64,000 bases of DNA, from assembly GCA_016874005.1 (NCBI GenBank), contig VGVQ01000008.1, forward strand, positions 62,001 through 126,000, in the 5' to 3' direction. The notes beneath the pieces were generated by a model, which ran no database searches, had not been told where the DNA came from, and was given only the letters and a program-made list of their open reading frames with translations. The DNA is from Gemmatimonadota bacterium. Lineage in GTDB: Bacteria > Gemmatimonadota > Gemmatimonadetes > Gemmatimonadales > GWC2-71-9. Positions 1 through 64,000 of the stretch are shown in pieces. The position numbers and the translations under genes were made by a program. Position 1 is the first letter of the stretch. Every line of letters begins with the position of its first letter.

Positions 1-1590
1 GGCAACTCAGGGATGATGTTGGCCCACTTCCTCCTGGGGTTCGCCGATGCGATCGGCGACCGTAAGACCGCGACGGCCCTCGACCTCGCCCGTGCCCTTC
101 GGCAGGGCGCCGACGCCCTCTACCAGAGCTTGGACGAACCGCGCGAGGGGACCATCCTCACGGTCGCTCGCGAGGTGGCGCAGGCGGCCGAATCGGTCGC
201 GGCCTCGACGACGGATCTCCGGGTGTTCCTCACCAGGACGCTCGAGATGGGACACGCCTCGTTGGCGCGCACGACCGACCTCCTCGCCGTCCTGAAAGAG
301 GCGGGCGTGGTCGACGCCGGTGGCAAGGGCTTCGTGCGGATGTTCGAGGGGGTGGCTCGGCTGATTCAGGGCGATCCGATCCTGCCAGCCCCCTCGACCG
401 GCACCACCGGGGAGTTCAACCCGGCAGCCGAGTTTTCGGTAGCCGCGGAACGCGATTTCCAGTTCTGCACCGAATGCTTGGTTCGCGGCGAGGCACTCCC
501 GGCGGCCAACGAAGTTCGCGCGGCGATGCACAACTTCGGTGGCTCGGTCGTGGTGATCACCACCGGCGACATCCTCAAGATCCACGTCCATACCGACACC
601 CCCGAGGCCGTTTTCGCCCACGCCGGACGCTGGGGAGAGATCACCTTCAAGAAGGCGGATGACATGAGGGCGCAGCACCGGGCCCTCCGGCACGACGAGA
701 CCCGCCCGGTGGCCGTGGTCGCCGACTCCTCCGCCGACCTGCCTGACGCCGTGCTCGATCGCCACCAGATCTCGCTGGTCCCGCTGCAGGTGACATTCGG
801 CAACGATACCTATCAGGACCGGGTCGGGCTGCGCCCGGCCGACTTTTATCAGCGGCTTCGGTCCGCCACGGCGCTGCCGACCACATCCCAGCCTGCCCCG
901 GGCGAGTTCGTCCGCACCTTCCGGTCGGCGGCGGCCCAGGCGGACGAGGTCGTCGCCGTCCTGCTGTCGGCGAGCCTGTCGGGAACCCATCAGGCCGCGG
1001 CGGCGGCGGTTCGGGCGGCGCAACTCGATGCGGTACATCTATTTGACTCGCGGACAGTCTCCTTGGGCCTCGGGATGCTCGCGCTTCGGGCCAGCGAGCT
1101 GGCCGAGTCAGGGTGGCGGGCCCAAGAGATTATTACTGAATTGGATAGAGTGCGGTCGCAGTCGGGACTTTTTCTCACGGTCGACACTTACGAGAACCTA
1201 CTTCGTTCCGGGCGCGTTTCTCGAGGGAAGGCCTGGCTCGCGGGGATGCTCGATGTCAAGCCGATTCTCTCATTGGACGACACCGGCAAGATCGTTCCCG
1301 TCGATCGGGTCCGCGGGCGCGACCAAGTGGTATCCCGGGTCCTTTCGCTGGTTGACCGGGCCCTCACCCCGAGGCCCAAGACGGTTCGGTTCGGCATCGC
1401 CCACGCCGAGGCACCGGAGGTCGCCGAGCAGGTTCGTACCGCCCTGGTGGCAGCCTATCAGCCGAAGGACTGTTTCGTCTCCCTGGCCACGGGGGTCCTG
1501 GGCACCCATGTTGGGATCGGCGCCTGGGCGGTATTCTTCCAAGTGGAGGACGGCACCCCCACCCGTCCCGCAACAGGTGGCCGTGGCTAG
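1..1590 (+). CDS. DAK2/FakA-like kinase fused to DegV (FakB-like) fatty-acid-binding domain, 5' end missing
   Basis: The reading frame is open from base 1 and already inside a DAK2 domain (GNSG motif at the very edge), so the true start lies upstream of the window. In order: DAK2 helices with the nucleotide-site signatures EGTILTV and GVVDAGGKG, the FakA C-terminal region with KIHVHTDTPE, then a full DegV fold beginning VAVVADSSADLP and carrying the lipid-site loop SASLSGTH. In Firmicutes FakA (kinase) and FakB (DegV, acyl carrier) are separate proteins that phosphorylate exogenous fatty acids; here both parts lie in one chain. Function as a fatty-acid kinase is inferred from the families. 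The stop overlaps the start of rsfS by 8 bases. First gene of a plus-strand run reaching lolA. Confidence 0.88.
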   Translation, partial: GNSGMMLAHFLLGFADAIGDRKTATALDLARALRQGADALYQSLDEPREGTILTVAREVAQAAESVAASTTDLRVFLTRTLEMGHASLARTTDLLAVLKEAGVVDAGGKGFVRMFEGVARLIQGDPILPAPSTGTTGEFNPAAEFSVAAERDFQFCTECLVRGEALPAANEVRAAMHNFGGSVVVITTGDILKIHVHTDTPEAVFAHAGRWGEITFKKADDMRAQHRALRHDETRPVAVVADSSADLPDAVLDRHQISLVPLQVTFGNDTYQDRVGLRPADFYQRLRSATALPTTSQPAPGEFVRTFRSAAAQADEVVAVLLSASLSGTHQAAAAAVRAAQLDAVHLFDSRTVSLGLGMLALRASELAESGWRAQEIITELDRVRSQSGLFLTVDTYENLLRSGRVSRGKAWLAGMLDVKPILSLDDTGKIVPVDRVRGRDQVVSRVLSLVDRALTPRPKTVRFGIAHAEAPEVAEQVRTALVAAYQPKDCFVSLATGVLGTHVGIGAWAVFFQVEDGTPTRPATGGRG

Positions 1591-1963
1591 CAGAACCCTC
1601 GCATCGCTTCCCCTCACAGTGCGGACCGCGCTCGACGCCGCGGACGATCGGAAGGCCCGAGACATCGTGGCCCTCGACCTCCGGGGGCTCTCCAACGCCA
1701 CCGATTACTTCGTGGTCGCATCGGGAACCTCGGAAGCTCATGTGCGGGGGATCGCGGACTTGGTGGTCGAACGAATGGAGGCGCTGGGGTCGCCGGCGCA
1801 CCACGTTGAGGGGTTGACCGGGGGGCGGTGGGCGTTGCTCGATTTTGTCGATGTCGTCGTGCATATCTTCCACCCGGAGGCCCGAGCGTTTTACCAATTG
1901 GAACGGCTGTGGGGCGACGCCCCGGAGATCCGCTACTCGCCCGCGCCGGAAAGAAAGGTTTGA
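1583..1963 (+). CDS. rsfS: Ribosomal silencing factor RsfS
   Basis: A 126-residue RsfS/Iojap-family protein, close to the usual 105-130. Family signatures are ALDLRGLSNATDYFVVASG and the C-terminal DVVVHIFHPEARAFYQLERLW. RsfS binds ribosomal protein uL14 and blocks subunit joining when nutrients are scarce. The same frame stays open far upstream, but that part lies antiparallel in sense to nothing conserved and sits inside the DegV coding region; the GTG at 1583 (or GTG 1577) gives a normal N terminus and overlaps the previous stop by 8 bases, implying translational coupling. The usual neighbour nadD is absent. The next gene starts 4 bases after the stop. Confidence 0.93.
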   Translation: MASRTLASLPLTVRTALDAADDRKARDIVALDLRGLSNATDYFVVASGTSEAHVRGIADLVVERMEALGSPAHHVEGLTGGRWALLDFVDVVVHIFHPEARAFYQLERLWGDAPEIRYSPAPERKV

Positions 1964-1967
1964 AACC

Positions 1968-4900
1968 ATGCCTCGTAGCTTGATGGCCCTCGCGCTGCTC
2001 GTCCTGGTCCCGGCCACGGTCTCGGCCCAGTATTTCGGCCGCAATCGAGTGCAGTATGGGCGGTTCGATTTCAAGATCATTCAGACCGAGCATTTCGACG
2101 TCTACTACTACGAACGGGAACGAGCCGCTGCCCTCGACATCGCCCGAATGGCCGAGCGATCCTACGCCCGGCTTTCCCGGGTGCTCAACCACGAGTTCGA
2201 GGAGCGAAAACCGATCATCCTCTACGCCTCGCATAGCGATTTCCAGCAGACCAACCTCGCCGGGGGCGATGTCGACGAGGGAACCGGCGGGTTCACCGAC
2301 TTCCTCCGGCATCGGAACACCTTCCCCCTGTCCGGGTCATACGATGATGACGAACACGTCCTGACCCACGAGATGGTCCATCAGTTCCAGTTCGATATCT
2401 GGTCCCGCGGGCGGACCGGCGCGGGAATGCAGGGCATCTTCAGCGCCAACGCCCCGCTGTGGTTCGGCGAGGGCATGTCGGAGTATTTCTCGCTCGGCCC
2501 GACGGATTCGAAGACCGCCATGTGGCTGCGCGACGGCGCGCTCGAGGCCAAGCTGCCCTCGGCCGGCGATTTTCTGCGGGTCTTCCCGTACCAGTACGGG
2601 CACGCCTTGGTGACCTATATCGGCCAGCGTTGGGGCGACGAGGCGATCGGAGCCATCACCAAGAACGCCATCGGCGGAGGCCTCGAGCTCTCGCTTCGCC
2701 GGGTCCTCGGTTTGTCGTTCGAGCAGCTGGTCACCCAGTGGCAGGATGCGGTGACCAAGCAGTACCTCCCCGAAATCCAGAACCGCGACAAGGCCCGAGC
2801 GATCGCCAACCCGGTGCTGACCGAGAAGCGGTCCGATGGAACCTGGCACCTCGCCCCGGCGCTCTCGCCGGACGCCACCCAGGTCGCCTACTTCAGCGAG
2901 AAGGACTTTTTCTTCCTCGACTTCTGGCTCGCCGACGTCGCCACCGGGAAGGCGACCAAGCGGTTGCTCAACACCAGCTTCAGCGGGAGCTACGAGTCGT
3001 TCCGATACCTGTCGTCCTCGTCGGCGTTCTCGGAGGACGGCAACATGATCGTCCTGGCGGCCAAGCGAGCCGGCAAGGACGACATCGTGCTGGTCAACCC
3101 CCGCAACGGCAAGCAGATTCGCCGGATCACCGTCCAGCTCTCCGGGGTCACCACCCCGTCGTTCAGCCCGGACGGGTCCAAGATCGTCTTCACCGGCCTC
3201 GATGGCGGCCGGTCGGACCTCTACACCGTCAACGTCGATGGCACCGAGCTGCGTCGGTTGACCAATGACAAGTACGCCGACCTCCACCCGGTTTGGTCAC
3301 CAGACGGCAAGTCGATCGCGTTTGCCACCGACCGAGGCCCCGAGACCGACTTCGAGAAGCTGAAATGGGGCGAACTCCGAATCGCCGTCTTCCATCTCGG
3401 GGATGGCCGAATCGAGGAGCTGAACAGGATGGACGAGGGGCGCAACTCGAGTCCGCAGTGGGCCCCGGACGGACGCTCGATCGCCTTCGTGTCCGACCGC
3501 GACCATGTCGCGAACCTGTTCCTCTACAACCTGGACGACCAACAGGTCTACCAGCTGACCAATTTCTACACCGGCATTCAGGGTGTCACCCCGCTGTCGC
3601 CGGTCCTCACCTGGGCCCGGAAAGCGGACAAACTCGCCTTCGTCTATTTCGAGCAGGGGAATTTCGACGTCTACGCGCTGGACAACCCCCGCTCGCTCAA
3701 GAAACGGCCCTGGCAGCCGAATGAAACACCCGGCCGGCAGGTACTGGTCCAGGCGCCGACCGTGCCCCAGATCCGGACGGTCGCCGCTGAAGACACCACC
3801 AAGAAGGCCCCGCCCCGGCCCGACGTCCTGACCGCCAGTTCCGTGTATCGTGGCCGGACCGGCTTTCGCCGAACCGGCTCGCTCCCAGCGATCCCCGATT
3901 CCCTCAAGGCGCCGGAGCCGGTCACCATCGCGAGGATGCTCGACTCGGTCGACATCCCGGTTCCCGATACCGCGGACTTCGTGTATCGGCCGTACAAGGC
4001 CAAGTTCGAGCCCGAATACGTGGCGAGGCCGACCATCGGCTACGTCCGAGACAACTTCGGACGGGGCGTCACCGGCTCGGCAACGCTGGTGTTGGGCGAT
4101 ATGCTGTCCGACCAGCAGATGGTGTTCGGCGCGTCGCTCAATGGCCGCCTCCCCGAGACCCAAGTGGTGGCGCAGTACATCAACCTGAAGCGGCGGTTCA
4201 ATTGGGCCGTCGGCGTCCAGCAACAACCGATCTTCTATCCCGCCGGCGTGTTCATCGAACAGGGCCAACGCGAGAACACCCTCGTCACCCAGTTCCGGAG
4301 GCTGATCTTCCGCGACATCACCGCGCAGGGCTACTACCCCTTCAGTCGGTTTTCCCGGCTCCAGGGAGGCATCAGCTTCGCCAACATCAACGACGACATC
4401 TTCGAGATCAGGGAGCCCTTCAATCCGATCAACGGGTTCCCGACGGCGCAACCGTTCCTCGAGACCCGCGACCTCCAGAACATCACTTATCTCCAGCCGT
4501 CGATCGCGTATGTCTTCGACAACTCGCTTTCGGCGTACGTCGGGCCCTTCCTGGGCCGGCGAGCACGGTTCGAAGTGTCCCAGAACCTCGACGTGGTCGG
4601 TACCGGGTGGAAGTTCACCACAGTCACCGCGGACCACCGTCGCTACGACCGCATCGCCGGCAACGTGGTCCTGGCGACCCGCGCCCTCGTGTTCGGTCGA
4701 ATGGGACGCGACGAGCGCCAGTTCATCTTCTTCGGCGGCAACACCGAGCTGATTCGCGGGTATACCACCGGGTCGTTCCAGCGCAACGAATGCAATGGCC
4801 CAACCGACCCGCAGTCGATTTCGGGATGCGCGGCCTTCGACGAGTTGATCGGGTCGCGGGCGGCGGTCTTCAACGCGGAAGTCCGGTTCCCGCTCATCGC

Positions 4901-5180
4901 GGGTGGACTCGGCTTCATCACCGCCAACAACTTCCCCGGGGCCCTCGAGGGCGCCCTCTTCTATGACGCCGGCGTCTTCTGGGAGTCCGGCCAGAGCGTC
5001 CGACTCTCTCGGAAGCCGGGCGAATCGGCGAACGACGTGCGGCGGCCGCTGTCGAGCTACGGCTTCTCCCTCCGGGCCAACCTCCTTAACTTCCTGATTC
5101 TTCGTCTCGACTACGCCAGGCCGCTCCAGCGCACCAACGTAGGTGGAGTGTGGACCATCAGCCTCGGACCGACATTCTAG
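1968..5180 (+). CDS. Secreted HExxH peptidase-like / TolB propeller / BamA-like outer-membrane barrel fusion
   Basis: A 1070-residue protein starting at ATG 1968 behind the purine-rich stretch AAGAAAGG, with a signal peptide ending near AxA-Q at residue 20. Residues 30-330 resemble a gluzincin domain: HEMVH at 134-138 and a downstream GEGMSEYF that could supply the glutamate ligand. Residues about 330-640 carry repeated TolB/PD40 strands (FSPDGSKIVFT, WSPDGKSIAFATDRG, WAPDGRSIAFVSDRD). The C-terminal 370 residues read as amphipathic strands ending in a phenylalanine (SLGPTF), typical of a BamA/surface-antigen barrel. Such proteins are predicted in the outer membrane with the propeller and peptidase in the periplasm. 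Substrate unknown; whether the peptidase is active is not shown. Confidence 0.82.
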   Translation: MPRSLMALALLVLVPATVSAQYFGRNRVQYGRFDFKIIQTEHFDVYYYERERAAALDIARMAERSYARLSRVLNHEFEERKPIILYASHSDFQQTNLAGGDVDEGTGGFTDFLRHRNTFPLSGSYDDDEHVLTHEMVHQFQFDIWSRGRTGAGMQGIFSANAPLWFGEGMSEYFSLGPTDSKTAMWLRDGALEAKLPSAGDFLRVFPYQYGHALVTYIGQRWGDEAIGAITKNAIGGGLELSLRRVLGLSFEQLVTQWQDAVTKQYLPEIQNRDKARAIANPVLTEKRSDGTWHLAPALSPDATQVAYFSEKDFFFLDFWLADVATGKATKRLLNTSFSGSYESFRYLSSSSAFSEDGNMIVLAAKRAGKDDIVLVNPRNGKQIRRITVQLSGVTTPSFSPDGSKIVFTGLDGGRSDLYTVNVDGTELRRLTNDKYADLHPVWSPDGKSIAFATDRGPETDFEKLKWGELRIAVFHLGDGRIEELNRMDEGRNSSPQWAPDGRSIAFVSDRDHVANLFLYNLDDQQVYQLTNFYTGIQGVTPLSPVLTWARKADKLAFVYFEQGNFDVYALDNPRSLKKRPWQPNETPGRQVLVQAPTVPQIRTVAAEDTTKKAPPRPDVLTASSVYRGRTGFRRTGSLPAIPDSLKAPEPVTIARMLDSVDIPVPDTADFVYRPYKAKFEPEYVARPTIGYVRDNFGRGVTGSATLVLGDMLSDQQMVFGASLNGRLPETQVVAQYINLKRRFNWAVGVQQQPIFYPAGVFIEQGQRENTLVTQFRRLIFRDITAQGYYPFSRFSRLQGGISFANINDDIFEIREPFNPINGFPTAQPFLETRDLQNITYLQPSIAYVFDNSLSAYVGPFLGRRARFEVSQNLDVVGTGWKFTTVTADHRRYDRIAGNVVLATRALVFGRMGRDERQFIFFGGNTELIRGYTTGSFQRNECNGPTDPQSISGCAAFDELIGSRAAVFNAEVRFPLIAGGLGFITANNFPGALEGALFYDAGVFWESGQSVRLSRKPGESANDVRRPLSSYGFSLRANLLNFLILRLDYARPLQRTNVGGVWTISLGPTF

Positions 5181-5190
5181 CTCCCTCGAG

Positions 5191-5222
5191 CCATCCGGGC
5201 CGGCATTCGCCGGCCCGGATGG
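5191..5222. other. Perfect 13-bp inverted repeat covering a start codon
   Basis: CCATCCGGGCCGG at 5191-5203 and its exact complement at 5210-5222 are separated by six bases (CATTCG). The right arm contains the ATG (5219) chosen for the next gene. No T-run follows, so it is a poor intrinsic terminator. It could limit read-through from the barrel gene, or fold over the start codon and restrain translation. If the start is instead GTG 5228 or ATG 5150 the hairpin would be leader or coding sequence. Confidence 0.7.
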
Positions 5223-6610
5223 CGGTAGTGCTCCTCGCCGTTGCCCTCGCGGCCTGCCGAGTCAGCTCGCCGGATGTCCCGCCGGAACTCCTAGCCGTCG
5301 GCGGTCACCCGTCGCTGATCCGAGTCCCGCTCGGCGGAGGGACGGTCGAGGCGTACGACCCCGATAGCCTGGTCGAGCCGGTGTGGACCAGTCGCGCCCC
5401 GGTTCCCCGGCTCCGCGAGGTCCTCGGCATCAATCTCGAGGCTCGGCTGCTCCTCGCGGTCGACACCGGCAAGGCGCTGGTCGCCGTCGACCTCGAATCG
5501 CGAAGGGTCCGCACCCTGTTGAGCGGCGCCGAGTCGGCCGTGATGGCCCGCGACGGCGCCGTTTACGTGATCAATGCCGCCCGGAGGATCACTCGGGTTG
5601 GCGCCGGTGTCCCGACCCCCTACCGCGCGGCCCTGCCGGTGCCGCCGGTGTTCCACGCCGGGACCCTGGGCGAGCGATACGTCGGTCTGCTCGGGACCAA
5701 ACCGCCGAAACTCCTCATCATCAATCCCGACCGGCAGCTTGGGAGCGTCGACGTGGAGAGCGGCGAAGCGTCCGCCCCGCCCTGGGGCGATCTCGTCGCC
5801 ATCACCGCCGCCGATCGGGTGGTCATCTACAACACCGAGGAGCCGTTCGGGTTCCGGACCCTCGAGCCGTCCGGGCAGCCGCGCCACGTCACCTTCAGCC
5901 CGTCGGGCCATCGGCTCTACGTGGCCACCGATGAGCCCTCGATTCAGGTCTACGACCGGTTCGGCCTGGAGCGACTGGCGACCATCGAGGTGCCCGGCGT
6001 TCCACACCAATTCCGTACCGACGGCTCCGGCCGCTGGATGGTCGCCCGGCCCGAAACCGGCGACTCGGCCTGGGTGATCGACCTGGCGACCAACCGCTAT
6101 GCGCTGACCGCCGACTCCGAGTGGGCCCCCGACCTGCCCACGGTTGCCGGTGCCGGAACGGCCTTGCTGCGGCGCGACGGCGACCTGATTGCCATCGACC
6201 TGAGCAACCGGGGAGCTGAAATCGGCCGAGTCCCGCAAGGCGGCAAGGACGCCTGGCTGGTCACCTCCTGGGTGCCCGAGGACCGGCTCGCTCGACTCGA
6301 GAGCCGGGCGGAGTCGCTGCTGGTCGTTCAGGACAGCATGTTGGCGGTCGATTCCGGAGCCACGGCGAGCGAACTTGGCGATCGGCTCTACCTCCAAGTC
6401 TCGAGCTCCCAAAACCCGGATTGGTCGAAGGATCTCGCCAAGCAGCTTTCTGACGGCGGCTATCCGACCCGAGTCCTCGACCCGACCAACCCGGACGAGG
6501 GTTACCGGGTCGTGGTCGGTCCCTACGCGTCTCGCGACGCCGCCGAAGAGGCGGGTCGGAAACTCGGCCGGCCCTACTTCATCCTGACCAATCCCCCACT
6601 GCGAAACTGA
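5219..6610 (+). CDS. Predicted lipoprotein with beta-propeller repeats and C-terminal SPOR domain
   Basis: A 463-residue protein from ATG 5219: a short hydrophobic segment ends in the lipobox LAAC, predicting an acylated exported protein. The middle (about 25-370) has the periodic strands of a seven-bladed propeller (VTFSPSGHRLYVATD, a YVTN-like repeat). The last 75 residues (from YLQVSSSQNPDWSKDLA to YFILTNPP) match the SPOR fold, which binds denuded glycan strands of septal peptidoglycan. A role at the division site is therefore inferred. An in-frame ATG at 5150 would place 23 residues before the hydrophobic segment and is less likely. It lies between the barrel gene and smc, on the same strand. 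Confidence 0.8.
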   Translation: MAVVLLAVALAACRVSSPDVPPELLAVGGHPSLIRVPLGGGTVEAYDPDSLVEPVWTSRAPVPRLREVLGINLEARLLLAVDTGKALVAVDLESRRVRTLLSGAESAVMARDGAVYVINAARRITRVGAGVPTPYRAALPVPPVFHAGTLGERYVGLLGTKPPKLLIINPDRQLGSVDVESGEASAPPWGDLVAITAADRVVIYNTEEPFGFRTLEPSGQPRHVTFSPSGHRLYVATDEPSIQVYDRFGLERLATIEVPGVPHQFRTDGSGRWMVARPETGDSAWVIDLATNRYALTADSEWAPDLPTVAGAGTALLRRDGDLIAIDLSNRGAEIGRVPQGGKDAWLVTSWVPEDRLARLESRAESLLVVQDSMLAVDSGATASELGDRLYLQVSSSQNPDWSKDLAKQLSDGGYPTRVLDPTNPDEGYRVVVGPYASRDAAEEAGRKLGRPYFILTNPPLRN

Positions 6611-6655
6611 GGGGGATGTCGGTATCTTACCCCGCGTCAAACCCTCGGATCGTCC

Positions 6656-9600
6656 ATGAAGCTGCTCAAGCTGGAACTCTCCGGCTTCAAGTCGTTCGCT
6701 GACACCGTCACCCTCTCGTTCGACCATGGTGTCACCGCCATCGTCGGGCCGAACGGCTGCGGAAAATCCAACGTCTCGGACGCGGTCCGGTGGGTGCTGG
6801 GCGAGACCAGCGCCCGCCTCCTGCGCGGCGGCAAGATGGAAGACGTCATCTTCCAGGGGTCGATCAACCGCCGGCCGGTCAACGTCACCGAGGTCTCCCT
6901 GTACCTCGACAACACGGGCGGCGAGCTCCCGATCGCCTATCACGAAGTCGTCATCACCCGGCGGCTCAGCCGGGCCGGTCAGAGCGAGTACTTCATCAAC
7001 AAGAGCGCGGTCCGGCTCCGCGACGTCAACGATCTCCTCCGCGGCACCGGTCTCGGAAGCGACGCCGGCGTCGTGATGGAAGCCAGGATGATCGACCTGC
7101 TCCTGTCGGATCGGGCCGACGAGCGACGGTCGCTGTTCGAGGAGGCAGCCGGGATCGGGCTCTACCGCGACCGGAAGCAGAGCACCGAGCGCCGGCTCGA
7201 AGAAACGGGCACCGACCTCCAGCGCCTCGACGACCTGCTGACCGAGGTCCAGTCCCAGATCCGGAGCCTGGCGCGACAGAAGGGCAAAGCGGAACGCCAC
7301 GCCAAGCTGATGGACGAGAAGTTCGCCGTCCAGTTGACTCTCGCCCAGCGGCTGCTCGACGAAAACGAGGAACGGGCCAGCGGCATGCGGAGCCGCCACG
7401 AGCAGCTCGGAGCCCTCATTCCCGAGCTCAAGGATCGGCTGGCGGCCAGCGGCCACCGCCTCGAGGCAACCGGCCGGGACCGCGCCCGGGCAGAAGAACA
7501 CCGTGCCCTCGTTGCCCGCGACCTGGCCGCCGTCCAGATCGCCCTGGGCAAGCTCGACGGCGATTTGGCCGTCGCGGCCGAGCGACTGGCCCATGCCCGG
7601 GCTCGCCGCGATCGGGATGAGGAAGAGCGCCAGCAGGTCGAGCTTCGGACCCAACAGGCCCAGCTGGAACGGGACCAGGCGCAGTCCGATCGGACCGAAG
7701 CCGAGTCCGAACACGGTGCCATTCAGCAGCGGCTCCAGGAGCGAGCCCAGGTCGAAGAATCGGTTCGGACCCGCTTGCAACAACGGCGGGAGACCCTCCG
7801 GCAACGCGAGGAGTCGTTGCACGCCCAGGCTCAACACCTGCGGGCCTTGGAGGGTGAGCGCTCCTCACTCGAATCGGATCTGGCGGTCCAGCGGGAGGCC
7901 GTCGGGCAGCAACAGGCGCATTGTGGCGGCCTCGCCGACGATTACGCCCGATGCGAGGAACGGGGGCGCGCCGCCGAGCAGGATGCGGCCGAGCGGGAGC
8001 GCGACACGCTCATCGCGACCGCCGCTTCCGATCGAGCCCGCCATCTCGTCAACGAAACCCGGGAGCGAGAGTCGTCGGAACGGGACGATCGCCGCTTGGC
8101 CGAAGAGACCCTGGCGCAGGCGACGGCCCGACGCCAGGCACTCGAGGAGTTGGAGCGCGATCGGGTTGGCTTGGCGCCCGGCGCCCAGGCGCTCCTCGCC
8201 GCGCGGGACCGTTTCGGCGACAGCGTCATCGGCCCACTCAGCGATTTCGTCACCACCAGTCGCGAAGACGCCGAGTTGGCCGAGCGGCTCCTCGGCGAGT
8301 GGATGCACGCCATCCTGATCCGCGACTGGCACAGCATCAACTCGATCCATGCCTGGCACGAAGAAGCCCAACCCGGGGCCCTGGTCCTCCTGCCAATTGA
8401 CCCAGGCCCCTCGGACGACCGGTTCGGATCCAACCCGCTGGCGTCGCGAGTCGCGGCGGATGGACCGGCCGGCGGCTGGATCAGCGCCATCCTATCGGGC
8501 TCGGAGGTTCTCCATCCCTCCGGGAGGGTGCTCAAGCGGCGATCAGGCGCGGTGTTGCTCACCGGCGCGGCAGCGCCGTCCGGGCCGATTAGGCGTCGGG
8601 CCGACCTGGCCGCGCTCGGCCACGAAATCGCCTCGCAGGAGAGCCAGCTGGCCGACATCACGGCGCGACTCGCCGTCACCCGCGAGCGGCTGGCCGAAGC
8701 GGAACGGATTTCGGGAGAAGCCCAGTCGGTGGTCGAGCAGGCCCGTGACCGCGAGCGACAGGCGGTTGCCGCGAGAGAGGACGCTCACCGCCTGCTCCAC
8801 TCGCTCGGACGGGAGCGACAGGAAGCGGAGAACCAACTCGGACGACTGAACGAGCGGATCGCCAAGGCCGAGTCGCGGCTGACCGAGGTTGGCGCGGCGA
8901 TTCGCGACGGTGAGGTGACCCGGGTGCGGCACGAGGACGAGCTGGTCCAAGCCCGTTCGGAACTCACCGCGGTCGAAGGGGAGCTCGAGGCAGCCCGCGA
9001 GGATCGGGTCCACTGGCAGGTACAAGAAGCCCACGTCGCCGCGAGACTTCGGGCCACGACCGAACGATTGGACCGGGCCACCCAGACCATTTCGCTCGCC
9101 GAGCACGCCGCCACCAGCCTCCAGAACGAGATCGCGCTACTCGAACAGGAAGCGAGCGCGCTGGCTGCCCAGCACGCCGAGTGGTCCGAAGCCCGGAAGG
9201 AACGGGTGGTGACCCTGGCCGAGCTCGAGGCCACGTCCGCGAAGGCGGAGGCATCGCTCGCCCAGGCCAACGCCAACCTCCAAGACGCGGAAGCCGCGGT
9301 CCAGGAGCTGCGGTCCGAGCTCGACACCGCGACCGAGGAATTCCACCACCTCGAAGTCGAACTCACCGAAGTTGCCGGCACCCGGCGCAACATCATCGAC
9401 CGGATCGAGACCGAGTGGCGGGCGCCGCTCGACGATTTGTTGGCCCGAGTCCACCCCCTCGACCTCGATCGGGACACCCTCGAGTCGGAACTGGCCCGAA
9501 TCGTCGCGGGCCTCGAGGCCATCGGGCCGGTCAACCCGCTCGCGGTCGAAGAACACGCCGAGGAGACCAAGCGGCTCGAGTTCCTGACCGCCCAGCGCGA

Positions 9601-10135
9601 CGACCTGGTCGCGGCCCGACAGTCACTGTTTCAGGCCATCAAGGAGATCGACGGCACCGCGCGGGCGCTCTTCCTCGAGACGTTCGCCGCGGTCCAGGCG
9701 AATTTCCAGAAGGTCTTCCATACCTTGTTCGGCGGGGGCGAATGCGATCTCAGGCTGTCCAACCCGGATGATCCCCTGGAGGCCGAAATCGAGATTCACG
9801 CCGCGCCCCGCGGGAAGAAAACCCAGCGGATCCATTTGCTCAGCTCCGGCGAACGTACCCTGGTGGCGGTCTCGCTCCTGTTCAGCATCTATCTGACCAA
9901 GCCGAGCCCCTTCTGCCTGATGGACGAGGTCGACGCCCCGCTCGACGACTCCAACGTCGGTCGGTTCACCAATCTGCTCCACGAGTTCAAGGTCGACACC
10001 CAGTTCGTGGTGATCACCCACAACCCGCGTACCATGCAGGCCGCCGACGCCGTCTACGGCGTGACCATGCAAGAACCGGGGGTCTCGACGATCGTTGGCG
10101 TCCGACTGGGCGAGCGGGAGCGGGCGGCGGCATAA
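6656..10135 (+). CDS. smc: Chromosome segregation protein SMC
   Basis: A full-length 1159-residue SMC. Walker A GPNGCGKS lies at 31-38, followed by the family sequence NVSDAVRWVLGE. Long coiled-coil arms rich in E, R, Q and A flank the hinge at about 500-640. The C-terminal ATPase half has the ABC signature LLSSGERTLVAVSLL near 1061 and Walker B FCLMDEVDAPLD near 1087. SMC dimers with ScpA and ScpB compact and resolve sister chromosomes; scpA and scpB are not in this window. The stop is followed four bases later by the GTG of aroF, so the two are probably cotranscribed. Confidence 0.97.
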   Translation: MKLLKLELSGFKSFADTVTLSFDHGVTAIVGPNGCGKSNVSDAVRWVLGETSARLLRGGKMEDVIFQGSINRRPVNVTEVSLYLDNTGGELPIAYHEVVITRRLSRAGQSEYFINKSAVRLRDVNDLLRGTGLGSDAGVVMEARMIDLLLSDRADERRSLFEEAAGIGLYRDRKQSTERRLEETGTDLQRLDDLLTEVQSQIRSLARQKGKAERHAKLMDEKFAVQLTLAQRLLDENEERASGMRSRHEQLGALIPELKDRLAASGHRLEATGRDRARAEEHRALVARDLAAVQIALGKLDGDLAVAAERLAHARARRDRDEEERQQVELRTQQAQLERDQAQSDRTEAESEHGAIQQRLQERAQVEESVRTRLQQRRETLRQREESLHAQAQHLRALEGERSSLESDLAVQREAVGQQQAHCGGLADDYARCEERGRAAEQDAAERERDTLIATAASDRARHLVNETRERESSERDDRRLAEETLAQATARRQALEELERDRVGLAPGAQALLAARDRFGDSVIGPLSDFVTTSREDAELAERLLGEWMHAILIRDWHSINSIHAWHEEAQPGALVLLPIDPGPSDDRFGSNPLASRVAADGPAGGWISAILSGSEVLHPSGRVLKRRSGAVLLTGAAAPSGPIRRRADLAALGHEIASQESQLADITARLAVTRERLAEAERISGEAQSVVEQARDRERQAVAAREDAHRLLHSLGRERQEAENQLGRLNERIAKAESRLTEVGAAIRDGEVTRVRHEDELVQARSELTAVEGELEAAREDRVHWQVQEAHVAARLRATTERLDRATQTISLAEHAATSLQNEIALLEQEASALAAQHAEWSEARKERVVTLAELEATSAKAEASLAQANANLQDAEAAVQELRSELDTATEEFHHLEVELTEVAGTRRNIIDRIETEWRAPLDDLLARVHPLDLDRDTLESELARIVAGLEAIGPVNPLAVEEHAEETKRLEFLTAQRDDLVAARQSLFQAIKEIDGTARALFLETFAAVQANFQKVFHTLFGGGECDLRLSNPDDPLEAEIEIHAAPRGKKTQRIHLLSSGERTLVAVSLLFSIYLTKPSPFCLMDEVDAPLDDSNVGRFTNLLHEFKVDTQFVVITHNPRTMQAADAVYGVTMQEPGVSTIVGVRLGERERAAA

Positions 10136-10139
10136 CGAC

Positions 10140-11180
10140 GTGTTGATCCTGTTTCGCGCCGACGCTTCGAGCACCGACGAGGCGAGGGCCGTGGCGTTGA
10201 TCGAGGAGCTGGGATTGGCCGCTCAGCCGATTCCTGGCCTCCGGCGCCGCGCCGTCGTCGTGGTGGGTAACGACGGCCGGGCCGATCCGGCCCGGTTCGC
10301 GACGCTCCCCGGTGTCGAGGAGATCGTCCCACTGTCCAAGCCTTACCGGATGGTGGCCCGCGACTGGCGGCCCGAGCCGACCATCGTCTCCCTTCCCAAC
10401 GGGCTCAGCGTCGGTGGGCCGGACCTTTTCATCGTGGCCGGACCCTGTTCCATCGAGACCTACCAGCAGATCTCCGCCACCGCCGCCGCCGTTCGAGCCG
10501 CCGGCGCCACCGCCATCCGAGCCGGGGCCTTCAAGCCCCGCACTTCGCCCTACGCCTTTCAGGGACTGGGCCGGGCCGGACTCGAGCTGCTGGAGGTGGT
10601 GCGGAAAGAAACCGGTCTCCTCGTCGTCACCGAGGCCATGGACGACGAAACGTTCGACGAAGTGGCGGCCGTGGCCGACGTGGTACAGATCGGCGCCCGA
10701 AACATGCAGAACTTCAGCCTCCTCAAACGGGCCGGCCGGTCGACCAAGCCGGTGCTCCTCAAACGGGGACCGGCCGCGTCGATCGTCGACTGGCTGATGT
10801 CGGCCGAGTATGTGTTGGCCGAGGGAAACCCAAACGTCATCCTCTGCGAAAGGGGCATTCGGGGCGGCGATTCCTCCACCCGAAACATCTTCGATCTGAA
10901 TGCCGTCGCCGCGGTCAAGCAGCTCTCCCACCTCCCGGTCATGGCGGACCCGAGCCACGGCACTGGCCGCCGGGCCCTGGTCCGGCCGATGGCCCGCGCC
11001 GCGGTCGCGGCGGGGGCCGATGGACTGCTGGTCGAAGTCCACGTCCAGCCCGATCAGGCCTTGTCGGACGGGGCCCAGAGCCTCTACCCCGAGCAATTCG
11101 CCCTCATGATGGAGGAAATCCGCGGCATCGCTGCCGTGATCGGCCGGGGGCTGCCGAAGTCGGTGGCGGGGTCCGGATGA
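10140..11180 (+). CDS. aroF: 3-deoxy-7-phosphoheptulonate (DAHP) synthase, type I-beta with N-terminal regulatory domain
   Basis: First enzyme of the shikimate pathway: condenses phosphoenolpyruvate and erythrose 4-phosphate in the cytosol. The 346 residues start at GTG 10140. An N-terminal ferredoxin-like (ACT-resembling) domain of about 70 residues precedes the TIM barrel, as in the Thermotoga-type enzyme where it gives feedback inhibition by aromatic amino acids. Barrel motifs in order: FIVAGPCSIE, GAFKPRTSPYAFQG, QIGARNMQNF, PVLLKRG, ILCERGIRGG, MADPSHGTGRR. The frame extends 15 codons upstream into smc without conserved sequence. The stop overlaps the lolA start (ATGA). Confidence 0.95.
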   Translation: MLILFRADASSTDEARAVALIEELGLAAQPIPGLRRRAVVVVGNDGRADPARFATLPGVEEIVPLSKPYRMVARDWRPEPTIVSLPNGLSVGGPDLFIVAGPCSIETYQQISATAAAVRAAGATAIRAGAFKPRTSPYAFQGLGRAGLELLEVVRKETGLLVVTEAMDDETFDEVAAVADVVQIGARNMQNFSLLKRAGRSTKPVLLKRGPAASIVDWLMSAEYVLAEGNPNVILCERGIRGGDSSTRNIFDLNAVAAVKQLSHLPVMADPSHGTGRRALVRPMARAAVAAGADGLLVEVHVQPDQALSDGAQSLYPEQFALMMEEIRGIAAVIGRGLPKSVAGSG

Positions 11181-11833
11181 GCAGGGCGCTCGCGTTAAGC
11201 ACCGCCATCACTCTCGCCGCAGCGGCGGCGCTCGCGGCGCAAGACGCCGCCCAGATCGTGGGTCGAAGCGGGCGGCTCTATCGCAACCTCACTTCGCTGC
11301 AGGCCCAATTCGTCCAGATCATCGAAGATCGGGCCCAGGGTGACACCCTCACCAGCCGCGGTACGGTCGTCCAGGGTGGCGACAACTTCTTCGCCATGCG
11401 GTTCGACGACCCACCCGGCGAGGCCATCGTGGTCGACGGCAAGTCGGTGTGGACCTACCTGCCGAGCACCTCGCCCAACGAGGTCTCCAAGTCCCCCATC
11501 GCCACCGATCCCGTGTACGGAGTGAACCTCCTCGCCAAGTTGCTCGACCGGCCCCAGGATCGGTACCGGGCCACCTACCTGCGCCGCGACACCGCCAGTG
11601 GCAAGTCGGTCGACGCGATCGAACTGGTCCCGGTCTCGGAGCATGCTCCCTTCCGAAAGGCCCGGATCTGGCTTGCCGTCGACGACGGATTGCCTCGACG
11701 GATCGAACTCGAGGAGGGCTTCGGAGCCAGGCGCACCCTGATTCTCAGCCAACTCCGCCCGAACGTCCCCGTCTCTCGGCGGACGTTCACCTTCCAGCCA
11801 CCGCCCGGCGTCCGGGTGGTCGAGCGGCTCTAG
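11177..11833 (+). CDS. lolA: Outer-membrane lipoprotein carrier protein LolA
   Basis: A 218-residue periplasmic carrier with a signal peptide ending near AALAA-Q. The LolA features are the early SLQAQFVQII segment, the FDDPPGEAIVVDGKSVWTYLP region and an ending of short beta strands (RTFTFQPPPGVRVVERL). LolA receives triacylated lipoproteins from LolCDE and hands them to LolB at the outer membrane. This fits the lipoproteins predicted elsewhere in the window. It ends the plus-strand run; its TAG stop is interlocked with the stop of the converging DUF2520 gene in the four bases CTAG. Confidence 0.9.
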   Translation: MSRALALSTAITLAAAAALAAQDAAQIVGRSGRLYRNLTSLQAQFVQIIEDRAQGDTLTSRGTVVQGGDNFFAMRFDDPPGEAIVVDGKSVWTYLPSTSPNEVSKSPIATDPVYGVNLLAKLLDRPQDRYRATYLRRDTASGKSVDAIELVPVSEHAPFRKARIWLAVDDGLPRRIELEEGFGARRTLILSQLRPNVPVSRRTFTFQPPPGVRVVERL

Positions 11834-12680
11834 TCTTCTCCTGCCAAGACCCGCTCGATCTCGGCCAGTCTCGCCGAGTCAGCGGAGGATCGGCGGGCGA
11901 TCGGAAGGGCTCGCAGCGCCAGCAGTCGATAGAGGGCCCGGTCGGCTTTGGGCAGCGCGGCCAGATGCGCTTTGACGGTCGCGACGTCGCCACGCCGGAT
12001 GGCGCCGGTCAGCGCATGGGCCGGCGGAAGGAGCTTGAGGTTGGAGACCGTTCCCTGGAGCAACGGCAGGAACATCGCCCGGGCATCGCTCACCGAGACA
12101 CCGGCTTCGATTGCCAAAGAAACGGCGGTGTCGTACACCACGGTCACGTAGGTCGCCGAAAAGGTCGCGGCCGCGTGATAGAGCGGCTTGGCCGCTGCGG
12201 GGAGCACCAGCGGGGTCATCCCGAGAACCTTGGCCAACCGCCGGCCTGCTCGCAGCGCCGCCGGGTCCCCCTCGAGGGTCACGTACGACCCGGGAAGCCG
12301 GGAGGCGGCCGTGGCCGGCACCGCGAACTCTGGAGGGGATGAAACGAGCCGAGTGCGGCCCCTGAGAGGGCCAGCGGCTTGAGCGCCCCACGGTGATGCA
12401 AGCCGGAAAGGTGGAGCACCACGCTCTTCTTCCCGACCACACCCAACTCACCCAACAGGGTCGCCGTCGGCCAGATGGCGTGATCCGGAGTGGCGATCAG
12501 AATCCACCGAGCGTCGGCGTACGTCGCCGGGTCGGCGACCGGGCCGGCGGCCGCCGGTAGCCCGCGGCCCAGTGACCGAACCGCGAAACTCACCGGGATG
12601 TCGCGAGCCGCTAACGCCGCGCCGATTCCGCTCCCGAGCCGGCCCGCGCCAACGATGATGGTCCGCGGCAGCGCAGCCAT
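11830..12680 (-). pseudogene. DUF2520/Rossmann-like oxidoreductase, split by a one-base frameshift
   Basis: Two overlapping minus-strand frames together make one protein of the Rossmann-like plus DUF2520 architecture (F420/NADP oxidoreductase-like). The first, from ATG 12680, has the dinucleotide motif IIVGAGRLGSGIG and runs to the conserved SFHPLQ. The second continues with SRLPGSYVTLEGDPAAL, KPLYHAAATFSATYVTV and the helical C-terminal domain to 11830. Restoring one base near 12328-12334, just after HPLQ, gives a continuous product of about 283 residues. The conservation on both sides argues for a recent mutation or a sequencing/assembly error. Position at the end of the prfA-tmk-S41 operon; function of the family is not settled. 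Confidence 0.78.
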
Positions 12681-12682
12681 GG

Positions 12683-13996
12683 TTACTTCGGATCGGCTAC
12701 CGCGGCAAGCAGCGCCTGTCGATCCTTGGCCCGTTCCAGCAACCGCTTCGCGAGCTCGAGGACCGGGTCGCCGGCGGCACTCGGTTCGTCCCCTGCCTCG
12801 ATTTCGCGGTCAGGGACGATCCCGCCGCCCCCGAGCACGGACCGACCGCCTGCGGTCGTGTGCCTCGGCCTGGCAGCCCCGGTGTCCGCGGGAGCTGCCC
12901 CCTCGGCCCCTTCCGGCTCCGGAAAGCGCTGAATCACCCGACCGCTCGGGGTCACCCAGACCGTCGTGGTAAGGCGAAGGGAATTGCCGTTCCCCATGGG
13001 GAAAAGGGTCTGGCCAGCCCCGCGCCCGTAGGTCGACTCGCCAACCAGCACCGCGCGGTCGTTGTCCTGCAGCGCGCCGGCCAGGAACTCCGCCGGTCCG
13101 GCCGTCCCCCGATCGACCAGAACCACCAGGGCCAGGTCGGGCCGTTGATCGGCCGTGCCATCGCGATGGACCGTCGAGTCGTTGGTTGTTCGGGACCGAA
13201 TCGCCCCGATGACCGCCTCCGCCTCGAGGAAGAGATCGGCGGCCGCAATGGCGGCGGACAGCTCGCCATCGGCGACGCCGCGGAGGTCGAGAATCGCGCT
13301 TTTTGGTCGAAGCGAGTCGAGGGCGCGGCGAAGGGACCCGAGGCTCACCGAGTCGACCCGAGCCGGCCGCAACCGCGGCAGGCCCGGCGCGGCGAAGACA
13401 ACCTCGAGCGGTGCCGGCGGCGTGGTCGCCGCTCGCGTCACCGTGACCGCGACCGAGCCAGGCCTCCCGGAGCGCCCAAGGCGGAGCCGAACCGTCGAAC
13501 CTACGGGTCCGTCGATCAGCTTCGCGACCTGCTCCGCTCGCTGGAGATTGACTTGAGTCCGATCGACGGCCAGAATCGCGTCGCCAGGCCGTACCCCGGC
13601 TGTCTCCGCCGGCGAGCCTCGGACGACCGATACGACCTCGACGAAACCATCGGCCTGGTCGAGATAGATCCCTTGCACCGGAGGCTCGCCGAGCGAGCCC
13701 ACTGGGCCGCTGTCGTTGCCCGGCACCAGCGCTGCATACGGGTCGCCCAGTTCCGCCAGCATCCCGGTGGTGGCCAGGCGATAGATTGCCTGTTCGTCCA
13801 ACGAGTCGACCGCGTTGCGGCGAATGGTCTCGAACACCGACCGGAACAGCCCGCTCCCAACCGGCTTCGTTTGGGTCCCCGCCCCGATCGTCGGCACCCG
13901 TGGCGGGACGGCCGGCCGAGCCCGACGGAGCAACCAGCCACCGCCAAAGAACGCCCCGGCCACCACTACCACCATCACCGCCCATTTCAGTCGCAT
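12683..13996 (-). CDS. S41 (C-terminal processing peptidase) homologue with PDZ domain, catalytic Ser and Lys absent
   Basis: A 437-residue exported or membrane-anchored protein (hydrophobic residues 6-20). A PDZ domain lies at about 105-190 (GDAILAVDRTQVN) and an S41 fold follows. At the catalytic serine motif, where family members read G(S/T)ASASE, this protein reads GTAGPAE at 297-303, with Gly300 in the serine position. At the lysine motif T(F/Y)GKG it reads TYGRG, with Arg325. The surrounding AGALQD and GES are retained. Peptidase activity by the usual Ser/Lys dyad is therefore unlikely; a binding or scaffold role is inferred. The C-terminal 80 residues are Ala/Pro-rich. Its ATG overlaps the tmk stop. 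Confidence 0.85.
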   Translation of the reverse strand: MRLKWAVMVVVVAGAFFGGGWLLRRARPAVPPRVPTIGAGTQTKPVGSGLFRSVFETIRRNAVDSLDEQAIYRLATTGMLAELGDPYAALVPGNDSGPVGSLGEPPVQGIYLDQADGFVEVVSVVRGSPAETAGVRPGDAILAVDRTQVNLQRAEQVAKLIDGPVGSTVRLRLGRSGRPGSVAVTVTRAATTPPAPLEVVFAAPGLPRLRPARVDSVSLGSLRRALDSLRPKSAILDLRGVADGELSAAIAAADLFLEAEAVIGAIRSRTTNDSTVHRDGTADQRPDLALVVLVDRGTAGPAEFLAGALQDNDRAVLVGESTYGRGAGQTLFPMGNGNSLRLTTTVWVTPSGRVIQRFPEPEGAEGAAPADTGAARPRHTTAGGRSVLGGGGIVPDREIEAGDEPSAAGDPVLELAKRLLERAKDRQALLAAVADPK

Positions 13997-14634
13997 CAGA
14001 CCGCCATCGGGAAGAGGTCGGGCCGCGCGGCGGCCAGTACGGTCCAGACCTGATCGGCGACGTCGGTCGCGGCGGCCGCCGCGTCGACGTGAACGATGTT
14101 CGGGCCGGACACCGAACGATAGAACGCCGCTACCCGGCGGTGAAACTCGGTGGACTCGAGGTCGAGCCGATCCGCGGCCTTACCGGCCTGGTGCTGCCGG
14201 GTACGGCCCACTCCATCGGGCAGGTCGAGCACCACGACCAGATCTGGCGTCAGGCCGCCGGTCGCCGCCCTGTTGACCCATTCGGCGTAGTCGGCGGGTA
14301 CCCCGCGGCCCGCCACCTGATACGCCCTGGTCGAGAGATCGAACCGATCGGAGAGCACCAGCGCTCCTCTGGCGAGGGCCGGGCGGATCACTTTGGCCAC
14401 CAGGTCGGCTCGGGCGGTGGTCATGTAGAGCAACTCGGCCTCCGGCGTCCAGGTCCGGTCGTGGTCGAGAAGTTCCGCGCGAAGCGCCTCAGCGGCCAGG
14501 GTGCCGCCGGGCTCGCGGACGGCCACCGGATCGACCCCCACTGCCCTGAGTCGCTGGATGATGGCCCCGGTCAAGGTGCTCTTGCCCGCTCCTTCGGGGC
14601 CTTCGATGACCAGAAAGAATCCGGGCGGCGACAT
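13996..14634 (-). CDS. tmk: Thymidylate kinase
   Basis: Phosphorylates dTMP to dTDP in the cytosol. From ATG 14634 the protein has 212 residues, the usual length. The P-loop GPEGAGKS is at 12-19, REPGG at about 41, the DRFDLSTRAYQ signature near 98 and a lid region with a QAGKAADRL pattern. A TTG one codon upstream is a possible alternative start. The start overlaps the last base of the ylbF-like stop, and the stop overlaps the S41 start, so these are translationally coupled. Confidence 0.95.
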   Translation of the reverse strand: MSPPGFFLVIEGPEGAGKSTLTGAIIQRLRAVGVDPVAVREPGGTLAAEALRAELLDHDRTWTPEAELLYMTTARADLVAKVIRPALARGALVLSDRFDLSTRAYQVAGRGVPADYAEWVNRAATGGLTPDLVVVLDLPDGVGRTRQHQAGKAADRLDLESTEFHRRVAAFYRSVSGPNIVHVDAAAAATDVADQVWTVLAAARPDLFPMAV

Positions 14635-14984
14635 CAAAGGGTGATGATGGTGCTCGTCGCGCCGCGCTCCATCCCCGCGGTGATCTGCTGGTTGACCCTC
14701 GCCATCAGCTTGTCGAAGTTGGCCCTCGCGACCACATAGCTCTGGCCGACAACGGACACCTCGAGGGCCCGAACCGCTTCCTCGTACTGCTGGGTCGTCG
14801 CCTCATCGGGCATCCGGCCCTGCGACACCTCGTGATCGATCTGCCGGGCGAGGTTCTGGATCGCGTCGAGTTTGGCCATGGTCTCCGCATCGCTCTTCAA
14901 GGCCTGTTCGGCCCGGCGGAGCGTTTGGTACTCGGTTGACTGGCCAATCAGCCGGCCGAGGTCGAGCGCCTTTTCGTCGATCAT
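14634..14984 (-). CDS. YlbF/YmcA-family small helical protein
   Basis: A 116-residue, almost entirely helical protein. The pattern of an early LGRLIGQSTEYQTLRRAEQ, a middle QNLARQIDHE and a late FDKLMARVNQQITAGM resembles the YlbF/YmcA (Com_YlbF) family. In Bacillus those proteins form a complex acting with RNase Y and in competence; whether that holds here is unknown. It sits between prmC and tmk, joined to both by overlapping start and stop codons. Confidence 0.72.
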   Translation of the reverse strand: MIDEKALDLGRLIGQSTEYQTLRRAEQALKSDAETMAKLDAIQNLARQIDHEVSQGRMPDEATTQQYEEAVRALEVSVVGQSYVVARANFDKLMARVNQQITAGMERGATSTIITL

Positions 14985-15847
14985 TTGTCGTTCCTCTTCG
15001 TGGCAAGGAGATACCTCGGCCGACCGAACAGATCCTCTTCGATCACGACCTCGGACCAGCCGGCTCGCGCCACCAATTCGGCGGTCTCCCGGGGCCGCTG
15101 CTCGGCGATCTCCAGGGCCAGGAGGCCGCCCGGGCGGACCGCCCGCCAGGCGTCGACCGCGAGCCGAGCGGACGCATCGAGACCAGCGGGACCGCTCTCG
15201 AGTGCCTGACGCGGCTCGTAGTCGCGAACGGACGGATCGAGCGCCAGATACTCCTGGCTGGAAACATAGGGGGGATTGGCGACCACCGCGTCGAACACCG
15301 CGTCCCCAAAGCCGGTGGTGAGGTCACCGCGCACCCACCGGACCGGGAGGCCGGTGCGCCGACCGTTCTGGGCGGCGAGGGCGAGTGCCTCCGGCGAGCG
15401 GTCGACTCCGGTCACCTGCCGGTACCCCCCCTCGTCGCGGAGTGCCAGAGCGATGCAGCCGGTACCGGTGCCGACATCGGCAACCGAGCCGTTCGGGCAG
15501 CGGGCCAGGATTCGATCGACCAAGCCCTCCGTCTCCGGCCGCGGGATCAGGGCTCGGCGGTCGACCCGAAGTACCAGGCGCCGGAACCCTGCCAGGCCGG
15601 TCACGTACGCCAGCGGTTCGCCGGCGGCGCGCCGTTCGATCGCCCGATCGAGCCAGCGGCGGCGTTCCGGCTCGACCACCCGATCGCCGTCGATCACGAT
15701 GGAAGCGGGGGCCAGATCGAGCAGATCGGCGAGGATCCGGATCGCGTCGCGCCGGGGGGTCGCCAGTCCGGCTTCCGCGAGACGATGGGTCGCCCGAGCG
15801 AGTGCCCCCGCCAAGGTCAGTCGGAGGCTGGTCGCCTCAGGCGGCAC
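14981..15847 (-). CDS. prmC: Release factor glutamine N5-methyltransferase PrmC
   Basis: Methylates the glutamine of the GGQ motif of release factors with S-adenosylmethionine. The GTG at 15847 gives 288 residues and overlaps the prfA end by 11 bases; the frame remains open upstream to 15916 but only over prfA coding sequence. An N-terminal helical domain (GEPLAYVTGLAGF) is followed by the methyltransferase fold with VADVGTGTGCIALAL and the diagnostic NPPYV motif. Its substrate, PrfA, is encoded immediately upstream, the common arrangement. Confidence 0.94.
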   Translation of the reverse strand: MPPEATSLRLTLAGALARATHRLAEAGLATPRRDAIRILADLLDLAPASIVIDGDRVVEPERRRWLDRAIERRAAGEPLAYVTGLAGFRRLVLRVDRRALIPRPETEGLVDRILARCPNGSVADVGTGTGCIALALRDEGGYRQVTGVDRSPEALALAAQNGRRTGLPVRWVRGDLTTGFGDAVFDAVVANPPYVSSQEYLALDPSVRDYEPRQALESGPAGLDASARLAVDAWRAVRPGGLLALEIAEQRPRETAELVARAGWSEVVIEEDLFGRPRYLLATKRNDK

Positions 15848-16895
15848 TGGCTTCCTCACGGCTGGCAAGTCGGAGCGCCTTGACCAGGTCGTCGAGCCAG
15901 CCGTCGAGCACCTCACCGAGGTTGTGCACCGAGAGGTTGATCCGATGATCGGTCACCCGGCTCTGCGGAAAATTGTAGGTCCGGATCTTCATCGAGCGGT
16001 CGCCGGTGCCAACCATGGCCTTGCGGTCGCGGGATCGGGCGGCCTCCTGCTCCGAGATCATCTTGTCGAGCAGTCGAGCCCGGAGCACTTCCATCGCCTT
16101 GATCTTGTTTTGCAGTTGAGACTTCTGGTCCTGCTGCGAAACCACGATGTTGGTCGGGAGGTGGGTGATCCGCACGGCGCTATCGGTGGTATTGACGCTC
16201 TGCCCCCCGGGACCGCTCGATCGGTAAACATCGATGCGAAGGTCGTTGGGCTCGATCTTGACGTCGACCTCTTCCGCCTCGGGGAGCACGGCAACGGTCG
16301 CCGCCGAGGTGTGGATCCTCCCCTGCGCCTCGGTCGCGGGGACTCGTTGAACTCGGTGCACCCCGGATTCGCGGCGGAACAGCCCGTAGGCGTCAGCACC
16401 CTTGACCGCGACGATGGCCTCGCGAATACCGCCTAGATCGGCCTCGCTGGTCGAAACCGGCTCGACCTTGAGCCCGTGGCGTTCGGCAAACCTGGTATAC
16501 ATCCGCAGCAGGTCGGCGGCGAAGAGCGCCGCCTCGTCGCCGCCCGTCCCGGCCCGGATCTCGACGATGGCGTTACGGTCCTCCAACGGATCGCGGGGAA
16601 TCAGGAGTTCCTCGAGTTCCGGGCCGATCCGCGCCAGCTCAGCCTCGAGACCGGCCTGGTCCACAGCAGCCAAAGCCGCCAGCTCGGCGTCGTCGGAGGC
16701 GGCCAACTCCCGGGCTTCGGCCAACTCGCGCTGGGCCTTTAGATACTGTCCCCCTAGACGCACAATGGGCGCGAGCCTGGCGTGCTCGCGCCCGAGAGCC
16801 GAACGTCGGGTGGGATCCTTGGCCAGACCGGGGTCGGCCAGCTCGCGTGCGACTTCCTCCGCCCGAGAGAGGGCCAGGCGGAGTTTTGGCTCCAC
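15837..16895 (-). CDS. prfA: Peptide chain release factor 1
   Basis: Terminates translation at UAA and UAG. The 352 residues begin at GTG 16895. The stop-codon recognition motif is PAT (186-188, in RVPATEAQGRIHTS), which marks RF1 rather than RF2 (SPF). The peptidyl-transferase motif GGQ is at 230-232 in SSGPGGQSVNTTDSAV, the target of PrmC. The start lies three bases past the rpmE stop. Part of the operon rpmE-prfA-prmC-ylbF-tmk-S41-DUF2520. Confidence 0.97.
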   Translation of the reverse strand: MEPKLRLALSRAEEVARELADPGLAKDPTRRSALGREHARLAPIVRLGGQYLKAQRELAEARELAASDDAELAALAAVDQAGLEAELARIGPELEELLIPRDPLEDRNAIVEIRAGTGGDEAALFAADLLRMYTRFAERHGLKVEPVSTSEADLGGIREAIVAVKGADAYGLFRRESGVHRVQRVPATEAQGRIHTSAATVAVLPEAEEVDVKIEPNDLRIDVYRSSGPGGQSVNTTDSAVRITHLPTNIVVSQQDQKSQLQNKIKAMEVLRARLLDKMISEQEAARSRDRKAMVGTGDRSMKIRTYNFPQSRVTDHRINLSVHNLGEVLDGWLDDLVKALRLASREEASAA

Positions 16896-16898
16896 TGG

Positions 16899-17123
16899 TT
16901 ACTCCTTGGCGGACCCCGCCGCTTCGGCACCGCCGTACTTCCGACGGAAGCGGTCGACCCGGCCGGCCGTGTCGACCAACCGCTGGCGGCCCGTGAAGTA
17001 GGGGTGACAGACCGAACAGACCTCGACATGAACCGAGGTGGAGGTGGAGCGGGTTTCGAACTGGTTGCCGCAGGCGCACTTAGCGACGATCTTGCGATAC
17101 ATCGGATGGATATTCGGCTTCAC
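16899..17123 (-). CDS. rpmE: 50S ribosomal protein bL31, zinc-binding type
   Basis: Starting at GTG 17123 the product has 74 residues, the normal bL31 length. It begins [22 protein letters not shown] and carries the second cysteine pair in [22 protein letters not shown], so it is the zinc (C+) form rather than the zinc-free paralogue. The frame stays open about 30 codons upstream into the leader, but those residues do not belong to the family. First gene of the operon with prfA; a good promoter lies about 70-95 bases upstream. Confidence 0.95.
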
Positions 17124-17190
17124 GACGGCACCCCAAACCTGAGATAAAGGTGGCCCGGAAGCGAGTGGTCCGCCGTCCGGATAGCCGGGA

Positions 17191-17220
17191 ATTATAGCCT
17201 GGTAACCGACCACCGCTCAA
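17191..17220 (-). promoter_or_regulatory. Sigma-70-type promoter for rpmE operon
   Basis: On the minus strand TTGAGC (17220-17215) is followed after 18 bases by the perfect -10 box TATAAT (17196-17191). The predicted start of transcription, near 17184, leaves a leader of about 60 bases before the rpmE GTG. That leader may hold an L31 autoregulatory element, but I cannot recognise one with confidence. Confidence 0.75.
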
Positions 17221-17243
17221 GCCAGCCCCGCCTCCACCACAGT

Positions 17244-17259
17244 TGTGACTTGGATCACA
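17244..17259. promoter_or_regulatory. Crp-family binding site TGTGA-N6-TCACA
   Basis: The sequence TGTGACTTGGATCACA matches the CRP half-sites TGTGA and TCACA exactly with six bases between. Its centre is about 51 bases before the predicted start of the downstream crp-like gene and about 67 bases before that of rpmE on the other strand. Autoregulation by the adjacent Crp-type protein is the simplest reading; dual control of rpmE is possible. Confidence 0.72.
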
Positions 17260-17266
17260 CCGGCGC

Positions 17267-17296
17267 TTGCGAGCCGGCCGCGCGGGACCTTATGCT
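17267..17296 (+). promoter_or_regulatory. Promoter of the crp-like gene, probably giving a leaderless transcript
   Basis: TTGCGA (17267-17272), an 18-base spacer and TATGCT (17291-17296). Only six bases separate the -10 box from the ATG at 17303, so transcription would start at or next to the start codon. No Shine-Dalgarno sequence is present, which agrees with a leaderless message. Confidence 0.6.
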
Positions 17297-17302
17297 GCGA
17301 CC

Positions 17303-17977
17303 ATGGCGACCCCGGTCGAAGTCCTTCGCGGGATCCCGATGTTCCAGCGGCTGGCTCCGGACGATCTGGCCGCCCTCGGGGCCCTGCTGCGGGAGCGGCG
17401 GTTCCCCAAGGGAGCGATCGTCGTCTCCCAGGGCGACCCTGGCGACGCCCTCTACCTGATCAGTGCCGGACAGCTCAAGGTCGCCGTGTTCGCCGAGGAC
17501 GGCCGCGAGGTCATTCTGTCGGTACTGGCGGCCGGCGGTTTCTTCGGCGAAATGGCCCTCCTCGATGACGAACCGCGATCGGCCCACGTCATCGCGATGA
17601 CGGATGCGGTGCTCCTCCAGCTTCGGCGAGAGGATTTCAGGGCGCGACTCCGGGGCTCGCCGGATCTGGGCATCGCTCTCTTGCGGGAACTGTCGGGCCG
17701 CCTCCGGCGCGCCGACGATACCATCGCGAGCTTGGCCCTCCTCGACGTCAACGGGCGGATTGCGACCCTCCTCCTCGATTTCGCCCGCCAGGAGGACGGC
17801 CGGCGAATCACCCGCAAACTGACCCATGCGACCATCGCCCAAATGGTGGGGGCCAGCCGGGAGACGGTCTCCCGCGCCATGCGCCAGTTCGCGCTCCGGG
17901 GCGCCATCGCGGTCAATCGCCGGGAGATCGTCATAATGGACCCCGAGTCGCTCCGCGGTTCGGCGCAGCGGACCTGA
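17303..17977 (+). CDS. Crp/Fnr-family transcriptional regulator
   Basis: A 224-residue one-component regulator from ATG 17303. Residues 1-120 form the cyclic-nucleotide-binding-like beta roll (LYLISAGQLKVAVF, GGFFGEMALLDDEPRSAHV, the latter resembling the phosphate-binding cassette region). A long helix follows, then a winged helix-turn-helix with THATIAQMVGASRETVSRAMRQF near 175-198. There are no Fnr-type N-terminal cysteines. It likely binds the perfect CRP-type box just upstream. The next gene, an MBL-fold hydrolase, begins five bases after its stop. Confidence 0.92.
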   Translation: MATPVEVLRGIPMFQRLAPDDLAALGALLRERRFPKGAIVVSQGDPGDALYLISAGQLKVAVFAEDGREVILSVLAAGGFFGEMALLDDEPRSAHVIAMTDAVLLQLRREDFRARLRGSPDLGIALLRELSGRLRRADDTIASLALLDVNGRIATLLLDFARQEDGRRITRKLTHATIAQMVGASRETVSRAMRQFALRGAIAVNRREIVIMDPESLRGSAQRT

Positions 17978-17982
17978 CCGGC

Positions 17983-18840
17983 GTGCCCTGGGCCATCCGG
18001 TTCTGGGGGACCCGCGGTTCGATCCCGGCACCGGGGCCTGGGACGGTTCGGTACGGCGGCAACACCGCTTGCCTCGAACTGGTCGCCCCGGATGGCCGAC
18101 GCCTGGTGCTCGACGCCGGGACCGGGATACGGTCCTTGGGTCTTGCCCTGCCGCCATCGGCACGGGACCCGGTCGTGATCCTTCTGAGCCACACCCACTG
18201 GGACCACATCCAGGGACTCCCGTTTTTCGCTCCCCTCTATCGTCCCGAAGCGACCGTATCGATCATCGGTCCGGCACCGGCCACCGGGCGTCTCGGGGAC
18301 GTTCTTCGCGACCAGATGGGTGCCGCGGTGTTCCCGGTGTCTTTGTCCGCCTGGACCGCCACCCTCGACGTTCGCGAGGTCGCCGAAGGTGCCTTCGAGG
18401 CTGGTGGGTTTTCGGTCAAGGCGCTGCACCTGTGTCACCCCGGCACCACCCTGGGGTATCGGATCGGCATTCAACCGGGGTCGCCGGAATTGGCCTATCT
18501 AACCGATAACGAGATCGCCGGGTGGGACGCGCCAGATCGGCGGGCCCGCCTTGTACGGTTCTTGCACGCCTGCGACACGATGATCCACGACGCGATGTAC
18601 CTCTCGAACCGGGGAGCCGGCCGCCGAGGGTGGGGGCACTCGACCGCGGCCGAAGCCGTCCGCCTCGCGAGCGAGGCCCGAGTCAACCGGCTGGTCCTGT
18701 TCCACCACGACCCGGAACACACTGACGACGACCTCGAACGACTGCTCACCGAAGCGGAGCAGGTCCGGGCCGACTCGGGCGGCCGATTCGACATTCAGAT
18801 CGCGGCGGAGGGCGTCGCCCTCGGGCCGGCCGGAGGGTGA
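17983..18840 (+). CDS. MBL-fold metallo-hydrolase
   Basis: A 285-residue metallo-beta-lactamase-fold protein beginning at GTG 17983 with IRFWGTRGSIPAPG, as in the PhnP/cyclic-phosphodiesterase-like branch. The metal motif is HTHWDHIQG near residue 67; further ligands are probably in LTDNE and in FHHDPEHTDDDL. The family contains phosphodiesterases and RNase Z relatives, so hydrolysis of a phosphodiester is likely but the substrate is not known. Its position directly behind a Crp-type regulator makes a cyclic nucleotide an attractive guess only. Confidence 0.82.
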   Translation: MPWAIRFWGTRGSIPAPGPGTVRYGGNTACLELVAPDGRRLVLDAGTGIRSLGLALPPSARDPVVILLSHTHWDHIQGLPFFAPLYRPEATVSIIGPAPATGRLGDVLRDQMGAAVFPVSLSAWTATLDVREVAEGAFEAGGFSVKALHLCHPGTTLGYRIGIQPGSPELAYLTDNEIAGWDAPDRRARLVRFLHACDTMIHDAMYLSNRGAGRRGWGHSTAAEAVRLASEARVNRLVLFHHDPEHTDDDLERLLTEAEQVRADSGGRFDIQIAAEGVALGPAGG

Positions 18841-18842
18841 CG

Positions 18843-19508
18843 ATGGGTATCCTGCGCTGCGCGCTGGTGGCTCTGGCCTGTTCTGCTGCTGCACCCCACG
18901 GGGTAGCGCAGACGGACCGGTCGGTGGCGGTGCTGCCGCTCGAAAACAGCGGGAGCTACGGGCGCGACAAGGACGAGTTCGACGCCCTGCGCCGCGGCCT
19001 GGCCGGGATGCTCGGCGCCGAGTTGACTGCCCGCGGCGCCCGGGTGGTGAGCCGGGAGCAGGTCCAAAAGCTGGTGGACGCCGAGGCATCCCCCGCCGAT
19101 CGTGTCGACCTCGCCACCGCGTCGCGAATCGGGAAGGCGCTGGGGGCCCGCTACGTGGTCTCAGCCAGCTTCGTCGACCTGTACGGCGACTTCCGGATCG
19201 ACGCCAACATCATCGACGTAACCAGCGGCGCGGTGATCAAGGTGGTCCGGAGCGACCCGAAACTCACCGATCGTCGCCAGATGTTCCGGATCGTCCAGTC
19301 GGTCGCCGGCCGATTGGCTGAGTCGATGCAGCTGTCCGGCAGTGGAACGACTCGCACCCTGGCCACGGAGGCCTTGGTGGCCTACGCCCGCGGAATCTGG
19401 TACCTCGACCGCGGCGACCGGGCCAAGGCCGCGACCGCTCTGAGCGAGGCGGTGCGGGCCGCCCCGGATTTCGCCGAGGCGAAGGCCGAGCTGGCCAGGA
19501 TCGGGTGA
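18843..19508 (+). CDS. Exported CsgG/TolB-N-terminal-like protein with a TPR-like tail
   Basis: A 221-residue exported protein (signal peptide to about residue 23, AxA-Q). The core begins SVAVLPLENSGSYGRDKDEFDALRRGL and contains GARYVVSASFVDLYGDFRIDANIIDV, the alpha/beta pattern shared by CsgG, FlgO and TolB N-terminal domains. The last 45 residues look like one TPR unit (ALVAYARGIWYLDRGDRAKAATALSEAV). ATG 18843 is favoured because GGAGG precedes it by about six bases. An outer-membrane or periplasmic role is inferred; the exact function is unknown. Confidence 0.68.
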   Translation: MGILRCALVALACSAAAPHGVAQTDRSVAVLPLENSGSYGRDKDEFDALRRGLAGMLGAELTARGARVVSREQVQKLVDAEASPADRVDLATASRIGKALGARYVVSASFVDLYGDFRIDANIIDVTSGAVIKVVRSDPKLTDRRQMFRIVQSVAGRLAESMQLSGSGTTRTLATEALVAYARGIWYLDRGDRAKAATALSEAVRAAPDFAEAKAELARIG

Positions 19509-19515
19509 TGACTCG

Positions 19516-20799
19516 TTAGGCGCCGGGAGCGATCAGCGGCGAGCGGCCGAAGTCTCCCCGGAGGGCCTTGAATCCCAGAAAAAGTCCGAGGTGAATCGGC
19601 AGGAAAAGGGCGATCAGATCGAGATTGCCCTGGTCGAACCAGGGAAGACCCTTGGCGACCAGACCGCCGAGCGAAAAGGACAGCGCCAGCCCGGAACTGA
19701 ACATCGCGAGTCCCCGCCGGGCGGGATTGCCACCCAGCACGCCGGTCGGCATCGCCCAGGCCACCAAGAGCGACACGATGTTGAGCTGGAGAACGTTCTC
19801 GTTCCAGCCGGCGAACTGGTGCCCGGAGACCAACCAGAGCCCCATCAAGGTCAACCCCGCCAGCCCGGCGGCGAAAGACCAGAATCCACCGGCTGCGACG
19901 AACAAGAACCGCCACCGCCCTCCGAAACGCCCGGCGACCCAGCCCGCTGCGACCAGGACAATGCCGGCCACCATCCCGAGCGCCGCGAATCGGGGCAGCC
20001 AGTTCGAGGGGCGTTCCGCCACCGAGAACCGGTCGCTTTCGACCAGGTGCCGGGTCTCCTTCACCAACGGGTGGACCCGACCGTCGGGATCCCGGACCGC
20101 GATCGCGGCCAGGTAGGGACGCAAGGAGATCGGGAGGAACATCTCCTCCCAGGCGTTCAAGCGCCGGTCGGCCGGGTGGCCCAGTCCGATGTTGAGCAAG
20201 GTGTACATCGCCGGCGAATTCTCGGTGGTCCGCCGGGTATGGTCGCGGAAGGTCCATGGCGTCCGCACGGTGTCGGCCCACGCCTTGATCTGGCCGCCAA
20301 CCACCTTGTCCAAGGCATCCCGAATCCGAGTCGAGCAGTTGTCGAGGTAGTAGTGGTACTGATACTCCTGGTTCTCCGGTCGCCGGTTCCAGTCCAGGAA
20401 ATCACGAAGCGCCACCCGAGCCTCTGGGGCGAGGTCGAGCTCCTGCGACCAGATCGAGCGCCCGGCTCGGCGGTACCCCTCGAGGTACGCCTCGGCGGCG
20501 GCATCTCCCATCGAATACCGGAGATCGCCCGCCGCGAACCGGCCGAAAAACCGAAGCCGGTCGGCCAGCGTGCGCCCGAAGCTGAAGCGACCGTAGTCGA
20601 ACCCCCAACTGGTTCCCGTCCCGGCGTCGGCGATCACCAGCGCGTTGTGGCCGAAACGCTCCCAGATCAAGTCGCCGGGGTCGAAGGTGAGCAGGTAGAC
20701 GGTCAACTCGGCGCCTGGAACGCTGTCCACCCGGGGAGCGGGAGTTGCCTGGCCGGCTAACAGCAGACCGGCCGAGGCGATACCGCCGAGCAGCGTCAC
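19516..20799 (-). CDS. DUF4105 (Lnb N-terminal-like) membrane protein
   Basis: A 427-residue protein from GTG 20799, overlapping the preceding stop by four bases (GTGA). After a signal sequence comes a DUF4105 domain of about 230 residues: GDLIWERFGHNALVIAD, TSWGFDYGRFSF, and the paired YQYHYYLDNCSTRIRDALD, where the His and Cys resemble the papain-like/NlpC active residues of the family. The C-terminal 160 residues contain four or five membrane helices. Substrate unknown; the N-terminal domain is predicted outside the cytoplasm. Last gene of the run beginning at sigA. Confidence 0.8.
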   Translation of the reverse strand: MTLLGGIASAGLLLAGQATPAPRVDSVPGAELTVYLLTFDPGDLIWERFGHNALVIADAGTGTSWGFDYGRFSFGRTLADRLRFFGRFAAGDLRYSMGDAAAEAYLEGYRRAGRSIWSQELDLAPEARVALRDFLDWNRRPENQEYQYHYYLDNCSTRIRDALDKVVGGQIKAWADTVRTPWTFRDHTRRTTENSPAMYTLLNIGLGHPADRRLNAWEEMFLPISLRPYLAAIAVRDPDGRVHPLVKETRHLVESDRFSVAERPSNWLPRFAALGMVAGIVLVAAGWVAGRFGGRWRFLFVAAGGFWSFAAGLAGLTLMGLWLVSGHQFAGWNENVLQLNIVSLLVAWAMPTGVLGGNPARRGLAMFSSGLALSFSLGGLVAKGLPWFDQGNLDLIALFLPIHLGLFLGFKALRGDFGRSPLIAPGA

Positions 20800-21881
20800 A
20801 GGGTGATGTCCCGTCCGTCCGCGTCTGACCGGTAGATGGCCTCGATCACCTTGAGGACCCGGAGGTGCTCCTGGAGGCTCGGAGCGGGGGCCCGGCCCCC
20901 GATGGCCGCGAGAAAGTGGGCCCACTGCGCCTTGAAAGAGGCAATGAAAGCGATGTCGCGACTGAAGGACCCGGTGGGCGAGACATCGTGAGCCACGCCG
21001 TGAATTTCCTTCCAGACGTGCAGCGGGTTGATCCCGGCCGAGCCCTTACTGCCGCGGATCCCCGCTCCGAACCGTTCGCCTTCGCCGATGTGGCGCCAGG
21101 TGACATCGATGAAGATCGACGCTCCGTTCTCGCACACGACGAACGCGCTCCCCGACTGCTCCACCACCCGCTCGCCACCGGACCGGGTGAGCGCCGCGCT
21201 GACCCGAACCGGGGCGGGGCCGCCGGCGAGCCAGAAGCCGAGGTCGAGCATGGTGAGCCCGAGATCGAACATGGCGCCGCCGCCGGATTCGCTCCGCTTC
21301 TCGCGCCAGCCGAGCGAGGTCCGCGCCGGACGCGCCAGATGCCAACTGGCCCGAACACTCGAGATGTAGCCGAGTTCCCCGGCCTGCACGAAGCTCCGGA
21401 CCGCCTGGACGTCGGGGCGATAGCGGTGCGTCATCCCGACCATCACCACCTTCTCCTTCTTCTCGGCGAGCCGAATGACCTTCTGGGCGCCGGTCGAGGT
21501 CAGGGCGAGCGGCTTTTCGATCAGGACGTGGAGGTTGGCGGCGAGCGCCGCCGCGAGGTGGGACTCGTGGAGATGGTTGGGGGTCGCGATCAGGACCGCG
21601 TCGAGCGCCTCGTGCTGAAGCAGGTCTTCGAAGTCATCATAGACGTTCTCGATGCCGGACCGGTCCGCCAGCGCCCGGGCCTTGGGCAGGTCGGTGTCGC
21701 AAAGGGCGACCAACGATACCGCCCGCAGCTTTCGCAGCACGCTCAGATGGGCGACCTGGACCACGGCGCCCGCCCCCACGATGCCTAACCGAACGGGCCG
21801 GTCGAAGCCGTCCAGTTCGAGCGCGGCGCGGGGAGCGGGCGTGGGTCGCGAATGGGGTCCCGAACGACGATTGCCGGTCAT
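20796..21881 (-). CDS. Gfo/Idh/MocA-family oxidoreductase
   Basis: A 361-residue NAD(P)-dependent oxidoreductase. The Rossmann motif is VRLGIVGAGAVVQVAH near residue 30; the family EKPLALT motif (here IEKPLALTSTGA) is near 118, with the catalytic lysine, and the C-terminal sheet follows. An in-frame region upstream of ATG 21881 is open but overlaps the spoIID-like gene and is not conserved. Substrates of the family are usually sugars or cyclitols; none can be assigned here. Confidence 0.88.
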   Translation of the reverse strand: MTGNRRSGPHSRPTPAPRAALELDGFDRPVRLGIVGAGAVVQVAHLSVLRKLRAVSLVALCDTDLPKARALADRSGIENVYDDFEDLLQHEALDAVLIATPNHLHESHLAAALAANLHVLIEKPLALTSTGAQKVIRLAEKKEKVVMVGMTHRYRPDVQAVRSFVQAGELGYISSVRASWHLARPARTSLGWREKRSESGGGAMFDLGLTMLDLGFWLAGGPAPVRVSAALTRSGGERVVEQSGSAFVVCENGASIFIDVTWRHIGEGERFGAGIRGSKGSAGINPLHVWKEIHGVAHDVSPTGSFSRDIAFIASFKAQWAHFLAAIGGRAPAPSLQEHLRVLKVIEAIYRSDADGRDITL

Positions 21882-21892
21882 GGCCGTCCCCT

Positions 21893-23185
21893 TTAGTACA
21901 GGCGCTGGATTTCGGTGCCCGGAAAATAAGCGGCCAGAATCTCCTGGTAGGTAGCCCCGGCCCGGGCCCGGCCGACGGCGCCCCACTGGCACATCCCGAC
22001 CCCGTGGCCGTTACCCCCGCCAACCGCGGTCACCCGAACCAGCCGGCCGCCCTCGCGGGCCAGCTGGATGGTGAACTGGGTGCTCCGGAGCCAACCTCCG
22101 TCCGCCCCCCGCAATACCTGGCGAATTGTTTGCTGGCCTCGCACCGGATATGTCCGCCCGCTGGCGGTGACCAGCAACTCTGAGGCCCGACCGGCAACCG
22201 ATCGATCCACGATCTGGAGGTCGCTGGGACGAGCGATGGCCTCGGGCGGATGCCCCGCCAAACGGGCGTTCGCCGCCAAGACGCGGCCCAGCCCGTCGAC
22301 GTTCCACTCCTCGCGCCAGCGAAACCGAGGCGAACCAGCACAATAGGCCTCGCCCGCGGGGCTCCGATCCGATATCGACCGGAGGTACGATTGGCCTGGA
22401 CCGGAGAAGACCGCCTCGACCGCCTCGGTCCGCCCGCCGCAGGTCGAATGGAAGAACGCCTCGATGACCGCGCCGCCATGGGTGACCACCTGCCCCCGGG
22501 TGGCGTTGACCGCGGTCCAGCCCATCGGGGTCTCGGCCTGGACACCGCCATAGGCCTGGTCCGAAATCGTGCTGACGAGGTCGTAGCCGCGCACCCGGTA
22601 TCGGCCCAGCGCCCGCATCGCGACGGTTCGGGAAATCACGGCCTGGGCGTACACGGCCTCACTGTCCGCTGGCGGTCGGCGACCCATCTCGGCATTGACG
22701 ACCCCGGCCACGTACGACTCGATGGACACCAGGTTGACCGCCATCAGGCCCGCGGGCGTCGGGCTGACCACGACGTCGCCGCGATATTCCCTTCCCGCGA
22801 TTCGGACCGCGGCCGCGGTGTCGGCCGACCGAACCGTCATCGCCGTCATCGGGGAGGAGGCCGCCCCGCCGACCCGCAGCCGAAGCCCGCTGCCATCGCT
22901 CGTCACCACGGCGGTGGCGCCGGGGGGCACTTCGGTCAGTCCGCCTCCGTCGGGCCCGGACACCAGCAGGGCGCCCCCGCCGCCGAGGATGAGTTCCGCC
23001 TGGCCCAACACGAGGCCCACCCGAACCGCTGGTTCGGTCGTGGCGGCGGTTGGAAGCCCTCCAACCTCCACCGGCGCGCAGCCCGCGAGCGCCAGGCAGA
23101 AACCGGTGACGGCGACACCGGCCCCGATCGGGGGTAAGCGGCCGGTCGGCTCCCTGCCCCGCAGGTTATCCGCGATAATTGCCAA
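21893..23185 (-). CDS. SpoIID/LytB-domain lipoprotein, putative peptidoglycan lytic enzyme
   Basis: A 430-residue protein whose N-terminal hydrophobic stretch ends in LALAGC, a lipobox. The SpoIID domain covers about 140-420: VNLVSIESYVAGVVNAEMG, AVYAQAVISRTVAMRA, FFHSTCGGRTEAVEAVF and the terminal GHGVGMCQWGAVGRA. The glutamate in SIESYVAGVVNAEM is the likely catalytic region. SpoIID enzymes cut glycan strands lacking stem peptides. The only start giving this signal is TTG 23185, overlapping yajQ by 20 bases; a later start would lose the lipobox. SPOR proteins recognise the same denuded glycan, and one is encoded at 5219. Confidence 0.85.
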   Translation of the reverse strand: MAIIADNLRGREPTGRLPPIGAGVAVTGFCLALAGCAPVEVGGLPTAATTEPAVRVGLVLGQAELILGGGGALLVSGPDGGGLTEVPPGATAVVTSDGSGLRLRVGGAASSPMTAMTVRSADTAAAVRIAGREYRGDVVVSPTPAGLMAVNLVSIESYVAGVVNAEMGRRPPADSEAVYAQAVISRTVAMRALGRYRVRGYDLVSTISDQAYGGVQAETPMGWTAVNATRGQVVTHGGAVIEAFFHSTCGGRTEAVEAVFSGPGQSYLRSISDRSPAGEAYCAGSPRFRWREEWNVDGLGRVLAANARLAGHPPEAIARPSDLQIVDRSVAGRASELLVTASGRTYPVRGQQTIRQVLRGADGGWLRSTQFTIQLAREGGRLVRVTAVGGGNGHGVGMCQWGAVGRARAGATYQEILAAYFPGTEIQRLY

Positions 23186-23669
23186 ATTTGAGTTCGATGC
23201 CGAAGTCCTGAGACCTGAGAAACGCGATCACGGCCTGCAGTTCGTCCCGGGACGGTGATGTCACCCGGACCTCATCTCCCTGGATCGACGCCTGGACCTT
23301 CTTGAAGCCGTGCTCCTTGATGGCCTTCGTCATCTTCTTCGCGGTCTCTTGGTCGATCCCCTGGGTGAGCGTGGCCGTGGCGCGAACCGCCGTGCCGGTG
23401 GCCGGCTCGTAGTCCCCGACCTTGATGTTCTTCGCGGGGACTCCGCGCTTGGCGCACTTCGTCAGCAGCACGTCGACCAGCTGCTTCATCCGGAACTCGT
23501 CATCGGCGAACAGCTTGATGACGGCGTTGGCCCGGTCGAAGTCGACGGTAGCCTGCGATCCCTTGAAGTCGTATCGCTGACCGATCTCCTTGACGGTCTG
23601 GTTGACGGCGTTGTCGACCTCCTGGAGATCGGCGCCGGTCGAGATGTCGAACGAGGAGTTCGTGGCCAT
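23166..23669 (-). CDS. YajQ-family cyclic-di-GMP/nucleotide-binding protein
   Basis: A 167-residue protein with the YajQ hallmarks: SSFDISTGADLQEVDNAVNQ at the N terminus, QRYDFKGSQATVDF, and KKVQASIQGDEVRVTSPSRDELQAVI near the C terminus. Members bind cyclic di-GMP in Xanthomonas and are otherwise widespread with unclear roles. It lies seven bases after the sigma-factor stop and its end overlaps the spoIID-like gene. Confidence 0.93.
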   Translation of the reverse strand: MATNSSFDISTGADLQEVDNAVNQTVKEIGQRYDFKGSQATVDFDRANAVIKLFADDEFRMKQLVDVLLTKCAKRGVPAKNIKVGDYEPATGTAVRATATLTQGIDQETAKKMTKAIKEHGFKKVQASIQGDEVRVTSPSRDELQAVIAFLRSQDFGIELKFGNYRG

Positions 23670-23676
23670 GACAGGT

Positions 23677-24546
23677 TCAGGAAAGGTAACTCTCGAGGGC
23701 CTTGGACCGACTCACGTGGCGGAGCCGGCTCAACGCTTTCTCCTTGATCTGGCGAACCCGTTCCCTGGTGATCCCGAGCTTGGTCCCGATTTCCTCGAGC
23801 GTCATCGGCTCCGGGCCCTCGAGCCCGAAGTACATCCGGAGGATCTTCGCCTCACGGTCACGCAGGCTGCCGAGAACCTCCTCGATCGACTGGGTCAGGG
23901 CTCGTTCGAAGGTCTCGGCGTCGGGGCCCGGGTTCTGGGTGTCGGGGAGGTAGTCGAACAGCCGGTTTTCTTCCCCAGGGGTGAGCGGCGCATCCAGGGA
24001 GACATGGTTCTGGGAAATCGAGAGGGTCTTCTCGACCTCCTCGACCTCGATATCCATGCTTTCGGCCACCTCGGCGGCGGTCGGTTCCCGCCCCAGCTCC
24101 TGCTGCAAGGCGGAACTGCGCCGGGTGATTCGGTGCAGCGTTCCGGCGCGGTTGAGCGGCACCCGGACGATCCGGCTCTGCTCCGCCAACGCCTGGAGTA
24201 TGGCCTGCCGAATCCACCACACCGCGTACGAAATGAACTTGATCCCCTTGGTCTCGTCGAACTTGTGCGCCGCCCGAATGAGGCCGAGGTTGCCTTCATT
24301 GATCAGATCGGAGAGCGAGACACCCTGGTTCTGGTATTTCTTGGCCACCGACACCACGAACCGGAGATTGCTGCGGACCAGCTTGTCGAGCGCTTCCTCT
24401 TCACCACCACGGATCCGCTGGGCCAGTACCACCTCTTCGTCCTGATTGATGAGGGGATAGCGGCTGATTTCTCGGAGATACACGTCGAGCGACCCATCGT
24501 CGCCCGATGGGCCCGATTTGCCGGTTCCAACCCGGATGGGCCGCAT
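23677..24546 (-). CDS. Sigma-70-family RNA polymerase sigma factor, RpoD/SigA type without region 1.1
   Basis: A 289-residue sigma factor. Region 1.2 is LDVYLREISRYPLINQDEE; region 2 has SDLINEGNLGLIRAAHKFDETKGIKFISYAVWWIRQAI; region 3 follows, and region 4 has TLEEIGTKLGITRERVRQIKEKALSRLRH. Region 1.1 and the non-conserved insertion are missing, so it is short for an RpoD. It may be a compact primary factor or a group 2 (RpoS-like) factor. ATG 24546 is preceded by GAGGAA. Two palindromes lie in its upstream gap. Confidence 0.92.
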   Translation of the reverse strand: MRPIRVGTGKSGPSGDDGSLDVYLREISRYPLINQDEEVVLAQRIRGGEEEALDKLVRSNLRFVVSVAKKYQNQGVSLSDLINEGNLGLIRAAHKFDETKGIKFISYAVWWIRQAILQALAEQSRIVRVPLNRAGTLHRITRRSSALQQELGREPTAAEVAESMDIEVEEVEKTLSISQNHVSLDAPLTPGEENRLFDYLPDTQNPGPDAETFERALTQSIEEVLGSLRDREAKILRMYFGLEGPEPMTLEEIGTKLGITRERVRQIKEKALSRLRHVSRSKALESYLS

Positions 24547-24574
24547 GTTCCTCGCTACCTCGCCGTCGACGGGT

Positions 24575-24591
24575 GTTGATCCTCGATCAAC
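24575..24591. repeat. Inverted repeat GTTGATC-CTC-GATCAAC upstream of the sigma-factor gene
   Basis: Seven-base perfect arms with a three-base centre, 29-45 bases before the sigma-factor start. Size and position fit an operator or a leader hairpin; no binding protein can be named. Confidence 0.55.
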
Positions 24592-24607
24592 CTACCCCGC
24601 GTGCCCG

Positions 24608-24621
24608 CCGTTGCGCAACGG
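24608..24621. repeat. Perfect 14-bp palindrome CCGTTGCGCAACGG between two minus-strand genes
   Basis: The palindrome sits immediately after the aldehyde dehydrogenase stop and 62 bases before the sigma-factor start. Lack of a loop and of a T-run disfavours an intrinsic terminator; a dimeric regulator site is possible. Confidence 0.5.
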
Positions 24622-24622
24622 A

Positions 24623-26110
24623 TCAGTCGTAGTTGTCGATCTGGGCCCGCTGCAAGGTCCCGGAATAGTCGACGTAGCACACCTTGGTCTCGGAGAAGAA
24701 GTGGTATCCCTCCCACCCGACCTCGCGATGCCCATTGCCGGTCTCTTTGATCCCGCCGAAGGGCAGGTGCGCCTCGGCCCCGATGGTCGGCGCGTTGACG
24801 TAAGTGATCCCGTTATCGAGTTCCTGGATGGCGCGGAACGCCAGGTTGACGTCGCGAGTGTAGATCGAACTCGACAACCCATATCGGACACCGTTGTTGA
24901 TCGCGACCGCTTCATCGAACGAGCCGACCTCGATCACGGACAGGACCGGCCCGAAGATCTCCTCGTTGGCCACCCGATGATCCGGGGAGACTCCGGCCAG
25001 GATCGTCGGCCGATAGAACCAGCCTTTGTCGAACGCCTTGCCCGAGGGACGGCCACCGCCGGCGACGACCTCGGCCCCTTGCTTCCTGGCGATGGCCAAG
25101 TACCGCTCGACCTTGTCGCGAGCCGCCTCGTGGACCAGGGGACCAACGTCAGTCTTCGGTTTCCGGCCGTCGCCCAAGACCAGGGTTTCGACCCGCTTGA
25201 CCAATCGTTCGAGAAACCGGTCGTGGACCCGTTTGTGGAGGAGGAGCCGGCTGGTCGCGGTGCAGCGTTGCCCGGTCGTTCCGAAGGCCCCCCAGACCAC
25301 CCCATCCAGCGCCAGATCCAAGTCGGCATCGTCCATCACGATCATGGCGTTTTTGCCGCCCATCTCGAGCGAGACCCGTTTGTGCATTCGGCCACAGGTT
25401 TCGCCGACGAAGGCGCCCGTCGTGGTCGACCCGGTGAACGAGATCACCGGCACCCCGGGGTGCTCGACCAATGCCTTGCCGACCGTCTCGCCGCGACCGT
25501 GCACCAGTTGAACCACTCCGGGCGGCAACCCCGCATCGAGCAGCAGTTGGAGCAGCAGGGTGGCCGTGTGGGGGACGTCCTCCGACGGCTTGAGGACGAT
25601 GGTGTTCCCGCACAGCAGCGCCGGGAACATCTTCCAGGTCGGGATCGCCAGCGGGAAGTTGAACGGGGTGATCAGTCCGACGACCCCGATCGGCCGCCGA
25701 TAGCTCATCGCCCACTTCTGCCGCAACTCCGACGGCACCGTGTGTCCGAAGAGGCGACGCCCCTCCGAGGCGGCGTAATACGCCGTATCGATGGCTTCTT
25801 GGACGTCGCCCTTGGTTTCGGCGACCACCTTCCCCATCTCTCGGGTCATCGCGTCGGCCAGGGCGTCCTTTCGCTCGACCAAGAGGTCGCCGACCCGGCG
25901 CAGGATGTCGCCCCGTGCCGGCGCCGGGGTCCGCGACCACGGCCCGAAGGCTTTGGACGCCGCTTGAACGGCGTTCGCGACGTCCTTCGGGCTCGAGTCG
26001 GGGAATTTCCCGATCAAGTCCGAGATGTCGGCTGGGTTCCGGTTCTCGAAATAGCGGCCGGTGGTCGGTCCAACCCACTTGCCCGCAATGAAATTCTGGA
26101 ATGTCGTCAT
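24623..26110 (-). CDS. NAD(P)-dependent aldehyde dehydrogenase
   Basis: A 495-residue aldehyde dehydrogenase. Conserved features in order: [34 protein letters not shown], the cofactor loop SFTGSTTTG, the general base in LEMGGKN, the nucleophile in GQRCTATSR, and the late [10 protein letters not shown] and [11 protein letters not shown]. The sequence is nearer the aminoadipate-semialdehyde/succinate-semialdehyde branch than betaine aldehyde dehydrogenases, but the substrate is not certain. It follows the small membrane-protein gene by 16 bases at the end of the larE-to-ALDH run. Confidence 0.9.
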
Positions 26111-26126
26111 CTGAGGTCAGCAGAGG

Positions 26127-26588
26127 TTATGGACACCACCAAAGCGCGGCTCGTTTTGCGTAACCGATCCGAGGGAGGACCGCGGCGGCGACGAGGACGC
26201 CCCCCCACAGGGACACCAACAGCGCGACCACATGGGCGAGCCCCATCCGGCGGCGCCAGGCCGTCACCGCGCCCCACAAGCCGGCCAGACCGACGACGCC
26301 CGCGGCGCCGAGGTAGAGAAAGAGCGCCGTGCCACAGGCGTGGAAATAGGGCCACTGGGTCATCGCCAAGCCGAGCAGGGCGCCCAGACCGACCCGAAAC
26401 CAGGTCGCGATTCGGTCACGCCCGGCGACCGGCAGGCTCGATGACCCACCCCCACCCGAGCGCGCTGCCGGCGGCGGCGGTGCCCCACCTGCCGGCGACG
26501 CCTTGGCGGCCGGGGTCGCCGCGATCAGCTTGTCGATGTTCGCGAGTTCTTTGTCCCAGTCGCGGGGACCGCCCAGTTCGGGGCTCAC
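26127..26588 (-). CDS. Small membrane protein of unknown function
   Basis: From GTG 26588 (GTGA overlap with the regulator stop) the product has 153 residues. Residues 1-60 are hydrophilic and Ala/Pro/Gly-rich (GGAPPPPAARSGGGG). Three hydrophobic segments follow (VGLGALLGLAMTQWP, YLGAAGVVGLAGLWGAV, VVALLVSLWGGVLVAAAVL). The frame extends 31 codons upstream inside the regulator gene. I do not recognise the family. Cotranscription with the NtrC-type regulator suggests it may be part of the same pathway. Confidence 0.6.
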   Translation of the reverse strand: MSPELGGPRDWDKELANIDKLIAATPAAKASPAGGAPPPPAARSGGGGSSSLPVAGRDRIATWFRVGLGALLGLAMTQWPYFHACGTALFLYLGAAGVVGLAGLWGAVTAWRRRMGLAHVVALLVSLWGGVLVAAAVLPRIGYAKRAALWWCP

Positions 26589-27934
26589 GTGGACTCCCGG
26601 CTGATCTGGTACTTCTCGATCTTCTTGTAGAGGTTGGAACGCGGCATCGCCAACGCCCGGGCCGTCTCGGCGATGTTCCAATCGTTCTTGGCCAACGCCT
26701 GGACGATCTGGGCTCGCTCCGCCTCGATCACCGAGCGACCGAGGCTCGCCGATTCCTCCGCCGGAAGCGGCGGCGGGATCAACCGCTCGACGTCCTGGCC
26801 GGTCACCGAATTGGTCCGCGCCAGGATCAGGAGCCGCTCGATGGCGTTTCGTAGCTCCCGGACGTTACCGGGCCAGGCGCGATTCTTGAGCTTGTCGACC
26901 GCCTCGGTGGTGAAGGTGCGGACTGGAATCCCTCCCCGTCCAGCCAACTGCTCCACGAAATGGGCGATCAGCTCCGGAATATCCTCCCGCCGCTGCCGGA
27001 TCGGCGGCACCACGATCGGCACGACGTTCAACCGGTAGTAGAGATCCTCGCGGAAGCGTCCTTCGGCGATCTCTTCCGCGACGACCTTGTTGGTCGCCGC
27101 CAGCACCCGGACATCGACTTGTTGCGGCCGAGCCCCGCCAATCCGGGTCACCACGCCTTGCTGGAGCACCCGGAGCACTTTCGCCTGCGCCGACAACGAC
27201 ATGTCGCCGATCTCATCGAGGAACAGGGTGCCCCCGTCGGCGAGCTCGAACTTGCCGGGACGGTCGGCCACGGCGCCGGTGAAGCTCCCCTTGATGTGGC
27301 CGAACAGCTCGCTTTCGATCAATTCGTTGGGGATCGCCGCGCAATTGACTTCGATGAACGCCCGCTCTCGCCGTCGCGAGGCCTCGTGAATGGCCCGGGC
27401 TACGAGTTCTTTCCCGGTCCCGTTTTCTCCGGTGATCAGGACCCGGGAGTCCGTCGGCCCCACCCTGCCGATCAGGTCTCGCACCGCCCGCAGCGCCGAG
27501 CTGGAACCGACCATCGGGTACTTGGTGTCGATCGCCCCTTTGAGCCGTTCGTTCTCGCCACTCAAGGCAACCGATGACAAGGCGTTGCGCAGCGTGACCA
27601 TGAGACGGTCGGAGTCGAGCGGCTTCTCGAGAAAATCGAACGCGCCCCGCTGGGTGGCCTGCACCGCGGTCGCGATCGTGCCATGTCCGGAGATCATCAC
27701 CACCGCCACGCCCGGATCAACCGCTTTGAGCTTCGAGAGGACTTCCAGCCCATCGAGGCCAGCCATCTTCACGTCGAGGACGACGACGTGGGGCCGAAAC
27801 TCCGGGAACAGGAGCAGTCCCTCGCGACCCGAGGACGCCAGCTGGACTTCGAGACCCTCGTATTCGATCACCTGCTTGAGCGCCTCCCTCACGGCCGGCT
27901 CGTCGTCGATGACGAGGACCCGTCCCTCGATCAT
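26585..27934 (-). CDS. Sigma-54-dependent response regulator (NtrC/NtrX type)
   Basis: A 449-residue activator from ATG 27934. Receiver domain: VLVIDDEPAVRE, phospho-acceptor region HVVVLDVKMAGLDGLE and the late FLEKPLD. The AAA+ domain has Walker A GENGTGKE, the sigma-54 loop as KGSFTGAV (GAFTGA with Ala to Ser) and Walker B GGTLFLDEIGDM. A Fis-type helix-turn-helix ends the protein (WNIAETARALAMPRSNLYKKIEKY). No histidine kinase is encoded nearby, so it is an orphan regulator. It overlaps both neighbours by four bases. Confidence 0.93.
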   Translation of the reverse strand: MIEGRVLVIDDEPAVREALKQVIEYEGLEVQLASSGREGLLLFPEFRPHVVVLDVKMAGLDGLEVLSKLKAVDPGVAVVMISGHGTIATAVQATQRGAFDFLEKPLDSDRLMVTLRNALSSVALSGENERLKGAIDTKYPMVGSSSALRAVRDLIGRVGPTDSRVLITGENGTGKELVARAIHEASRRRERAFIEVNCAAIPNELIESELFGHIKGSFTGAVADRPGKFELADGGTLFLDEIGDMSLSAQAKVLRVLQQGVVTRIGGARPQQVDVRVLAATNKVVAEEIAEGRFREDLYYRLNVVPIVVPPIRQRREDIPELIAHFVEQLAGRGGIPVRTFTTEAVDKLKNRAWPGNVRELRNAIERLLILARTNSVTGQDVERLIPPPLPAEESASLGRSVIEAERAQIVQALAKNDWNIAETARALAMPRSNLYKKIEKYQISREST

Positions 27935-28569
27935 CGCTCCACCTTCCCATAGAGCACCGCGCCCGCTCGGGTAACCCGGATCCCCGTGATCCAGCTGTCG
28001 ACCGGAAACGCGATTCGGGGAGTGGCACCCGGCACCAACGCGTCCAGAACCGGTCCCCACACGCCGCTCGGGAGGCCAAGACCTCGGATCGCGATCTGGG
28101 TGATCTGCCATTCGCCCCGGCCAACCCGAACGAGATCGAGTGGCCCGCGAATCTCGACCCGCTCCCGCTCGGCGAGGAGGCCCCCCACCGGCCCGAGCGA
28201 TCGCGGCAGTCGTTTGGTGTCGACCCGACCGCGAACCGAGACCTCGCCGTCGTAGAGCCGGACTTCGATGCTATCGGCAATACCCGGCGAACGCCGGTCG
28301 ATCTCCGCGGCAACCAGGGCCTCGGCCTCTTTCTCGGTGACGGTGACCGAATCGACCCGCCCCTGGGCGAGCGAGTCGAGCCGGGCCCGGGCTCGCTCCC
28401 GCAGCTCGTCCGGCGACGAGGCGGCATCGGCGGTGGGGGCGGGTTCGGCGGTCATCCGGTGAACGGCACGGCGGATCTGATCCCGATTGATCCAGGCAAG
28501 GTAGCCCGCTCCGACGAGCAGCAGGAAGCCAAGCAACCGAAACGGGGCACTGAGACAGCTCAGCGTCAC
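27931..28569 (-). CDS. Membrane-anchored protein of unknown function
   Basis: A 212-residue protein from GTG 28569 (GTGA overlap with thpR). One N-terminal membrane helix (LLGFLLLVGAGYLAWI) precedes a soluble region with repeated short strands: VEVRLYDGEVSVRGRVDTKRLP and ERVEIRGPLDLVRVGRGEWQITQIAIRGLGLPSGVW. This lipid/ligand-binding-like strand pattern recalls LptC- or DUF2993-like proteins but is not a firm match. Translationally linked to the sigma-54 regulator downstream. Confidence 0.55.
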   Translation of the reverse strand: MTLSCLSAPFRLLGFLLLVGAGYLAWINRDQIRRAVHRMTAEPAPTADAASSPDELRERARARLDSLAQGRVDSVTVTEKEAEALVAAEIDRRSPGIADSIEVRLYDGEVSVRGRVDTKRLPRSLGPVGGLLAERERVEIRGPLDLVRVGRGEWQITQIAIRGLGLPSGVWGPVLDALVPGATPRIAFPVDSWITGIRVTRAGAVLYGKVER

Positions 28570-29117
28570 GCCAGCACCACCTGGTGACGCACCGCATACC
28601 GAGGCCCGTCCTTGGTCAACTCGCTCTCGTACAGCACGATCCGGTCGCCAAGGAAGGCGTCCCCCGGCCCGATCGACTCGACCAGATCCTGCCAACCCGG
28701 CGGCAGCCGATGGCCCTCCCGAACTCGCCCGAGCGTCACGTGCGGTCGAAACGGCCGGCCCTCTGGGGGGAAACCCAACTGCTCACCGGAACGCTCCAGT
28801 CGGTCTTGGAGCAACTCCAGGCTGGGTTCGGCGTCGATGGCCAGGTGAATCACCCGAGGCCGGTCGACGCTGGGGAACACCCCCGCGCCCTGCAGCGTCA
28901 TCGCGATCGGCCGGGTCCCCCGAGCGGCAAAGTCGATTGCCTCCGCGATCGTCTCCAAGCGATCGGGCGCCACTTCACCGAAGAATTTGAGGGTCACGTG
29001 AATGCCCTCGGGCCGGACCCATCGCACCGGCCAGTTCGCCTCGCGGAGCCGATCCAAGATCACCGCAACCTCACCTTCGGCCGAGGCGGCGAGCGGGACG
29101 GCAACGAATAACCTCAT
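28566..29117 (-). CDS. thpR: RNA 2',3'-cyclic phosphodiesterase ThpR
   Basis: A 183-residue 2H phosphoesterase. The two catalytic HxT(L) motifs are HVTLKFFGEV near residue 40 and HVTLGRVREG near 126. The start MRLFVAVPL is typical. The enzyme opens 2',3'-cyclic phosphates on RNA and was first known as a 2'-5' RNA ligase. Its ATG overlaps the larE stop (ATGA). Confidence 0.92.
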   Translation of the reverse strand: MRLFVAVPLAASAEGEVAVILDRLREANWPVRWVRPEGIHVTLKFFGEVAPDRLETIAEAIDFAARGTRPIAMTLQGAGVFPSVDRPRVIHLAIDAEPSLELLQDRLERSGEQLGFPPEGRPFRPHVTLGRVREGHRLPPGWQDLVESIGPGDAFLGDRIVLYESELTKDGPRYAVRHQVVLA

Positions 29118-29911
29118 GAGGCAACCGGGAGAAGACTACCGCGCCGGTAGCCGCGGGGATCTCGCTCGACGGAAGAAAAGCCCAGCCCGCCCAGTGCCGG
29201 GACGACCTCGCCCCACCGGCCGTCCAACAGCTCGAACATATCGGGATTGACCTCGATTCGCGCGGTGGTTCCCAGGTGGCGTACCCGTAGATCGCCGCTG
29301 ATGCCCAGGGAGCGAAGAAAGGCCTCGGCTTGGTCGACTTGCCGGAGTCGATCGCCGGTGACTTCGAGCCCATAGCGGATCCGACTGGCCAAACAGGGCG
29401 CTGCTGGGGCGTCCGCCACCGCGAGGCCGAGACTTCGGGCCGCCTCCCGGATCTCCGCCTTTCTCAAGCCGAGCTCCACGAACGGAGAACGAATCCGTCG
29501 CTCGGCCGCGGCGGAAGCGCCAGGACGGTGCTCCCCCAGGTCGTCCCGGTGGGTCCCGTCGATGATCGTGGCGAAGCCCCGGCGCTCCGCGATCGCCGCC
29601 AGCCGGGTCCACAGTTCCCGCTTGCAGAAGTAGCATCGATCCGGAGCATTGGCCCGATACGACGGATCGTCGAGCTCGTTGGTGTCAACGGCGAGAAAGG
29701 GCACCCCGTGTGCTTCGACCAATTGCTGGGCGGCCTGCCATTGTCCCGCCGGGACCGACGGGCTCATCCCCAGGACCGCCAGGAAACGGTCCGGGCCGAG
29801 CGTCCGCGAGCCGACGATCGCGAGGACGCTCGAATCGACTCCTCCGGAGTAGCCGAGCAACGCCCGGGACACCGACCGAAACCACTGTTCGAGAGCCGCG
29901 AGGTGTGCCAT
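29114..29911 (-). CDS. larE: ATP-dependent sacrificial sulfur transferase LarE
   Basis: LarE provides sulfur to the nickel-pincer cofactor of lactate racemase and related enzymes. From ATG 29911 it has 265 residues. The PP-loop SGGVDSS lies at 22-28, CYFC at 93-96, GTHRDDLGEHRPG at 119-131, and the sacrificial cysteine at about 173 in APCLASR. Family members may instead use a cluster when three cysteines converge; here a single-cysteine mode is the simpler reading. larA, larB and larC are not in the window, so the client enzyme lies elsewhere or the gene has another role. Confidence 0.92.
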   Translation of the reverse strand: MAHLAALEQWFRSVSRALLGYSGGVDSSVLAIVGSRTLGPDRFLAVLGMSPSVPAGQWQAAQQLVEAHGVPFLAVDTNELDDPSYRANAPDRCYFCKRELWTRLAAIAERRGFATIIDGTHRDDLGEHRPGASAAAERRIRSPFVELGLRKAEIREAARSLGLAVADAPAAPCLASRIRYGLEVTGDRLRQVDQAEAFLRSLGISGDLRVRHLGTTARIEVNPDMFELLDGRWGEVVPALGGLGFSSVERDPRGYRRGSLLPVAS

Positions 29912-29965
29912 GCCGGGAAACGTAACGGGCTCGTGCCAGGGCGGAAGCGGAATTAACCTTTCGGC

Positions 29966-30376
29966 ATGGCGAACCCGCGAGTTCCGGAGCACGAACTCGA
30001 GTTCAAGGCGACTCGGGCGGGCGGCCCTGGCGGCCAGCACGTCAATACTTCGAGCACCCGGATCGAAGTCCGTTGGAACGTGATCCGCTCGGCGGCACTT
30101 TCCGACTGGCAGCGGGCCCGCCTGCTCGAGCAGCTGGGGGGCCGGATCGACAGCGAGGGGTGGGTCAGAGTGGTGGCGGCGGCGAGCCGGAGCCAACTGC
30201 AGAACCGGGAGGCGGCCAGGGCGAGACTGCTCACGCTGGTGGCGAACGCCCTCGCCGTTCCCAAGGACCGGAAGGCGACCAAGATCCCTCGCGCCTCCCG
30301 AGAGCAGCGCCTGGAGGCCAAACGCCGCCAGAGCCGGCAGAAGTCCGAGCGCCGCCGCCCGTCCCTCGATGACTGA
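29966..30376 (+). CDS. arfB: Alternative ribosome-rescue factor ArfB (YaeJ/ICT1 family)
   Basis: A 136-residue stalled-ribosome hydrolase. The GGQ motif appears in RAGGPGGQHVNTSSTRIEVRW; the C-terminal tail is basic (KRRQSRQKSERRRPS), as needed to enter the empty mRNA channel. It releases peptide from ribosomes without a stop codon. TAACCT ends six bases before the ATG, a possible -10 box for a leaderless message. Its last codons overlap the next gene. Confidence 0.93.
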   Translation: MANPRVPEHELEFKATRAGGPGGQHVNTSSTRIEVRWNVIRSAALSDWQRARLLEQLGGRIDSEGWVRVVAAASRSQLQNREAARARLLTLVANALAVPKDRKATKIPRASREQRLEAKRRQSRQKSERRRPSLDD

Positions 30377-30668
30377 CGAACCTCCCGGTCCGTGGCGGTA
30401 CTTTCAAAGCCGCGAGGTCAAGGAGGCCAGGGCCTGGGCCGCCAGCGGCGGCATCGCCGTCCACGAGAACATTTTCAAGTCGCGGGGCCGGCGCACCTGT
30501 CACCTGCTCGCCGTCGACGAGACGCGCTTGGTCCGGGCGGCAGTTTCGGTCGGCTGCTCGCCGTACTGGATTCAGCGCACCAACACCCTCCATTTCGACT
30601 TGGTCGAGCCCCAGTTGACCCGGGCCCTCGATCTCTGCCCGAACTATCCTCCCGCTACCGGACGGTGA
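30369..30668 (+). CDS. Small DUF4031-like protein
   Basis: A 99-residue protein whose ATG overlaps the arfB end by eight bases. The pattern CHLLAVDETRLVRAAVSVGCSPYWIQ then HFDLVEPQLTRALDLC resembles the small DUF4031 family, but I cannot be sure by eye. It has no signal or membrane segment. Coupling to arfB could mean a translation-linked role. Its 3' end overlaps the converging DUF2911 gene by 14 bases. Confidence 0.6.
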   Translation: MTDEPPGPWRYFQSREVKEARAWAASGGIAVHENIFKSRGRRTCHLLAVDETRLVRAAVSVGCSPYWIQRTNTLHFDLVEPQLTRALDLCPNYPPATGR

Positions 30669-31803
30669 ACCGCGCCACCCAGCGAGTATGGTCCCAGTCG
30701 AAGCGCAACTCACCCCGACCGCCGGCTTCGACGACGCTGATGGTGAACCGCTCCACCAACTGATCGAGCCGCTCGACATCGAGCTCGACCCGGCCGAGGT
30801 CCTGGGCCGGATCGTGGGCGGTGCCCCATTGTCCGGTCTGTTTGTTGACGATCAAGGACACCCCCCGCGTCGTGGGGAGGGTCCAGAGGGTGTAGCTGCC
30901 CGCCGGAACGGACAAGCTCCCGATCGACAGCGGCCGATCGGTACGAAACTGGGTTGCCGCGTTGGCGCCGGTGCGCCATACCTGGTCATACGGTACGACC
31001 CCGCCCACGATCTGACGACCTCGTTTCGAGGGCCGGCCATAGTCGACCCATAGCGAGGCCCCGAGCACCACGCTCTGCACCGTGTCGCGGGTCGACAGCG
31101 CTCCCGCCGCCTGACCGGCGCGCTCCCGGTTGATGAAGGCTTCGGTCAATCGGTCGAAGTCCAGATCGCCCCGGCGGTGGGCGACGACCTTGATCGTGGT
31201 CCGGCCGCCGTCGACGCCCTGCGGCAACCCCTCTCGGTCGACTTTCGCCATCATCGGTTGGCCGAAGAAGTCGACCGCCAGCGAATCACCCCGCCGCACC
31301 ACCGGAGACCTGGTCACGGCCCGACCACCGATGCCCCACTGGGCGACCACGACACTATCGGCGGTTCGGGCCACGGCGGCCTTGGTGGTCAGGCCGAACA
31401 GACCCCAGGAGTACAAGGTGAACGGAACGGCATCGGCGGGCCCGGCGATCTTCAGGGTGTCGATCCGGCCTCCGCGATCGAGCACGGCGACAATGCCATC
31501 GGCTCCAAACCGCGCCACGACCGACTGGGCAGGCGGCGCGCCCGGACCCTCGACGGCGGCCTTCGCGGTGCTCTCGAGCGACCGGACCGACCGGTCTTCG
31601 CGGAACTCGACCCGGTAGTCGAGGACCCTCACCCGAGGGGTGATGGTCACCAACCTGCCCTCGAGACGCTCGGCGCTAGCCGTCACCCGCTCGAAAGCAA
31701 CGGTGTCCTTGCCTAACGTGGTCACCCAGAAGTCGCGCCGCTGTCCCGAGGCGGAGCCGGTGATCAGGAACAGCAACAGTGTGGCGTGGATCGATTCTCG
31801 CAT
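30655..31803 (-). CDS. Exported DUF2911-domain protein
   Basis: A 382-residue exported protein from ATG 31803, with signal peptide MRESIHATLLLFLITGSASG-Q. The first 230 residues are beta-rich without a recognised family. The C-terminal 150 residues are DUF2911: SLWVDYGRPSKRGRQIVGGVVPYDQVWRTGANAATQFRTD, then LSVPAGSYTLWTLP and LIVNKQTGQWGTA. DUF2911 proteins are common in Bacteroidetes and related bacteria and have no proven function; location is probably periplasmic. Confidence 0.85.
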   Translation of the reverse strand: MRESIHATLLLFLITGSASGQRRDFWVTTLGKDTVAFERVTASAERLEGRLVTITPRVRVLDYRVEFREDRSVRSLESTAKAAVEGPGAPPAQSVVARFGADGIVAVLDRGGRIDTLKIAGPADAVPFTLYSWGLFGLTTKAAVARTADSVVVAQWGIGGRAVTRSPVVRRGDSLAVDFFGQPMMAKVDREGLPQGVDGGRTTIKVVAHRRGDLDFDRLTEAFINRERAGQAAGALSTRDTVQSVVLGASLWVDYGRPSKRGRQIVGGVVPYDQVWRTGANAATQFRTDRPLSIGSLSVPAGSYTLWTLPTTRGVSLIVNKQTGQWGTAHDPAQDLGRVELDVERLDQLVERFTISVVEAGGRGELRFDWDHTRWVARFTVR

Positions 31804-31835
31804 CGCAGTCTCCCGTTGACGAGCCGTCGTGGCGA

Positions 31836-32074
31836 TCACCGGCCGGTCGGCGGAATCACCAGGTCTCCACGCTTCCGCTGGCCGGTTGCTGCGACGGTCC
31901 AGGCGCCGCCGGTGGCGGAGACCGCGGTGATCGCACTCGAGGGAATCTTAACCCGCGGCGGCCCCCGAAAAAGCCGTTCGTCGGCATCCAGATGCAGCTG
32001 GCCGACGCCGGAGCCGGTCGGCGCAGTTGATCGTCGGCCCGATCAGGATCCTCGAACGGGGGCGCTTCGGTCAC
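31836..32074 (-). pseudogene. Possible frameshifted small gene behind the SRPBCC gene
   Basis: A GTG at 32074 overlaps the SRPBCC stop (GTGA) and reads MTEAPPFEDPDRADDQ before losing sense. A second minus-strand frame, open without a start from 32042 to 31836, reads VGQLHLDADERLFRG and RVKIPSSAITAVSAT, a strand pattern resembling small PH-like domains. Together they suggest one gene of about 80 codons broken by a one- or two-base indel near 32040-32055. Without a homologue this stays tentative. The rest of the gap between 31804 and 32070 shows nothing else. Confidence 0.4.
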
Positions 32075-32622
32075 GATTCCGCGGCCAGGCGCTGGCGGCG
32101 GCCGTTGAGCCGGGTCTCGATGTCCGCCACCCAGCGCGCCAGGTAGTCTCGGCGGCCGCCGAACAACCGTACGAGCGGTCGCTCGAGCGGGTTTTCGATG
32201 GTGGTCGCCTCCACCACGGACAACTCGGTTTGGCCGTCGACGGCGCGCCACTGGTAGATCCACCGCCTCGGGGTGAGCCGCGACGTGGCCACCTCGACCT
32301 CGATCCGGCCCGGCAGAGCGGCGGTCCGGGCCAAGGGCGTCCACCGCCCACGGCGATCGCGTTCCTGCCACCGAACGATCCCACCGGCCTCGGGCAGCCG
32401 TTCGAGACTCACCACATCGCGCCGCCAGGTGGGCATGGCATCGAGGTCGGTGAGGACGGCGAAGATCGCATCAGGCGAGGTGGGCAACCGTTGGACCATC
32501 GTGGTTTGATAGACGGGTGGCAACCAGAACCCGACGAGGACGCCCAGGGCGAGCACCACGATGGGGGCAAGCGCGAGGACCCGTGTGATCCGAGCCCGGC
32601 GTTGGCGTTGACGGCGGTTCAT
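32071..32622 (-). CDS. SRPBCC-family protein with N-terminal membrane anchor
   Basis: A 183-residue protein from ATG 32622, overlapping the marR stop (ATGA). A membrane helix (VLALAPIVVLALGVLVGFWLP) follows a basic N terminus. Residues 40-180 look like a START/SRPBCC helix-grip fold: LPTSPDAIFAVLTDLDAMPTWRRDVVSLE and the long C-terminal helix NPLERPLVRLFGGRRDYLARWVADIE. Such folds bind hydrophobic ligands. Cotranscription with a MarR regulator suggests the two respond to the same ligand, which is an inference. Confidence 0.75.
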   Translation of the reverse strand: MNRRQRQRRARITRVLALAPIVVLALGVLVGFWLPPVYQTTMVQRLPTSPDAIFAVLTDLDAMPTWRRDVVSLERLPEAGGIVRWQERDRRGRWTPLARTAALPGRIEVEVATSRLTPRRWIYQWRAVDGQTELSVVEATTIENPLERPLVRLFGGRRDYLARWVADIETRLNGRRQRLAAES

Positions 32623-33101
32623 CCGATTCCCTTTCGCTTCCGGGGAGTGCCAGGTGAGTTGGGGACTGGCCCCAGTCGGCGAGCGGCCTGGGCCAGCGAC
32701 ACCACGCCGGCGATCGACGAGGATCGATCGGCCGGCGCCATCGAGGCGAGCAGCAGCCGCACTCGGTCGGGGTCGATCAGCGCTTTGGTCCGCGCGGCCC
32801 GTTCGCCGGCTGGCGTGAGGCGGAGGGCGACACGGCGGCGGTCGTCGTCGTCTCGTTCGCGCCGGACCATGCCGGCTTTGGCGAGCCGATCGACGAGGAG
32901 GGACATGGTGGGCAGCGCGACGCCCATCGCCCGGGCCAGGTCGGAGAGCGTGGAGGCGTGGACCCGGTCGAGATGACTCAAGGCGGTGGCTTGGTGGACG
33001 CTCAGCTGGCCGCCGGCGCCGTCGTCCACGACCCGTTGGCGGAGGGCGTGATGGAGGACCGGGTAGGCGGCGAGGAGCTGGCGGACGGGGTCGCGGCGCA
33101 C
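32619..33101 (-). CDS. MarR-family transcriptional regulator
   Basis: A 160-residue one-component regulator from GTG 33101. The winged helix is ASTLSDLARAMGVALPTMSLLVDRLAKAGMVRRERDDDDRRRVALRLTPAG in overall pattern, with the DDRR wing typical of MarR. Its GTG lies five bases from an AT-rich palindrome that overlaps its own predicted -10 box, so autorepression is likely. The divergent tonB-pxpABC operon begins 120 bases away and may also be a target. Confidence 0.88.
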   Translation of the reverse strand: MRRDPVRQLLAAYPVLHHALRQRVVDDGAGGQLSVHQATALSHLDRVHASTLSDLARAMGVALPTMSLLVDRLAKAGMVRRERDDDDRRRVALRLTPAGERAARTKALIDPDRVRLLLASMAPADRSSSIAGVVSLAQAARRLGPVPNSPGTPRKRKGIG

Positions 33102-33105
33102 GCAA

Positions 33106-33125
33106 TTATTTTATTAGTAAAATAA
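33106..33125. promoter_or_regulatory. AT-rich palindromic operator, probable MarR-family site
   Basis: Arms TTATTTTA (33106-33113) and TAAAATAA (33118-33125) are exact complements around TTAG. Twenty bases with one G and no C stand out sharply in this GC-rich sequence. The site overlaps the -10 box of the adjacent marR gene and sits in the divergent region with tonB-pxpABC. Confidence 0.78.
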
Positions 33126-33135
33126 AAATATGCAA
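33108..33135 (-). promoter_or_regulatory. Promoter of marR-SRPBCC, probably leaderless
   Basis: Minus strand: TTGCAT (33135-33130), 16 bases, TAAAAT (33113-33108), then six bases to the GTG at 33101. The -10 box is embedded in the palindrome, so bound repressor would exclude RNA polymerase. Confidence 0.62.
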
Positions 33136-33221
33136 GGCCCACCAAAGCCCAACACCCCGAAACCGCTCTCCCCTTGCCCTCGTCGGGAAAGCCTGACAGA
33201 GTTGACTCGAGGGAACGGACG

Positions 33222-33891
33222 ATGACGTCATTCGAGGTGCTGCCCCCCCCGAGCGGGTTGGGAACGCTGGGGGCTGATCGCGAGCGTGGCTTTCCACCTG
33301 CTCGCGCTGGCGCCCCTCGTCCTTCCCGATCGACCGGAAAACCCAGCCGGCGACCGGATCGATCAGCTGGTGGTCTTCCTGGTCCCCCCCGAACGGCAAT
33401 CCGGCGGGGCCGGTGGCGCGGTGACCCGCTGGTCCGACCGGGCCGGGAACGAGGGAGTCACCCCGGGGCCGCCGCCCAAGACCGAAGACCCCACCGCGCC
33501 GCCACCCGGCGAACCCGGCGACCCGGCGCCGACCGACAGCTTCGTGCCGGGGCGGCTCCTCTCGACGGAGACCGCCTTGAGCGAAATCGAGGTCGACTCG
33601 GTGGTCGAACGGGACCCGAGCAGCGCCGCGCCCAAATACCCGGAGGTCCTCCTGGCGAGGAACATCGAGGGCAGCACCTTCGTGCATTACGTCGTGGACA
33701 CCTTGGGAAGGGTCGACACCGCGACGATTCGGGTGCTCCGATCCACCGCCCCTGAGTTCGCGGCATCGGTCAGGGCTGCCCTGGCCGAGATGCGATTCCG
33801 GCCGGCCCTCCAGGCATCCCGCAAGGTCCGCCAGTGGGTGGAGCAGAACTTTGCCTTCCGGATCGTCAAACCGGCGGCGGACACGACGTGA
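33222..33891 (+). CDS. TonB-like energy-transducer protein, reading frame interrupted at a C8 tract
   Basis: ATG 33222 follows GAGGG by eight bases and reads MTSFEVLPP. At C8 (33243-33250) the sense frame moves: with seven Cs it continues RAGWERWGLIASVAFHLLAL, the normal basic-plus-membrane-helix start of TonB proteins, then a Pro-rich linker (PPPKTEDPTAPPPGEPGDP) and a TonB C-terminal domain (YPEVLLARNIEGSTFVHYVV, MRFRPALQASRKVRQWVEQNFAF). As given, only a version from GTG 33286 is continuous (201 residues). It could be phase-variable or a homopolymer error. The end overlaps pxpA by four bases. Energy transfer to an outer-membrane transporter is the family role. Confidence 0.75.
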
Positions 33892-34649
33892 CCACGATCG
33901 ACCTCAACGCGGACTTGGGCGAGAGCTTCGGCCGTTACCGCCTCGACGGGGATGACGAGTTGCTTCGCCTGGTCAGCTCGGCGAACATCGCCTGCGGGTT
34001 CCATGCCGGCGATCCCCCGGTGATGGCCGAGACCGTGGCTCGGGCGGTGACGCGCGGGGTCGCGATTGGTGCCCACCCTGGTTATCCCGACCTCCAGGGC
34101 TTCGGTCGCCGAGACCTCGCCATGACGCCGGCCGAGATCGAAGCGACGGTGATCTACCAGATCGGCGCGCTGCAGGCCTTTTGCGTCGCCGCCGGCGGGC
34201 GGCTTCGTTACGTCAAGGCCCACGGGGCACTCTACAACCGGGCGGCCCGGGACGCCGAGGTCGCCCGAGCCATCGCCCGGGCCGCCCGACGGGTGGACCC
34301 TTCCCTGCTCTTCCTGGGGCTCGACGGCACGACCATGCTGGATGCCGCCCGAGAAGAAGGGCTCGAAGTGGCCCGGGAGGCGTTCGTCGATCGGGCCTAC
34401 CTCCCGGACGGGCACCTGGTCCCTCGGGACCGACCCGGGGCCTGCCTCGAGGATGTCCCGACCATCGTCGAGCGGGCCGTCCGAATGATCACGGAGCGCT
34501 ACGTCACGGCGATCGACGGCACCCGCCGCATCGTCCGACCGGATTCTCTTTGCGTCCATGGCGACGGGCCGGCCGCGGTGGCGATCGTGCGGGCCCTGAA
34601 GGACCGGCTCCACACGGCCGGGATCGCGGTCGCACCGTTCGCCCGGTGA
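33888..34649 (+). CDS. pxpA: 5-oxoprolinase subunit A
   Basis: LamB/YcsF-family protein of 253 residues from GTG 33888. It begins TTIDLNADLGESFGRYRLDGD, with the family SANIACGFHAGDP motif near residue 38 and VKAHGALYN near 113. With PxpB and PxpC it hydrolyses 5-oxoproline (pyroglutamate) to glutamate using ATP in the cytosol. All three subunits are adjacent and coupled (GTGA overlap with pxpB). Confidence 0.95.
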   Translation: MTTIDLNADLGESFGRYRLDGDDELLRLVSSANIACGFHAGDPPVMAETVARAVTRGVAIGAHPGYPDLQGFGRRDLAMTPAEIEATVIYQIGALQAFCVAAGGRLRYVKAHGALYNRAARDAEVARAIARAARRVDPSLLFLGLDGTTMLDAAREEGLEVAREAFVDRAYLPDGHLVPRDRPGACLEDVPTIVERAVRMITERYVTAIDGTRRIVRPDSLCVHGDGPAAVAIVRALKDRLHTAGIAVAPFAR

Positions 34650-35302
34650 CCCTTTCCGGGCCCCGGTGGCCGCGCCTCAGCCCCCTCGGTGACTCCGCCC
34701 TCCTGGTGACCTTCGGGGACCGGATCGATTCCTCGACCCGAGACCGGGTGCTCGCCCTCGCTGACCGGCTGGGGCACCGTCGCGATCTCGGCATCGTCGA
34801 GTTGGTACCCGCCACGGTGTCGCTCGCGATCCGCTACGACCCCCGAACAACCGACTACGGTTCGCTCCGCGATGTGGTCCAGACCTCGATCGGCGGTCCG
34901 GTGCCGACGCCGCCCGCCGGACGCCTCATCACGATCCCGGTGCGATATGACGGTCCCGATCTGGCGGAGGTCGCGGCGAAAACCGGCCTGACCCAAGCGG
35001 AGGTGGTCGCTCGGCATTCCGCCCGCGAGTATCAGGTGGCGTTGTTGGGTTTCGTCCCGGGGTTTGGCTACCTCACCGCGCTCGACCCCCGGCTGGTGCT
35101 GCCCCGACGCTCGGCGCCGAGGCCGCGGGTGCCCGCCGGCTCCGTGGCGATCGCGGGGGAACAAACGGGTATTTACCCGGCCGCGACGCCGGGAGGTTGG
35201 CACCTCCTGGGTCGAACCAGGACGGTCATGTTCGACCCTGCCCGCGATCCGCCGGGGCTCTTGGCCGTGGGCGATCGGGTCCGCTTCGTCGCGGAGGATT
35301 GA
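34646..35302 (+). CDS. pxpB: 5-oxoprolinase subunit B
   Basis: KipI-family protein, 218 residues from GTG 34646. Signature sequences are LSPLGDSALLVTFGD at the N terminus, LGFVPGFGYLTALDPRLVLPRR near 133-155 and VAIAGEQTGIYPAATPGGWHLLGRT near 165-190. In Bacillus KipI also inhibits the sporulation kinase KinA, but in this pxpABC order it is the oxoprolinase subunit. The pxpC GTG follows its stop directly. Confidence 0.95.
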   Translation: MTLSGPRWPRLSPLGDSALLVTFGDRIDSSTRDRVLALADRLGHRRDLGIVELVPATVSLAIRYDPRTTDYGSLRDVVQTSIGGPVPTPPAGRLITIPVRYDGPDLAEVAAKTGLTQAEVVARHSAREYQVALLGFVPGFGYLTALDPRLVLPRRSAPRPRVPAGSVAIAGEQTGIYPAATPGGWHLLGRTRTVMFDPARDPPGLLAVGDRVRFVAED

Positions 35303-36223
35303 GTGCTCTTCATTGTCAAAGCCCTCGGCCTCGTCACGGTGCAGGACCGGGGTTGGTCGATCGGTCGAGCCATCGGGTTGCCGCAGTCGGGGGCGCTGGA
35401 CGTGGAAGCGTTCGTGACGGCGAACCGCGCGGTCGGCAACGAATCCGGCGCGGCCGTCCTGGAGCTGGTGGGAGGCAGCCTGACCGTTCGGGCAGAGGTC
35501 CCGGTGGTCATCGCGGCCGGCGGAGGGGCCGGCGCGCGAATCGGCACCCAACGGATCGCCGCCTTCACGGCCTACCCGCTTCCCGCGGGCGCGGTGGTGA
35601 CCCTCGACACCGCTCCGACCGGCCGGGTTGGCTACCTCGCGGTTGCCGGGGGCATCGACGTCCCCGTGATTCTCGGATCGCGGTCGACCTACCTCCCAAC
35701 CGCTTTCGGAGGCTACCAGGGCCGGCGTCTCCAAGCCGGCGATCGGCTTTCGTTGGGGCCGCCGGCCACGGCAATGACTACCGGATCTCCGACAGAGCCA
35801 TCCGAGACGGGCCCGATCCGCGTCGTCCCGGGCCCCCAAGGTCACCTTTTCGGCGACGAATCGTTGGCCGCTCTCGAGTCAACCGTTTGGCAGGTGTCGG
35901 CGGCCTCCGACCGGATGGGCACCCGGCTGATCGGCTCGGCCATCGCGCCGCGAGTGCCGGCCACCCTGCCGTCGGAGGCGACTTGCCTGGGCGCCATTCA
36001 GATTCCCGACGACGGCCAACCGATCGTTCTGTTGGCGGACGGACCGACCGTCGGCGGGTATCCGAAGATCGGAGCGGTCATCACCGCCGATCTCGGTCGA
36101 TTCGCGCAGCTGGGCCCGGGAGCGTCCGTTCGTTTCAGTTGGGTGTCGCTGGCCCAGGCGGTTCCAGCGGCGGCGCGGTGGATGAACCGGGTGGGGGTGC
36201 CGAGTCGGGCCCCATCCCGGTGA
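35303..36223 (+). CDS. pxpC: 5-oxoprolinase subunit C (biotin-dependent carboxyltransferase family)
   Basis: A 306-residue KipA/AHS2-family protein. It opens with LFIVKALGLVTVQDRGWSIGRAIGLPQSGALD, a nearly invariant family start, and has GGIDVPVILGSRSTYLPTAFGGYQGRRLQAGD near 117-150 and QIPDDGQPIVLLADGPTVGGYPKIG near 235-260. It forms the PxpBC complex that activates 5-oxoproline. Its last 89 bases overlap the converging membrane-hydrolase gene. Confidence 0.94.
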   Translation: MLFIVKALGLVTVQDRGWSIGRAIGLPQSGALDVEAFVTANRAVGNESGAAVLELVGGSLTVRAEVPVVIAAGGGAGARIGTQRIAAFTAYPLPAGAVVTLDTAPTGRVGYLAVAGGIDVPVILGSRSTYLPTAFGGYQGRRLQAGDRLSLGPPATAMTTGSPTEPSETGPIRVVPGPQGHLFGDESLAALESTVWQVSAASDRMGTRLIGSAIAPRVPATLPSEATCLGAIQIPDDGQPIVLLADGPTVGGYPKIGAVITADLGRFAQLGPGASVRFSWVSLAQAVPAAARWMNRVGVPSRAPSR

Positions 36224-37112
36224 ATTCCACGGCTGCCCACGACCGCCCGCCCCGGGCGTAGCGAAGGTCGTAGACGCCGAAGCGGTCGCCGCCTAACGGT
36301 TCGACGACGGGAAAGCGGGCCCAGTGAAGGAACGCGCTCAGTTCTCGGCTTGGCGCCAATGGGCGGGGCCCCGGGATTCCGGTCGGCACCGTCATGGTCC
36401 ATTCCAGCCCGGCACCCCGACCGAGTCGAAATTGACCGAGGTGGTATCTGTCTCCTCCGTCGAGTATCACCTCTTTGGTGAAGGGGTCGCCGAAGACCGC
36501 GGTGGCCATGAACCGCTTGCCCGCCAGCGGCGTGGAGGCCACCGTCCGCTCGACCCCACGCCGCGCCGCCAGGGTCGTGGCCATCATCGCGCCGACATAC
36601 ACCATGGCCAGAGCGAGCCCCACCCGAGCCCAGCGTTCACCGATTTCGCGATGGCGGCGCCCTCGCCACCACGAGACCACCACGGCGGCGGTCAGGAAGA
36701 GGTACATGAACGGATCGACGATGAAGAGGGTGTCGCCGTAGTACCACCGGTCGACGAACGGCATCAACCACCGCATCCCATAGTTGTTCAGGAAATCCAG
36801 GAACGGATGGGTCAGCACGCCGATGGCCGAAAGAGCGACCAAGTCGCGATAGCGGTTCCCGCCGGCAACGGGACGCCACCGATTCCAACCCCAAACCAGA
36901 CCGGCCAGCAGCAATGGCCAAACTGCGAGCGCCAGGACGCCATGGGTCACCCCGCGACGGATTTCGAGACTCCGCCCGAGCCCAATCGCGAGGATGTCGA
37001 CGTCCGGGAGGTTCGCCGCGACGAGGAGGGTGGTCGTGGCCCGGGAGGCCCAGCGTTTGAGGCCCGATTGGGCCAGGGCGGCGCCGACCAGGGTGTGACA
37101 GAGCGGATCCAC
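36135..37112 (-). CDS. Membrane-bound metal-dependent hydrolase, YdjM/DUF457 type
   Basis: A 325-residue membrane protein from GTG 37112. It has the family pattern of an early CHTLVGAALAQSGLKR, then ANLPDVDILA, RRGVTHGVLAL and GVLTHPFLDFLNNYGMRWLMPF, where the His/Asp residues are the presumed metal ligands. Four or five membrane helices lie in the first 190 residues. The remaining 135 residues are soluble. The final 24 residues are Pro/Ala/Ser-rich and are encoded opposite the pxpC 3' end, so they may not be essential. A TATTAT box on the minus strand at 37147-37142 could be its -10 element. Confidence 0.83.
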   Translation of the reverse strand: MDPLCHTLVGAALAQSGLKRWASRATTTLLVAANLPDVDILAIGLGRSLEIRRGVTHGVLALAVWPLLLAGLVWGWNRWRPVAGGNRYRDLVALSAIGVLTHPFLDFLNNYGMRWLMPFVDRWYYGDTLFIVDPFMYLFLTAAVVVSWWRGRRHREIGERWARVGLALAMVYVGAMMATTLAARRGVERTVASTPLAGKRFMATAVFGDPFTKEVILDGGDRYHLGQFRLGRGAGLEWTMTVPTGIPGPRPLAPSRELSAFLHWARFPVVEPLGGDRFGVYDLRYARGGRSWAAVEFTGMGPDSAPPPGSSTAPPLEPPGPATPN

Positions 37113-37228
37113 GGCGCATCCTTCCCGAGACGGAGGGCAGGATAATATTCAGCGCCCAGCGGCGACAGGCGGGCGGAGCGATCGGCGCGCCGCGGGGATC
37201 CGGCGGGAACAGCCCGCGAGGAGGAACG

Positions 37229-37756
37229 ATGAGACGATTGGCGTTGGCGGTGCTGGCAGTGATTCTGGGGGCCCACCGTTCGGCGGCTCAGGAAGCCAGT
37301 CCGGTCCCCAGGACGGATTGGGGGACCTTCATGTTCGAGCGCGATATCGGGAAGACGACCGGCCAACTCGGTGGGAACGCCGACGCGGTCTATGCGGCTT
37401 TGCCAGCCGCGTTCGCGGAACTCGGCTTGACGCCGAAGGCCGTCGACCCCGCCAACCGGGTACTCGAGCTCAAACGCCACCGCTTGGTCCGGAAGCTGGG
37501 GAAGGACGCCCTCTCTCGGTTCCTCTCCTGCGGCGATGGGCTTCTCGGACCGAACGCCGATTCATACTACGTCTATCTGACCCTGACCGCACAGGTCACC
37601 GCGACGCCCAATGGCCGGTCGCTGCTCACCTTGTATTTCACCGCTGACGCGGTCAACGTGCCCGGCGGGCAGAGCGACCGGCTACCCTGCGCGACGACCG
37701 GCCTGTTCGAGCATCGGCTGGTCACCAAGCTGCAGGCGCGATTCCCTTCTACCTAG
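37229..37756 (+). CDS. Exported protein of unknown function
   Basis: A 175-residue exported protein. ATG 37229 follows the strong Shine-Dalgarno GAGGAGG. A signal peptide ends near RSAAQ-E at about 22. The mature part (GNADAVYAALPAAFAELGLTPKAVDPANRVLEL, then LTAQVTATPNGRSLLTLYFTADAVN) has the alpha/beta rhythm of small lipoprotein-like domains found in related exported proteins, with two cysteines (CGDG and PCAT) that could form a disulfide. I do not recognise the family. The TAG stop interlocks with the converging comM stop. Confidence 0.7.
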   Translation: MRRLALAVLAVILGAHRSAAQEASPVPRTDWGTFMFERDIGKTTGQLGGNADAVYAALPAAFAELGLTPKAVDPANRVLELKRHRLVRKLGKDALSRFLSCGDGLLGPNADSYYVYLTLTAQVTATPNGRSLLTLYFTADAVNVPGGQSDRLPCATTGLFEHRLVTKLQARFPST

Positions 37757-39294
37757 CTCGCGGGGGTCCGGTCGAGGATCCGATACTGGATCGCTTCGGC
37801 TACGTGCGGGGCGCCGATTCGAGGTTCTCCGGCCAGGTCGGCGATGGTTCGGGCCAACCGAAGCACCCGACCGTGCGCCCGCGCCGAAAGGCGGAGCCGC
37901 TCAGCGGCGCTGGCGAGGAGCTGGGCAGCCGCGGGGTCCGGTTCACAGAACTTGCGGACCTGCTTGGCGCTCAGCTGCCCATTGGCGTAGACCGGCGGAT
38001 CGAGTGAGGCGTACCGCTGGACTTGCCGACTCCGGGCTGCCTCGACCCGGGCCCGAACGAATCGACTCGACTCCCCCGGCTCGAGCCCCGACAACTCTTG
38101 CCAGGTCGGGTTCCCGACGTTGAGATGAAGATCGAAACGGTCGTATAGTGGCCCCGAGATCCGGGCCCGGTAACGGCGGATTCGTTCGGCAGAGCACTGG
38201 CAGGACCGGCGGGGATCGCCGAAATGGCCGCAGGGGCATGGATTCATCGCGGCAATGGCCATGAACCGGGCCGGGAACGTGACGGCGTGCGCGGCCCGCG
38301 CCACCGTGACCATTCCATCTTCCAGCGGTTGGCGCAGCGCTTCGAGGACGTTCCGTCGGAACTCCGGTAACTCGTCGAGGAATAGCACTCCGTGATGGGC
38401 GAGGCTGACCTCACCCGGTCGGGGGATTGAGCCGCCACCGATCAGGCCCGCGTCGCTCACGGTGTGGTGCGGCGCTCTGAAGGGCCGCTCCCGCACCTGG
38501 CCCCGCTCGACCAAGCCGGTGCCGGCAACGCTGTGTACCGTGATGACCTCGAGCGCCTCCGGTCCGGTGAGCGACGGCAGAATGGTCGGCAGCCGGCGGG
38601 CGAGCATGGTCTTCCCTCCGCCAGGCGGTCCGATCATCAAGGCGTTGTGGCCGCCCGCGGCCGCGACTTCCATCGCCCGCTTGGCCATTTCATGGCCGCG
38701 CACCTCGGCGAAATCGTATTCGGAGCTGGCCGGCCGACTGGGCTCTACCGGACGCCCGGGGGCCAGGGGCCGAGCCCCGCCAAGGTGGTCGACCACGTTG
38801 CGGAGCGTGGCCGCGCCGAAGACCTCGACGCCGGGCACCAGGGCGCCTTCCGCGGCGTTGGCCACCGGCAAGATCACCCAGCTCGCGCCCAGACGTCTGG
38901 CGCAGAGGACCACCGGGACGGCGCCGCGAATCGGCCGGAGTTCACCCTCGAGGCCCAACTCGCCGAATACGAAGCCGGCCAGGTGACCGAGCGCCGGGAC
39001 GGGAAGGCGGAGTTGGTCCGAGGCGATCAGGACCCCGACCGCGATGGGAAGGTCGAAGGCCGACCCGGCTTTCGGCACGTCGGCCGGGGCCAGGTTGACG
39101 GTGATCCGCCGCAAGGGGAACTCGAATCCCGAGTTGGCGAGCGCGGCGGCGATCCGCTCCCGGCCCTCCTTGATGGCGCCGTGGGGGAGCCCCACCGTGG
39201 TAAACGAAGGCAGTCCGGACGATAGATCAACTTCGACGTCGACTGGTTGGCCGTCGACCCCGATGACCACCGCCGAGCGAACCCGAGCGAGCAT
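37753..39294 (-). CDS. YifB/ComM-family Mg-chelatase-like AAA+ ATPase
   Basis: A 513-residue protein from ATG 39294; the frame is open far upstream but antisense to the M19 gene. N-terminal Lon-like domain: MLARVRSAVVIGVDGQPVDVEVDLSSGLPSF in pattern and RITVNLAPADVPKAGSAFDLPIAVG. AAA+ domain: Walker A GPPGGGKT near 213, GVLFLDELPEF near 287, then MNPCPCGHFGD with zinc-ligand-like cysteines. ComM is a branch-migration helicase that lengthens recombination tracts in natural transformation. Other competence genes are not seen here apart from the YlbF-like gene. Confidence 0.93.
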   Translation of the reverse strand: MLARVRSAVVIGVDGQPVDVEVDLSSGLPSFTTVGLPHGAIKEGRERIAAALANSGFEFPLRRITVNLAPADVPKAGSAFDLPIAVGVLIASDQLRLPVPALGHLAGFVFGELGLEGELRPIRGAVPVVLCARRLGASWVILPVANAAEGALVPGVEVFGAATLRNVVDHLGGARPLAPGRPVEPSRPASSEYDFAEVRGHEMAKRAMEVAAAGGHNALMIGPPGGGKTMLARRLPTILPSLTGPEALEVITVHSVAGTGLVERGQVRERPFRAPHHTVSDAGLIGGGSIPRPGEVSLAHHGVLFLDELPEFRRNVLEALRQPLEDGMVTVARAAHAVTFPARFMAIAAMNPCPCGHFGDPRRSCQCSAERIRRYRARISGPLYDRFDLHLNVGNPTWQELSGLEPGESSRFVRARVEAARSRQVQRYASLDPPVYANGQLSAKQVRKFCEPDPAAAQLLASAAERLRLSARAHGRVLRLARTIADLAGEPRIGAPHVAEAIQYRILDRTPAS

Positions 39295-39371
39295 GGTACG
39301 ATGGTACCGCCGCCGGCCCGCGCGGGGACAACCAAATCGCCGCACCGACCAGCAAAACGCCGCGGCCCCGC

Positions 39372-39400
39372 TTGAGGGAAGCCGGGGAGAGCGGTAAGAT
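39372..39400 (+). promoter_or_regulatory. Sigma-70-type promoter for the M19-like gene
   Basis: TTGAGG (39372-39377), a 17-base spacer and TAAGAT (39395-39400). The predicted start lies about 20 bases before the ATG at 39427. The divergent comM start is 78 bases to the left. Confidence 0.62.
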
Positions 39401-39426
39401 CGACCAACTCCACCGGACAAGAACCG

Positions 39427-40488
39427 ATGCGTCGCCGAGACGTGGTGAAGAGCGCGGTGGCATCGAGCGTGGCGGCCTTGGTCCCCCCCTTCCCGCTCCG
39501 CCAGGAACCAGCTCTCGTGGTCGAAGGGCTTTTCGCGGGATCGATGCGGTTGTCGCATCTCAGAGGGATGCAGCAAGGGGGTGTCCACTGTGGGGTGGCA
39601 GGCGGGCCGAGCGACATCAACGGCTACGCGGCGATTCTCGATTTCTTCGACCGGCACGCCAGCGAGGTCGTTCTGGCCAGATCGGTCGCCGACATCCTCG
39701 CCGCGCGTCAGGCTGGCAAGGTGTCGAACGTGTTCTGTTGGCAGAGCGCCGAGGCGTTGGGGGCCGCGTTCAATCAGCCCCTGGGCACGCCGCGGACGGC
39801 CCTCCGGGCATTCCACGAGATGGGCCTCCGGATCATCGGGTTGTGCTACAACGTGGTCAACGTCTTCGGGGCGGGCTGTCTCGAACCGCAAGTCGGCTTG
39901 ACCCGGGCGGGTCGACGATTGGTCGAGGAAATCCACCAGCGCCGCCTGGTGTTGGACGTCGGTGGGCATACCGGGGAGCAAACGACCCTCGACGCCATCG
40001 CGATCTCCCGCGGTGTCTCGGTCGTTTGCAGCCACACCAACATCGCCGCGATCGCCAACAACTACCGCTGCGTGAGCGACCGGGTGATCGACGCGATCGC
40101 CGGGACCGGCGGGGTGATCGGCATCACCGCCGTCAACGACTTTCACGTTCGGGGCCGTGGGGTGACCGGCCCAGTCCCCCACATCGGGATCGACGAGCAC
40201 ATCGATCAGTACGAGTACGTTCGACGGCGGGTGGGGATCGACCACGTCGGCATGGGAACCGACTTCGTCGACGGGATGCCGATTCCCTACGGTGGAGGCG
40301 TCAACTCGGAGATCATCACCAGCGACATGATTAGCGAGCCCTGGCGCTTCGTGAAGGGCTTCGAGCAGATCGGCGAATTCCCGAACCTCGTCGCCGGATT
40401 CAAGCGGCGGGGCTGGAGCCAGGCCGACATCGACAAGGCGATGGGGGGCAATTGGCTCCGAGTCTACCGCCGGGTCTGGGGAGGCTAG
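39427..40488 (+). CDS. M19 (membrane dipeptidase) family protein with missing metal ligands
   Basis: A 353-residue protein with a twin-arginine-like start (MRRRDVVKSAVASSVAALVP). The M19 barrel is recognisable: GGVHCGVAGG, GLTRAGRRLVEEIHQRRLVLDVGGH (His181), VVCSHTNIAAIANNYR (His203), TGGVIGITAV and VGIDHVGMGTDFVDGMPIPYG. But the N-terminal HxD that normally reads DGHND is EGLFAGS here, and the bridging glutamate region (iEGg) reads FCWQSAEAL. At least three of the canonical binuclear-zinc residues are absent, so dipeptidase activity is doubtful. Tat export to the periplasm is inferred. Confidence 0.82.
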   Translation: MRRRDVVKSAVASSVAALVPPFPLRQEPALVVEGLFAGSMRLSHLRGMQQGGVHCGVAGGPSDINGYAAILDFFDRHASEVVLARSVADILAARQAGKVSNVFCWQSAEALGAAFNQPLGTPRTALRAFHEMGLRIIGLCYNVVNVFGAGCLEPQVGLTRAGRRLVEEIHQRRLVLDVGGHTGEQTTLDAIAISRGVSVVCSHTNIAAIANNYRCVSDRVIDAIAGTGGVIGITAVNDFHVRGRGVTGPVPHIGIDEHIDQYEYVRRRVGIDHVGMGTDFVDGMPIPYGGGVNSEIITSDMISEPWRFVKGFEQIGEFPNLVAGFKRRGWSQADIDKAMGGNWLRVYRRVWGG

Positions 40489-40853
40489 GCGATCGTCGTC
40501 GGCTCGACCAAGACGGCGGTCCCGTAGCAGAGGACCTCGGACACCCCCTGCATCACCTCGGTGGCGTCGTACTTGATCGCCACCACGGCGTTGGCCCCGT
40601 GCTGTTCGGCGTGCTGGAGCATCAGCTCGAATGCCTCGGAGCGAGTCCGCTCGCATAGCTCGACGAACCGGTCGATCCGGCCACCCCGCAGCGTCTCGAG
40701 CGAGGCGCCGATGAGCCCGAAGATCGAACGCGACCGGACCGTGATGCCGAGCACGACGCCGAGCGTCTCGGTGGTCCGGTATCCGTCGAGGGCGAGCGCG
40801 GTCGTGGTCATCGAATGAGGAATCTTGTGCGGGCTGGCCAGCTGTCGGGACAT
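40485..40853 (-). CDS. YbjQ/UPF0145-family protein
   Basis: A 122-residue protein. ATG 40853 is chosen because GGAG precedes it by six bases; ATG 40811 would give 108 residues, nearer the usual family length, but lacks a ribosome site. Core signatures: GVVLGITVRSRSIFGLIGASL, CERTRSEAFELMLQHAEQHGANAVVAIKYDATEV and VLCYGTAVLV. Members form pentameric rings of unknown function. The stop overlaps the converging M19 stop by four bases. Confidence 0.9.
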   Translation of the reverse strand: MSRQLASPHKIPHSMTTTALALDGYRTTETLGVVLGITVRSRSIFGLIGASLETLRGGRIDRFVELCERTRSEAFELMLQHAEQHGANAVVAIKYDATEVMQGVSEVLCYGTAVLVEPTTIA

Positions 40854-40942
40854 CGATCGCTCCGTTCGAGGCCGAGACAATACTCGCCCGCCGCTCGCGT
40901 TGTTTCAAGGCGGCGCCGCCGGTAGATTGGCTTGACGGCCCC

Positions 40943-41782
40943 ATGTTGACACTCGATCACGTCTTGATCTTCGCCGGTGACCTCGATACCGCGGCTCAGC
41001 AGTACCGGCGGCTCGGCTTCTCGCTGACGCCGCGGGGCAGCCACCCGAGTCTCGGTACCGCCAATCACACCATCATGTTCGAGCGCGATTACCTCGAGCT
41101 GATCACGGTCGCCGTTCCCGGCCCGGGCAACGCCAGGTGGGCCTCGATCATGGCGGCGGGTGGCGGTTTCGGCGCCGTGGCGTTGGCGACCTCCGACGCC
41201 CGGGCGACCCGAGCCCAACTGCTGCAACGGGGGTTCGAGATTCCGGAAGTGATCGACTTTGCCCGCCCGGTCGCCACCGACGGCGGAACCGAGCTAGCCC
41301 GTTTTTCGGTGGCCCATCTTCCCGCCGACGCTTCCCCGGCTCTCCCGGGGTTCTTCTGTCAGCATCACACCCGCGAGTTGGTCTGGCTCCCGGCTCACCA
41401 GACTCACGCCAACACCGCCACCAAGGTCGTCGCGATGGTCGTCATCCACCCGGACCCCGCCGCGGCCAGTCCAGGCTACGAACGGCTGCTCGGCCGGGCG
41501 ATGGTCCACCCACACCCCGGCGGGCTCCAGATCGATCTGCGGGGGCCCCGCCTGCTGTTGGTGACACCTGATTTCGCCCGCCGCCGCCTGAACGCCTCCG
41601 TCATGGAGCGACCGGACGGAATCGTGCCGATCGGTGTCACCATCGGCGTGAGGCGGCTCGAGCGAGCTATTGCCTCGCTCGAAGAGGGCCGGGTCTCCTA
41701 TCGCCGGTTCGGCCGCCGCTCGGTGATCGTGGACCCGGAGGATGCCTGCGGGGTGGCCCTCGAACTCGCCGCGGTGGCTTGA
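40943..41782 (+). CDS. VOC-family (glyoxalase-like) protein
   Basis: A 279-residue protein with two vicinal-oxygen-chelate repeats. The first begins LTLDHVLIFAGDLDTAAQQYRRLGFSLTPRG and includes FERDYLELITV; the second runs to DPEDACGVALELAAVA. It resembles the glyoxalase-like domain family acting on unknown ketone or catechol substrates. TAGATT 16-21 bases before the ATG may be its -10 box. Its TGA overlaps the ATG of the next gene, an alcohol dehydrogenase, so both probably act on one compound. Confidence 0.85.
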   Translation: MLTLDHVLIFAGDLDTAAQQYRRLGFSLTPRGSHPSLGTANHTIMFERDYLELITVAVPGPGNARWASIMAAGGGFGAVALATSDARATRAQLLQRGFEIPEVIDFARPVATDGGTELARFSVAHLPADASPALPGFFCQHHTRELVWLPAHQTHANTATKVVAMVVIHPDPAAASPGYERLLGRAMVHPHPGGLQIDLRGPRLLLVTPDFARRRLNASVMERPDGIVPIGVTIGVRRLERAIASLEEGRVSYRRFGRRSVIVDPEDACGVALELAAVA

Positions 41783-42882
41783 TGACGACGAGTTGCCGGG
41801 CGGCCGTCATGGCCGCACCCCGCGAACCGATCCAGCTCCTCGAGGTGCCGCTGCCGACCCTGGAACCGGGTGCCGCGCTCCTGGAGACGCTCTTCTCCGA
41901 GGTGTGTGGGACCGACGTCCACCTCCACCATGGCCGGCTCGCCGGGGTACCCTACCCGTTGATCCCGGGACACGTTTCCGTCGGCCGCATCATCGACATG
42001 CACGGCCCGATCCGCGACGTGGCCGGCGAGGAATTCCGACTTGGCGACGTGGTGACCTTCCTCGACGTCCACGAAACCTGCAACGCCTGCTATCAGTGCC
42101 TGGTCGCCAAGCAGACCACTCGATGTCCCCACCGAAAGGTGTACGGCATCAGCTACAGCGCGACCGACGGGCCCCTCGGTGGCTGGTGCGAGCGACTCTG
42201 GATGAAGCCCGGGGTCAAGATGATTCGCCTGCCCGAGGGCCTCGCCCCGGAGACCTTCATCGGGGGTGGTTGCGGACTCACCACCGCGGTCCACGCGGTC
42301 GAGCGCGCCGAGATCGAGCTGGGACAGTCGGTCGCGGTGCTGGGCGTCGGCCCGGTCGGGCAGTCGTGCGTGGCGCTCGCCGCGTTGTCCGGCGCCGGAG
42401 AAATCATCGCAATCGGGGGGCCCGCCGACCGGGTCGCCTTCGCCGGCCGGATGGGGGCGACCCAAGGGCTCGATCTGACCATACCCCACGGCGAGCGGGT
42501 GGCTGCGGTCAAAGCGGCCACCGGAGGCCACGGCGTCGACGTGGTCATCGAGGCGGCCGGCCAGCCCGAGGCGGTGCCCCAAGCACTCGACCTGGTGCGA
42601 GACGGCGGCCGGGTGGTCGTGGTCGGCCAGTACAGCGATCTCGGGCCGATCTCGATTCACCCGCACCGCCAGATCAACAGGAAGCACCTCGAGATCCGCG
42701 GCTGCTGGGGTTCCGACTATTCTCACTTCCACCGGGCCGTCGCTTTGGCCGCCCGGTTCGGAGATCGGATTCCGTGGCGCGAGCTGGTGTCCGCCCGCTA
42801 CGACCTCTCTCGCGCGGGGCAGGCGTTGGCCGATGTCGAGGCCCAACGGGTCTTGAAAGCGCTGATCACGCCGGTATCCTAG
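41782..42882 (+). CDS. Zinc-dependent alcohol dehydrogenase (MDR family)
   Basis: A 366-residue medium-chain dehydrogenase. Catalytic-zinc region: EVCGTDVHLHHGRL and IPGHVSVGRI. The structural-zinc loop is CNACYQCLVAKQTTRC. The Rossmann motif is VAVLGVGPVGQSCVALAALSGA near 190. The central GHE motif reads GHV, so one usual zinc-shell residue is altered. Substrate unknown. ATG 41782 overlaps the VOC stop (ATGA); its 3' end overlaps the converging ltrA-like gene by 17 bases. Confidence 0.88.
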   Translation: MTTSCRAAVMAAPREPIQLLEVPLPTLEPGAALLETLFSEVCGTDVHLHHGRLAGVPYPLIPGHVSVGRIIDMHGPIRDVAGEEFRLGDVVTFLDVHETCNACYQCLVAKQTTRCPHRKVYGISYSATDGPLGGWCERLWMKPGVKMIRLPEGLAPETFIGGGCGLTTAVHAVERAEIELGQSVAVLGVGPVGQSCVALAALSGAGEIIAIGGPADRVAFAGRMGATQGLDLTIPHGERVAAVKAATGGHGVDVVIEAAGQPEAVPQALDLVRDGGRVVVVGQYSDLGPISIHPHRQINRKHLEIRGCWGSDYSHFHRAVALAARFGDRIPWRELVSARYDLSRAGQALADVEAQRVLKALITPVS

Positions 42883-44047
42883 CCGGCTCGGTCCCCCGGG
42901 CCCGATGGGCGAGCGCGATGGCGGCGATCATCAGGCCGACGCACCACGCCAAGAGCCAGACCGGCGCGACCGATCCCCCAGCCAAGGCGACCGGGATGGC
43001 CAGCGACGCCAGGATCGTCGAGCGGATGGCCAGCTGACGGCCCCCCGGCAGTCGGCGAGGTCGAGCCGCCGCGAGCAGGCCGAGCGCCCCGACGACCATG
43101 CCGACCCCGAGCGCCAGCAGGGCGGCCGACTCGCCTAACGGCGTGACTCCATCGAGCCGAATGGTGTGTTCGATTCCGATCGCCGCGACCGCGATCCCGA
43201 ACGTCAGTGGCAGATGGGTGCCGGTCCAACCCCGAAGCCTCTCGGGCTGCCCGGTGGCGTCGGGCGTCTCGGGACTGGCGACCCCGAAGGTGTCGAAATA
43301 GGCCCACCACACCGCGAAGGCCAGGGCCATGCCGAGGAGGGCCGAGGTCGCGGCGCCCGCGGTCCAGTGCTCTTGGTGGCGCATCCCCGCCGCGATGGCC
43401 AATACCGACTCGCCCACGAGGATCAGGGTGAACAGGCCGAACCGTTCCGGCAAATGCGCTGGGTCGGCCGGCACCACCCCGCCGGCCCGCCGCGCCACGA
43501 GCGGGGTGGCCACCTCGACGGCCAAGGCGGCCGCCAGCAACCAGAGGCGCAGCCAGCTGGGGGCCGTCCCGACGCCGAGCCACAGGAGCGACGCGGCGAT
43601 GGTCCCGATCAGTTGCACCCTCACGAAGGGCCTGGTCTCCGGCACCGACCTCACCCGGCCGAACTGGACCGCGAGCAAGAGCCGGAGCCCGGCGTAGGCC
43701 GCGGCGAACCCGGCGGCCTCCCTGCTGGCCATGTCGGTTTCGGTATTGATCGACATCACCATCACCAGAAAGACCTGGCCCAACGTCAGGAGGCGATGAA
43801 CCAGATCGTCGTTATCGAACCAAGTCGAGAAGAAGGTGTGGCCGACCCACGCCCACCAGATCATGAAGAAGAGCACCCCGAACCTGAGGAGGCCCTCCGG
43901 GGTGTAGTCGGCGCTCAATGCGGAGCCGGCATCCGCGATCGCGGCAGCGAAGGCCAGGTCGAAAAACAGCTCGAGCCAGGTTGCCCGCCGGTCGGCGCCG
44001 CTCGACTCGGCGCGCCGCAGGCCGGTCGGACGGATCAGGGGCTGCAT
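42866..44047 (-). CDS. LtrA-family (low temperature requirement) membrane protein
   Basis: A 393-residue membrane protein with about ten hydrophobic segments. The family start is TWLELFFDLAFAAAIADAG; other conserved pieces are WWAWVGHTFFSTWFDNDD and ERFGLFTLILVGESVLAIAAG. LtrA was named in Listeria for growth in the cold; biochemical function is unproven. It lies 42 bases upstream of nothing it overlaps on its own strand, and reads in the same direction as the desaturase cluster but downstream of it. Confidence 0.9.
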   Translation of the reverse strand: MQPLIRPTGLRRAESSGADRRATWLELFFDLAFAAAIADAGSALSADYTPEGLLRFGVLFFMIWWAWVGHTFFSTWFDNDDLVHRLLTLGQVFLVMVMSINTETDMASREAAGFAAAYAGLRLLLAVQFGRVRSVPETRPFVRVQLIGTIAASLLWLGVGTAPSWLRLWLLAAALAVEVATPLVARRAGGVVPADPAHLPERFGLFTLILVGESVLAIAAGMRHQEHWTAGAATSALLGMALAFAVWWAYFDTFGVASPETPDATGQPERLRGWTGTHLPLTFGIAVAAIGIEHTIRLDGVTPLGESAALLALGVGMVVGALGLLAAARPRRLPGGRQLAIRSTILASLAIPVALAGGSVAPVWLLAWCVGLMIAAIALAHRARGTEPARIPA

Positions 44048-44089
44048 GGAGCGGAAACGGCGACGGCTCCCGCCGGGTTCCCCGGGGGC

Positions 44090-45067
44090 CTATCGGCGTT
44101 CGACCACCCTGCAGACCTCGAGCGGAAGGGCCAGCCAGTAGCGCGCGAGGTAGCCCAGGTAGCTACGGCGCCATTCGAGCCCCTCGGCGCCCGGCTGCCC
44201 CCTGATTTCGCGGTCGGCCGCCGGCAGGCGGTAATACGGAATCGACGGCCAGAGGTGATGGGCCGCGTGGAAGTTCATGTTCATCGGGGCGAGGAAGAAC
44301 CGTTCGAGGGGATTGCTCAGGTAGGTGATCAGTCGATGCCTGTCGCTCGAGGCGTCCGATTCGGGGTGAGAATGCTCCGCGAAAGAACGGAAGTTGTCGC
44401 CCAGGTACATCACGAGGTACACCGGCACCAGCCAGAGGAGCGGATAACCCCACCAACCAAAGGCGGCGCTGAGGCCGCCTATCAAGGCCCCCTGCACCGC
44501 AGTCAAGACCGCCACGTCCCGAATGGTGTAATCGCCGCTCGATTCGTCCGGCGCCGGCGGGGTTTCGGTCCGACTCGCCCCGAACACGTTGCGGATCGAT
44601 CGGAGCAAGCCGGCGAGCCCGCTCAAGAAGCCAAGCAATTCCTCGGCGTCGGTCTTGTTGAAGCAGGCGTGTTTGTGTCGGTCGGGATCGTCCTCGGTCG
44701 CGAGATACTGATGGTGACGGAGGTGGTTGCGGTTGTTACGGTGGGTCACCGCCCCAACCGGCCCGAGGCAGAATACATCGTTCCACAGGTCGTTGAGCCG
44801 GCGCGAAGCAAAGAGGCGGCGATGCATCCCGTCATGACCGATGATGAACAAGGCGTAGTAGCGAGCCCCGATGACCGGGACCGCGAGCGCGTAAGCCCAC
44901 CACACCGGCCACCGCCACACCGCGACCCAAGCCAAGATGATGGTCCCCCAGCACAGCGCGGTATCCAGCACGACCCGTGTCGGCGCCAGCCGTGACAGCT
45001 CGCGCACCCGATCGGCCGAGAGCAGGGCTCGTCGATAGCCGGTGTAGGGATCGATCCGATCGCTCAT
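44090..45067 (-). CDS. Membrane fatty-acid desaturase
   Basis: A 325-residue member of the di-iron membrane desaturase/hydroxylase family. Three histidine boxes are intact: HDGMH (78-82), HRNNRNHLRHH (109-119) and HAAHH near 268; hydrophobic pairs at about 35-65 and 190-225 give four membrane crossings. It introduces a double bond (or hydroxyl) into a lipid acyl chain using O2. The ATG overlaps the stop of a methyltransferase gene, tying it to the GT2-MT-GT39-MT operon. Confidence 0.9.
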   Translation of the reverse strand: MSDRIDPYTGYRRALLSADRVRELSRLAPTRVVLDTALCWGTIILAWVAVWRWPVWWAYALAVPVIGARYYALFIIGHDGMHRRLFASRRLNDLWNDVFCLGPVGAVTHRNNRNHLRHHQYLATEDDPDRHKHACFNKTDAEELLGFLSGLAGLLRSIRNVFGASRTETPPAPDESSGDYTIRDVAVLTAVQGALIGGLSAAFGWWGYPLLWLVPVYLVMYLGDNFRSFAEHSHPESDASSDRHRLITYLSNPLERFFLAPMNMNFHAAHHLWPSIPYYRLPAADREIRGQPGAEGLEWRRSYLGYLARYWLALPLEVCRVVERR

Positions 45068-46155
45068 TCAGACACTCCGCCTCGTTTGGCGGGCAAACCG
45101 TGTGCCGGTTTCCGACCGATCACCAGGACCGCCGAGGTTCTCGCACCGAGGGCGGCCCTGACCTTGTCGAACACCGTCGCTGCCACGAGCGGCACCAACG
45201 CCCCGATCGGGTCGAACCGCTTGGCCAGCCAGCGGGTTCGCAGCGGCCCGAACCGGAGCCAGTGGTGTATCGAATACAGCCAGAACGAATGACCGGTCTG
45301 ATAGCTCACCAGGATGACGTCGAGGCCAGCCTCGGTCAGCAACCGCCTCACGCCCTCCGTCGAGAACAGCTGCCAGTGCCGCGGAATGTGGTACCCGCCC
45401 CAGAACGTCCGCCGAAACAGCCGGGCGTCGAGACTCTCTCGGTTCGGGGTCTCCAGGGCGAGGAGCCCACCGGGCACCAGCCAATCGGCCAGCTTGGCCA
45501 CCGCCTCTCGAGGACGGTCGATGTGCTCGACGACGTGAAACATGGTGATCAGGTCGAGCGTCCCGCTGTCGGCGATGGGCGAGTCCTCGACCCGAGCGCA
45601 GTCGACCCGATACCCCTGCGCCGCGAGACGATCGGCGACCGACCGATCCAACTCGAGGCCCAAGAGCCCCTCTCGCGGCACCCCGGCTCGTTCCATGGCT
45701 TTGAGGAACCGGCCGTCGCCGCAGCCGACGTCCAGGTAGCGGCGGACCGGACCGCCGCACCGAGCAACGATTGCCGCCATCCGCCTGTGGTCGAGCCACG
45801 CTTTGCCCCGCACCGCGATCGGGTGAACCCGCTCGGCGAAGTTGTAAGCGTAGTAGTGCGAAGGATAGATCGTCGCGAGCGACCCGTCGGCCGGCCTGGG
45901 GTTGAGCCAGACGTGGCGGCAGATGCGGCATTCGACGAATCGCCACCGGTTGCCGCAGGTCGCCAGTTCGTAGTCGAAGCCTTCGGCGTAGCCGTCGAAC
46001 TCCGAACGACCGCAGAGAGGGCACCGGTCGACCGGAACGGTGGGTATGAGGGGCGGGTCCCCTCCGGCGAACTCGGTCGGCGTGGGCACCGCGGGGGTGT
46101 CGCCCCGCCCTCGAGCAGCGCCGCCGCCCCCGCCCGCGCTGGGCCGACCGCTCAC
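45064..46155 (-). CDS. Class I SAM methyltransferase with N-terminal zinc-finger-like region
   Basis: A 363-residue protein from GTG 46155, overlapping the GT39 stop (GTGA). After about 40 Gly/Ala-rich residues comes a four-cysteine region (VDRCPLCGRSEF and VECRICRHVWLNPRP). The methyltransferase fold follows: YLDVGCGDGRFLKAME (motif I), DLITMFHVVEHIDRPREAV and PGGLLALETPN. This zinc-plus-methyltransferase form is common in surface-polysaccharide clusters, acting on sugars. A first start at ATG upstream is not available without running into GT39. Confidence 0.85.
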   Translation of the reverse strand: MSGRPSAGGGGGAARGRGDTPAVPTPTEFAGGDPPLIPTVPVDRCPLCGRSEFDGYAEGFDYELATCGNRWRFVECRICRHVWLNPRPADGSLATIYPSHYYAYNFAERVHPIAVRGKAWLDHRRMAAIVARCGGPVRRYLDVGCGDGRFLKAMERAGVPREGLLGLELDRSVADRLAAQGYRVDCARVEDSPIADSGTLDLITMFHVVEHIDRPREAVAKLADWLVPGGLLALETPNRESLDARLFRRTFWGGYHIPRHWQLFSTEGVRRLLTEAGLDVILVSYQTGHSFWLYSIHHWLRFGPLRTRWLAKRFDPIGALVPLVAATVFDKVRAALGARTSAVLVIGRKPAHGLPAKRGGVSE

Positions 46156-47702
46156 GGCAGGTCCAGCCGGGTCAGCCCGCCCGTACCGGGATCGAACCGA
46201 TATCCGAGCCGGCCTGGCGCGATGGCCATGAGCCGCACGTTGTCGGCGCCTCGATCGTGTGCGATCCACACCCTGGTCGTGCCGAGGTCGGGTTCGTTGA
46301 CGACGTAGCTCTCGTACGGCCGGTGGGCGGGGCCCGGCGCGACGAAGACCACCGCCTGGCCCTCGATCGAGTCGATTCTGGTGGCGAGCATGGTCGCGGT
46401 TTCCCGGAGGTCGATCTGCTGCTGCCTGGCCCGAATCAGCCGATCCACGGTTCCCGGCACGGCCAACGCCAGGCCCCCGAGCACCAAGGCGGCGGGGCTG
46501 GGCCTGCCCAGGAGGCCCGCCGCCCGGCGGGCGAGCCGCCAGGCGCCCCAAGCCGTGGCGGCCGCGAGTGCCGGAAATGCCTCGAAATAGTAGATGGTCC
46601 ACAGTGGCCGCGAGGCGAGCCACAACATCGAGACGAAGAGCACCCCACCCGAAAGCAGCGCAAGCCCGATCGGCCTCGGCAGCCCGATCAGTCCCGCCAC
46701 GAACGCCAACACCAGGATCCAGCGCACCGGCGTCCGGACCCCCGGGAACCCGCCGTCGCCGAAAAACGTGACCCCGATGCCCGCGAGGCGCTCCGCGGCA
46801 ATCGCCGGGAGGCGTTCGAGGGTGTGCCGCTCGTGAATCGGCCGCCATTCCTCACGGAACCGGCGAACGGCCGGGATCTCGGCCCGCTCGGGCGGGGTGC
46901 TGTCCACCGCGAAGCCGGGCATGTTCCACGGGGTATACACCCTGGAATACTCGCTATACGGAGTTGGGTACGGCCGCCCCCCGGACGCAATGCTCCACCA
47001 TACCGCGATGCCGAGGACCGGCAGCGCCGCCACGCAGGCCGCGCCCAACACCGGCCATTGCCGTCGCGCCATCACTCCTCGGAGCACGACGAGGCCGGCT
47101 GGGATCAAGAAGGCGAAGGCCGTGATCGGTCGCACGATCACGGCTAACCCAGCCGCGATCGCGAGCATCACCAGATCCCGCCTCTGGCCGCCCTGCCGCC
47201 ACCGCTCGAGCAGCCACCACGCCGTCAGCCAGATCAGGGTACTAGAGACCTGGGACATATAACTCGGGCGGAGGTACAACTCCGCGGGGGCCGTCACCCA
47301 GATCACCCAGGTGAGCAAACCCGGCCACACCCCGAGCAGCGAGCGGGCGAACCCGAATACCAGCGCGGCGGTGAGGCCGTTGAACAACAGCGGCATCAAC
47401 CACGGATGCCCGAGCCAGACACCGGGCACCAGCAGGAGGGCATGACCAGGCGGGTACTTGGGAGCGAGCTTCGGGGTGACGAAAACATGGAGCTGCTCGA
47501 AGAACTCGGGGAGCGGTCGGCCCGCCGCGGTCCAGTGGCCGGTCGCGAAGATCTTGGCCTGGAGCAGATAGGCTGCCTCGTCGTAAACCCACGGGATCGG
47601 CGACAGCGAACCCGCCAGCCACCAATGGAGGGCCGCGGTGAGCAGCGCCACGACCACCACGGCCTCGCGGCGGGTCAAGCTGCGCTCGAGGCGATCGATC
47701 AT
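46152..47702 (-). CDS. GT39/ArnT-like integral-membrane glycosyltransferase
   Basis: A 516-residue polytopic protein. The catalytic-type acidic pair appears early, after the first helix, in IPWVYDEAAYLLQAKIFATGHW, as in GT39/GT83 enzymes. Ten or more hydrophobic helices follow to about 420, then a soluble tail. Such enzymes take a sugar from a polyprenyl phosphate donor on the outer face of the inner membrane. The adjacent GT2 (polyprenyl-phosphate sugar synthase-like) would make that donor. Acceptor unknown. Confidence 0.83.
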   Translation of the reverse strand: MIDRLERSLTRREAVVVVALLTAALHWWLAGSLSPIPWVYDEAAYLLQAKIFATGHWTAAGRPLPEFFEQLHVFVTPKLAPKYPPGHALLLVPGVWLGHPWLMPLLFNGLTAALVFGFARSLLGVWPGLLTWVIWVTAPAELYLRPSYMSQVSSTLIWLTAWWLLERWRQGGQRRDLVMLAIAAGLAVIVRPITAFAFLIPAGLVVLRGVMARRQWPVLGAACVAALPVLGIAVWWSIASGGRPYPTPYSEYSRVYTPWNMPGFAVDSTPPERAEIPAVRRFREEWRPIHERHTLERLPAIAAERLAGIGVTFFGDGGFPGVRTPVRWILVLAFVAGLIGLPRPIGLALLSGGVLFVSMLWLASRPLWTIYYFEAFPALAAATAWGAWRLARRAAGLLGRPSPAALVLGGLALAVPGTVDRLIRARQQQIDLRETATMLATRIDSIEGQAVVFVAPGPAHRPYESYVVNEPDLGTTRVWIAHDRGADNVRLMAIAPGRLGYRFDPGTGGLTRLDLP

Positions 47703-47706
47703 ACCG

Positions 47707-48393
47707 TTAGGCGGGCCTCCGGGCGAGCACCAGGTACTGCCCCCCGAACGGGAGAGGGGAAAGCAGCGGCTCGAGCCCCCGCAGCCAGCCGAGGGCTCTC
47801 GGGAAGACGAAGTGAAAGCGGACGGCGACGATCTCGGCGCCTGCCGCCCGAAGCAGTCGCCCCGCCTCTCGGCTGCTCAGCATGATCGCGTCGCGGTCGA
47901 ACGAGACTCGCCGCATGATCCACCGGGTACCCGGATTCCACGGGTTGTTCTCCCAGAACGCCACCGCCCCGCCCGGACGGACCGCGGCCACCATCCGCCG
48001 CGCCGCGTCGAGGCGCTCGGCCGGCGGGATGTGGTGGAAGACGCCGTTGGTGAAGGCGAGGTCGTGGTCCGCCCTCGGTACGAAATCGGCCAGCGCGGTC
48101 AGTCGAACGGCTTGCCGCGGTACCGCTTCCGCCGCCCGGGCGAGGCTCAGCGCGGATGGGTCGACGCCGGTGACCCGCTCCGCCCCGAACTCGGCGAGCA
48201 AGAGCGGAATGGCGGTTCCGGTTCCGCAGCCGTAGTCCAGGGCCGAGTGCACCTCGAGCCCCAGCCGTTCGACGGCCCGCCGGGTGATCGCGACCCGCTG
48301 AGCGGCGAAGAACTGCTGCGATTCGCCGGTCAGGGCAAGCCCGCGCTCGAGTTCCTCCTCGTAGCGGGCCGCGACGCCGTCGAACTCCGCCAT
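47707..48393 (-). CDS. Class I SAM-dependent methyltransferase
   Basis: A 228-residue methyltransferase from ATG 48393, two bases before the GT2 stop. It begins MAEFDGVAARYEEELERGL. Motif I is ALDYGCGTGTAIPLLL, followed by VTGVDPSALSLARA, DLAFTNGVFHHIPPAER and RPGGAVAFWENNPWNPGT. Substrate not predictable; the context points to a sugar or lipid intermediate. Confidence 0.86.
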   Translation of the reverse strand: MAEFDGVAARYEEELERGLALTGESQQFFAAQRVAITRRAVERLGLEVHSALDYGCGTGTAIPLLLAEFGAERVTGVDPSALSLARAAEAVPRQAVRLTALADFVPRADHDLAFTNGVFHHIPPAERLDAARRMVAAVRPGGAVAFWENNPWNPGTRWIMRRVSFDRDAIMLSSREAGRLLRAAGAEIVAVRFHFVFPRALGWLRGLEPLLSPLPFGGQYLVLARRPA

Positions 48394-48394
48394 C

Positions 48395-49612
48395 TCAGCG
48401 ACGCTTGAGCCCGATGATCGAAAGCAGGAAGCTCGACAGCACGGTCTGAACGCCAAGCGCCGTCAAGGTGACCCCCGGAATCACGATCCGCATGGTCCGC
48501 CCATAGTCCAGCCGACCGAACGCCGCGTCGTACCACAGCGTGACCGCGATCGCCAGGAATGCCAACCCCGCCACCGCCGCGAGCGCGCCGGCAAGAATGC
48601 CCCGTTCGAGGTTGAAGTAATCGAAGAGCCGCAGGAACCGCGGGTCTTCCGGCAAGAACCCCTCCACGGTACCGAACAACCGCGTCAGCACCGCGAAGAG
48701 GACCGACTGATATCCGAGCAGGATGCTCAAGCTCGCAAACAGCAGAGTGTGGGCATCGAAGGTGGCCGCACCCAGAGTCACGCCCGGATAGGCCAGGAGG
48801 TACCCCACCAGGCCGAGCAGCAGGAACGGCAATCCGGGTACCAGGAACAGCCACCGCGGGCTGAACAGCAAATAGAACCGGAGATTCCGCCAGCCATCGC
48901 GAAAAGTCCGCATGTGGGGCGGATGGGCGGTGCGACCATCTCGGTGCAGGGTGATCGGCACCTCGGATATTCGACCCCGCTTCAAGGCAGCCTTGATGAG
49001 CATCTCGGAGGAGAACTCCATTCCCAGGCAATGTTGGTCGAGCGTGAACCAAAAGGCGCGGTCGAACCCCCGGAGCCCGCACTGGATGTCGTGAATCGGC
49101 ACCCCGAACCACCATCGGGCCAAGGTGGTGAGCATCGGGTTGCCGACCAGCCGGTGGAGTACCGGCATCGCACCCGGCTCGATTCGACCGCCCCCGGCCG
49201 GAAGGCGACAGCCTTGGACCAGATCGAAGCCTTCCTTCAGTTTCGCGAGAATGGCCGGGATTTCGGCGAAGTCGTAGCTCGCGTCGGCATCCCCCATGAT
49301 GACGAAGCGGCCCCGCGCCGCGCGAATCCCGCCCATCAGGGCGCTGCCATAGCCTTTGGCCTCGACAGCGATGATCCGGACCCCGGCGGTCAGCGCGATG
49401 TCGATCGAGCCGTCGGTGCTGCCGTTGTCGGCGACGACGATCTCTCCGACGATCCGATGGTCCGCCAGAGCCCGCTTTGCCGTCTCGAGGCAGCGGGCGA
49501 GCGTCTCGGCTTCGTTGAGACAGGGAAGAACGACCGAAACCTCCGGCGTTCCGTCCGCGACATCGGCGATCGGCGGTGAGAACTCGCGCCAGCCACGCCG
49601 CTCGACGCGCAT
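48395..49612 (-). CDS. GT2 glycosyltransferase, polyprenyl-phosphate sugar synthase type
   Basis: A 405-residue protein. The GT-A domain has VSVVLPCLNEAETLARCLE, VADNGSTDGS and the metal site MGDADASYDF near 110. Conserved IQCGLRGFDR follows, and the C terminus holds four membrane helices (about 235-395). It resembles enzymes that load glucose or mannose on polyprenyl phosphate. First gene of the minus-strand operon GT2-MT-GT39-MT-desaturase. Confidence 0.88.
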   Translation of the reverse strand: MRVERRGWREFSPPIADVADGTPEVSVVLPCLNEAETLARCLETAKRALADHRIVGEIVVADNGSTDGSIDIALTAGVRIIAVEAKGYGSALMGGIRAARGRFVIMGDADASYDFAEIPAILAKLKEGFDLVQGCRLPAGGGRIEPGAMPVLHRLVGNPMLTTLARWWFGVPIHDIQCGLRGFDRAFWFTLDQHCLGMEFSSEMLIKAALKRGRISEVPITLHRDGRTAHPPHMRTFRDGWRNLRFYLLFSPRWLFLVPGLPFLLLGLVGYLLAYPGVTLGAATFDAHTLLFASLSILLGYQSVLFAVLTRLFGTVEGFLPEDPRFLRLFDYFNLERGILAGALAAVAGLAFLAIAVTLWYDAAFGRLDYGRTMRIVIPGVTLTALGVQTVLSSFLLSIIGLKRR

Positions 49613-49636
49613 AACGCTCCGAGGTGGAAATGAGAA

Positions 49637-49657
49637 ACGGGACCGAGTCTCGGTCCC
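49637..49657 (-). terminator. Hairpin terminator downstream of the serine hydrolase gene
   Basis: Nine-base perfect arms CGGGACCGA and TCGGTCCCG around a three-base loop. On the minus strand the hairpin is followed by TTTCTCATTT, a weak U-tract. It lies 47 bases past the serine hydrolase stop and 25 bases before the GT2 start, separating two operons. Confidence 0.68.
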
Positions 49658-49703
49658 GCGTCGGAAGATAGTGGGTGGGTTTGGACGGCGGTAGCGCGTT
49701 CGG

Positions 49704-50777
49704 CTAGTCCGGCGCGGTCAAGTAGTCCATCATCGATCGACGGATCGTCCGATCCATCTGACCCGGGTCATTGCTCATCAGCACCCCCACCCGTCGGCGC
49801 GCCGGATCCATGAAGAAGAACGTCGCGATCCCGGGGAACCCGCCGGTGTGGCCCACCAGGGTCCGCCCCTTGGCCTCCATCACGATGAACCCGTAGCCAT
49901 AGCCGCCGCCGCGGTCGTCCGCCGTCTGCCGCGTCGTCATGGTCTTGACCGTCGCTGCACCGAGCACCTTCCCGCTGATCAGGGCCTCGGCCCATTTGAG
50001 CAGGTCCAGGGCGGTGGCCCACCCTCCGCCGGCTCCACCGCCTCTGACCGTGTGGGTGAAGAGGTTGTTCTTGACCGTGCCATCCTCGCCGCGATAGTAC
50101 CCCACCGCCAGGTTTGGCACATCGACGTCGAGCGGGAAAAACCCGGTGTTCACCATCCCCGCCGACTCGAACACCCGGCGCTCGAGGTATTGGAAGTAGT
50201 CCTCGCCAGATACCTTTTCGACTACCATCGCGAGAACTGCGAACCCGGTGTTGCTGTAGAACCACTTGCTCCCCGGTGCGAAGAGCAGGGTGTCATCGAC
50301 GAAATACGGGAGCAGGTCCCCGGTCGTTCGCACCGCGGTCCAGTTGCCATTGAAGAGGCGTTCCCAATAAAGGCCCATGCCTGACCGGTGGCTGAGGAGC
50401 TGCGCGATGGTCACCCGCCGGGCCAGCGCCTGGTTGGGGTAGTCGGGCAGCACCTTGGCCAAGGTATCGGTCCAGCGCAGTTTCCCCTGCTCCACCAACT
50501 GCCCGATCGCGACCGCCGTGAACGTCTTGCCGACCGAGGCGAGGTTGAACTTCGTGTCGAGCCGATTGTCGACCCGGTAGCCCTTGTGGGCCAACCCATG
50601 GGCGCTGTGATGAACGATCCTGCCGGAGTCCGCAATCAGCACGACGCCGTGAAAGCTCCCGGTTTGCCGGGCTTGGCCAAGAGCCGCGGTGAGCGAGTCG
50701 AGACTGGCCTGGCGCGATTGGCCGGTCAGGCTGCCAGCGGCGGTGACCGACAGGATCACCAGCGATGCGAAGCGCAC
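49704..50777 (-). CDS. Exported serine hydrolase, beta-lactamase class C/esterase family
   Basis: GTG 50777, preceded by GAGG, yields 357 residues with a clean signal peptide (MRFASLVILSVTAAGSLTGQ). ATG 50807 or 50822 would add 10-15 residues before it. Active-site motifs: SVGK near 80 (nucleophile Ser and Lys), YSN near 176 and HTGG near 310 in the KTG position. This family includes D-aminopeptidases, esterases and penicillin-binding-like proteins; no substrate can be assigned. It is the last gene behind the ECF-sigma/DUF4097 set, 86 bases after the second DUF4097 gene. Confidence 0.87.
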   Translation of the reverse strand: MRFASLVILSVTAAGSLTGQSRQASLDSLTAALGQARQTGSFHGVVLIADSGRIVHHSAHGLAHKGYRVDNRLDTKFNLASVGKTFTAVAIGQLVEQGKLRWTDTLAKVLPDYPNQALARRVTIAQLLSHRSGMGLYWERLFNGNWTAVRTTGDLLPYFVDDTLLFAPGSKWFYSNTGFAVLAMVVEKVSGEDYFQYLERRVFESAGMVNTGFFPLDVDVPNLAVGYYRGEDGTVKNNLFTHTVRGGGAGGGWATALDLLKWAEALISGKVLGAATVKTMTTRQTADDRGGGYGYGFIVMEAKGRTLVGHTGGFPGIATFFFMDPARRRVGVLMSNDPGQMDRTIRRSMMDYLTAPD

Positions 50778-50863
50778 GAGGACCTCGGGGCGGAATGGAC
50801 CAAGCATCGCTGGGCGCGACACCGACGGCCTCTACGCAAAATCCCGGACGGTGTTTCAGCGGG

Positions 50864-51754
50864 CTACTTCGCGACCCGAACCTCGATATCGCCGGAGAAC
50901 GACTCGAGATCGAGCTCGGCTCCCCCCTTGCCCCACGTCACGTTGAAACGATTGCGGTGCCGCCGCCGATTGTCCTTGCGGCCGATTGGCAGGTCGGACA
51001 CGAACCGACCGCTGAACGTCGACGCCGAGACCTCGGCATCCGGCTGACGTGGCAAGTTGAGCACCACGTCGCCGCTGAGGCTCTTGAAATCGTACCTGCC
51101 CCGCGGAGCGATCTCGCCACCGAAGGTCACGTCGCCGCTGACCGTCTCCGCCGACACCTCGGCCGAGGAGATCTGTCGCAACTCGACGTCGCCACTGACC
51201 GAGTTGGCATCCAGCCGCGACGACTGGACGTCGACCAACTCGACGTTCCCGGATACCGAGCCGAAATCGGCCCCCTCGGCGCGAATCGACTGCCCGAAGA
51301 CATCACCCGTCACCGTCTTGATATCGACCTCGAGGCCGGCGGGGAGACGGACCACGAAGCTGACCTCGGTGTCGTTGCGATCCCCTCGCCAGTTCAGGTC
51401 GCCCCGGTGGCAGGGATCGCGGTCCTGTCGACGGCTGTTCTCCCGCCGCCGCTCCGCCCGCCGGTCGCCGTCATCCCGGCGGGACCGCTGGCCGGGGTAG
51501 TAGACACAGATCGCCACGCCGCCGTCGGTGTCGACCGCCTCGATTTCGACGTCGTTCGGGTCGCCGTGACGCCCTTCCTTCTTGGTCGCCGTCACCTCGA
51601 CCCGTCGCCCGGTGGCCGCCTCGATCCGAACATCGCCGATGATGTTGCGGAGGTCGAAGGTGGCGCCGGAACGGAGTTCTCGGGTGAACTCGAACTCTTG
51701 CGCCGCGAGTGGGGCGGACCCCATGACCAGCAGGATGAGCGAATACGGTCTCAT
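50864..51754 (-). CDS. Exported DUF4097-family beta-repeat protein (second copy)
   Basis: A 296-residue exported protein (signal peptide to LAAQ-E at 19). From about 140 it is a ladder of strands with recurrent SGDV/SGNV turns (VTGDVFGQS, VSGNVELVD, VSGDVELRQ, VSGDVTFGG, LSGDVVLNL, FSGDIEVRV), typical of the DUF4097 putative adhesin fold. An insertion rich in Arg and Asp with two cysteines (about 95-125) interrupts the first part. Its ATG overlaps the stop of its paralogue. Function unknown; ladder proteins of this type accompany envelope-stress systems. Confidence 0.85.
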   Translation of the reverse strand: MRPYSLILLVMGSAPLAAQEFEFTRELRSGATFDLRNIIGDVRIEAATGRRVEVTATKKEGRHGDPNDVEIEAVDTDGGVAICVYYPGQRSRRDDGDRRAERRRENSRRQDRDPCHRGDLNWRGDRNDTEVSFVVRLPAGLEVDIKTVTGDVFGQSIRAEGADFGSVSGNVELVDVQSSRLDANSVSGDVELRQISSAEVSAETVSGDVTFGGEIAPRGRYDFKSLSGDVVLNLPRQPDAEVSASTFSGRFVSDLPIGRKDNRRRHRNRFNVTWGKGGAELDLESFSGDIEVRVAK

Positions 51755-52731
51755 CGGAGCAAGCCTCCCTGGAGATGGCCGTCGCGGTCGTCGTGGTCGT
51801 CCTCGTGGTCCCGATCGGGCCGCTGCTTCGACCGATTCCGTTTGTTGTCCTTCTGGGCTCGATCGGATCGCCGGGCCGAAAGCTCGCCCGGCCGAAGGAG
51901 ATCGACATCACCGTTGAAGGTCTCGATGTCGATGTTGGCACCGCCGTTGCCGAGCCGGAAGGTCTGCCGGCGGCGCCCGACCCGATCGGCTCGGGCGGCG
52001 AAGCTGCTCGAGACATTGCCGCCGGCCGACGCCACCGAGAGCGTGGCGTTGGCGCCTTCGGGAATGGCCACCGTCACGTCGCCGCTATGGGTGGACAAGG
52101 TGTAACTGCCGCCAGAAGCAATCTGGCCCTCGAAGACGATGTCGCCACTGACCGTCTGGACGTCGAGCGATCTGGCGTTGCTCCGGCGGACGTCGATGTC
52201 GCCACTGACCGACTCGAGGAGGATATCGCCATCCACGTTGGTCACCTCGATATCGTCGGAAATCGCGTTGACGGAGATCCGTCCACTCGCCCCAGTCAGT
52301 TCGACCCGGCCGTTCACGGTCGAAAGGCTGACGACGTCCGCCCCGCCGTCGACCACGATGTCGCCCTCCAGGGTCTCCGCCTTGATGCCGGCCTTGGTGC
52401 CCTTGACCGAGATCTCGGCGTACATCCCGCCCAGGTCGAGAGCCATCCAGCTTGGCACCGTCAGACGGTAGTCGACGATCCCGGGCAACCCGCGCCGGCT
52501 CCTGGTGGCCAACTCGAGGATCGATCCGCGACTCTCGACGTCGACGTAGCTGCGAGGGGAGTGACTCGCCTCGATCCGCAGCTGATCCCGATCCCAGGCG
52601 GTCACCGCGATCTCGCCGCCCTGGGTATGGACCTTGAGCCGAGTCCCCCGGGAGACGGCGATGGTCGTGTCGGTATCGAATTGGGCGCTCTGGATCGCCG
52701 CCACCGCGGCCAGCGCCAACAGTCCGGTCAT
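51751..52731 (-). CDS. Exported DUF4097-family beta-repeat protein (first copy)
   Basis: A 326-residue exported protein from ATG 52731. Repeats every 18-22 residues show the same turn (EGDIVVDGG, DGDILLESV, SGDIDVRRS, SGDIVFEGQ, SGDVTVAIP, NGDVDLLRP). The C-terminal 45 residues are extremely charged (Arg, Asp, His, Lys: RPDRDHEDDHDDRDGH), a feature the paralogue has internally. It follows the anti-sigma gene by 16 bases. Probably periplasmic or surface-exposed. Confidence 0.85.
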   Translation of the reverse strand: MTGLLALAAVAAIQSAQFDTDTTIAVSRGTRLKVHTQGGEIAVTAWDRDQLRIEASHSPRSYVDVESRGSILELATRSRRGLPGIVDYRLTVPSWMALDLGGMYAEISVKGTKAGIKAETLEGDIVVDGGADVVSLSTVNGRVELTGASGRISVNAISDDIEVTNVDGDILLESVSGDIDVRRSNARSLDVQTVSGDIVFEGQIASGGSYTLSTHSGDVTVAIPEGANATLSVASAGGNVSSSFAARADRVGRRRQTFRLGNGGANIDIETFNGDVDLLRPGELSARRSDRAQKDNKRNRSKQRPDRDHEDDHDDRDGHLQGGLLR

Positions 52732-52747
52732 GTCCCCTGCCTTATCG

Positions 52748-53398
52748 TTAGGTCTCGGCAGCGAGCGCCCGAGTGGCGCGCTGCAGCACCGCGGCCTTCT
52801 TTCGCAGATTGATCGCGATCTGATTGTTGAGATACCGGTTGGCCGAATCTCGTTGGATCGCGACTCGCGCCTCCGCGACCGCCCGGTCGATGGTCGCGAG
52901 ACTTTCCTCGAGAACGCGGACCGTGGCGGTGTCGAGCTTGTGACGATTCGCCGCCAAGGCCGCTTCGAGCTCGGCGATCGCGGCATCCACCTTGGGCGAG
53001 GTGCCAGTCAGCCCGACCAAGGCGGCGTCGACCGGCGGGGTGTCGATCGCCACGACCGGGGCCTCGCGGGTCGTCCACCAGACCAGTCCACCGCCAGCCG
53101 CCCCGGCGAGAAGGACCCCGGCAGCCACCAATCCGATCGGCCAGCGGCGCGCGGGCCGGGCCACCGGGAAGGTCACCACTTTGTCGGCGTCGATCGTCGC
53201 GGCAATCGCCCGCCACACGCCCTCTCCGGGGGGATCGCCGAGGTAGCGGGGAGCCGCGGCCACAATCGCCGCAAGATCGTCCCGGACCTCCCGACACGAG
53301 GCGCACTCGTCGAGGTGGCGCTCCAGCCGGCGAGCAGTGACCGGATCCAGTTCACCATCGAGGTAGCTCGAAAGAAGATCGGTCCATTCGGGGTGCAT
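52748..53398 (-). CDS. Zinc-finger anti-sigma factor (membrane-anchored)
   Basis: A 216-residue protein. ATG 53398 is preceded by an almost ideal AAGGAGG eight bases away. The N-terminal domain has HLDECASC, the HxxxCxxC zinc motif of ZAS anti-sigma factors. One membrane helix (WPIGLVAAGVLLAGAAGGGLVWW) lies at about 88-110, and the periplasmic part is a long helical region. It would hold the adjacent ECF sigma factor inactive until an envelope signal arrives. Confidence 0.88.
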   Translation of the reverse strand: MHPEWTDLLSSYLDGELDPVTARRLERHLDECASCREVRDDLAAIVAAAPRYLGDPPGEGVWRAIAATIDADKVVTFPVARPARRWPIGLVAAGVLLAGAAGGGLVWWTTREAPVVAIDTPPVDAALVGLTGTSPKVDAAIAELEAALAANRHKLDTATVRVLEESLATIDRAVAEARVAIQRDSANRYLNNQIAINLRKKAAVLQRATRALAAET

Positions 53399-53411
53399 CG
53401 TCACAGCCTCC

Positions 53412-53960
53412 TTACGCCAACGACTTCCGCAACATCATCCGGGCCCGGTGGAGCTGCGACCGCGAGGTGCCCGGGTCGACGCCGAGCAGCTCGGCGATCT
53501 CGTCGTGCTTGTAGCCTTCCATATCGTGAAGGACGAAGACCTCGCGGGCGCCGGCCGGGAGCAGCCCGACCGCCCGCTCGAGCGCAACCCGAAGCTCCGG
53601 TCGCTCCGCCCGCGCGGGCACCGCCGAGGCGAGGTCGTCCGCCCCACCAAATCGGCTGGCATCCCGCCCCCGTTCCTGCCGGCGCCGGAGATACAAATTC
53701 ACCGCGACCCGATGGAGCCAGGTCGAGAAGGCGCTTTGGCCGTTGAAAGTCGACAACTTCTGCCAGACCCGAACGAACAGGTCCTGCACCGCGTCGTCGC
53801 AGTCGTCGGTGCCAAGGAGCCAACGCGCCAGGCCATGAACCCGGGCGACGTGCCGTCGATAGAGACGCTCGAAGGCCGCGGGGTCTCCCGCCACCGCCAG
53901 CCGAACATCCGCGTAGTCGCTATCCCGCGGCTCGATGGGGTGCGTCGTCTCTATCGGCAC
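53412..53960 (-). CDS. ECF RNA polymerase sigma factor
   Basis: A 182-residue RpoE-type factor from GTG 53960 (TTG 53975 is an alternative close to AAGAGG). Region 2 spans AFERLYRRHVARVHGLARWLLG and AVQDLFVRVWQKLSTFNGQSAFSTWLHRVAVNLY; region 4 has LPAGAREVFVLHDMEGYKHDEIAELLGVDPGTSRSQLHRARMML in pattern. First gene of the operon sigma/anti-sigma/DUF4097/DUF4097. It is likely to drive its own operon, but I could not identify a matching pair of promoter motifs. Confidence 0.9.
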   Translation of the reverse strand: MPIETTHPIEPRDSDYADVRLAVAGDPAAFERLYRRHVARVHGLARWLLGTDDCDDAVQDLFVRVWQKLSTFNGQSAFSTWLHRVAVNLYLRRRQERGRDASRFGGADDLASAVPARAERPELRVALERAVGLLPAGAREVFVLHDMEGYKHDEIAELLGVDPGTSRSQLHRARMMLRKSLA

Positions 53961-54059
53961 CGGCAAAGCGGCCAAACCTCTTGAACTCGGGTTGCGATCG
54001 GCAGATTGGATACGGGACGAGCCGCGCGCGTTGCAGCCGACTGGCGGGCCCCTTTGATA

Positions 54060-54076
54060 GATATCATAATGATATC
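54060..54076. promoter_or_regulatory. AT-rich palindrome GATATCAT-A-ATGATATC upstream of the plug-domain gene
   Basis: Exact eight-base arms around one central A, in a 177-base divergent gap between the ECF sigma gene and the plug-domain gene. Low GC marks it against its surroundings, as does the marR operator. It lies 62-78 bases before ATG 54138. A dimeric regulator or an overlapping -10 element (CATAATGAT) are both possible. Confidence 0.6.
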
Positions 54077-54137
54077 AGCCCTCACCGCCCCGGACTTCAC
54101 TAAGATTCCTCTGTTCCCTCGTGGCTGGAGGTCTCCA

Positions 54138-54542
54138 ATGCGGTGGTTCCTGTCGTTGGTGTTGTTGGTCGGGTTTGCCGTTCCAGTGGTGGGCCAGGAC
54201 AGCGTCAAGACCAAGAAGAGAAAGCGCGATCCCAACGTCATCACGCTGGAAGAGATTGACGCCATCCGGTCCGAGCTTTCGAACGCGTACGAAATCGTGA
54301 GCCGGCTCCGCCCCCAATATCTCCGGGGTCGGGGGTCGAACTCGTTCGGCAATGCCCGGGGTGGCAAGGCGGTTCCCCTGGCCAAGATCGTGGTGGACGG
54401 GAGCCCGTACGGGGAGGTGACCTCCCTCAACCAGATCTCGGCCATGATGGTCCGAGAGATCCGGTATCTGGGCTCCGGCGACGCCAGCATCAAATACGGA
54501 ACCGGGTACGACGGCGGCGCGATTCTGGTTTCGACGCGCTAG
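54138..54542 (+). CDS. Small exported protein with a TonB-receptor-plug-like domain
   Basis: A 134-residue exported protein. ATG 54138 follows GGAGG; the signal peptide is MRWFLSLVLLVGFAVPVVG-Q. After a basic stretch (KTKKRKRD) comes a short domain: TLEEIDAIRSELSNAYEIVSRLRPQYLRGRG, KIVVDGSPYGEVTSLNQISAMMVREIRYLGSGDASIKYGTG, GGAILVSTR. This is the pattern of the plug of TonB-dependent receptors (an R-P-..VDG..G....L..I....V..IE.L.g..A...YG..  rhythm) without any barrel. Role unknown. Confidence 0.78.
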   Translation: MRWFLSLVLLVGFAVPVVGQDSVKTKKRKRDPNVITLEEIDAIRSELSNAYEIVSRLRPQYLRGRGSNSFGNARGGKAVPLAKIVVDGSPYGEVTSLNQISAMMVREIRYLGSGDASIKYGTGYDGGAILVSTR

Positions 54543-54639
54543 CGGTCACCGCCGCCGGGTCAGGCTCTGGTAGACCGCCGTCACGAAGTCATCGGGGCGG
54601 TACCGGCCCCGACCAGCGGCGCCAGACAGTTGAGGTACC

Positions 54640-54999
54640 TCATTTTGCTGCCGCGCCGTCCCGCGGGCGACCGCGGCCGGCGTCGGCCACCAAGGCTCCG
54701 CCGGCGGCGAGCACCAGCGCGACGACGACGGTGAGCGCCGCGAGCGCCGCCGGGGGAACCGGGACGAGGCTTGCGAGCAACCCGAGCAACCGTTCGAACC
54801 CCTCCGCCCGCGCCGCCCGTCCGAGCAGCACGCTCCACCCGAGAGCGGCCCCAATCGGGACCGTCAGGAGCGGCCGCGCCGCGCGGGGCATGAGCCACGC
54901 GGCCACGGCGGCCACGAGCGGGAGGGTCCACCAGGCCACCAGCCAGGTCGATAGCGCGACGCCGAGCGCGGTCGCGAGGAGCGCCACCACCATGATCAC
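54640..54999 (-). CDS. Small hydrophobic membrane protein of unknown function
   Basis: From GTG 54999 (GTGA overlap with the acylase stop) the product has 119 residues with three or four hydrophobic segments (MVVALLATALGVALSTWLVA, LVAAVAAWLM, LAALTVVVALVLAAGGALV). I do not recognise a family. The 97 bases between its stop and 54542 contain short frames (one ending RYRPDDFVTAVYQSLTRRR) that could be the remnant of a longer C terminus, but nothing I can call a gene. Confidence 0.55.
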   Translation of the reverse strand: MIMVVALLATALGVALSTWLVAWWTLPLVAAVAAWLMPRAARPLLTVPIGAALGWSVLLGRAARAEGFERLLGLLASLVPVPPAALAALTVVVALVLAAGGALVADAGRGRPRDGAAAK

Positions 55000-57461
55000 C
55001 TGGCCCTCCCGGGACGGAACACCCACCGGTGGTCCGGGCTCGCCACCTCGGTGGCCTCGGCCGGAAAGGCAAGGGTATCGAGTGCCCCCCGCTGCCAGGC
55101 GGGCAGCAGGTCCCGGTAGTGCTTACTGACGGGATTGCCTGACTGTCCGCCAGGATAGACCCCCCAGGCCCGAACCATGGGCCCGAGTTCGACGACCATT
55201 CGCCAGCTCGCCCCGTGGGTCCCGGAGCCGCTCGATGGGCTGAGCGTCGAGGGACCGCCGTCGACCTCCAGGCCGGTCGCCGACAGTGCCGGCAGCCGGA
55301 GCAGGTGATTGATGTTTGCCTGGTGCGTCGCGCCCCAGCGCCAACCGTCGCCGGACGGGGGCCCGTGGCGCCTGGTCACGGAGTCGAGCGCGGCGGCCAG
55401 CGACGCCTCGATGATGTCGTCGCGCCGTTCCACCTGCGTGGTGGCGACTTGGTCCCACCACTGGCTCGCTGCATCCGCGGTCAAGGCGTAGAGCACGGCT
55501 TCGCTGGGTCGCGCTGGCGGATCGGCGTCCTCGCTCGCGCTATCTCTGGGGGCGAGTTCGTCCCAGGTTCGGCGGTTCAGTTCCGCCATGATCGCCTCGA
55601 ATAGCACCGCGCGCCGATCATCGCGGGCATAGCTGCCGCCCCATTCCGCGAGGAGGGCCCGGGCGGCCTTCACCTCCGGGCCGGCCCCGGCGAGTCGCGC
55701 CGAGTCGCTGCCGCGACCGAGCAACACCTCACGGAACGCCAGACCCCGCTCGCTGATCGGATCGGTCTGGAACCGCCCCATGGACTCCGGGGTCACCTGC
55801 GAGTCGGCTGCCAGGAGCCGATTGATACGGATGGCCCTCCACGGGCTCGGCCAGTCGGCACCGAGGTACCGGCCGTTGACCCCGGGATGAACCGGCTGCT
55901 GGTTCGCCGAGGTCAGGTACCCCCGTTCGGGGTTGAGCGAAAAAGGGTAGTACTCGGCCGCGACCATCCCCTGCCAGTCGTTGGCGCTCAGACTCCCATC
56001 TCGGACCACGTCACCCCGGCCGTCGGCGGGCCGAATCGGATAATGCCCCGTCGACCGAATGGCGATGGTACCCCGCCGGTCGGCAACGAGCATGTTTTGC
56101 GCTGGGGCGACGTAGCCGCGGGTAGCCTCGAGGAATTCCGCGGCGGTCTTCGCCCTCGCCACGGCCAGGAACTCGGCGGCGACCACTCGGTCACCATAGA
56201 TGACCCAGGCCATCGAAACCCACTCCCCGCCGACTTGCCTCATCGGACCGCGGTGGGTGAATCGGACGGTATCGACGGCGAGCGTTTCGCCCCGGGGACC
56301 GCGGATAGTCTCGGATCGGAGCTCGATCGGCCGCCACTCCCCGTCGACTCGGTAGCGCGTCGGCCGGTCGCGGTCGTCGACCGTTTCGCGATAGAAGTCG
56401 TTGACGTCGGCGCCGGTGTTGGTCATCGACCAGGCGATGTGGCGATTGAATCCGATCACCACCCACGGTGCCCCGGGAAGGGTCACCCCCTGCACGTCGA
56501 ACTGCCCCGGGACGACCAAATGGGCCTGATACCAGATCGACGGCAGGGTCAGCTGCAGGTGCGGATCGCCGGCGAGCAAGGTGCGGTTGGCGGCGGTCCG
56601 CCGGGGCATCACCGCCCAGTTGTTGCTCCCCGACCGATCATCGTCGCGCGGTCCGGCTCGGGAGCCGATCGCAAGCGCGGTGGTGTCGGGCGGACCGGGC
56701 GGCGCGATCGGCGCCGCGACCATTCGACGAAGCGAATCCCCGACCGGCTGGATCGGCTCCTGGATTGGGCTGTTGACCGGAAACAGCGCGTCGGCGGCGG
56801 CCCACCCGACTCGGCGGGCCACTCTGACCTTGTCCAAGGAGACGTCGTTGGATGCGAGCGTCAGCGCCATCTGAGCGAACAACAGGACACTCCGAGCGTC
56901 CGACCACCGGGTCGGACGTTTACCGAGCAGCCGGAACTCGAGGGGCAGGTCGGCGGGCCGAAGCCCGTCGATCCAGGCGTTGACCCCCTCGCCGTAGGCG
57001 CGAATCGACCGGACCAGCAGGTCCGCCGAATCGAGGCCGGCGAGTCCTCGTTCCGCCATCCGACCGAAACCCAGCGCGCGGGCGTTGCGATCGAGCGGCA
57101 ACGCCGCCGCCCCGATTAGTTCCCCAAGCGTCCCGGCCGCCGCCCTGGTCTGAAGTTCCAGCTGAAACAGCCGGTCCCGCGCAACCAGATAGCCGAGCGC
57201 GCGATAGGCATCGAGCTCGGTTTCGGCGAAGATGTGGGGGACCCCGCGCCGGTCGACGACCGCCTCGACCGGCGCCTCCAGACCGCGAAAGGCGATGGTC
57301 CGGTCGCGAAACTCGGCCGCGCCAGCCGTGGCCCAGACCCCTCCGGCGGGATCGAGCAGCGGCCCCAAGGGGGGGAGCCTTCCGATCGGGAGGAGCAGGC
57401 CTGCCATCCCGCCCGCCACCAGCGTAACGCCGGTAATCGCTTTGAGTAATCGGGGTGCCAT
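54996..57461 (-). CDS. Penicillin acylase family (Ntn hydrolase) protein
   Basis: An 821-residue S45 Ntn hydrolase from ATG 57461 with an N-terminal membrane/signal segment. The alpha chain has VEAVVDRRGVPHIFAETELDAYRALGYLVARDRLFQLELQTR. The beta-chain N terminus is the self-cleavage site G|SNNWAVMP with Ser279, followed by DPHLQLTLPSIWYQAHL and the asparagine region NTGADVNDFY. Maturation to a heterodimer and hydrolysis of an N-acyl bond are expected; natural substrates may be N-acyl-homoserine lactones or acylated amino acids. Divergent from an N-acyl-D-amino-acid deacylase-like gene. Confidence 0.92.
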   Translation of the reverse strand: MAPRLLKAITGVTLVAGGMAGLLLPIGRLPPLGPLLDPAGGVWATAGAAEFRDRTIAFRGLEAPVEAVVDRRGVPHIFAETELDAYRALGYLVARDRLFQLELQTRAAAGTLGELIGAAALPLDRNARALGFGRMAERGLAGLDSADLLVRSIRAYGEGVNAWIDGLRPADLPLEFRLLGKRPTRWSDARSVLLFAQMALTLASNDVSLDKVRVARRVGWAAADALFPVNSPIQEPIQPVGDSLRRMVAAPIAPPGPPDTTALAIGSRAGPRDDDRSGSNNWAVMPRRTAANRTLLAGDPHLQLTLPSIWYQAHLVVPGQFDVQGVTLPGAPWVVIGFNRHIAWSMTNTGADVNDFYRETVDDRDRPTRYRVDGEWRPIELRSETIRGPRGETLAVDTVRFTHRGPMRQVGGEWVSMAWVIYGDRVVAAEFLAVARAKTAAEFLEATRGYVAPAQNMLVADRRGTIAIRSTGHYPIRPADGRGDVVRDGSLSANDWQGMVAAEYYPFSLNPERGYLTSANQQPVHPGVNGRYLGADWPSPWRAIRINRLLAADSQVTPESMGRFQTDPISERGLAFREVLLGRGSDSARLAGAGPEVKAARALLAEWGGSYARDDRRAVLFEAIMAELNRRTWDELAPRDSASEDADPPARPSEAVLYALTADAASQWWDQVATTQVERRDDIIEASLAAALDSVTRRHGPPSGDGWRWGATHQANINHLLRLPALSATGLEVDGGPSTLSPSSGSGTHGASWRMVVELGPMVRAWGVYPGGQSGNPVSKHYRDLLPAWQRGALDTLAFPAEATEVASPDHRWVFRPGRAR

Positions 57462-57545
57462 GAGCCGGAGAAGGTTTCGGGAGATCGAAGAGAAGTCAAC
57501 TGCCGCCGGCCGGACGGCTTGCGGTCGACCGGGTTTTGGGGTAAC

Positions 57546-57553
57546 TGTATACA
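57546..57553. promoter_or_regulatory. TGTATACA palindrome, candidate GntR/FCD operator
   Basis: CTGTATACAAA lies in the 162-base divergent gap between the acylase and the deacylase-like gene. GntR-FCD regulators often bind sites with a GT-N-AC core such as TTGTATACAA, and a GntR-FCD gene lies in the downstream operon. The match is short, so chance is possible. Confidence 0.4.
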
Positions 57554-57565
57554 AATCCACGACCT

Positions 57566-57590
57566 GGCCCACCCCTCCTTCCGGTGGGCC
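57566..57590 (+). promoter_or_regulatory. Leader hairpin before the deacylase-like gene
   Basis: GGCCCACC and GGTGGGCC are exact complements around a nine-base pyrimidine loop, 21 bases before the Shine-Dalgarno AGAGGAG (57611-57617). It may stabilise the 5' end or block read-through from upstream; no T-run follows. Confidence 0.5.
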
Positions 57591-57623
57591 GACAGCAGCA
57601 TCCTTTCGAAAGAGGAGCCTCGT

Positions 57624-59369
57624 ATGGCGCAGCGCCGAGTTGCCCCGTTCGCCGCGTTGCTGGGCACGGTACTCGGAAGCGGATGTCAGCCCTCGCCGCC
57701 GGCCCCCGGAAGCGCCCCCTCGGGCGATCAGGCCCGCTACGACGTCATCATCTCGGGCGGCCGACTCGTCGACGGCGCCGGCAATCCCTGGTTCTACGGC
57801 GACCTCGCCATCACGGGCGACCGGATCGCCAGGATCACGCCGCCGGGGGTCCTGGCGAACGCCCAGGCTGCCAGTCGAATCGATGCGCGCGGCAAGGTCG
57901 TCGCGCCCGGGTTCATCGATCTGCAGGCCCAGTCGTACTACGCCTTCACCGTCGGCGACGGGCGGGTCATCTCGAGCACCACCCAAGGCATCACCACGGC
58001 CATCCTCGGTGAAGGCGGCACTCCGGCCCCTGCCAACGACGCCACCATCGCCGGCTACGGCCCCATCGACACCGCCTCCCGTCGCCTGATGGAGAGCTTT
58101 CGGGGGCCCCGGGGCTTCAGCGCCTGGCTCGAGGCGATGGAAAAGCACGGGATCGCCCAGAACGTCGCCAGTTTCCTCGGTGCCGCCACGCCGCGAGTCT
58201 ACGCCAAAGGCGAGGCCCAGGGCGCACCGACCCCGGCCGAGCTCGACACGATGCGGGCCGTCGTCAGGAACGCGATGGAGGACGGCGCCCTCGGCATCGG
58301 GAGCGCATTGATCTACCCGCCGGCGAGCTACATGGCGACGGAGGAGCTGGTCGAGATGGCCCGGGTGATGGCCCCGTATGGCGGCCTCTACATCACCCAC
58401 ATGCGGTCGGAAGCCGACCGGCTGCTCGAGGGGATCGACGAAGCCCTTCGGGTCGGCAAGGAAGGCGGGGTCGCGGTCGAGATCTACCATCTCAAGGCGA
58501 GCGGGACCAAGAACTGGCCCAAGATGGCCCGGGCGATCGCCAAGATCGACTCGGCTCGGGCCGCGGGGCAGGACGTCACGGCCGACATGTACCTCTACAC
58601 CGCCGGCGGAACGTCGTTAGGCGCGTGCGCGCCGCCCTGGGCCGCCGAAGGTGGCAAGTTGATCGCCAACCTCCAGGATCCCGAAACCCGGGCGCGGATC
58701 AAGGCGGCGATGCTCCGGCCCGACGCCGCCGACTCCGAGGGGCTCTGCCTGTTGAGCGGGCCCGGCGCGGTCCAGGTGGTCGGATTCCGAAGGCCGGAGT
58801 TGGCTCAGTATCAGGGCCAGCGGCTCGACGCGATCGCCCGGTCGATGGGCAAGGACTGGGTCGAGGCCTGGGCGGACCTTGTCGTGGCGGAAAACGGCCT
58901 GGTCGGCGCGATCTTCCACATGATGACCGAGGACAACCTGCCACAGCAGATGCGACAGGGCTGGATCAAGTGGGCGACCGATGCGGATGGTCTCAACCCG
59001 GACAGCCTCCAGGGCCAGCTGACCCATCCCCGGGCCTTCGGGAACTACCCCCGGCTGCTTGGGCGGTACGTACGCGAGCAGCGGGTCGTCTCGCTCGAAG
59101 AGGCCATTCGCAAGGGGACCTCCGCGGTCGCCCAGCGGATCGGCTTGGCGGACCGCGGCCTTCTGGTCCAGGGACACATCGCTGACCTGATCGTGTTCGA
59201 CCCCAACACGGTGATCGACAACGCGACCTTCGAAAACCCCGGCCTGCTGTCGACCGGAATCGAGCAGGTATTCGTCAACGGCAGAGCCGTCGTATCGGCC
59301 GGCAAGCCCACCGACGCCAAACCGGGGCGTGCCCTCCGAGGGGCCGGTTGGACCGGGTGGTCGCGATGA
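57624..59369 (+). CDS. N-acyl-D-amino-acid deacylase-like amidohydrolase lipoprotein with altered metal site
   Basis: A 581-residue amidohydrolase with lipobox LGSGC (Cys21), so probably anchored in the envelope. Layout follows D-aminoacylases: ISGGRLVDGAGNPWFYGDLAITGDRIARI, GKVVAPGFID, LYITHMRSEADR, EIYHLKASG and the late ADLIVFDP. But the metal motif after PGFID, HxH in the family, is QAQ (Gln101, Gln103), and the usual Cys in GVTTVVVGNCG is missing (GITTAILGEGG). The other two histidines remain. Catalysis, if any, must use a reduced metal centre. It overlaps the GntR gene (ATGA). Confidence 0.85.
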   Translation: MAQRRVAPFAALLGTVLGSGCQPSPPAPGSAPSGDQARYDVIISGGRLVDGAGNPWFYGDLAITGDRIARITPPGVLANAQAASRIDARGKVVAPGFIDLQAQSYYAFTVGDGRVISSTTQGITTAILGEGGTPAPANDATIAGYGPIDTASRRLMESFRGPRGFSAWLEAMEKHGIAQNVASFLGAATPRVYAKGEAQGAPTPAELDTMRAVVRNAMEDGALGIGSALIYPPASYMATEELVEMARVMAPYGGLYITHMRSEADRLLEGIDEALRVGKEGGVAVEIYHLKASGTKNWPKMARAIAKIDSARAAGQDVTADMYLYTAGGTSLGACAPPWAAEGGKLIANLQDPETRARIKAAMLRPDAADSEGLCLLSGPGAVQVVGFRRPELAQYQGQRLDAIARSMGKDWVEAWADLVVAENGLVGAIFHMMTEDNLPQQMRQGWIKWATDADGLNPDSLQGQLTHPRAFGNYPRLLGRYVREQRVVSLEEAIRKGTSAVAQRIGLADRGLLVQGHIADLIVFDPNTVIDNATFENPGLLSTGIEQVFVNGRAVVSAGKPTDAKPGRALRGAGWTGWSR

Positions 59370-60082
59370 CGCCGCGTCGATTGGCCCGAGCAGCGACCCG
59401 CTCCGACCGCCCCAAAGTCGTTTACGAGCAGCTCCGGGAGTTGATCGTCCACGGCCGGCTGGCTCCCGGCAGCCGCCTGGTCGAAACGGACATCGCCGAG
59501 CGGTTCGCGGTGAGCCGCACACCGGTGCGAGGCGCGCTCCAACGACTGCGGCAGGAAGGTTACATCGTCGATTCGCCTTCGATGCGGCAGTCCCGCCCGA
59601 CCGTGGCCCCGTTGACGGGAGACGACGCCCGCGAGTTGTTCGACATCGTCGGCCAACTGGAGGCGCTCTCGGCCTACAACGCCGCGGAGCTGCCGGAACC
59701 GGCCCGGACCGCGCTGGTCGCCGAACTCGCGACGATCAACGCCGATCTCGGAAAAGCGGCCGGAACGCCCCGCCCCGACCACAACCGGCTCTGGAATCTG
59801 GACGAGCGATTCCACGAGCGATGCGTCGAGGTCGCGGCGGGCCCGCGACTGAAGCTGTTGCATTCCTCGATCAAACCCCAAGCCGAGCGATACGAACGGC
59901 TCTACGTCAGCTACCTCGCCGGCTACATGAGTCCCTCGTTGGCGGAGCACGATGACATCATCGCCGCGATTCGGCGGGGCGACGCCGCGGCGGCGAAGGC
60001 GGCGGTCGAGCGCAATTGGCACAACGCGGCCGAGCGGCTCGGCCAGGTGATCGAACGGGTCGGCGATTGGGGGCGCTGGTGA
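59366..60082 (+). CDS. GntR-family transcriptional regulator (FCD type)
   Basis: A 238-residue regulator from ATG 59366. The winged helix is VYEQLRELIVHGRLAPGSRLVETDIAERFAVSRTPVRGALQRLRQEGYI in overall pattern. The C-terminal FCD domain (six or seven helices, LFDIVGQLEALSAYNAA to SLAEHDDIIAAIRRGDAAAA) includes the Asp/His residues that in the family hold a metal and a carboxylate ligand. It lies between the deacylase-like gene and two amino-acid permeases, all coupled by overlapping codons; it probably senses an acid handled by this operon. Confidence 0.92.
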   Translation: MTPRRLARAATRSDRPKVVYEQLRELIVHGRLAPGSRLVETDIAERFAVSRTPVRGALQRLRQEGYIVDSPSMRQSRPTVAPLTGDDARELFDIVGQLEALSAYNAAELPEPARTALVAELATINADLGKAAGTPRPDHNRLWNLDERFHERCVEVAAGPRLKLLHSSIKPQAERYERLYVSYLAGYMSPSLAEHDDIIAAIRRGDAAAAKAAVERNWHNAAERLGQVIERVGDWGRW

Positions 60083-61380
60083 GCGAGCTCAAACGAGTCC
60101 TGACGGCCCGCTCGCTCGGGATCCTCACGATCGGCACGGTCATCGGGTCGGGAATCTTCTTGGTCCCGAGCGGGGTATTGCGGAACAGCGGTGGGTCGTT
60201 AGGCATCGCCACCGCCGTTTGGGTCGTTGGAGGACTGCTGTCGTTCCTGGGGGCGCTGACCTACGCCGAGCTGGGTGCGATGAACCCGGGAACCGGCGGA
60301 CTCTACCTCTACATCCGCGACGCATTCGGGCGGGCACCGGCCTTCGCCTACGGGTGGACGCTCTTTCTGGTGATCGGATCCGGCACCGTCGCCACTTTGG
60401 CGGTGGCATCGACCACCTACCTGGCCGGGTGGATCCCGATGAGCCCCCTCACCCAGAAGCTGACGGCGGTCGCCATTGCCTTCGGGGTGAGCCTGATCAA
60501 CGTGTTCGGCACCGACCGGAGCACGACCATCCTCAAGGCCGGAACCTGGCTCAAGGTCGGGGCAATCGTGTTTCTCGTCTTGGCGCTGCCGGCGCTGGGT
60601 GGCGGGGCGACCAGCGCCCCGGCCCCGACCCCGGTCACGATCGGCTCGGCGGGTTTGGCCCTGGTCTCGGTGCTGTGGGCCTATGAGGGATGGCAATATC
60701 TGACCTTCATGGCCGGTGAGACGGTCGACCCGCAACGCAACTTTCCGAAAGGCCTCGCGATCGGCGTGTTCGGGTTGATCGCGATCTACGTTGCAGCCGC
60801 CACCGCCTATGTCGTCGGGATCGGGGCGGAGGCCGTAATGGGCTCGAGTCGCGTCGCGGCCGATGCCGCCGGGACGGTGCTCGGCCCGAACTGGGGCCGG
60901 CTCATCACCATCCCGATCATCGTCTCCATGGTCACCGCCGTCCAGGCCAACGCGATGATGTCGGCGCGGGTCTACTTCGCCATGGCCCGCGATGGAGTGT
61001 TCTTCGCGCCGATGGGCCGCTTGCACCAACGGTACCAGACACCCGCGGTGGCGATCGCCTCCGCGGCCGTCGTCTCCGCCGCCCTTGCCGCGAGCGGGAC
61101 CTTCGAGGTGCTGCTCAGCTATGTGGTGTTCGTCGGCTGGCTGTTCTACGCCTTGGGCGGGCTCGCGGTGATTGCCCTCCGGCGGGTCCGGCCCGACGCC
61201 CCGCGGCCGTTCAAGGTCCCCGGGTATCCCTGGACCCCCGCGCTGTTCGTCCTCTCGGGGCTCGCCATCGTGGTCAACACCGTGGTGCAGGACCCTCGGC
61301 GCGGGATCATCGGCCTCGGGGCGAGCGCTCTGGCCATTCCGGCCTACTACCTCTGGCAGCGATTGGCGGCCTCCCGATGA
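60079..61380 (+). CDS. APC-family amino-acid permease (copy 1)
   Basis: A 433-residue transporter with twelve predicted helices, from GTG 60079 (GTGA overlap). It has the APC helix-1 substrate motif GTVIGSGIFLVPSG, then ALTYAELGAMNPGTGGLYLYIRDAFG and WAYEGWQYLTFMAGE. About half its positions match the next protein, including the motifs and end (NTVVQDPRRGIIGLG), so the two arose by tandem duplication. Substrate likely an amino acid or a derivative released by the deacylase-like protein. Confidence 0.92.
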   Translation: MSELKRVLTARSLGILTIGTVIGSGIFLVPSGVLRNSGGSLGIATAVWVVGGLLSFLGALTYAELGAMNPGTGGLYLYIRDAFGRAPAFAYGWTLFLVIGSGTVATLAVASTTYLAGWIPMSPLTQKLTAVAIAFGVSLINVFGTDRSTTILKAGTWLKVGAIVFLVLALPALGGGATSAPAPTPVTIGSAGLALVSVLWAYEGWQYLTFMAGETVDPQRNFPKGLAIGVFGLIAIYVAAATAYVVGIGAEAVMGSSRVAADAAGTVLGPNWGRLITIPIIVSMVTAVQANAMMSARVYFAMARDGVFFAPMGRLHQRYQTPAVAIASAAVVSAALAASGTFEVLLSYVVFVGWLFYALGGLAVIALRRVRPDAPRPFKVPGYPWTPALFVLSGLAIVVNTVVQDPRRGIIGLGASALAIPAYYLWQRLAASR

Positions 61381-62702
61381 GCGACGAGCTGAAGCGGACC
61401 CTCACCGCGAAGGACGTGGCGGTCGTTACCGTGGGCACGATCATCGGGTCGGGAATATTCCTCACCCCGGGGAACGTGCTGGCGGCGTCGGGTGGCGCCG
61501 TCGGGGTGGCGATCGGGGTCTGGGTGGTCGGCGGGATCCTCACCATGCTCGGCGCCCTGACCTACGCCGAGTTGGGGTGTATGCGGACCGGCGCCGGGGG
61601 ACTGTACGCCTACATCCGGGATGCCTTCGGACCCCTGGCGGCCTTTGCCTACGGCTGGACCCTGTTCGTGGTGCTTGCCACCGGGAGCGTCGCGGCGCTC
61701 GCGGTCGCCACTGGCGACAACATGGTCGCGCTGATCCCCGGCCTTTCCCCCAGCGGGAAGAAGGTGGTGGCTCTGGTGATGATCGCGGTCCTGGCGGCGG
61801 TCAACGTCATCGGGACGAAGCGGAGCACCGCGGTGCTCGGGCTGGCCACCATCTTGAAGGTGAGCGCGCTGCTGTTTCTGATCGTCGCCCTGCCGCTCGC
61901 CGGCACCGGTTGGTCGACCGTGACCGCCGCCTGGCCCGAGAGTTGGAGCGGCCCGATCTTCCTCGGAGGGTTGGCGGCGTTGATCAGCACGTTGTGGGCG
62001 TACGAGGGGTGGCAGTACGCCACCTTCGTCGGCGGCGAGGTGAAGAACCCGCAGCGGGACTTTCCGCTGGGCCTGATGGTCGGCACCCTGCTGTGCATCA
62101 CCATCTACGTCCTCGCCAACGTGGGCTATGTGGCGGGGCTCGGACCGGAACGGCTCGCCAGCTCGACGACGGTGGCGTCGGATGCGGTGGGGGCGGCATT
62201 CGGCCCGGCCACCGCGAAGCTGATCGCCGCGGCGGTCCTGGTTTCCATCGTCAGCGGCGCCCATGGCATCATGCTGACCTCCTCCAGAGTGTTTCACGCG
62301 ATGGCCCGGGACCGGGTGTTCTTCCAGGCGCTCGGCGCCGTCCACCCCCGGTTTGGCACCCCGGCCAACTCGATCGTCGCCATCGCCGCATGGAGCGCGG
62401 TGCTGGCGTTGTCGGGCCAGTTCACCGTGTTGTTGACGTACGTGGTGTTCGTCGGGTGGGTGTTCTATGGGCTTGGCGGGCTCTGCGTGATTGCGTTTCG
62501 GCGGCGTGACCCGACGGCGGCCCGTCCGTTCAAGGTGCCCCTCTACCCCATCACCCCGATCCTCTTCGTGGCGTCCGCGGCGGTCATCGTGATCAACACC
62601 GTGATCCAGGATCCGCTCAAGGGCGTGATCGGCCTCGGTGGCGCGGCGCTCGGGGTGCCGATCTTCTTCCTCTGGCGGCGGGGGGCCGAGGCCCGGGGTT
62701 AG
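61377..62702 (+). CDS. APC-family amino-acid permease (copy 2)
   Basis: A 441-residue paralogue of the preceding gene, overlapping it by four bases. Shared motifs: GTIIGSGIFLTPGN, ALTYAELGCMRTGAGGLYAYIRDAFG, WAYEGWQYATFVGGEV and NTVIQDPLKGVIGLG. It ends the four-gene operon. Two adjacent, clearly diverged copies suggest different substrates or a two-chain carrier. Confidence 0.92.
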   Translation: MSDELKRTLTAKDVAVVTVGTIIGSGIFLTPGNVLAASGGAVGVAIGVWVVGGILTMLGALTYAELGCMRTGAGGLYAYIRDAFGPLAAFAYGWTLFVVLATGSVAALAVATGDNMVALIPGLSPSGKKVVALVMIAVLAAVNVIGTKRSTAVLGLATILKVSALLFLIVALPLAGTGWSTVTAAWPESWSGPIFLGGLAALISTLWAYEGWQYATFVGGEVKNPQRDFPLGLMVGTLLCITIYVLANVGYVAGLGPERLASSTTVASDAVGAAFGPATAKLIAAAVLVSIVSGAHGIMLTSSRVFHAMARDRVFFQALGAVHPRFGTPANSIVAIAAWSAVLALSGQFTVLLTYVVFVGWVFYGLGGLCVIAFRRRDPTAARPFKVPLYPITPILFVASAAVIVINTVIQDPLKGVIGLGGAALGVPIFFLWRRGAEARG

Positions 62703-62762
62703 CGCGCCCGCCGCTGGCCCCCAGCCGCCCCGAGCACTCGGGCTCCCCTTGAACCGAGCCGC

Positions 62763-62882
62763 CTAACGCCGGCCCTCGGCCCCCGTCGTCAGCCGGACCC
62801 ACCCCGCGCCGTTGATCCCGATCCGGTAGACCTCGGCGACGCCCCTCGCCGAAGGGGTGAGGGCGGGCTCGATTCTAACCTG
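62763..62882 (-). pseudogene. Possible remnant of a TolB/PD40-repeat protein
   Basis: A 39-codon minus-strand frame, closed by TAA upstream and TAG at its end, reads RGVAEVYRIGINGAGWVRLT, which matches the strand-turn rhythm of a TolB propeller unit. It has no start codon and no downstream partner, so it looks like the 3' scrap of a lost gene. The remainder of the 254-base gap (62703-62956) holds a weak hairpin CCCGAG-CA-CTCGGG (62729-62742) that may end the permease operon, and the tetR promoter. Confidence 0.38.
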
Positions 62883-62909
62883 TTACCCCGTACCGCCATC
62901 GGTCGAGAG

Positions 62910-62923
62910 CAAGTACCTACTTG
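62910..62923. promoter_or_regulatory. Candidate TetR operator CAAGTA-CC-TACTTG
   Basis: Six-base exact arms around two Cs, overlapping the first bases of the predicted -35 box of the adjacent tetR gene, 34 bases before its ATG. Position and symmetry fit autorepression by the TetR-family protein. Confidence 0.6.
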
Positions 62924-62949
62924 TAGGCGAGCGCCAGGCCGGCTAAGAT
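62921..62949 (+). promoter_or_regulatory. Promoter of tetR-tolC, probably leaderless
   Basis: TTGTAG (62921-62926), a 17-base spacer and TAAGAT (62944-62949). Seven bases separate the -10 box from ATG 62957, so the message would begin at or beside the start codon; no Shine-Dalgarno is visible. Confidence 0.62.
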
Positions 62950-62956
62950 CGGCCCC

Positions 62957-63538
62957 ATGGAATTGCGCGATCGAATTCTCGAGGCAGCAGCCCAGGTCTA
63001 CGCCGAAACGGGGTTTCGGGGCGCGACCACTCGCCGGATCGCCGACCGGGCCGGGGTCAACGAAATCACCCTGTTTCGCCAGTTCGGCTCGAAAACGAGA
63101 CTCCTCCACGAAGCGGTGCACTGCGCCGGCCTCAGCTCGAATCTTTGCGCCCTGCCCAACCGTCCCATCGATCCACGAACCGAGCTCCTGGAATGGGCCT
63201 CGGCCAATCACGCCGAGATGTTCGCCCGGCGCTCGCTGATCCGCAAAGCGATGGCCGAGATCGAAGAACAACCGAACATGCTGCCTCCCGACAAGAGCCC
63301 GACGATGTGCGCCGCGCGAGAGCTGGAGCAGTATCTGGGTGCGCTCAAGCGGCTCGGCCGAATCGACCCGGCGGTGGATCTGGACGCGGCGACCGCCGTG
63401 TTGATGGGGACCTTGTTCACCGACGCGATGACCAGGGATATCCTGGCGGCGCTATACACCCATTCACCCGAACAGGCCATCGAGCATTACGTCGACCTGT
63501 TCGCTCGTGCCATCGGCCTGAAGGAGCCGACACCGTGA
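62957..63538 (+). CDS. TetR/AcrR-family transcriptional regulator
   Basis: A 193-residue regulator. The N-terminal helix-turn-helix is RDRILEAAAQVYAETGFRGATTRRIADRAGVNEITLFRQFGSK in overall pattern. The C-terminal ligand domain has a conserved-looking AMTRDILAALYTHSPEQAIEHYVDLF. It overlaps the tolC-family gene (GTGA), so it most likely controls an efflux system beginning there, as AcrR-type repressors do. Confidence 0.93.
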   Translation: MELRDRILEAAAQVYAETGFRGATTRRIADRAGVNEITLFRQFGSKTRLLHEAVHCAGLSSNLCALPNRPIDPRTELLEWASANHAEMFARRSLIRKAMAEIEEQPNMLPPDKSPTMCAARELEQYLGALKRLGRIDPAVDLDAATAVLMGTLFTDAMTRDILAALYTHSPEQAIEHYVDLFARAIGLKEPTP

Positions 63539-64000
63539 GACGATTCCATCTGGTGTGGTTGACCGGGATCGCGGTTGGAATCGGGCCCGCCCGACTGCCC
63601 GCCCAAGCGCGGACCTTGACCCTCGAGGAGGCGCTGTCGCTGGCGCGACCGGCGAGCGAAGCGATCGGCTTGGCTCGGCTCGGAATCGAGAAGGCCCGAG
63701 GTCAGCAGCTCCAAGCCAAGAGCGAGTTGTTCCCTCAGATCGGCGGGTCGTTCTCCTACACCCGCCAGCTGAAGTCGCAATTCGACAATCTCTTCCGGAC
63801 CCCGGCGCGTGACACCACCGCGCCACCGCCGACGACGCGGTGCGACCCGTTCCTCCCCGACCCGACCAAGCCGCTCGCCGAGCGCCTCGACGCCCTGGAG
63901 CGCTCGGTGGCATGCACCTCGGTGCTCAATCCCTTCGCCGGATTCAGTCGACTGCCGTTCGGCCGGAAGAACACCTACACCCTCGGCCTCACCGGAAGCC
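63535..64000 (+). CDS. TolC-family outer-membrane efflux protein, 3' end outside the window
   Basis: GTG 63535 overlaps the tetR stop. A signal peptide (to about PAQA-R, residue 24) is followed by TLTLEEALSLARPASEAIGLARLGIEKARGQQLQAKSELFPQIGGSFSYTRQLKS in overall pattern, the N-terminal repeat of TolC/OprM channels. The frame is open to the right edge (155 codons). An insertion with two cysteines (TTRCDPF and SVACTS) follows the first strand. Downstream genes for a periplasmic adaptor and inner-membrane pump are expected but not seen. Confidence 0.9.
   Translation, partial: MRRFHLVWLTGIAVGIGPARLPAQARTLTLEEALSLARPASEAIGLARLGIEKARGQQLQAKSELFPQIGGSFSYTRQLKSQFDNLFRTPARDTTAPPPTTRCDPFLPDPTKPLAERLDALERSVACTSVLNPFAGFSRLPFGRKNTYTLGLTGS

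Follow-up and report, generated by a model that had tools for sequence, protein, structure and literature searches.

The window considered here, the whole stretch of 64,000 nucleotides that was analysed, contains a Crp-type regulator gene (crp; 17303..17977, plus strand; product P0001, 224 aa), which is followed after 5 nt by a gene encoding a metallo-beta-lactamase-fold protein that resembles atypical class-II phosphodiesterases (product P0002; 17983..18840, plus strand). On the other side of crp and divergent from it lie rpmE (L31; 16899..17123, minus strand, with a GTG start read by hand) and prfA (release factor 1; 15837..16895, minus strand). The gene after that of the enzyme (18837-19508, plus strand) gives a weak CsgG match and a weak match to the cyclase-associated model TIGR04510.

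A promoter scan places in front of rpmE the sequence TTGAGC-N18-TATAAT (minus strand, 17220 to 17191), with the -35 element at 17215..17220 and the -10 element at 17191..17196, both on the minus strand. It matches 10/12 consensus bases, and one such promoter was found against 0.2 in shuffled sequences; the perfect TATAAT that the original prediction attributed to rpmE is indeed seen at 17191-17196 on the minus strand. The crp-like promoter is weak: it is absent from the scan output, and its possible -35 (TTGCGA, 17267..17272, plus strand) and -10 (TATGCT, 17291..17296, plus strand) elements were picked out by eye, giving an inferred transcription start at about the ATG (17303). TATGCT also precedes crp in all five congeners.

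Between the divergent rpmE promoter and the Crp-type gene lies TGTGACTTGGATCACA (17244-17259), an exact TGTGA-N6-TCACA box present just as originally claimed. It is the sole match in the window at up to one mismatch, a tolerance at which 43/100 shuffles hold at least one match. Under a first-order Markov model derived from the window, the exact 16-mer is expected 0.014 times per 64 kb, 3.7e-5 times in the 182-nt rpmE-crp intergenic region and 0.85 times per 3.885 Mb, and for the 8-base core GTGA-N6-TCAC the same intergenic region has an expectation of 0.002. The presence of an exact box at this very place is notable, though the feature was spotted after the fact.

Searching the genome for TGTGA-N6-TCACA, as had been suggested along with the original prediction, does recover further places, but what they say about Crp is confounded. 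In the own genome the exact sequence occurs at 4 places (0 for the reversed control), and 3 of the 4 read TTGTGA-N6-TCACAA and closely precede rex, atpA and a cupredoxin gene (L001, L002 and L004, outside the window, at position 1501-1516 of each). The Rex and AtpA proteins of this genome score above their NCBIfam cut-offs, and the cupredoxin matches plastocyanin below its cut-off. The same three genes carry Rex-type operators in the congeners, and a count over all six genus genomes puts 16 of the 20 exact boxes in front of relatives of rex (6), atpA (4) and the cupredoxin gene (6), where they look like Rex operators, the operator of Staphylococcus aureus Rex being given as TTGTGAAW4TTCACAA in the accessible part of PMC2883068. 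The exact boxes of the genus that are not of this type show no excess: 4 are present in 6 genomes, the window box included, where chance alone would give about 5.7 in about 25.9 Mb. Genome-wide box counts were rejected as backing for a Crp regulon because 16/20 of the genus places are Rex-type.

The class of the window box was judged by position weight matrices. On a matrix of 37 sites from the crp junction, which were picked for an exact core, it scores 19.2, inside the leave-one-out range of 13.9-19.5; on a matrix of 14 distinct Rex-type sites of the genus it scores 13.1, where the sites themselves, each left out once, reach 28.5-34.7. It is one base apart from the stop-codon box of locus L011. 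By these scores the window box looks like a candidate operator of the Crp class rather than the Rex class.

The Crp-type protein and the neighbouring enzyme

P0001 carries both domains of the Crp/Fnr family above their cut-offs, PF00027 with 93.5 bits (cut-off 27.5) and PF13545 with 70.3 bits (cut-off 27), which upholds the assignment of the gene to the right of the box as Crp-type; on NF008732, the equivalog model of cAMP-activated CRP, it stays under the cut-off, with 118 bits vs 266. The phosphate-binding residues E72, R82, S83 and R123 are all present in P0001, and across 60 aligned sequences E72 and R123 are retained in 59/60, R82 in 52/60 and S83 in 53/60. The adenine contacts T127/S128 of classic CRP are changed, being Ala/Asp in 51/57 and Val/Asp in 6/57 related sequences, so cAMP may not be the ligand. 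The recognition helix has the RETVxR form, reading RETVSR in 56/57 and RETISR in 1/57 of the related sequences (RETVGR in E. coli). The near relatives L114-L116 come from Gemmatimonadetes MAGs, and distant Crp proteins were left out.

A search with the Crp protein gave matches at E <= 1e-20 in 55/61 genomes, the own genome counted. Distant Crp/Fnr proteins with 31-33% identity were seen at L063, L064 and L065 (genomes G045, G047 and G055), with RES instead of RET and without D128; G055 carries the usual Crp relative besides its distant one. The crp gene of L042 (G053) contains one in-frame TAG.

The best PDB matches of P0001 are CRP (Rv3676) of Mycobacterium tuberculosis and GlxR of Corynebacterium glutamicum. 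These have the same domains as P0001, with the RET motif lying in the helix of the solved chain, and T127/N128 of the M. tuberculosis chain correspond to Ala/Asp in P0001. Another Crp-type protein, DdrI of Deinococcus radiodurans, has Ala at the T127 position, as here, and Tyr at the S128 position, where P0001 has Asp; according to the available text of PMC11253593, it binds TGTGA-N6-TCACA DNA without cAMP.

P0002 combines PF12706 with the motif SHTHWDH, matching the definition of atypical class-II phosphodiesterases in the portion of PMC9293780 at hand, where PF12706 and [T/S]HXHXDH are common to Rv1339, YhfI and C. glutamicum CpdA. Unlike that group, P0002 falls far under the NF041851 cut-off (49.1 bits vs 400) and is RNase Z-like too. 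All 39 of the P0002 relatives scanned match NF041851 at E <= 0.001, and the YhfI structure 6KNS matches the enzyme profile at 3.6e-6. The MBL alignment A1 holds 39 of 44 computed sequences. The resemblance to RNase Z is itself under the TIGR02651 cut-off (79 bits vs 292.95), and the idea that the enzyme is the housekeeping RNase Z was rejected, a 338-bit RNase Z being encoded elsewhere in the genome. P0002 is probably an enzyme that degrades cyclic nucleotides.

The distribution of the genes was surveyed in a sample of 200 genomes of the phylum, 115 of which were tallied to the same order, with Crp called at E <= 1e-40. Among the 93 order genomes with Crp, a PF00211 cyclase is found in 93/93 and the enzyme in 91/93; among the 22 without Crp, the corresponding figures are 5/22 and 0/22. 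The class III cyclase of the own genome is an FHA-GAF-cyclase protein. In genera g35, g39, g48 and g49, genomes without Crp are also without the enzyme and mostly without the cyclase, as if the genes had been lost as a unit.

Sites downstream and upstream of crp

The enzyme gene follows crp in 53 of the 61 loci of the first set; in 50 of these 53, the divergent gene upstream is rpmE or prfA. In the order (Gemmatimonadetes), 36/40 of the spacers that lead up to the enzyme gene and are 60 nt or longer contain GTGA-N6-TCAC, in most cases across the crp stop codon, and over these 40 spacers this palindrome ranks first (36) of 256 x 11 spaced palindromes, with TCAC-N9-GTGA second (32) and the third at 14. 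The whole pattern reads GTGA over the stop TGA, N6, TCAC, N9, GTGA. When the 35 loci with a TGA stop are anchored on that codon alone, T, C, A and C at +7 to +10 are conserved at 80-91%, compared with 34-63% for columns +1 to +6 and +11 to +19, and the element survives with a TAA or TAG stop in L035, L037 and L047. In a held-out set of 56 loci, whose genomes are new, yet several from genera of the first set, the core is found in 33/42 spacers of at least 60 nt, in tandem form in 28, and in 1/12 shorter spacers; the 33 include L247 and L257, which count because, once L052 had been seen, the search for spacer cores was extended 26 nt into crp (31/42 without them). Long spacers without the core number 4/40 in the first set and 9/42 in the held-out set.

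A TANNNT element follows the spacer boxes with a peak at 46 bp, that is 23 bp past the second site, in 30/71 spacers, compared with 5 at 45 bp, 6 at 23 bp and a mean of about 1% per offset. If the transcription start is taken 7 nt past the -10 element, the site centre falls at about -42.5, a class-II-like position on inferred starts. Searched over genomes, the tandem motif gives 63 matches in 45/61 genomes vs 5 for the control, and none in the genome of the window. By hand tally, 33/63 lie at the crp-enzyme junction, the other 30 corresponding to 29 fetched regions. Some tandem matches away from the junction precede secreted-lipoprotein or sigma-factor genes, as judged by ORF, and at L203, L206 and L209 the motif stands beside secreted-lipoprotein genes that are alike by eye.

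In the genus of the window, the distance from crp to the enzyme gene is 1-5 nt, and the gap of 5 nt in the window species is too short to hold the spacer site. The five congeners lack the spacer site as well as a box before crp: with up to two mismatches and within 400 nt upstream of crp, the box is absent in 5/5. The original prediction had itself named absence of the box from close relatives as a refutation, and in all five of them the box is missing at the same place; a test on the 61 loci led us to reject the idea that the box is conserved between rpmE and crp. In one congener (L010, genome G004), rpmE and crp lie about 1.2 kb apart.

Some lineages do carry a box before crp. The exact core GTGA-N6-TCAC occurs there in 3/49 usable first-set loci, the window among the three, after 8 of the 61 loci without an adjacent enzyme gene and 4 without a usable upstream region had been left out. 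These upstream cores fall in loci that have no spacer core: 3/15 vs 0/34 with one in the first set (Fisher 0.025, with L052 and L041 scored as misses) and 9/22 vs 0/25 in the held-out set (Fisher 3.7e-4), relatedness being ignored in both tests and in the other counts given here. For the held-out comparison, 9/56 loci without a usable upstream region were left out, and L240 and L258, with no enzyme gene on the fetched stretch, were counted as having no spacer core (9/20 without them). Upstream boxes with mismatches, at L015, L042, L044 and L046 (two mismatches) and at L051 and L065 (one), stand outside the exact-core counts. Of the 11 upstream-box cases besides the window, 8 belong to genus g38, 2 to g60 and 1 (G086) to g43, the other 5 examined members of g43 retaining the spacer core, unlike G086. 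It speaks against such a link that neither a spacer core nor a core before crp is present in 12/15 loci without a spacer core in the first set, the five congeners included, and in 13/22 in the held-out set. The sequences of these other lineages support a box before crp as a precedent for the placement seen in the window.

The upstream boxes also follow a spacing rule, which the window box breaks. TANNNT stands 23 bp after the box in 11/11 upstream boxes besides that of the window (mean rate about 1% per offset), and the window has its TATGCT 32 bp after the box instead. The centre of the window box is at about -51.5 from the inferred crp start and about -67.5 from the inferred rpmE start, matching no standard position of CRP activation (-41.5, -61.5 and so on); for crp, -51.5 is about one helical turn from -41.5. 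For E. coli CRP, sites near -50 give very weak activation of sigma-70 promoters in the available part of PMC2859248. Since the window box breaks the 23-bp rule, it may here have a weak effect, a repressive one or none.

A proposed feedback module and its alternatives

Observed in these genomes are the synteny, the box itself and the conserved site, together with the spacing rule and the co-occurrence of the three genes. We rather favour, with some reserve, the reading in which the window box serves the Crp-type protein encoded next to it as an operator and belongs to a feedback module for a cyclic nucleotide. In this module the cyclic nucleotide would be made by a class III cyclase and sensed by Crp, which would control the neighbouring gene, and the metallo-beta-lactamase-fold product of that gene would break the signal down. 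For the larger part of the order, as far as examined, control would pass through Crp-class sites in the short crp-enzyme spacer, the first lying over the crp stop codon and a second, half-conserved one placed class-II-like, 23 bp beyond it. Certain lineages that lack the spacer site have a box before crp, which would drive both genes, and in the window species, with its gap of 5 nt between crp and the enzyme gene, the box before crp would fit a relocated site. Crp binding to the box, the sign of the regulation, the ligand and the enzyme substrate are predictions from sequence, and autoregulation of crp through the window box is plausible on the same grounds. A wider proposal, of an order-wide circuit of class III cyclase, Ala/Asp-pocket Crp and atypical class-II phosphodiesterase, in which the ligand would not be cAMP or would be read unlike in classic CRP, the self-limiting operator would switch between the flanks of crp in the course of evolution and the window would show one such move, to an untypical position, is offered tentatively and seems unlikely.

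A partial parallel is the Vfr-cpdA pair of Pseudomonas aeruginosa, in which a phosphodiesterase gene is activated by the very Crp-family protein whose ligand the enzyme removes, an arrangement here proposed from sequence. The difference is that here the enzyme gene adjoins crp, the site overlaps the crp stop and the enzyme has the metallo-beta-lactamase fold, P. aeruginosa CpdA belonging to another phosphodiesterase class. The activation by Vfr of cpdA, its own phosphodiesterase gene, is reported in the accessible part of PMC6363681, citing Fuchs et al. 2010, and MrpC of Myxococcus is a Crp-like regulator reported to curb c-di-GMP levels (PMC8844925). By title and abstract opening, the matches listed include no earlier work on cyclic-nucleotide signalling in this phylum and none on a crp-phosphodiesterase module.

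The main competitor of this module is that the window box is fortuitous or a decaying relic, with crp and the enzyme gene forming one operon under an unregulated promoter in the genus. The absence of the box in 5/5 congeners, its departure from the 23-bp rule and the number of non-Rex exact boxes in the genus, which is not above chance, all speak for this; we nevertheless hold it to be unlikely, though well worth keeping in mind, as the probability of an exact box in the 182-nt region is about 3.7e-5, the core of the window box agrees in its letters with the junction sites, and other lineages put a relocated site before crp. A Rex operator, tying the site to NADH/NAD balance, would agree with the rex gene of this genome and with the 16 of 20 exact genus places before rex, atpA or the cupredoxin gene. 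The window box shares with the Rex operator (PMC2883068, as far as available) the outer letters TGTGA-N6-TCACA, but it is without the A/T-rich core and the last, outer A of TTGTGAAW4TTCACAA, and its 13.1 on the Rex-type matrix, vs 28.5-34.7 for the 14 sites, led us to reject Rex as its owner, a reading to which we give hardly any credence. That the conserved spacer element is instead an RNA structure, a terminator or attenuator, is very improbable: GTGA-N6-TCAC and TCAC-N9-GTGA are both able to pair in RNA, but by inspection the arms stay constant in sequence instead of covarying, and the same letters turn up again upstream of crp, where their distance to a -10-like element is fixed, and match the CRP half-site.

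The original prediction went further and let one site both autoregulate crp and set expression of the rpmE-prfA-tmk operon. Its basis is the adjacency of the box to both promoters, to which may be added that the divergent arrangement is old, with rpmE or prfA upstream in 50/53 loci, and that the g38 and g60 loci have their box near prfA. We regard such double control as very improbable. The box is not conserved in the rpmE-crp region, being missing in 5/5 congeners, and in g38 and g60 it keeps a fixed 23 bp from the -10-like element on the crp side. The rpmE promoter is near consensus already, and the box lies at about -67.5 from the inferred rpmE start, one base beyond the E. coli CRP site at -66.5 that gave a factor of 0.99, that is no effect, in PMC6301791 (-67.5 is not among the positions in the accessible part of that source). 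The Crp-type site that is conserved in the order is that of the crp-enzyme spacer, on the other side of crp. What survives of the original prediction is the Crp-type gene, the Crp-class box and, with the precedent of other lineages, a box placed before crp; regulation of rpmE, prfA and tmk is not supported.

Counting TGTGA-N6-TCACA in such genomes mostly recovers Rex-type operators, which is a warning for searches of this kind. If the proposed module is true, it names a regulator, an operator, a promoter class and an enzyme, and it would offer a case of an operator changing place while staying with one gene pair.

Follow-up and report, generated by a model that had tools for sequence, protein, structure and literature searches.

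A conserved ECF sigma factor/anti-sigma factor operon with two exported Toastrack proteins in Gemmatimonadota, a probable autoregulated envelope-stress module

Introduction

Pairs of an ECF sigma factor and an anti-sigma factor are known, and so are Toastrack (DUF4097) proteins, which are widespread and have an unknown function. In the sigma-E pathway the periplasmic protein RseB, which is not a Toastrack, is encoded together with the sigma factor and the anti-sigma factor. Toastrack-type domains have been connected with other regulators of envelope stress. The loss of LiaX or of its C-terminus activates LiaFSR, and the LiaX C-terminus restrains signalling (PMC11601895). A 2024 survey of Toastracks and PSP contexts argued for an intracellular placement of the domain and, in a DUF2089 context, noted its link to a sigma factor encoded in the operon (PMC11237479).

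Here, a locus was analyzed that lies in a 64,000-nucleotide stretch of DNA (the window) from a Gemmatimonadota bacterium. The source genome is a metagenome-assembled genome (MAG) of 3.88 Mb, and the analysis is sequence inference from MAGs. Like the pairs RsiW-SigW and RslA-SigL, the locus has a two-domain sigma factor, an anti-sigma factor with an Hx3Cx2C motif and one transmembrane helix, the same operon order and a CAAC-type autoregulated promoter, which is a prediction in the present case. In contrast to these pairs, the periplasmic domain of the anti-sigma factor is helical and had no confident fold match, and two exported Toastracks are added. This combination of an ECF/anti-sigma pair, exported Toastracks and a predicted regulon was not found in the searchable literature; the module may already be listed in ECF classification tables.

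Results

Layout of the locus

Four genes, called the quartet in the following, lie on the minus strand in the order sigma factor (53412-53975), anti-sigma factor (52748-53404), DUF4097-A (51751-52731) and DUF4097-B (50864-51754). The gaps between them are only 7, 16 and -4 bp (a 4-bp overlap), and thus co-transcription of all four genes is plausible. A gene for a serine hydrolase of the beta-lactamase family (49704-50822, minus strand; PF00144, E=1.4e-64) follows 41 bp behind DUF4097-B. On the plus strand, a divergent gene (54138-54542) encodes an exported protein that resembles a TonB plug without a barrel. Upstream of the sigma factor gene lie a candidate ECF-type autoregulatory promoter, GCAACGCGC-N12-GTATCCAATC (54004-54034, minus strand), detected by matrix and pattern search, and the palindrome GATATCATAATGATATC (GATATCAT-A-ATGATATC; 54060-54076), which was aligned to SPFH promoter regions. 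An earlier note on this DNA had named the sigma factor, the zinc anti-sigma factor, two DUF4097 proteins, the hydrolase, the divergent plug protein and the palindrome, and all of them were confirmed. The interval it had assigned to the locus, 50864-54542, holds the quartet and the plug gene, but the hydrolase gene falls outside.

The sigma factor and the anti-sigma factor

The sigma factor is the first gene product of the conserved operon. It has 187 aa, with an uncertain start codon (53960-53975), and regions 2 and 4 only (Pfam Sigma70_r2, E=2.4e-15; r4_2, E=2.2e-17; NCBIfam TIGR02937), and its size is that of an ECF sigma factor. The motif HLDECASC of the membrane-anchored anti-sigma factor is an Hx3Cx2C motif, and H30, C34 and C37 were invariant among the orthologues. 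Together with the zf-HC2 domain (E=1.6e-13) and the gene position next to the sigma factor, this places the protein among the class I (zinc) anti-sigma factors. One transmembrane helix is located near residues 90-108. The C-terminal periplasmic domain comprises three helices and is conserved at least as well as the zinc domain; the pLDDT of the model was about 91-95 across most of residues 140-210. A fold search with the model gave no confident match, and the weak ones were mostly known anti-sigma domains. The protein also matched the solved anti-sigma factors DdvA, RslA and RsiW, weakly. FecR-type cell-surface signalling does not apply, because Pfam revealed neither a FecR domain in the anti-sigma factor nor an STN domain in the plug protein.

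The two DUF4097 proteins

Both DUF4097 proteins scored far above the curated PF13349 cut-off of 22.9 bits, i.e., DUF4097-A with 69 bits (E=5.4e-19) and DUF4097-B with 69.6 bits (E=3.4e-19). The former contains SGD repeats. In profile searches, neither protein had a significant match to a solved relative. An N-terminal hydrophobic segment was present in 25 of 26 orthologues of DUF4097-A and in 23 of 25 orthologues of DUF4097-B, and no transmembrane stretch followed it in the orthologues examined of either protein. These predicted export signals agree with the placement outside the cytoplasm that had been suggested before. In addition, the cysteines C83 and C115 of DUF4097-B were invariant in 25/25 orthologues, and this invariant pair fits a periplasmic location, as it would be expected in the oxidising periplasm. 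The predicted export differs from the intracellular placement of Toastracks argued in the survey cited above (PMC11237479). Charged tails had also been ascribed to the pair. DUF4097-A indeed has a charged C-terminal tail, which occurs only in the genus and a few near genera, but in DUF4097-B the charged stretch lies inside the protein, as a loop flanked by the two invariant cysteines.

In one relative, the anti-sigma factor and DUF4097-A are found in one open frame (L291, 2-1540). The signal peptide is kept inside, and therefore a stop codon was probably lost in the MAG, while a true fusion is possible; the fusion was not used as evidence.

The pair does not belong to the Lia equivalog families. 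The scores were 56 and 43.4 bits versus an NCBIfam cut-off of 285 for LiaG, and 23.4 and 36.9 bits versus a cut-off of 350 for LiaX. DUF4097-A matched LiaX within its C-terminal region, below the family cut-off. The domain itself is shared with the Toastracks of PSP contexts, but here the proteins are stand-alone, carry export signals and have a zf-HC2 anti-sigma factor as neighbour; PspA or PspC was not recognised among the neighbour families inspected at the locus.

Conservation of the quartet

For the comparison, 41 related genomes were searched with the DUF4097-A protein, and the genes around the matches were called with a simple codon-usage script. About 30 of the 41 relatives, ranging from the genus to the order, had the quartet with its gene order unchanged. 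In several of the remaining ones the locus was cut by contig ends or DUF4097-B was missing. The genes flanking the quartet varied between genera. Of 150 genomes taken from the phylum, 141 were matched by an anti-sigma factor profile; fewer of these matches were strong and full-length, and the weaker ones may represent other anti-sigma factors. At least the sigma factor, the anti-sigma factor and a DUF4097 gene were also present in MAGs of Acidobacteria and Eisenbacteria. The gene comparisons thus support a conserved module of the sigma factor, the anti-sigma factor and both DUF4097 genes. Its carriers form a family of soil and water bacteria, most of which are uncultured.

The plug protein, the hydrolase and the palindrome

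The plug protein has 134 aa. It had no match to the Pfam Plug family, and Pfam did not reveal a signalling domain, but the best match of its AlphaFold model was the plug of FepA (E=8.7e-4, probability 1.00), followed by CirA, FoxA, FhuA and PirA. By fold, it thus has the plug domain of TonB-dependent transporters; the protein ends after this domain and lacks their 22-strand barrel. Outside the genus, the plug gene was found in synteny in a single near genus, and it stays with its far-side genes. The hydrolase was found at this position in none of the compared relatives, in which DUF4097-B is followed by other genes, e.g., PadR and a MacB/FtsX-type permease, or an alcohol dehydrogenase. Serine hydrolase homologues do occur behind the candidate promoter in other genomes. 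The earlier note had regarded the six genes as one combined locus whose conservation should be checked. Conservation was seen for the quartet, but did not extend to the narrowly distributed plug gene and the hydrolase gene, and the combined locus is therefore not borne out. Synteny led to the rejection of both as core parts; judged from it, they are local additions to the module.

The 13-bp core of the palindrome, with at most one mismatch allowed, is unique in the genome. In the genus and in near genera the divergent neighbour of the sigma factor is an SPFH/Band-7 gene, which in the genome under study sits on another contig (L179, C4, 6585-7450). The SPFH promoter region contains TTGACA-N16-17-TATCAT with TATC/GATA repeats, and the relocated copy carries the same elements. 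The promoter regions of nine SPFH orthologues could be aligned with the palindrome, and the relocated copy also has this region. The palindrome is therefore best interpreted as what is left of the sigma-70-type promoter/repeat region of the SPFH/Band-7 gene. A function as ECF promoter or operator, or as operator of the plug gene, was rejected, as the match is to a sigma-70-type region. Two further observations concern the SPFH gene. Its sigma-70-type promoter within TATC/GATA repeats travels with the gene (L179; relatives L035-L041 and L180), and the gene is followed in some relatives by a small one of ribbon-helix-helix-like type, which could be an SPFH regulator.

The candidate ECF promoter

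The motif CAAC-N18-ATCCAA is located at 54033-54006, upstream of the sigma factor gene, and was also recovered by pattern. The upstream regions of the sigma factor outside of the genus share CAAC-N18-(A/G)TCCAA, and the candidate promoter was found in 30 of 31 such regions. In the sole exception the start had been mis-called and the site lies just inside the gene. A promoter matrix was trained solely on loci outside of the genus, so that the window site was held out. With this matrix, the window site (54034-54004) ranked first of 128,000 positions (128 kb) and was the only one with a score of at least 14 at standard spacing, while the best score in shuffled upstream regions was 13.1. The family pattern had 99 matches in 61 genomes versus 5 with a reversed-pattern control. 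For a variant pattern of the sister family the numbers were 15 versus 1, and many of the 15 were at sigma factor operons. The conserved upstream motif and the search with the held-out matrix speak for an autoregulated promoter of the ECF type, and the operon appears to be autoregulated from its own promoter. The earlier note had proposed to look for a shared ECF promoter motif before the operon and elsewhere, and candidate sites were present at both.

Predicted targets and a paralogous locus

Of the first-inspected sites with the promoter pattern, 55/60 were intergenic. The first gene within 300 bp was classified for 76 sites, which lay mostly away from known sigma factor loci and one of which was counted twice; target families were named by Pfam scans of representatives. 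The first gene encoded a sigma factor in 17 cases, a DUF4097 protein in 11, a DUF5916 protein in 9, a MacB/FtsX permease in 8 and a kinase in 5. HEAT and PadR proteins accounted for 4 each, an unnamed family and serine hydrolases for 3 each and others for 8, and 4 sites had no gene close by. Some of the MacB/FtsX permeases were accompanied by PadR. The predicted targets are thus envelope-related, with permeases and DUF4097 proteins among the first genes, which speaks for the link to envelope stress proposed earlier. A related site was found 25-56 bp upstream of lytic-transglycosylase operons in 8/8 orthologues. Directly behind an ECF-like promoter, an exported family of about 320-350 aa was observed in three genomes (L214, L215, L260), and the one member scanned had no Pfam match.

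The own genome contains three further loci of this kind. In C7 (L177, 2605-5152) an ECF-like promoter precedes a gene for a 61-aa protein without known family and a lytic transglycosylase gene; this is the site kept in the 8/8 orthologues. In C13 (L178, 5700-8283) the promoter lies 85 bp upstream of a MacB/FtsX-type permease gene. C14 (L105, 9263-11354) harbours a paralogous sigma/anti-sigma/DUF4097 locus, which has a similar promoter of its own and is followed by a gene for a 161-aa exported protein. One member of the genus, G004, is devoid of the DUF4097 quartet and keeps the paralogous sigma factor and the lytic-transglycosylase promoter, and therefore some of the targets may belong to the paralogous sigma factor.

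Discussion

The quartet is likely to be a conserved ECF module for envelope stress that regulates itself, and in it the exported Toastracks would act as periplasmic co-sensors or in negative feedback. The conservation of the operon, the export signals, the anatomy of the anti-sigma factor, the conservation of the promoter and its presence at other envelope genes were all seen at the sequence level. We infer that this sigma factor reads the CAAC-N18-ATCCAA promoter, and the nature of the signal and a contact of the Toastracks with the anti-sigma factor are inferred likewise. In the resting state, the membrane-bound anti-sigma factor would hold the sigma factor via its cytoplasmic zf-HC2 domain. 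An envelope signal or damage would reach its periplasmic helical domain, and the sigma factor would be freed. It would then transcribe its own operon and, as its regulon, genes for exported and membrane proteins. The Toastracks, exported from the same operon, would most likely reside beside the anti-sigma factor in the periplasm, in a role modelled on RseB or on the C-terminal domain of LiaX. Similar to the RseA/RseB case, a periplasmic protein encoded alongside could bind the periplasmic part of the anti-sigma factor, an analogy that claims no sequence relation. Similar to LiaX/LiaG and LiaFSR, an exported or surface DUF4097-type domain is linked to an envelope-stress regulator, but LiaFSR is a two-component system, in contrast to the ECF/anti-sigma pair found here.

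A more specific proposal, put forward tentatively, is that the exported pair may serve an ECF sigma factor as its periplasmic arm for sensing and feedback, with this sigma factor controlling an envelope regulon across a mostly uncultured family. The predicted regulon would comprise the operon itself, lone Toastracks, MacB/FtsX permeases with PadR, DUF5916 proteins and the lytic transglycosylase. A signal modulation by the Toastracks at the anti-sigma factor is suggested by the fixed gene order, the co-localisation and the LiaX precedent. However, the same promoter also directly precedes lone DUF4097 genes that have no sigma or anti-sigma factor gene next to them, as would be expected of effectors, and thus the Toastracks could equally be outputs. 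They would then only be an exported stress scaffold or shield, and the anti-sigma factor alone would sense via its periplasmic helices, the good conservation of which is in line with this idea. Such a role is possible but somewhat doubtful, since the LiaX precedent (PMC11601895) counts against it and two distinct orthologous Toastrack lines, A and B, remain coupled to the sigma and anti-sigma factor genes throughout the order, as would rather be expected of a regulatory partner.

It is rather unlikely that transcription from the promoter depends mainly on the paralogous sigma factor of C14, or on both sigma factors equally, so that the wider regulon would not be that of this module alone. The similar promoter of the paralogous locus and the genes retained in G004 point in this direction, and so does a slight difference at the -10 end, which is TATCCAA at this module and GCATC at the transglycosylase operon. 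The paralogous sigma factor may share promoters, judged from these sites. However, the motif was learned from the promoters of this very module and holds at nearly all such loci, and only sigma factor genes were more frequent among the first genes than lone DUF4097 genes. Very improbable is a single functional module of six genes, e.g., with the plug protein signalling to the anti-sigma factor. The plug fold was confirmed, the hydrolase gene lies close behind DUF4097-B, and elsewhere the promoter repeatedly precedes serine hydrolase genes. Yet the plug gene is tied to its far-side genes within a narrow range, the hydrolase is missing there in the relatives, and neither a barrel or signalling domain in the plug protein nor a FecR domain in the anti-sigma factor is available for such a pathway.

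Taken together, the tie to an anti-sigma factor, the export signals and a readable promoter give the Toastracks of a conserved module a testable job. If true, the proposed sensor and feedback arm would be a use of the fold for which the searched literature contains no description. From the promoter, an ECF regulon can also be predicted for a mostly uncultured group of bacteria, and this prediction links DUF5916 proteins, MacB-like permeases with PadR and HEAT proteins to one envelope response.
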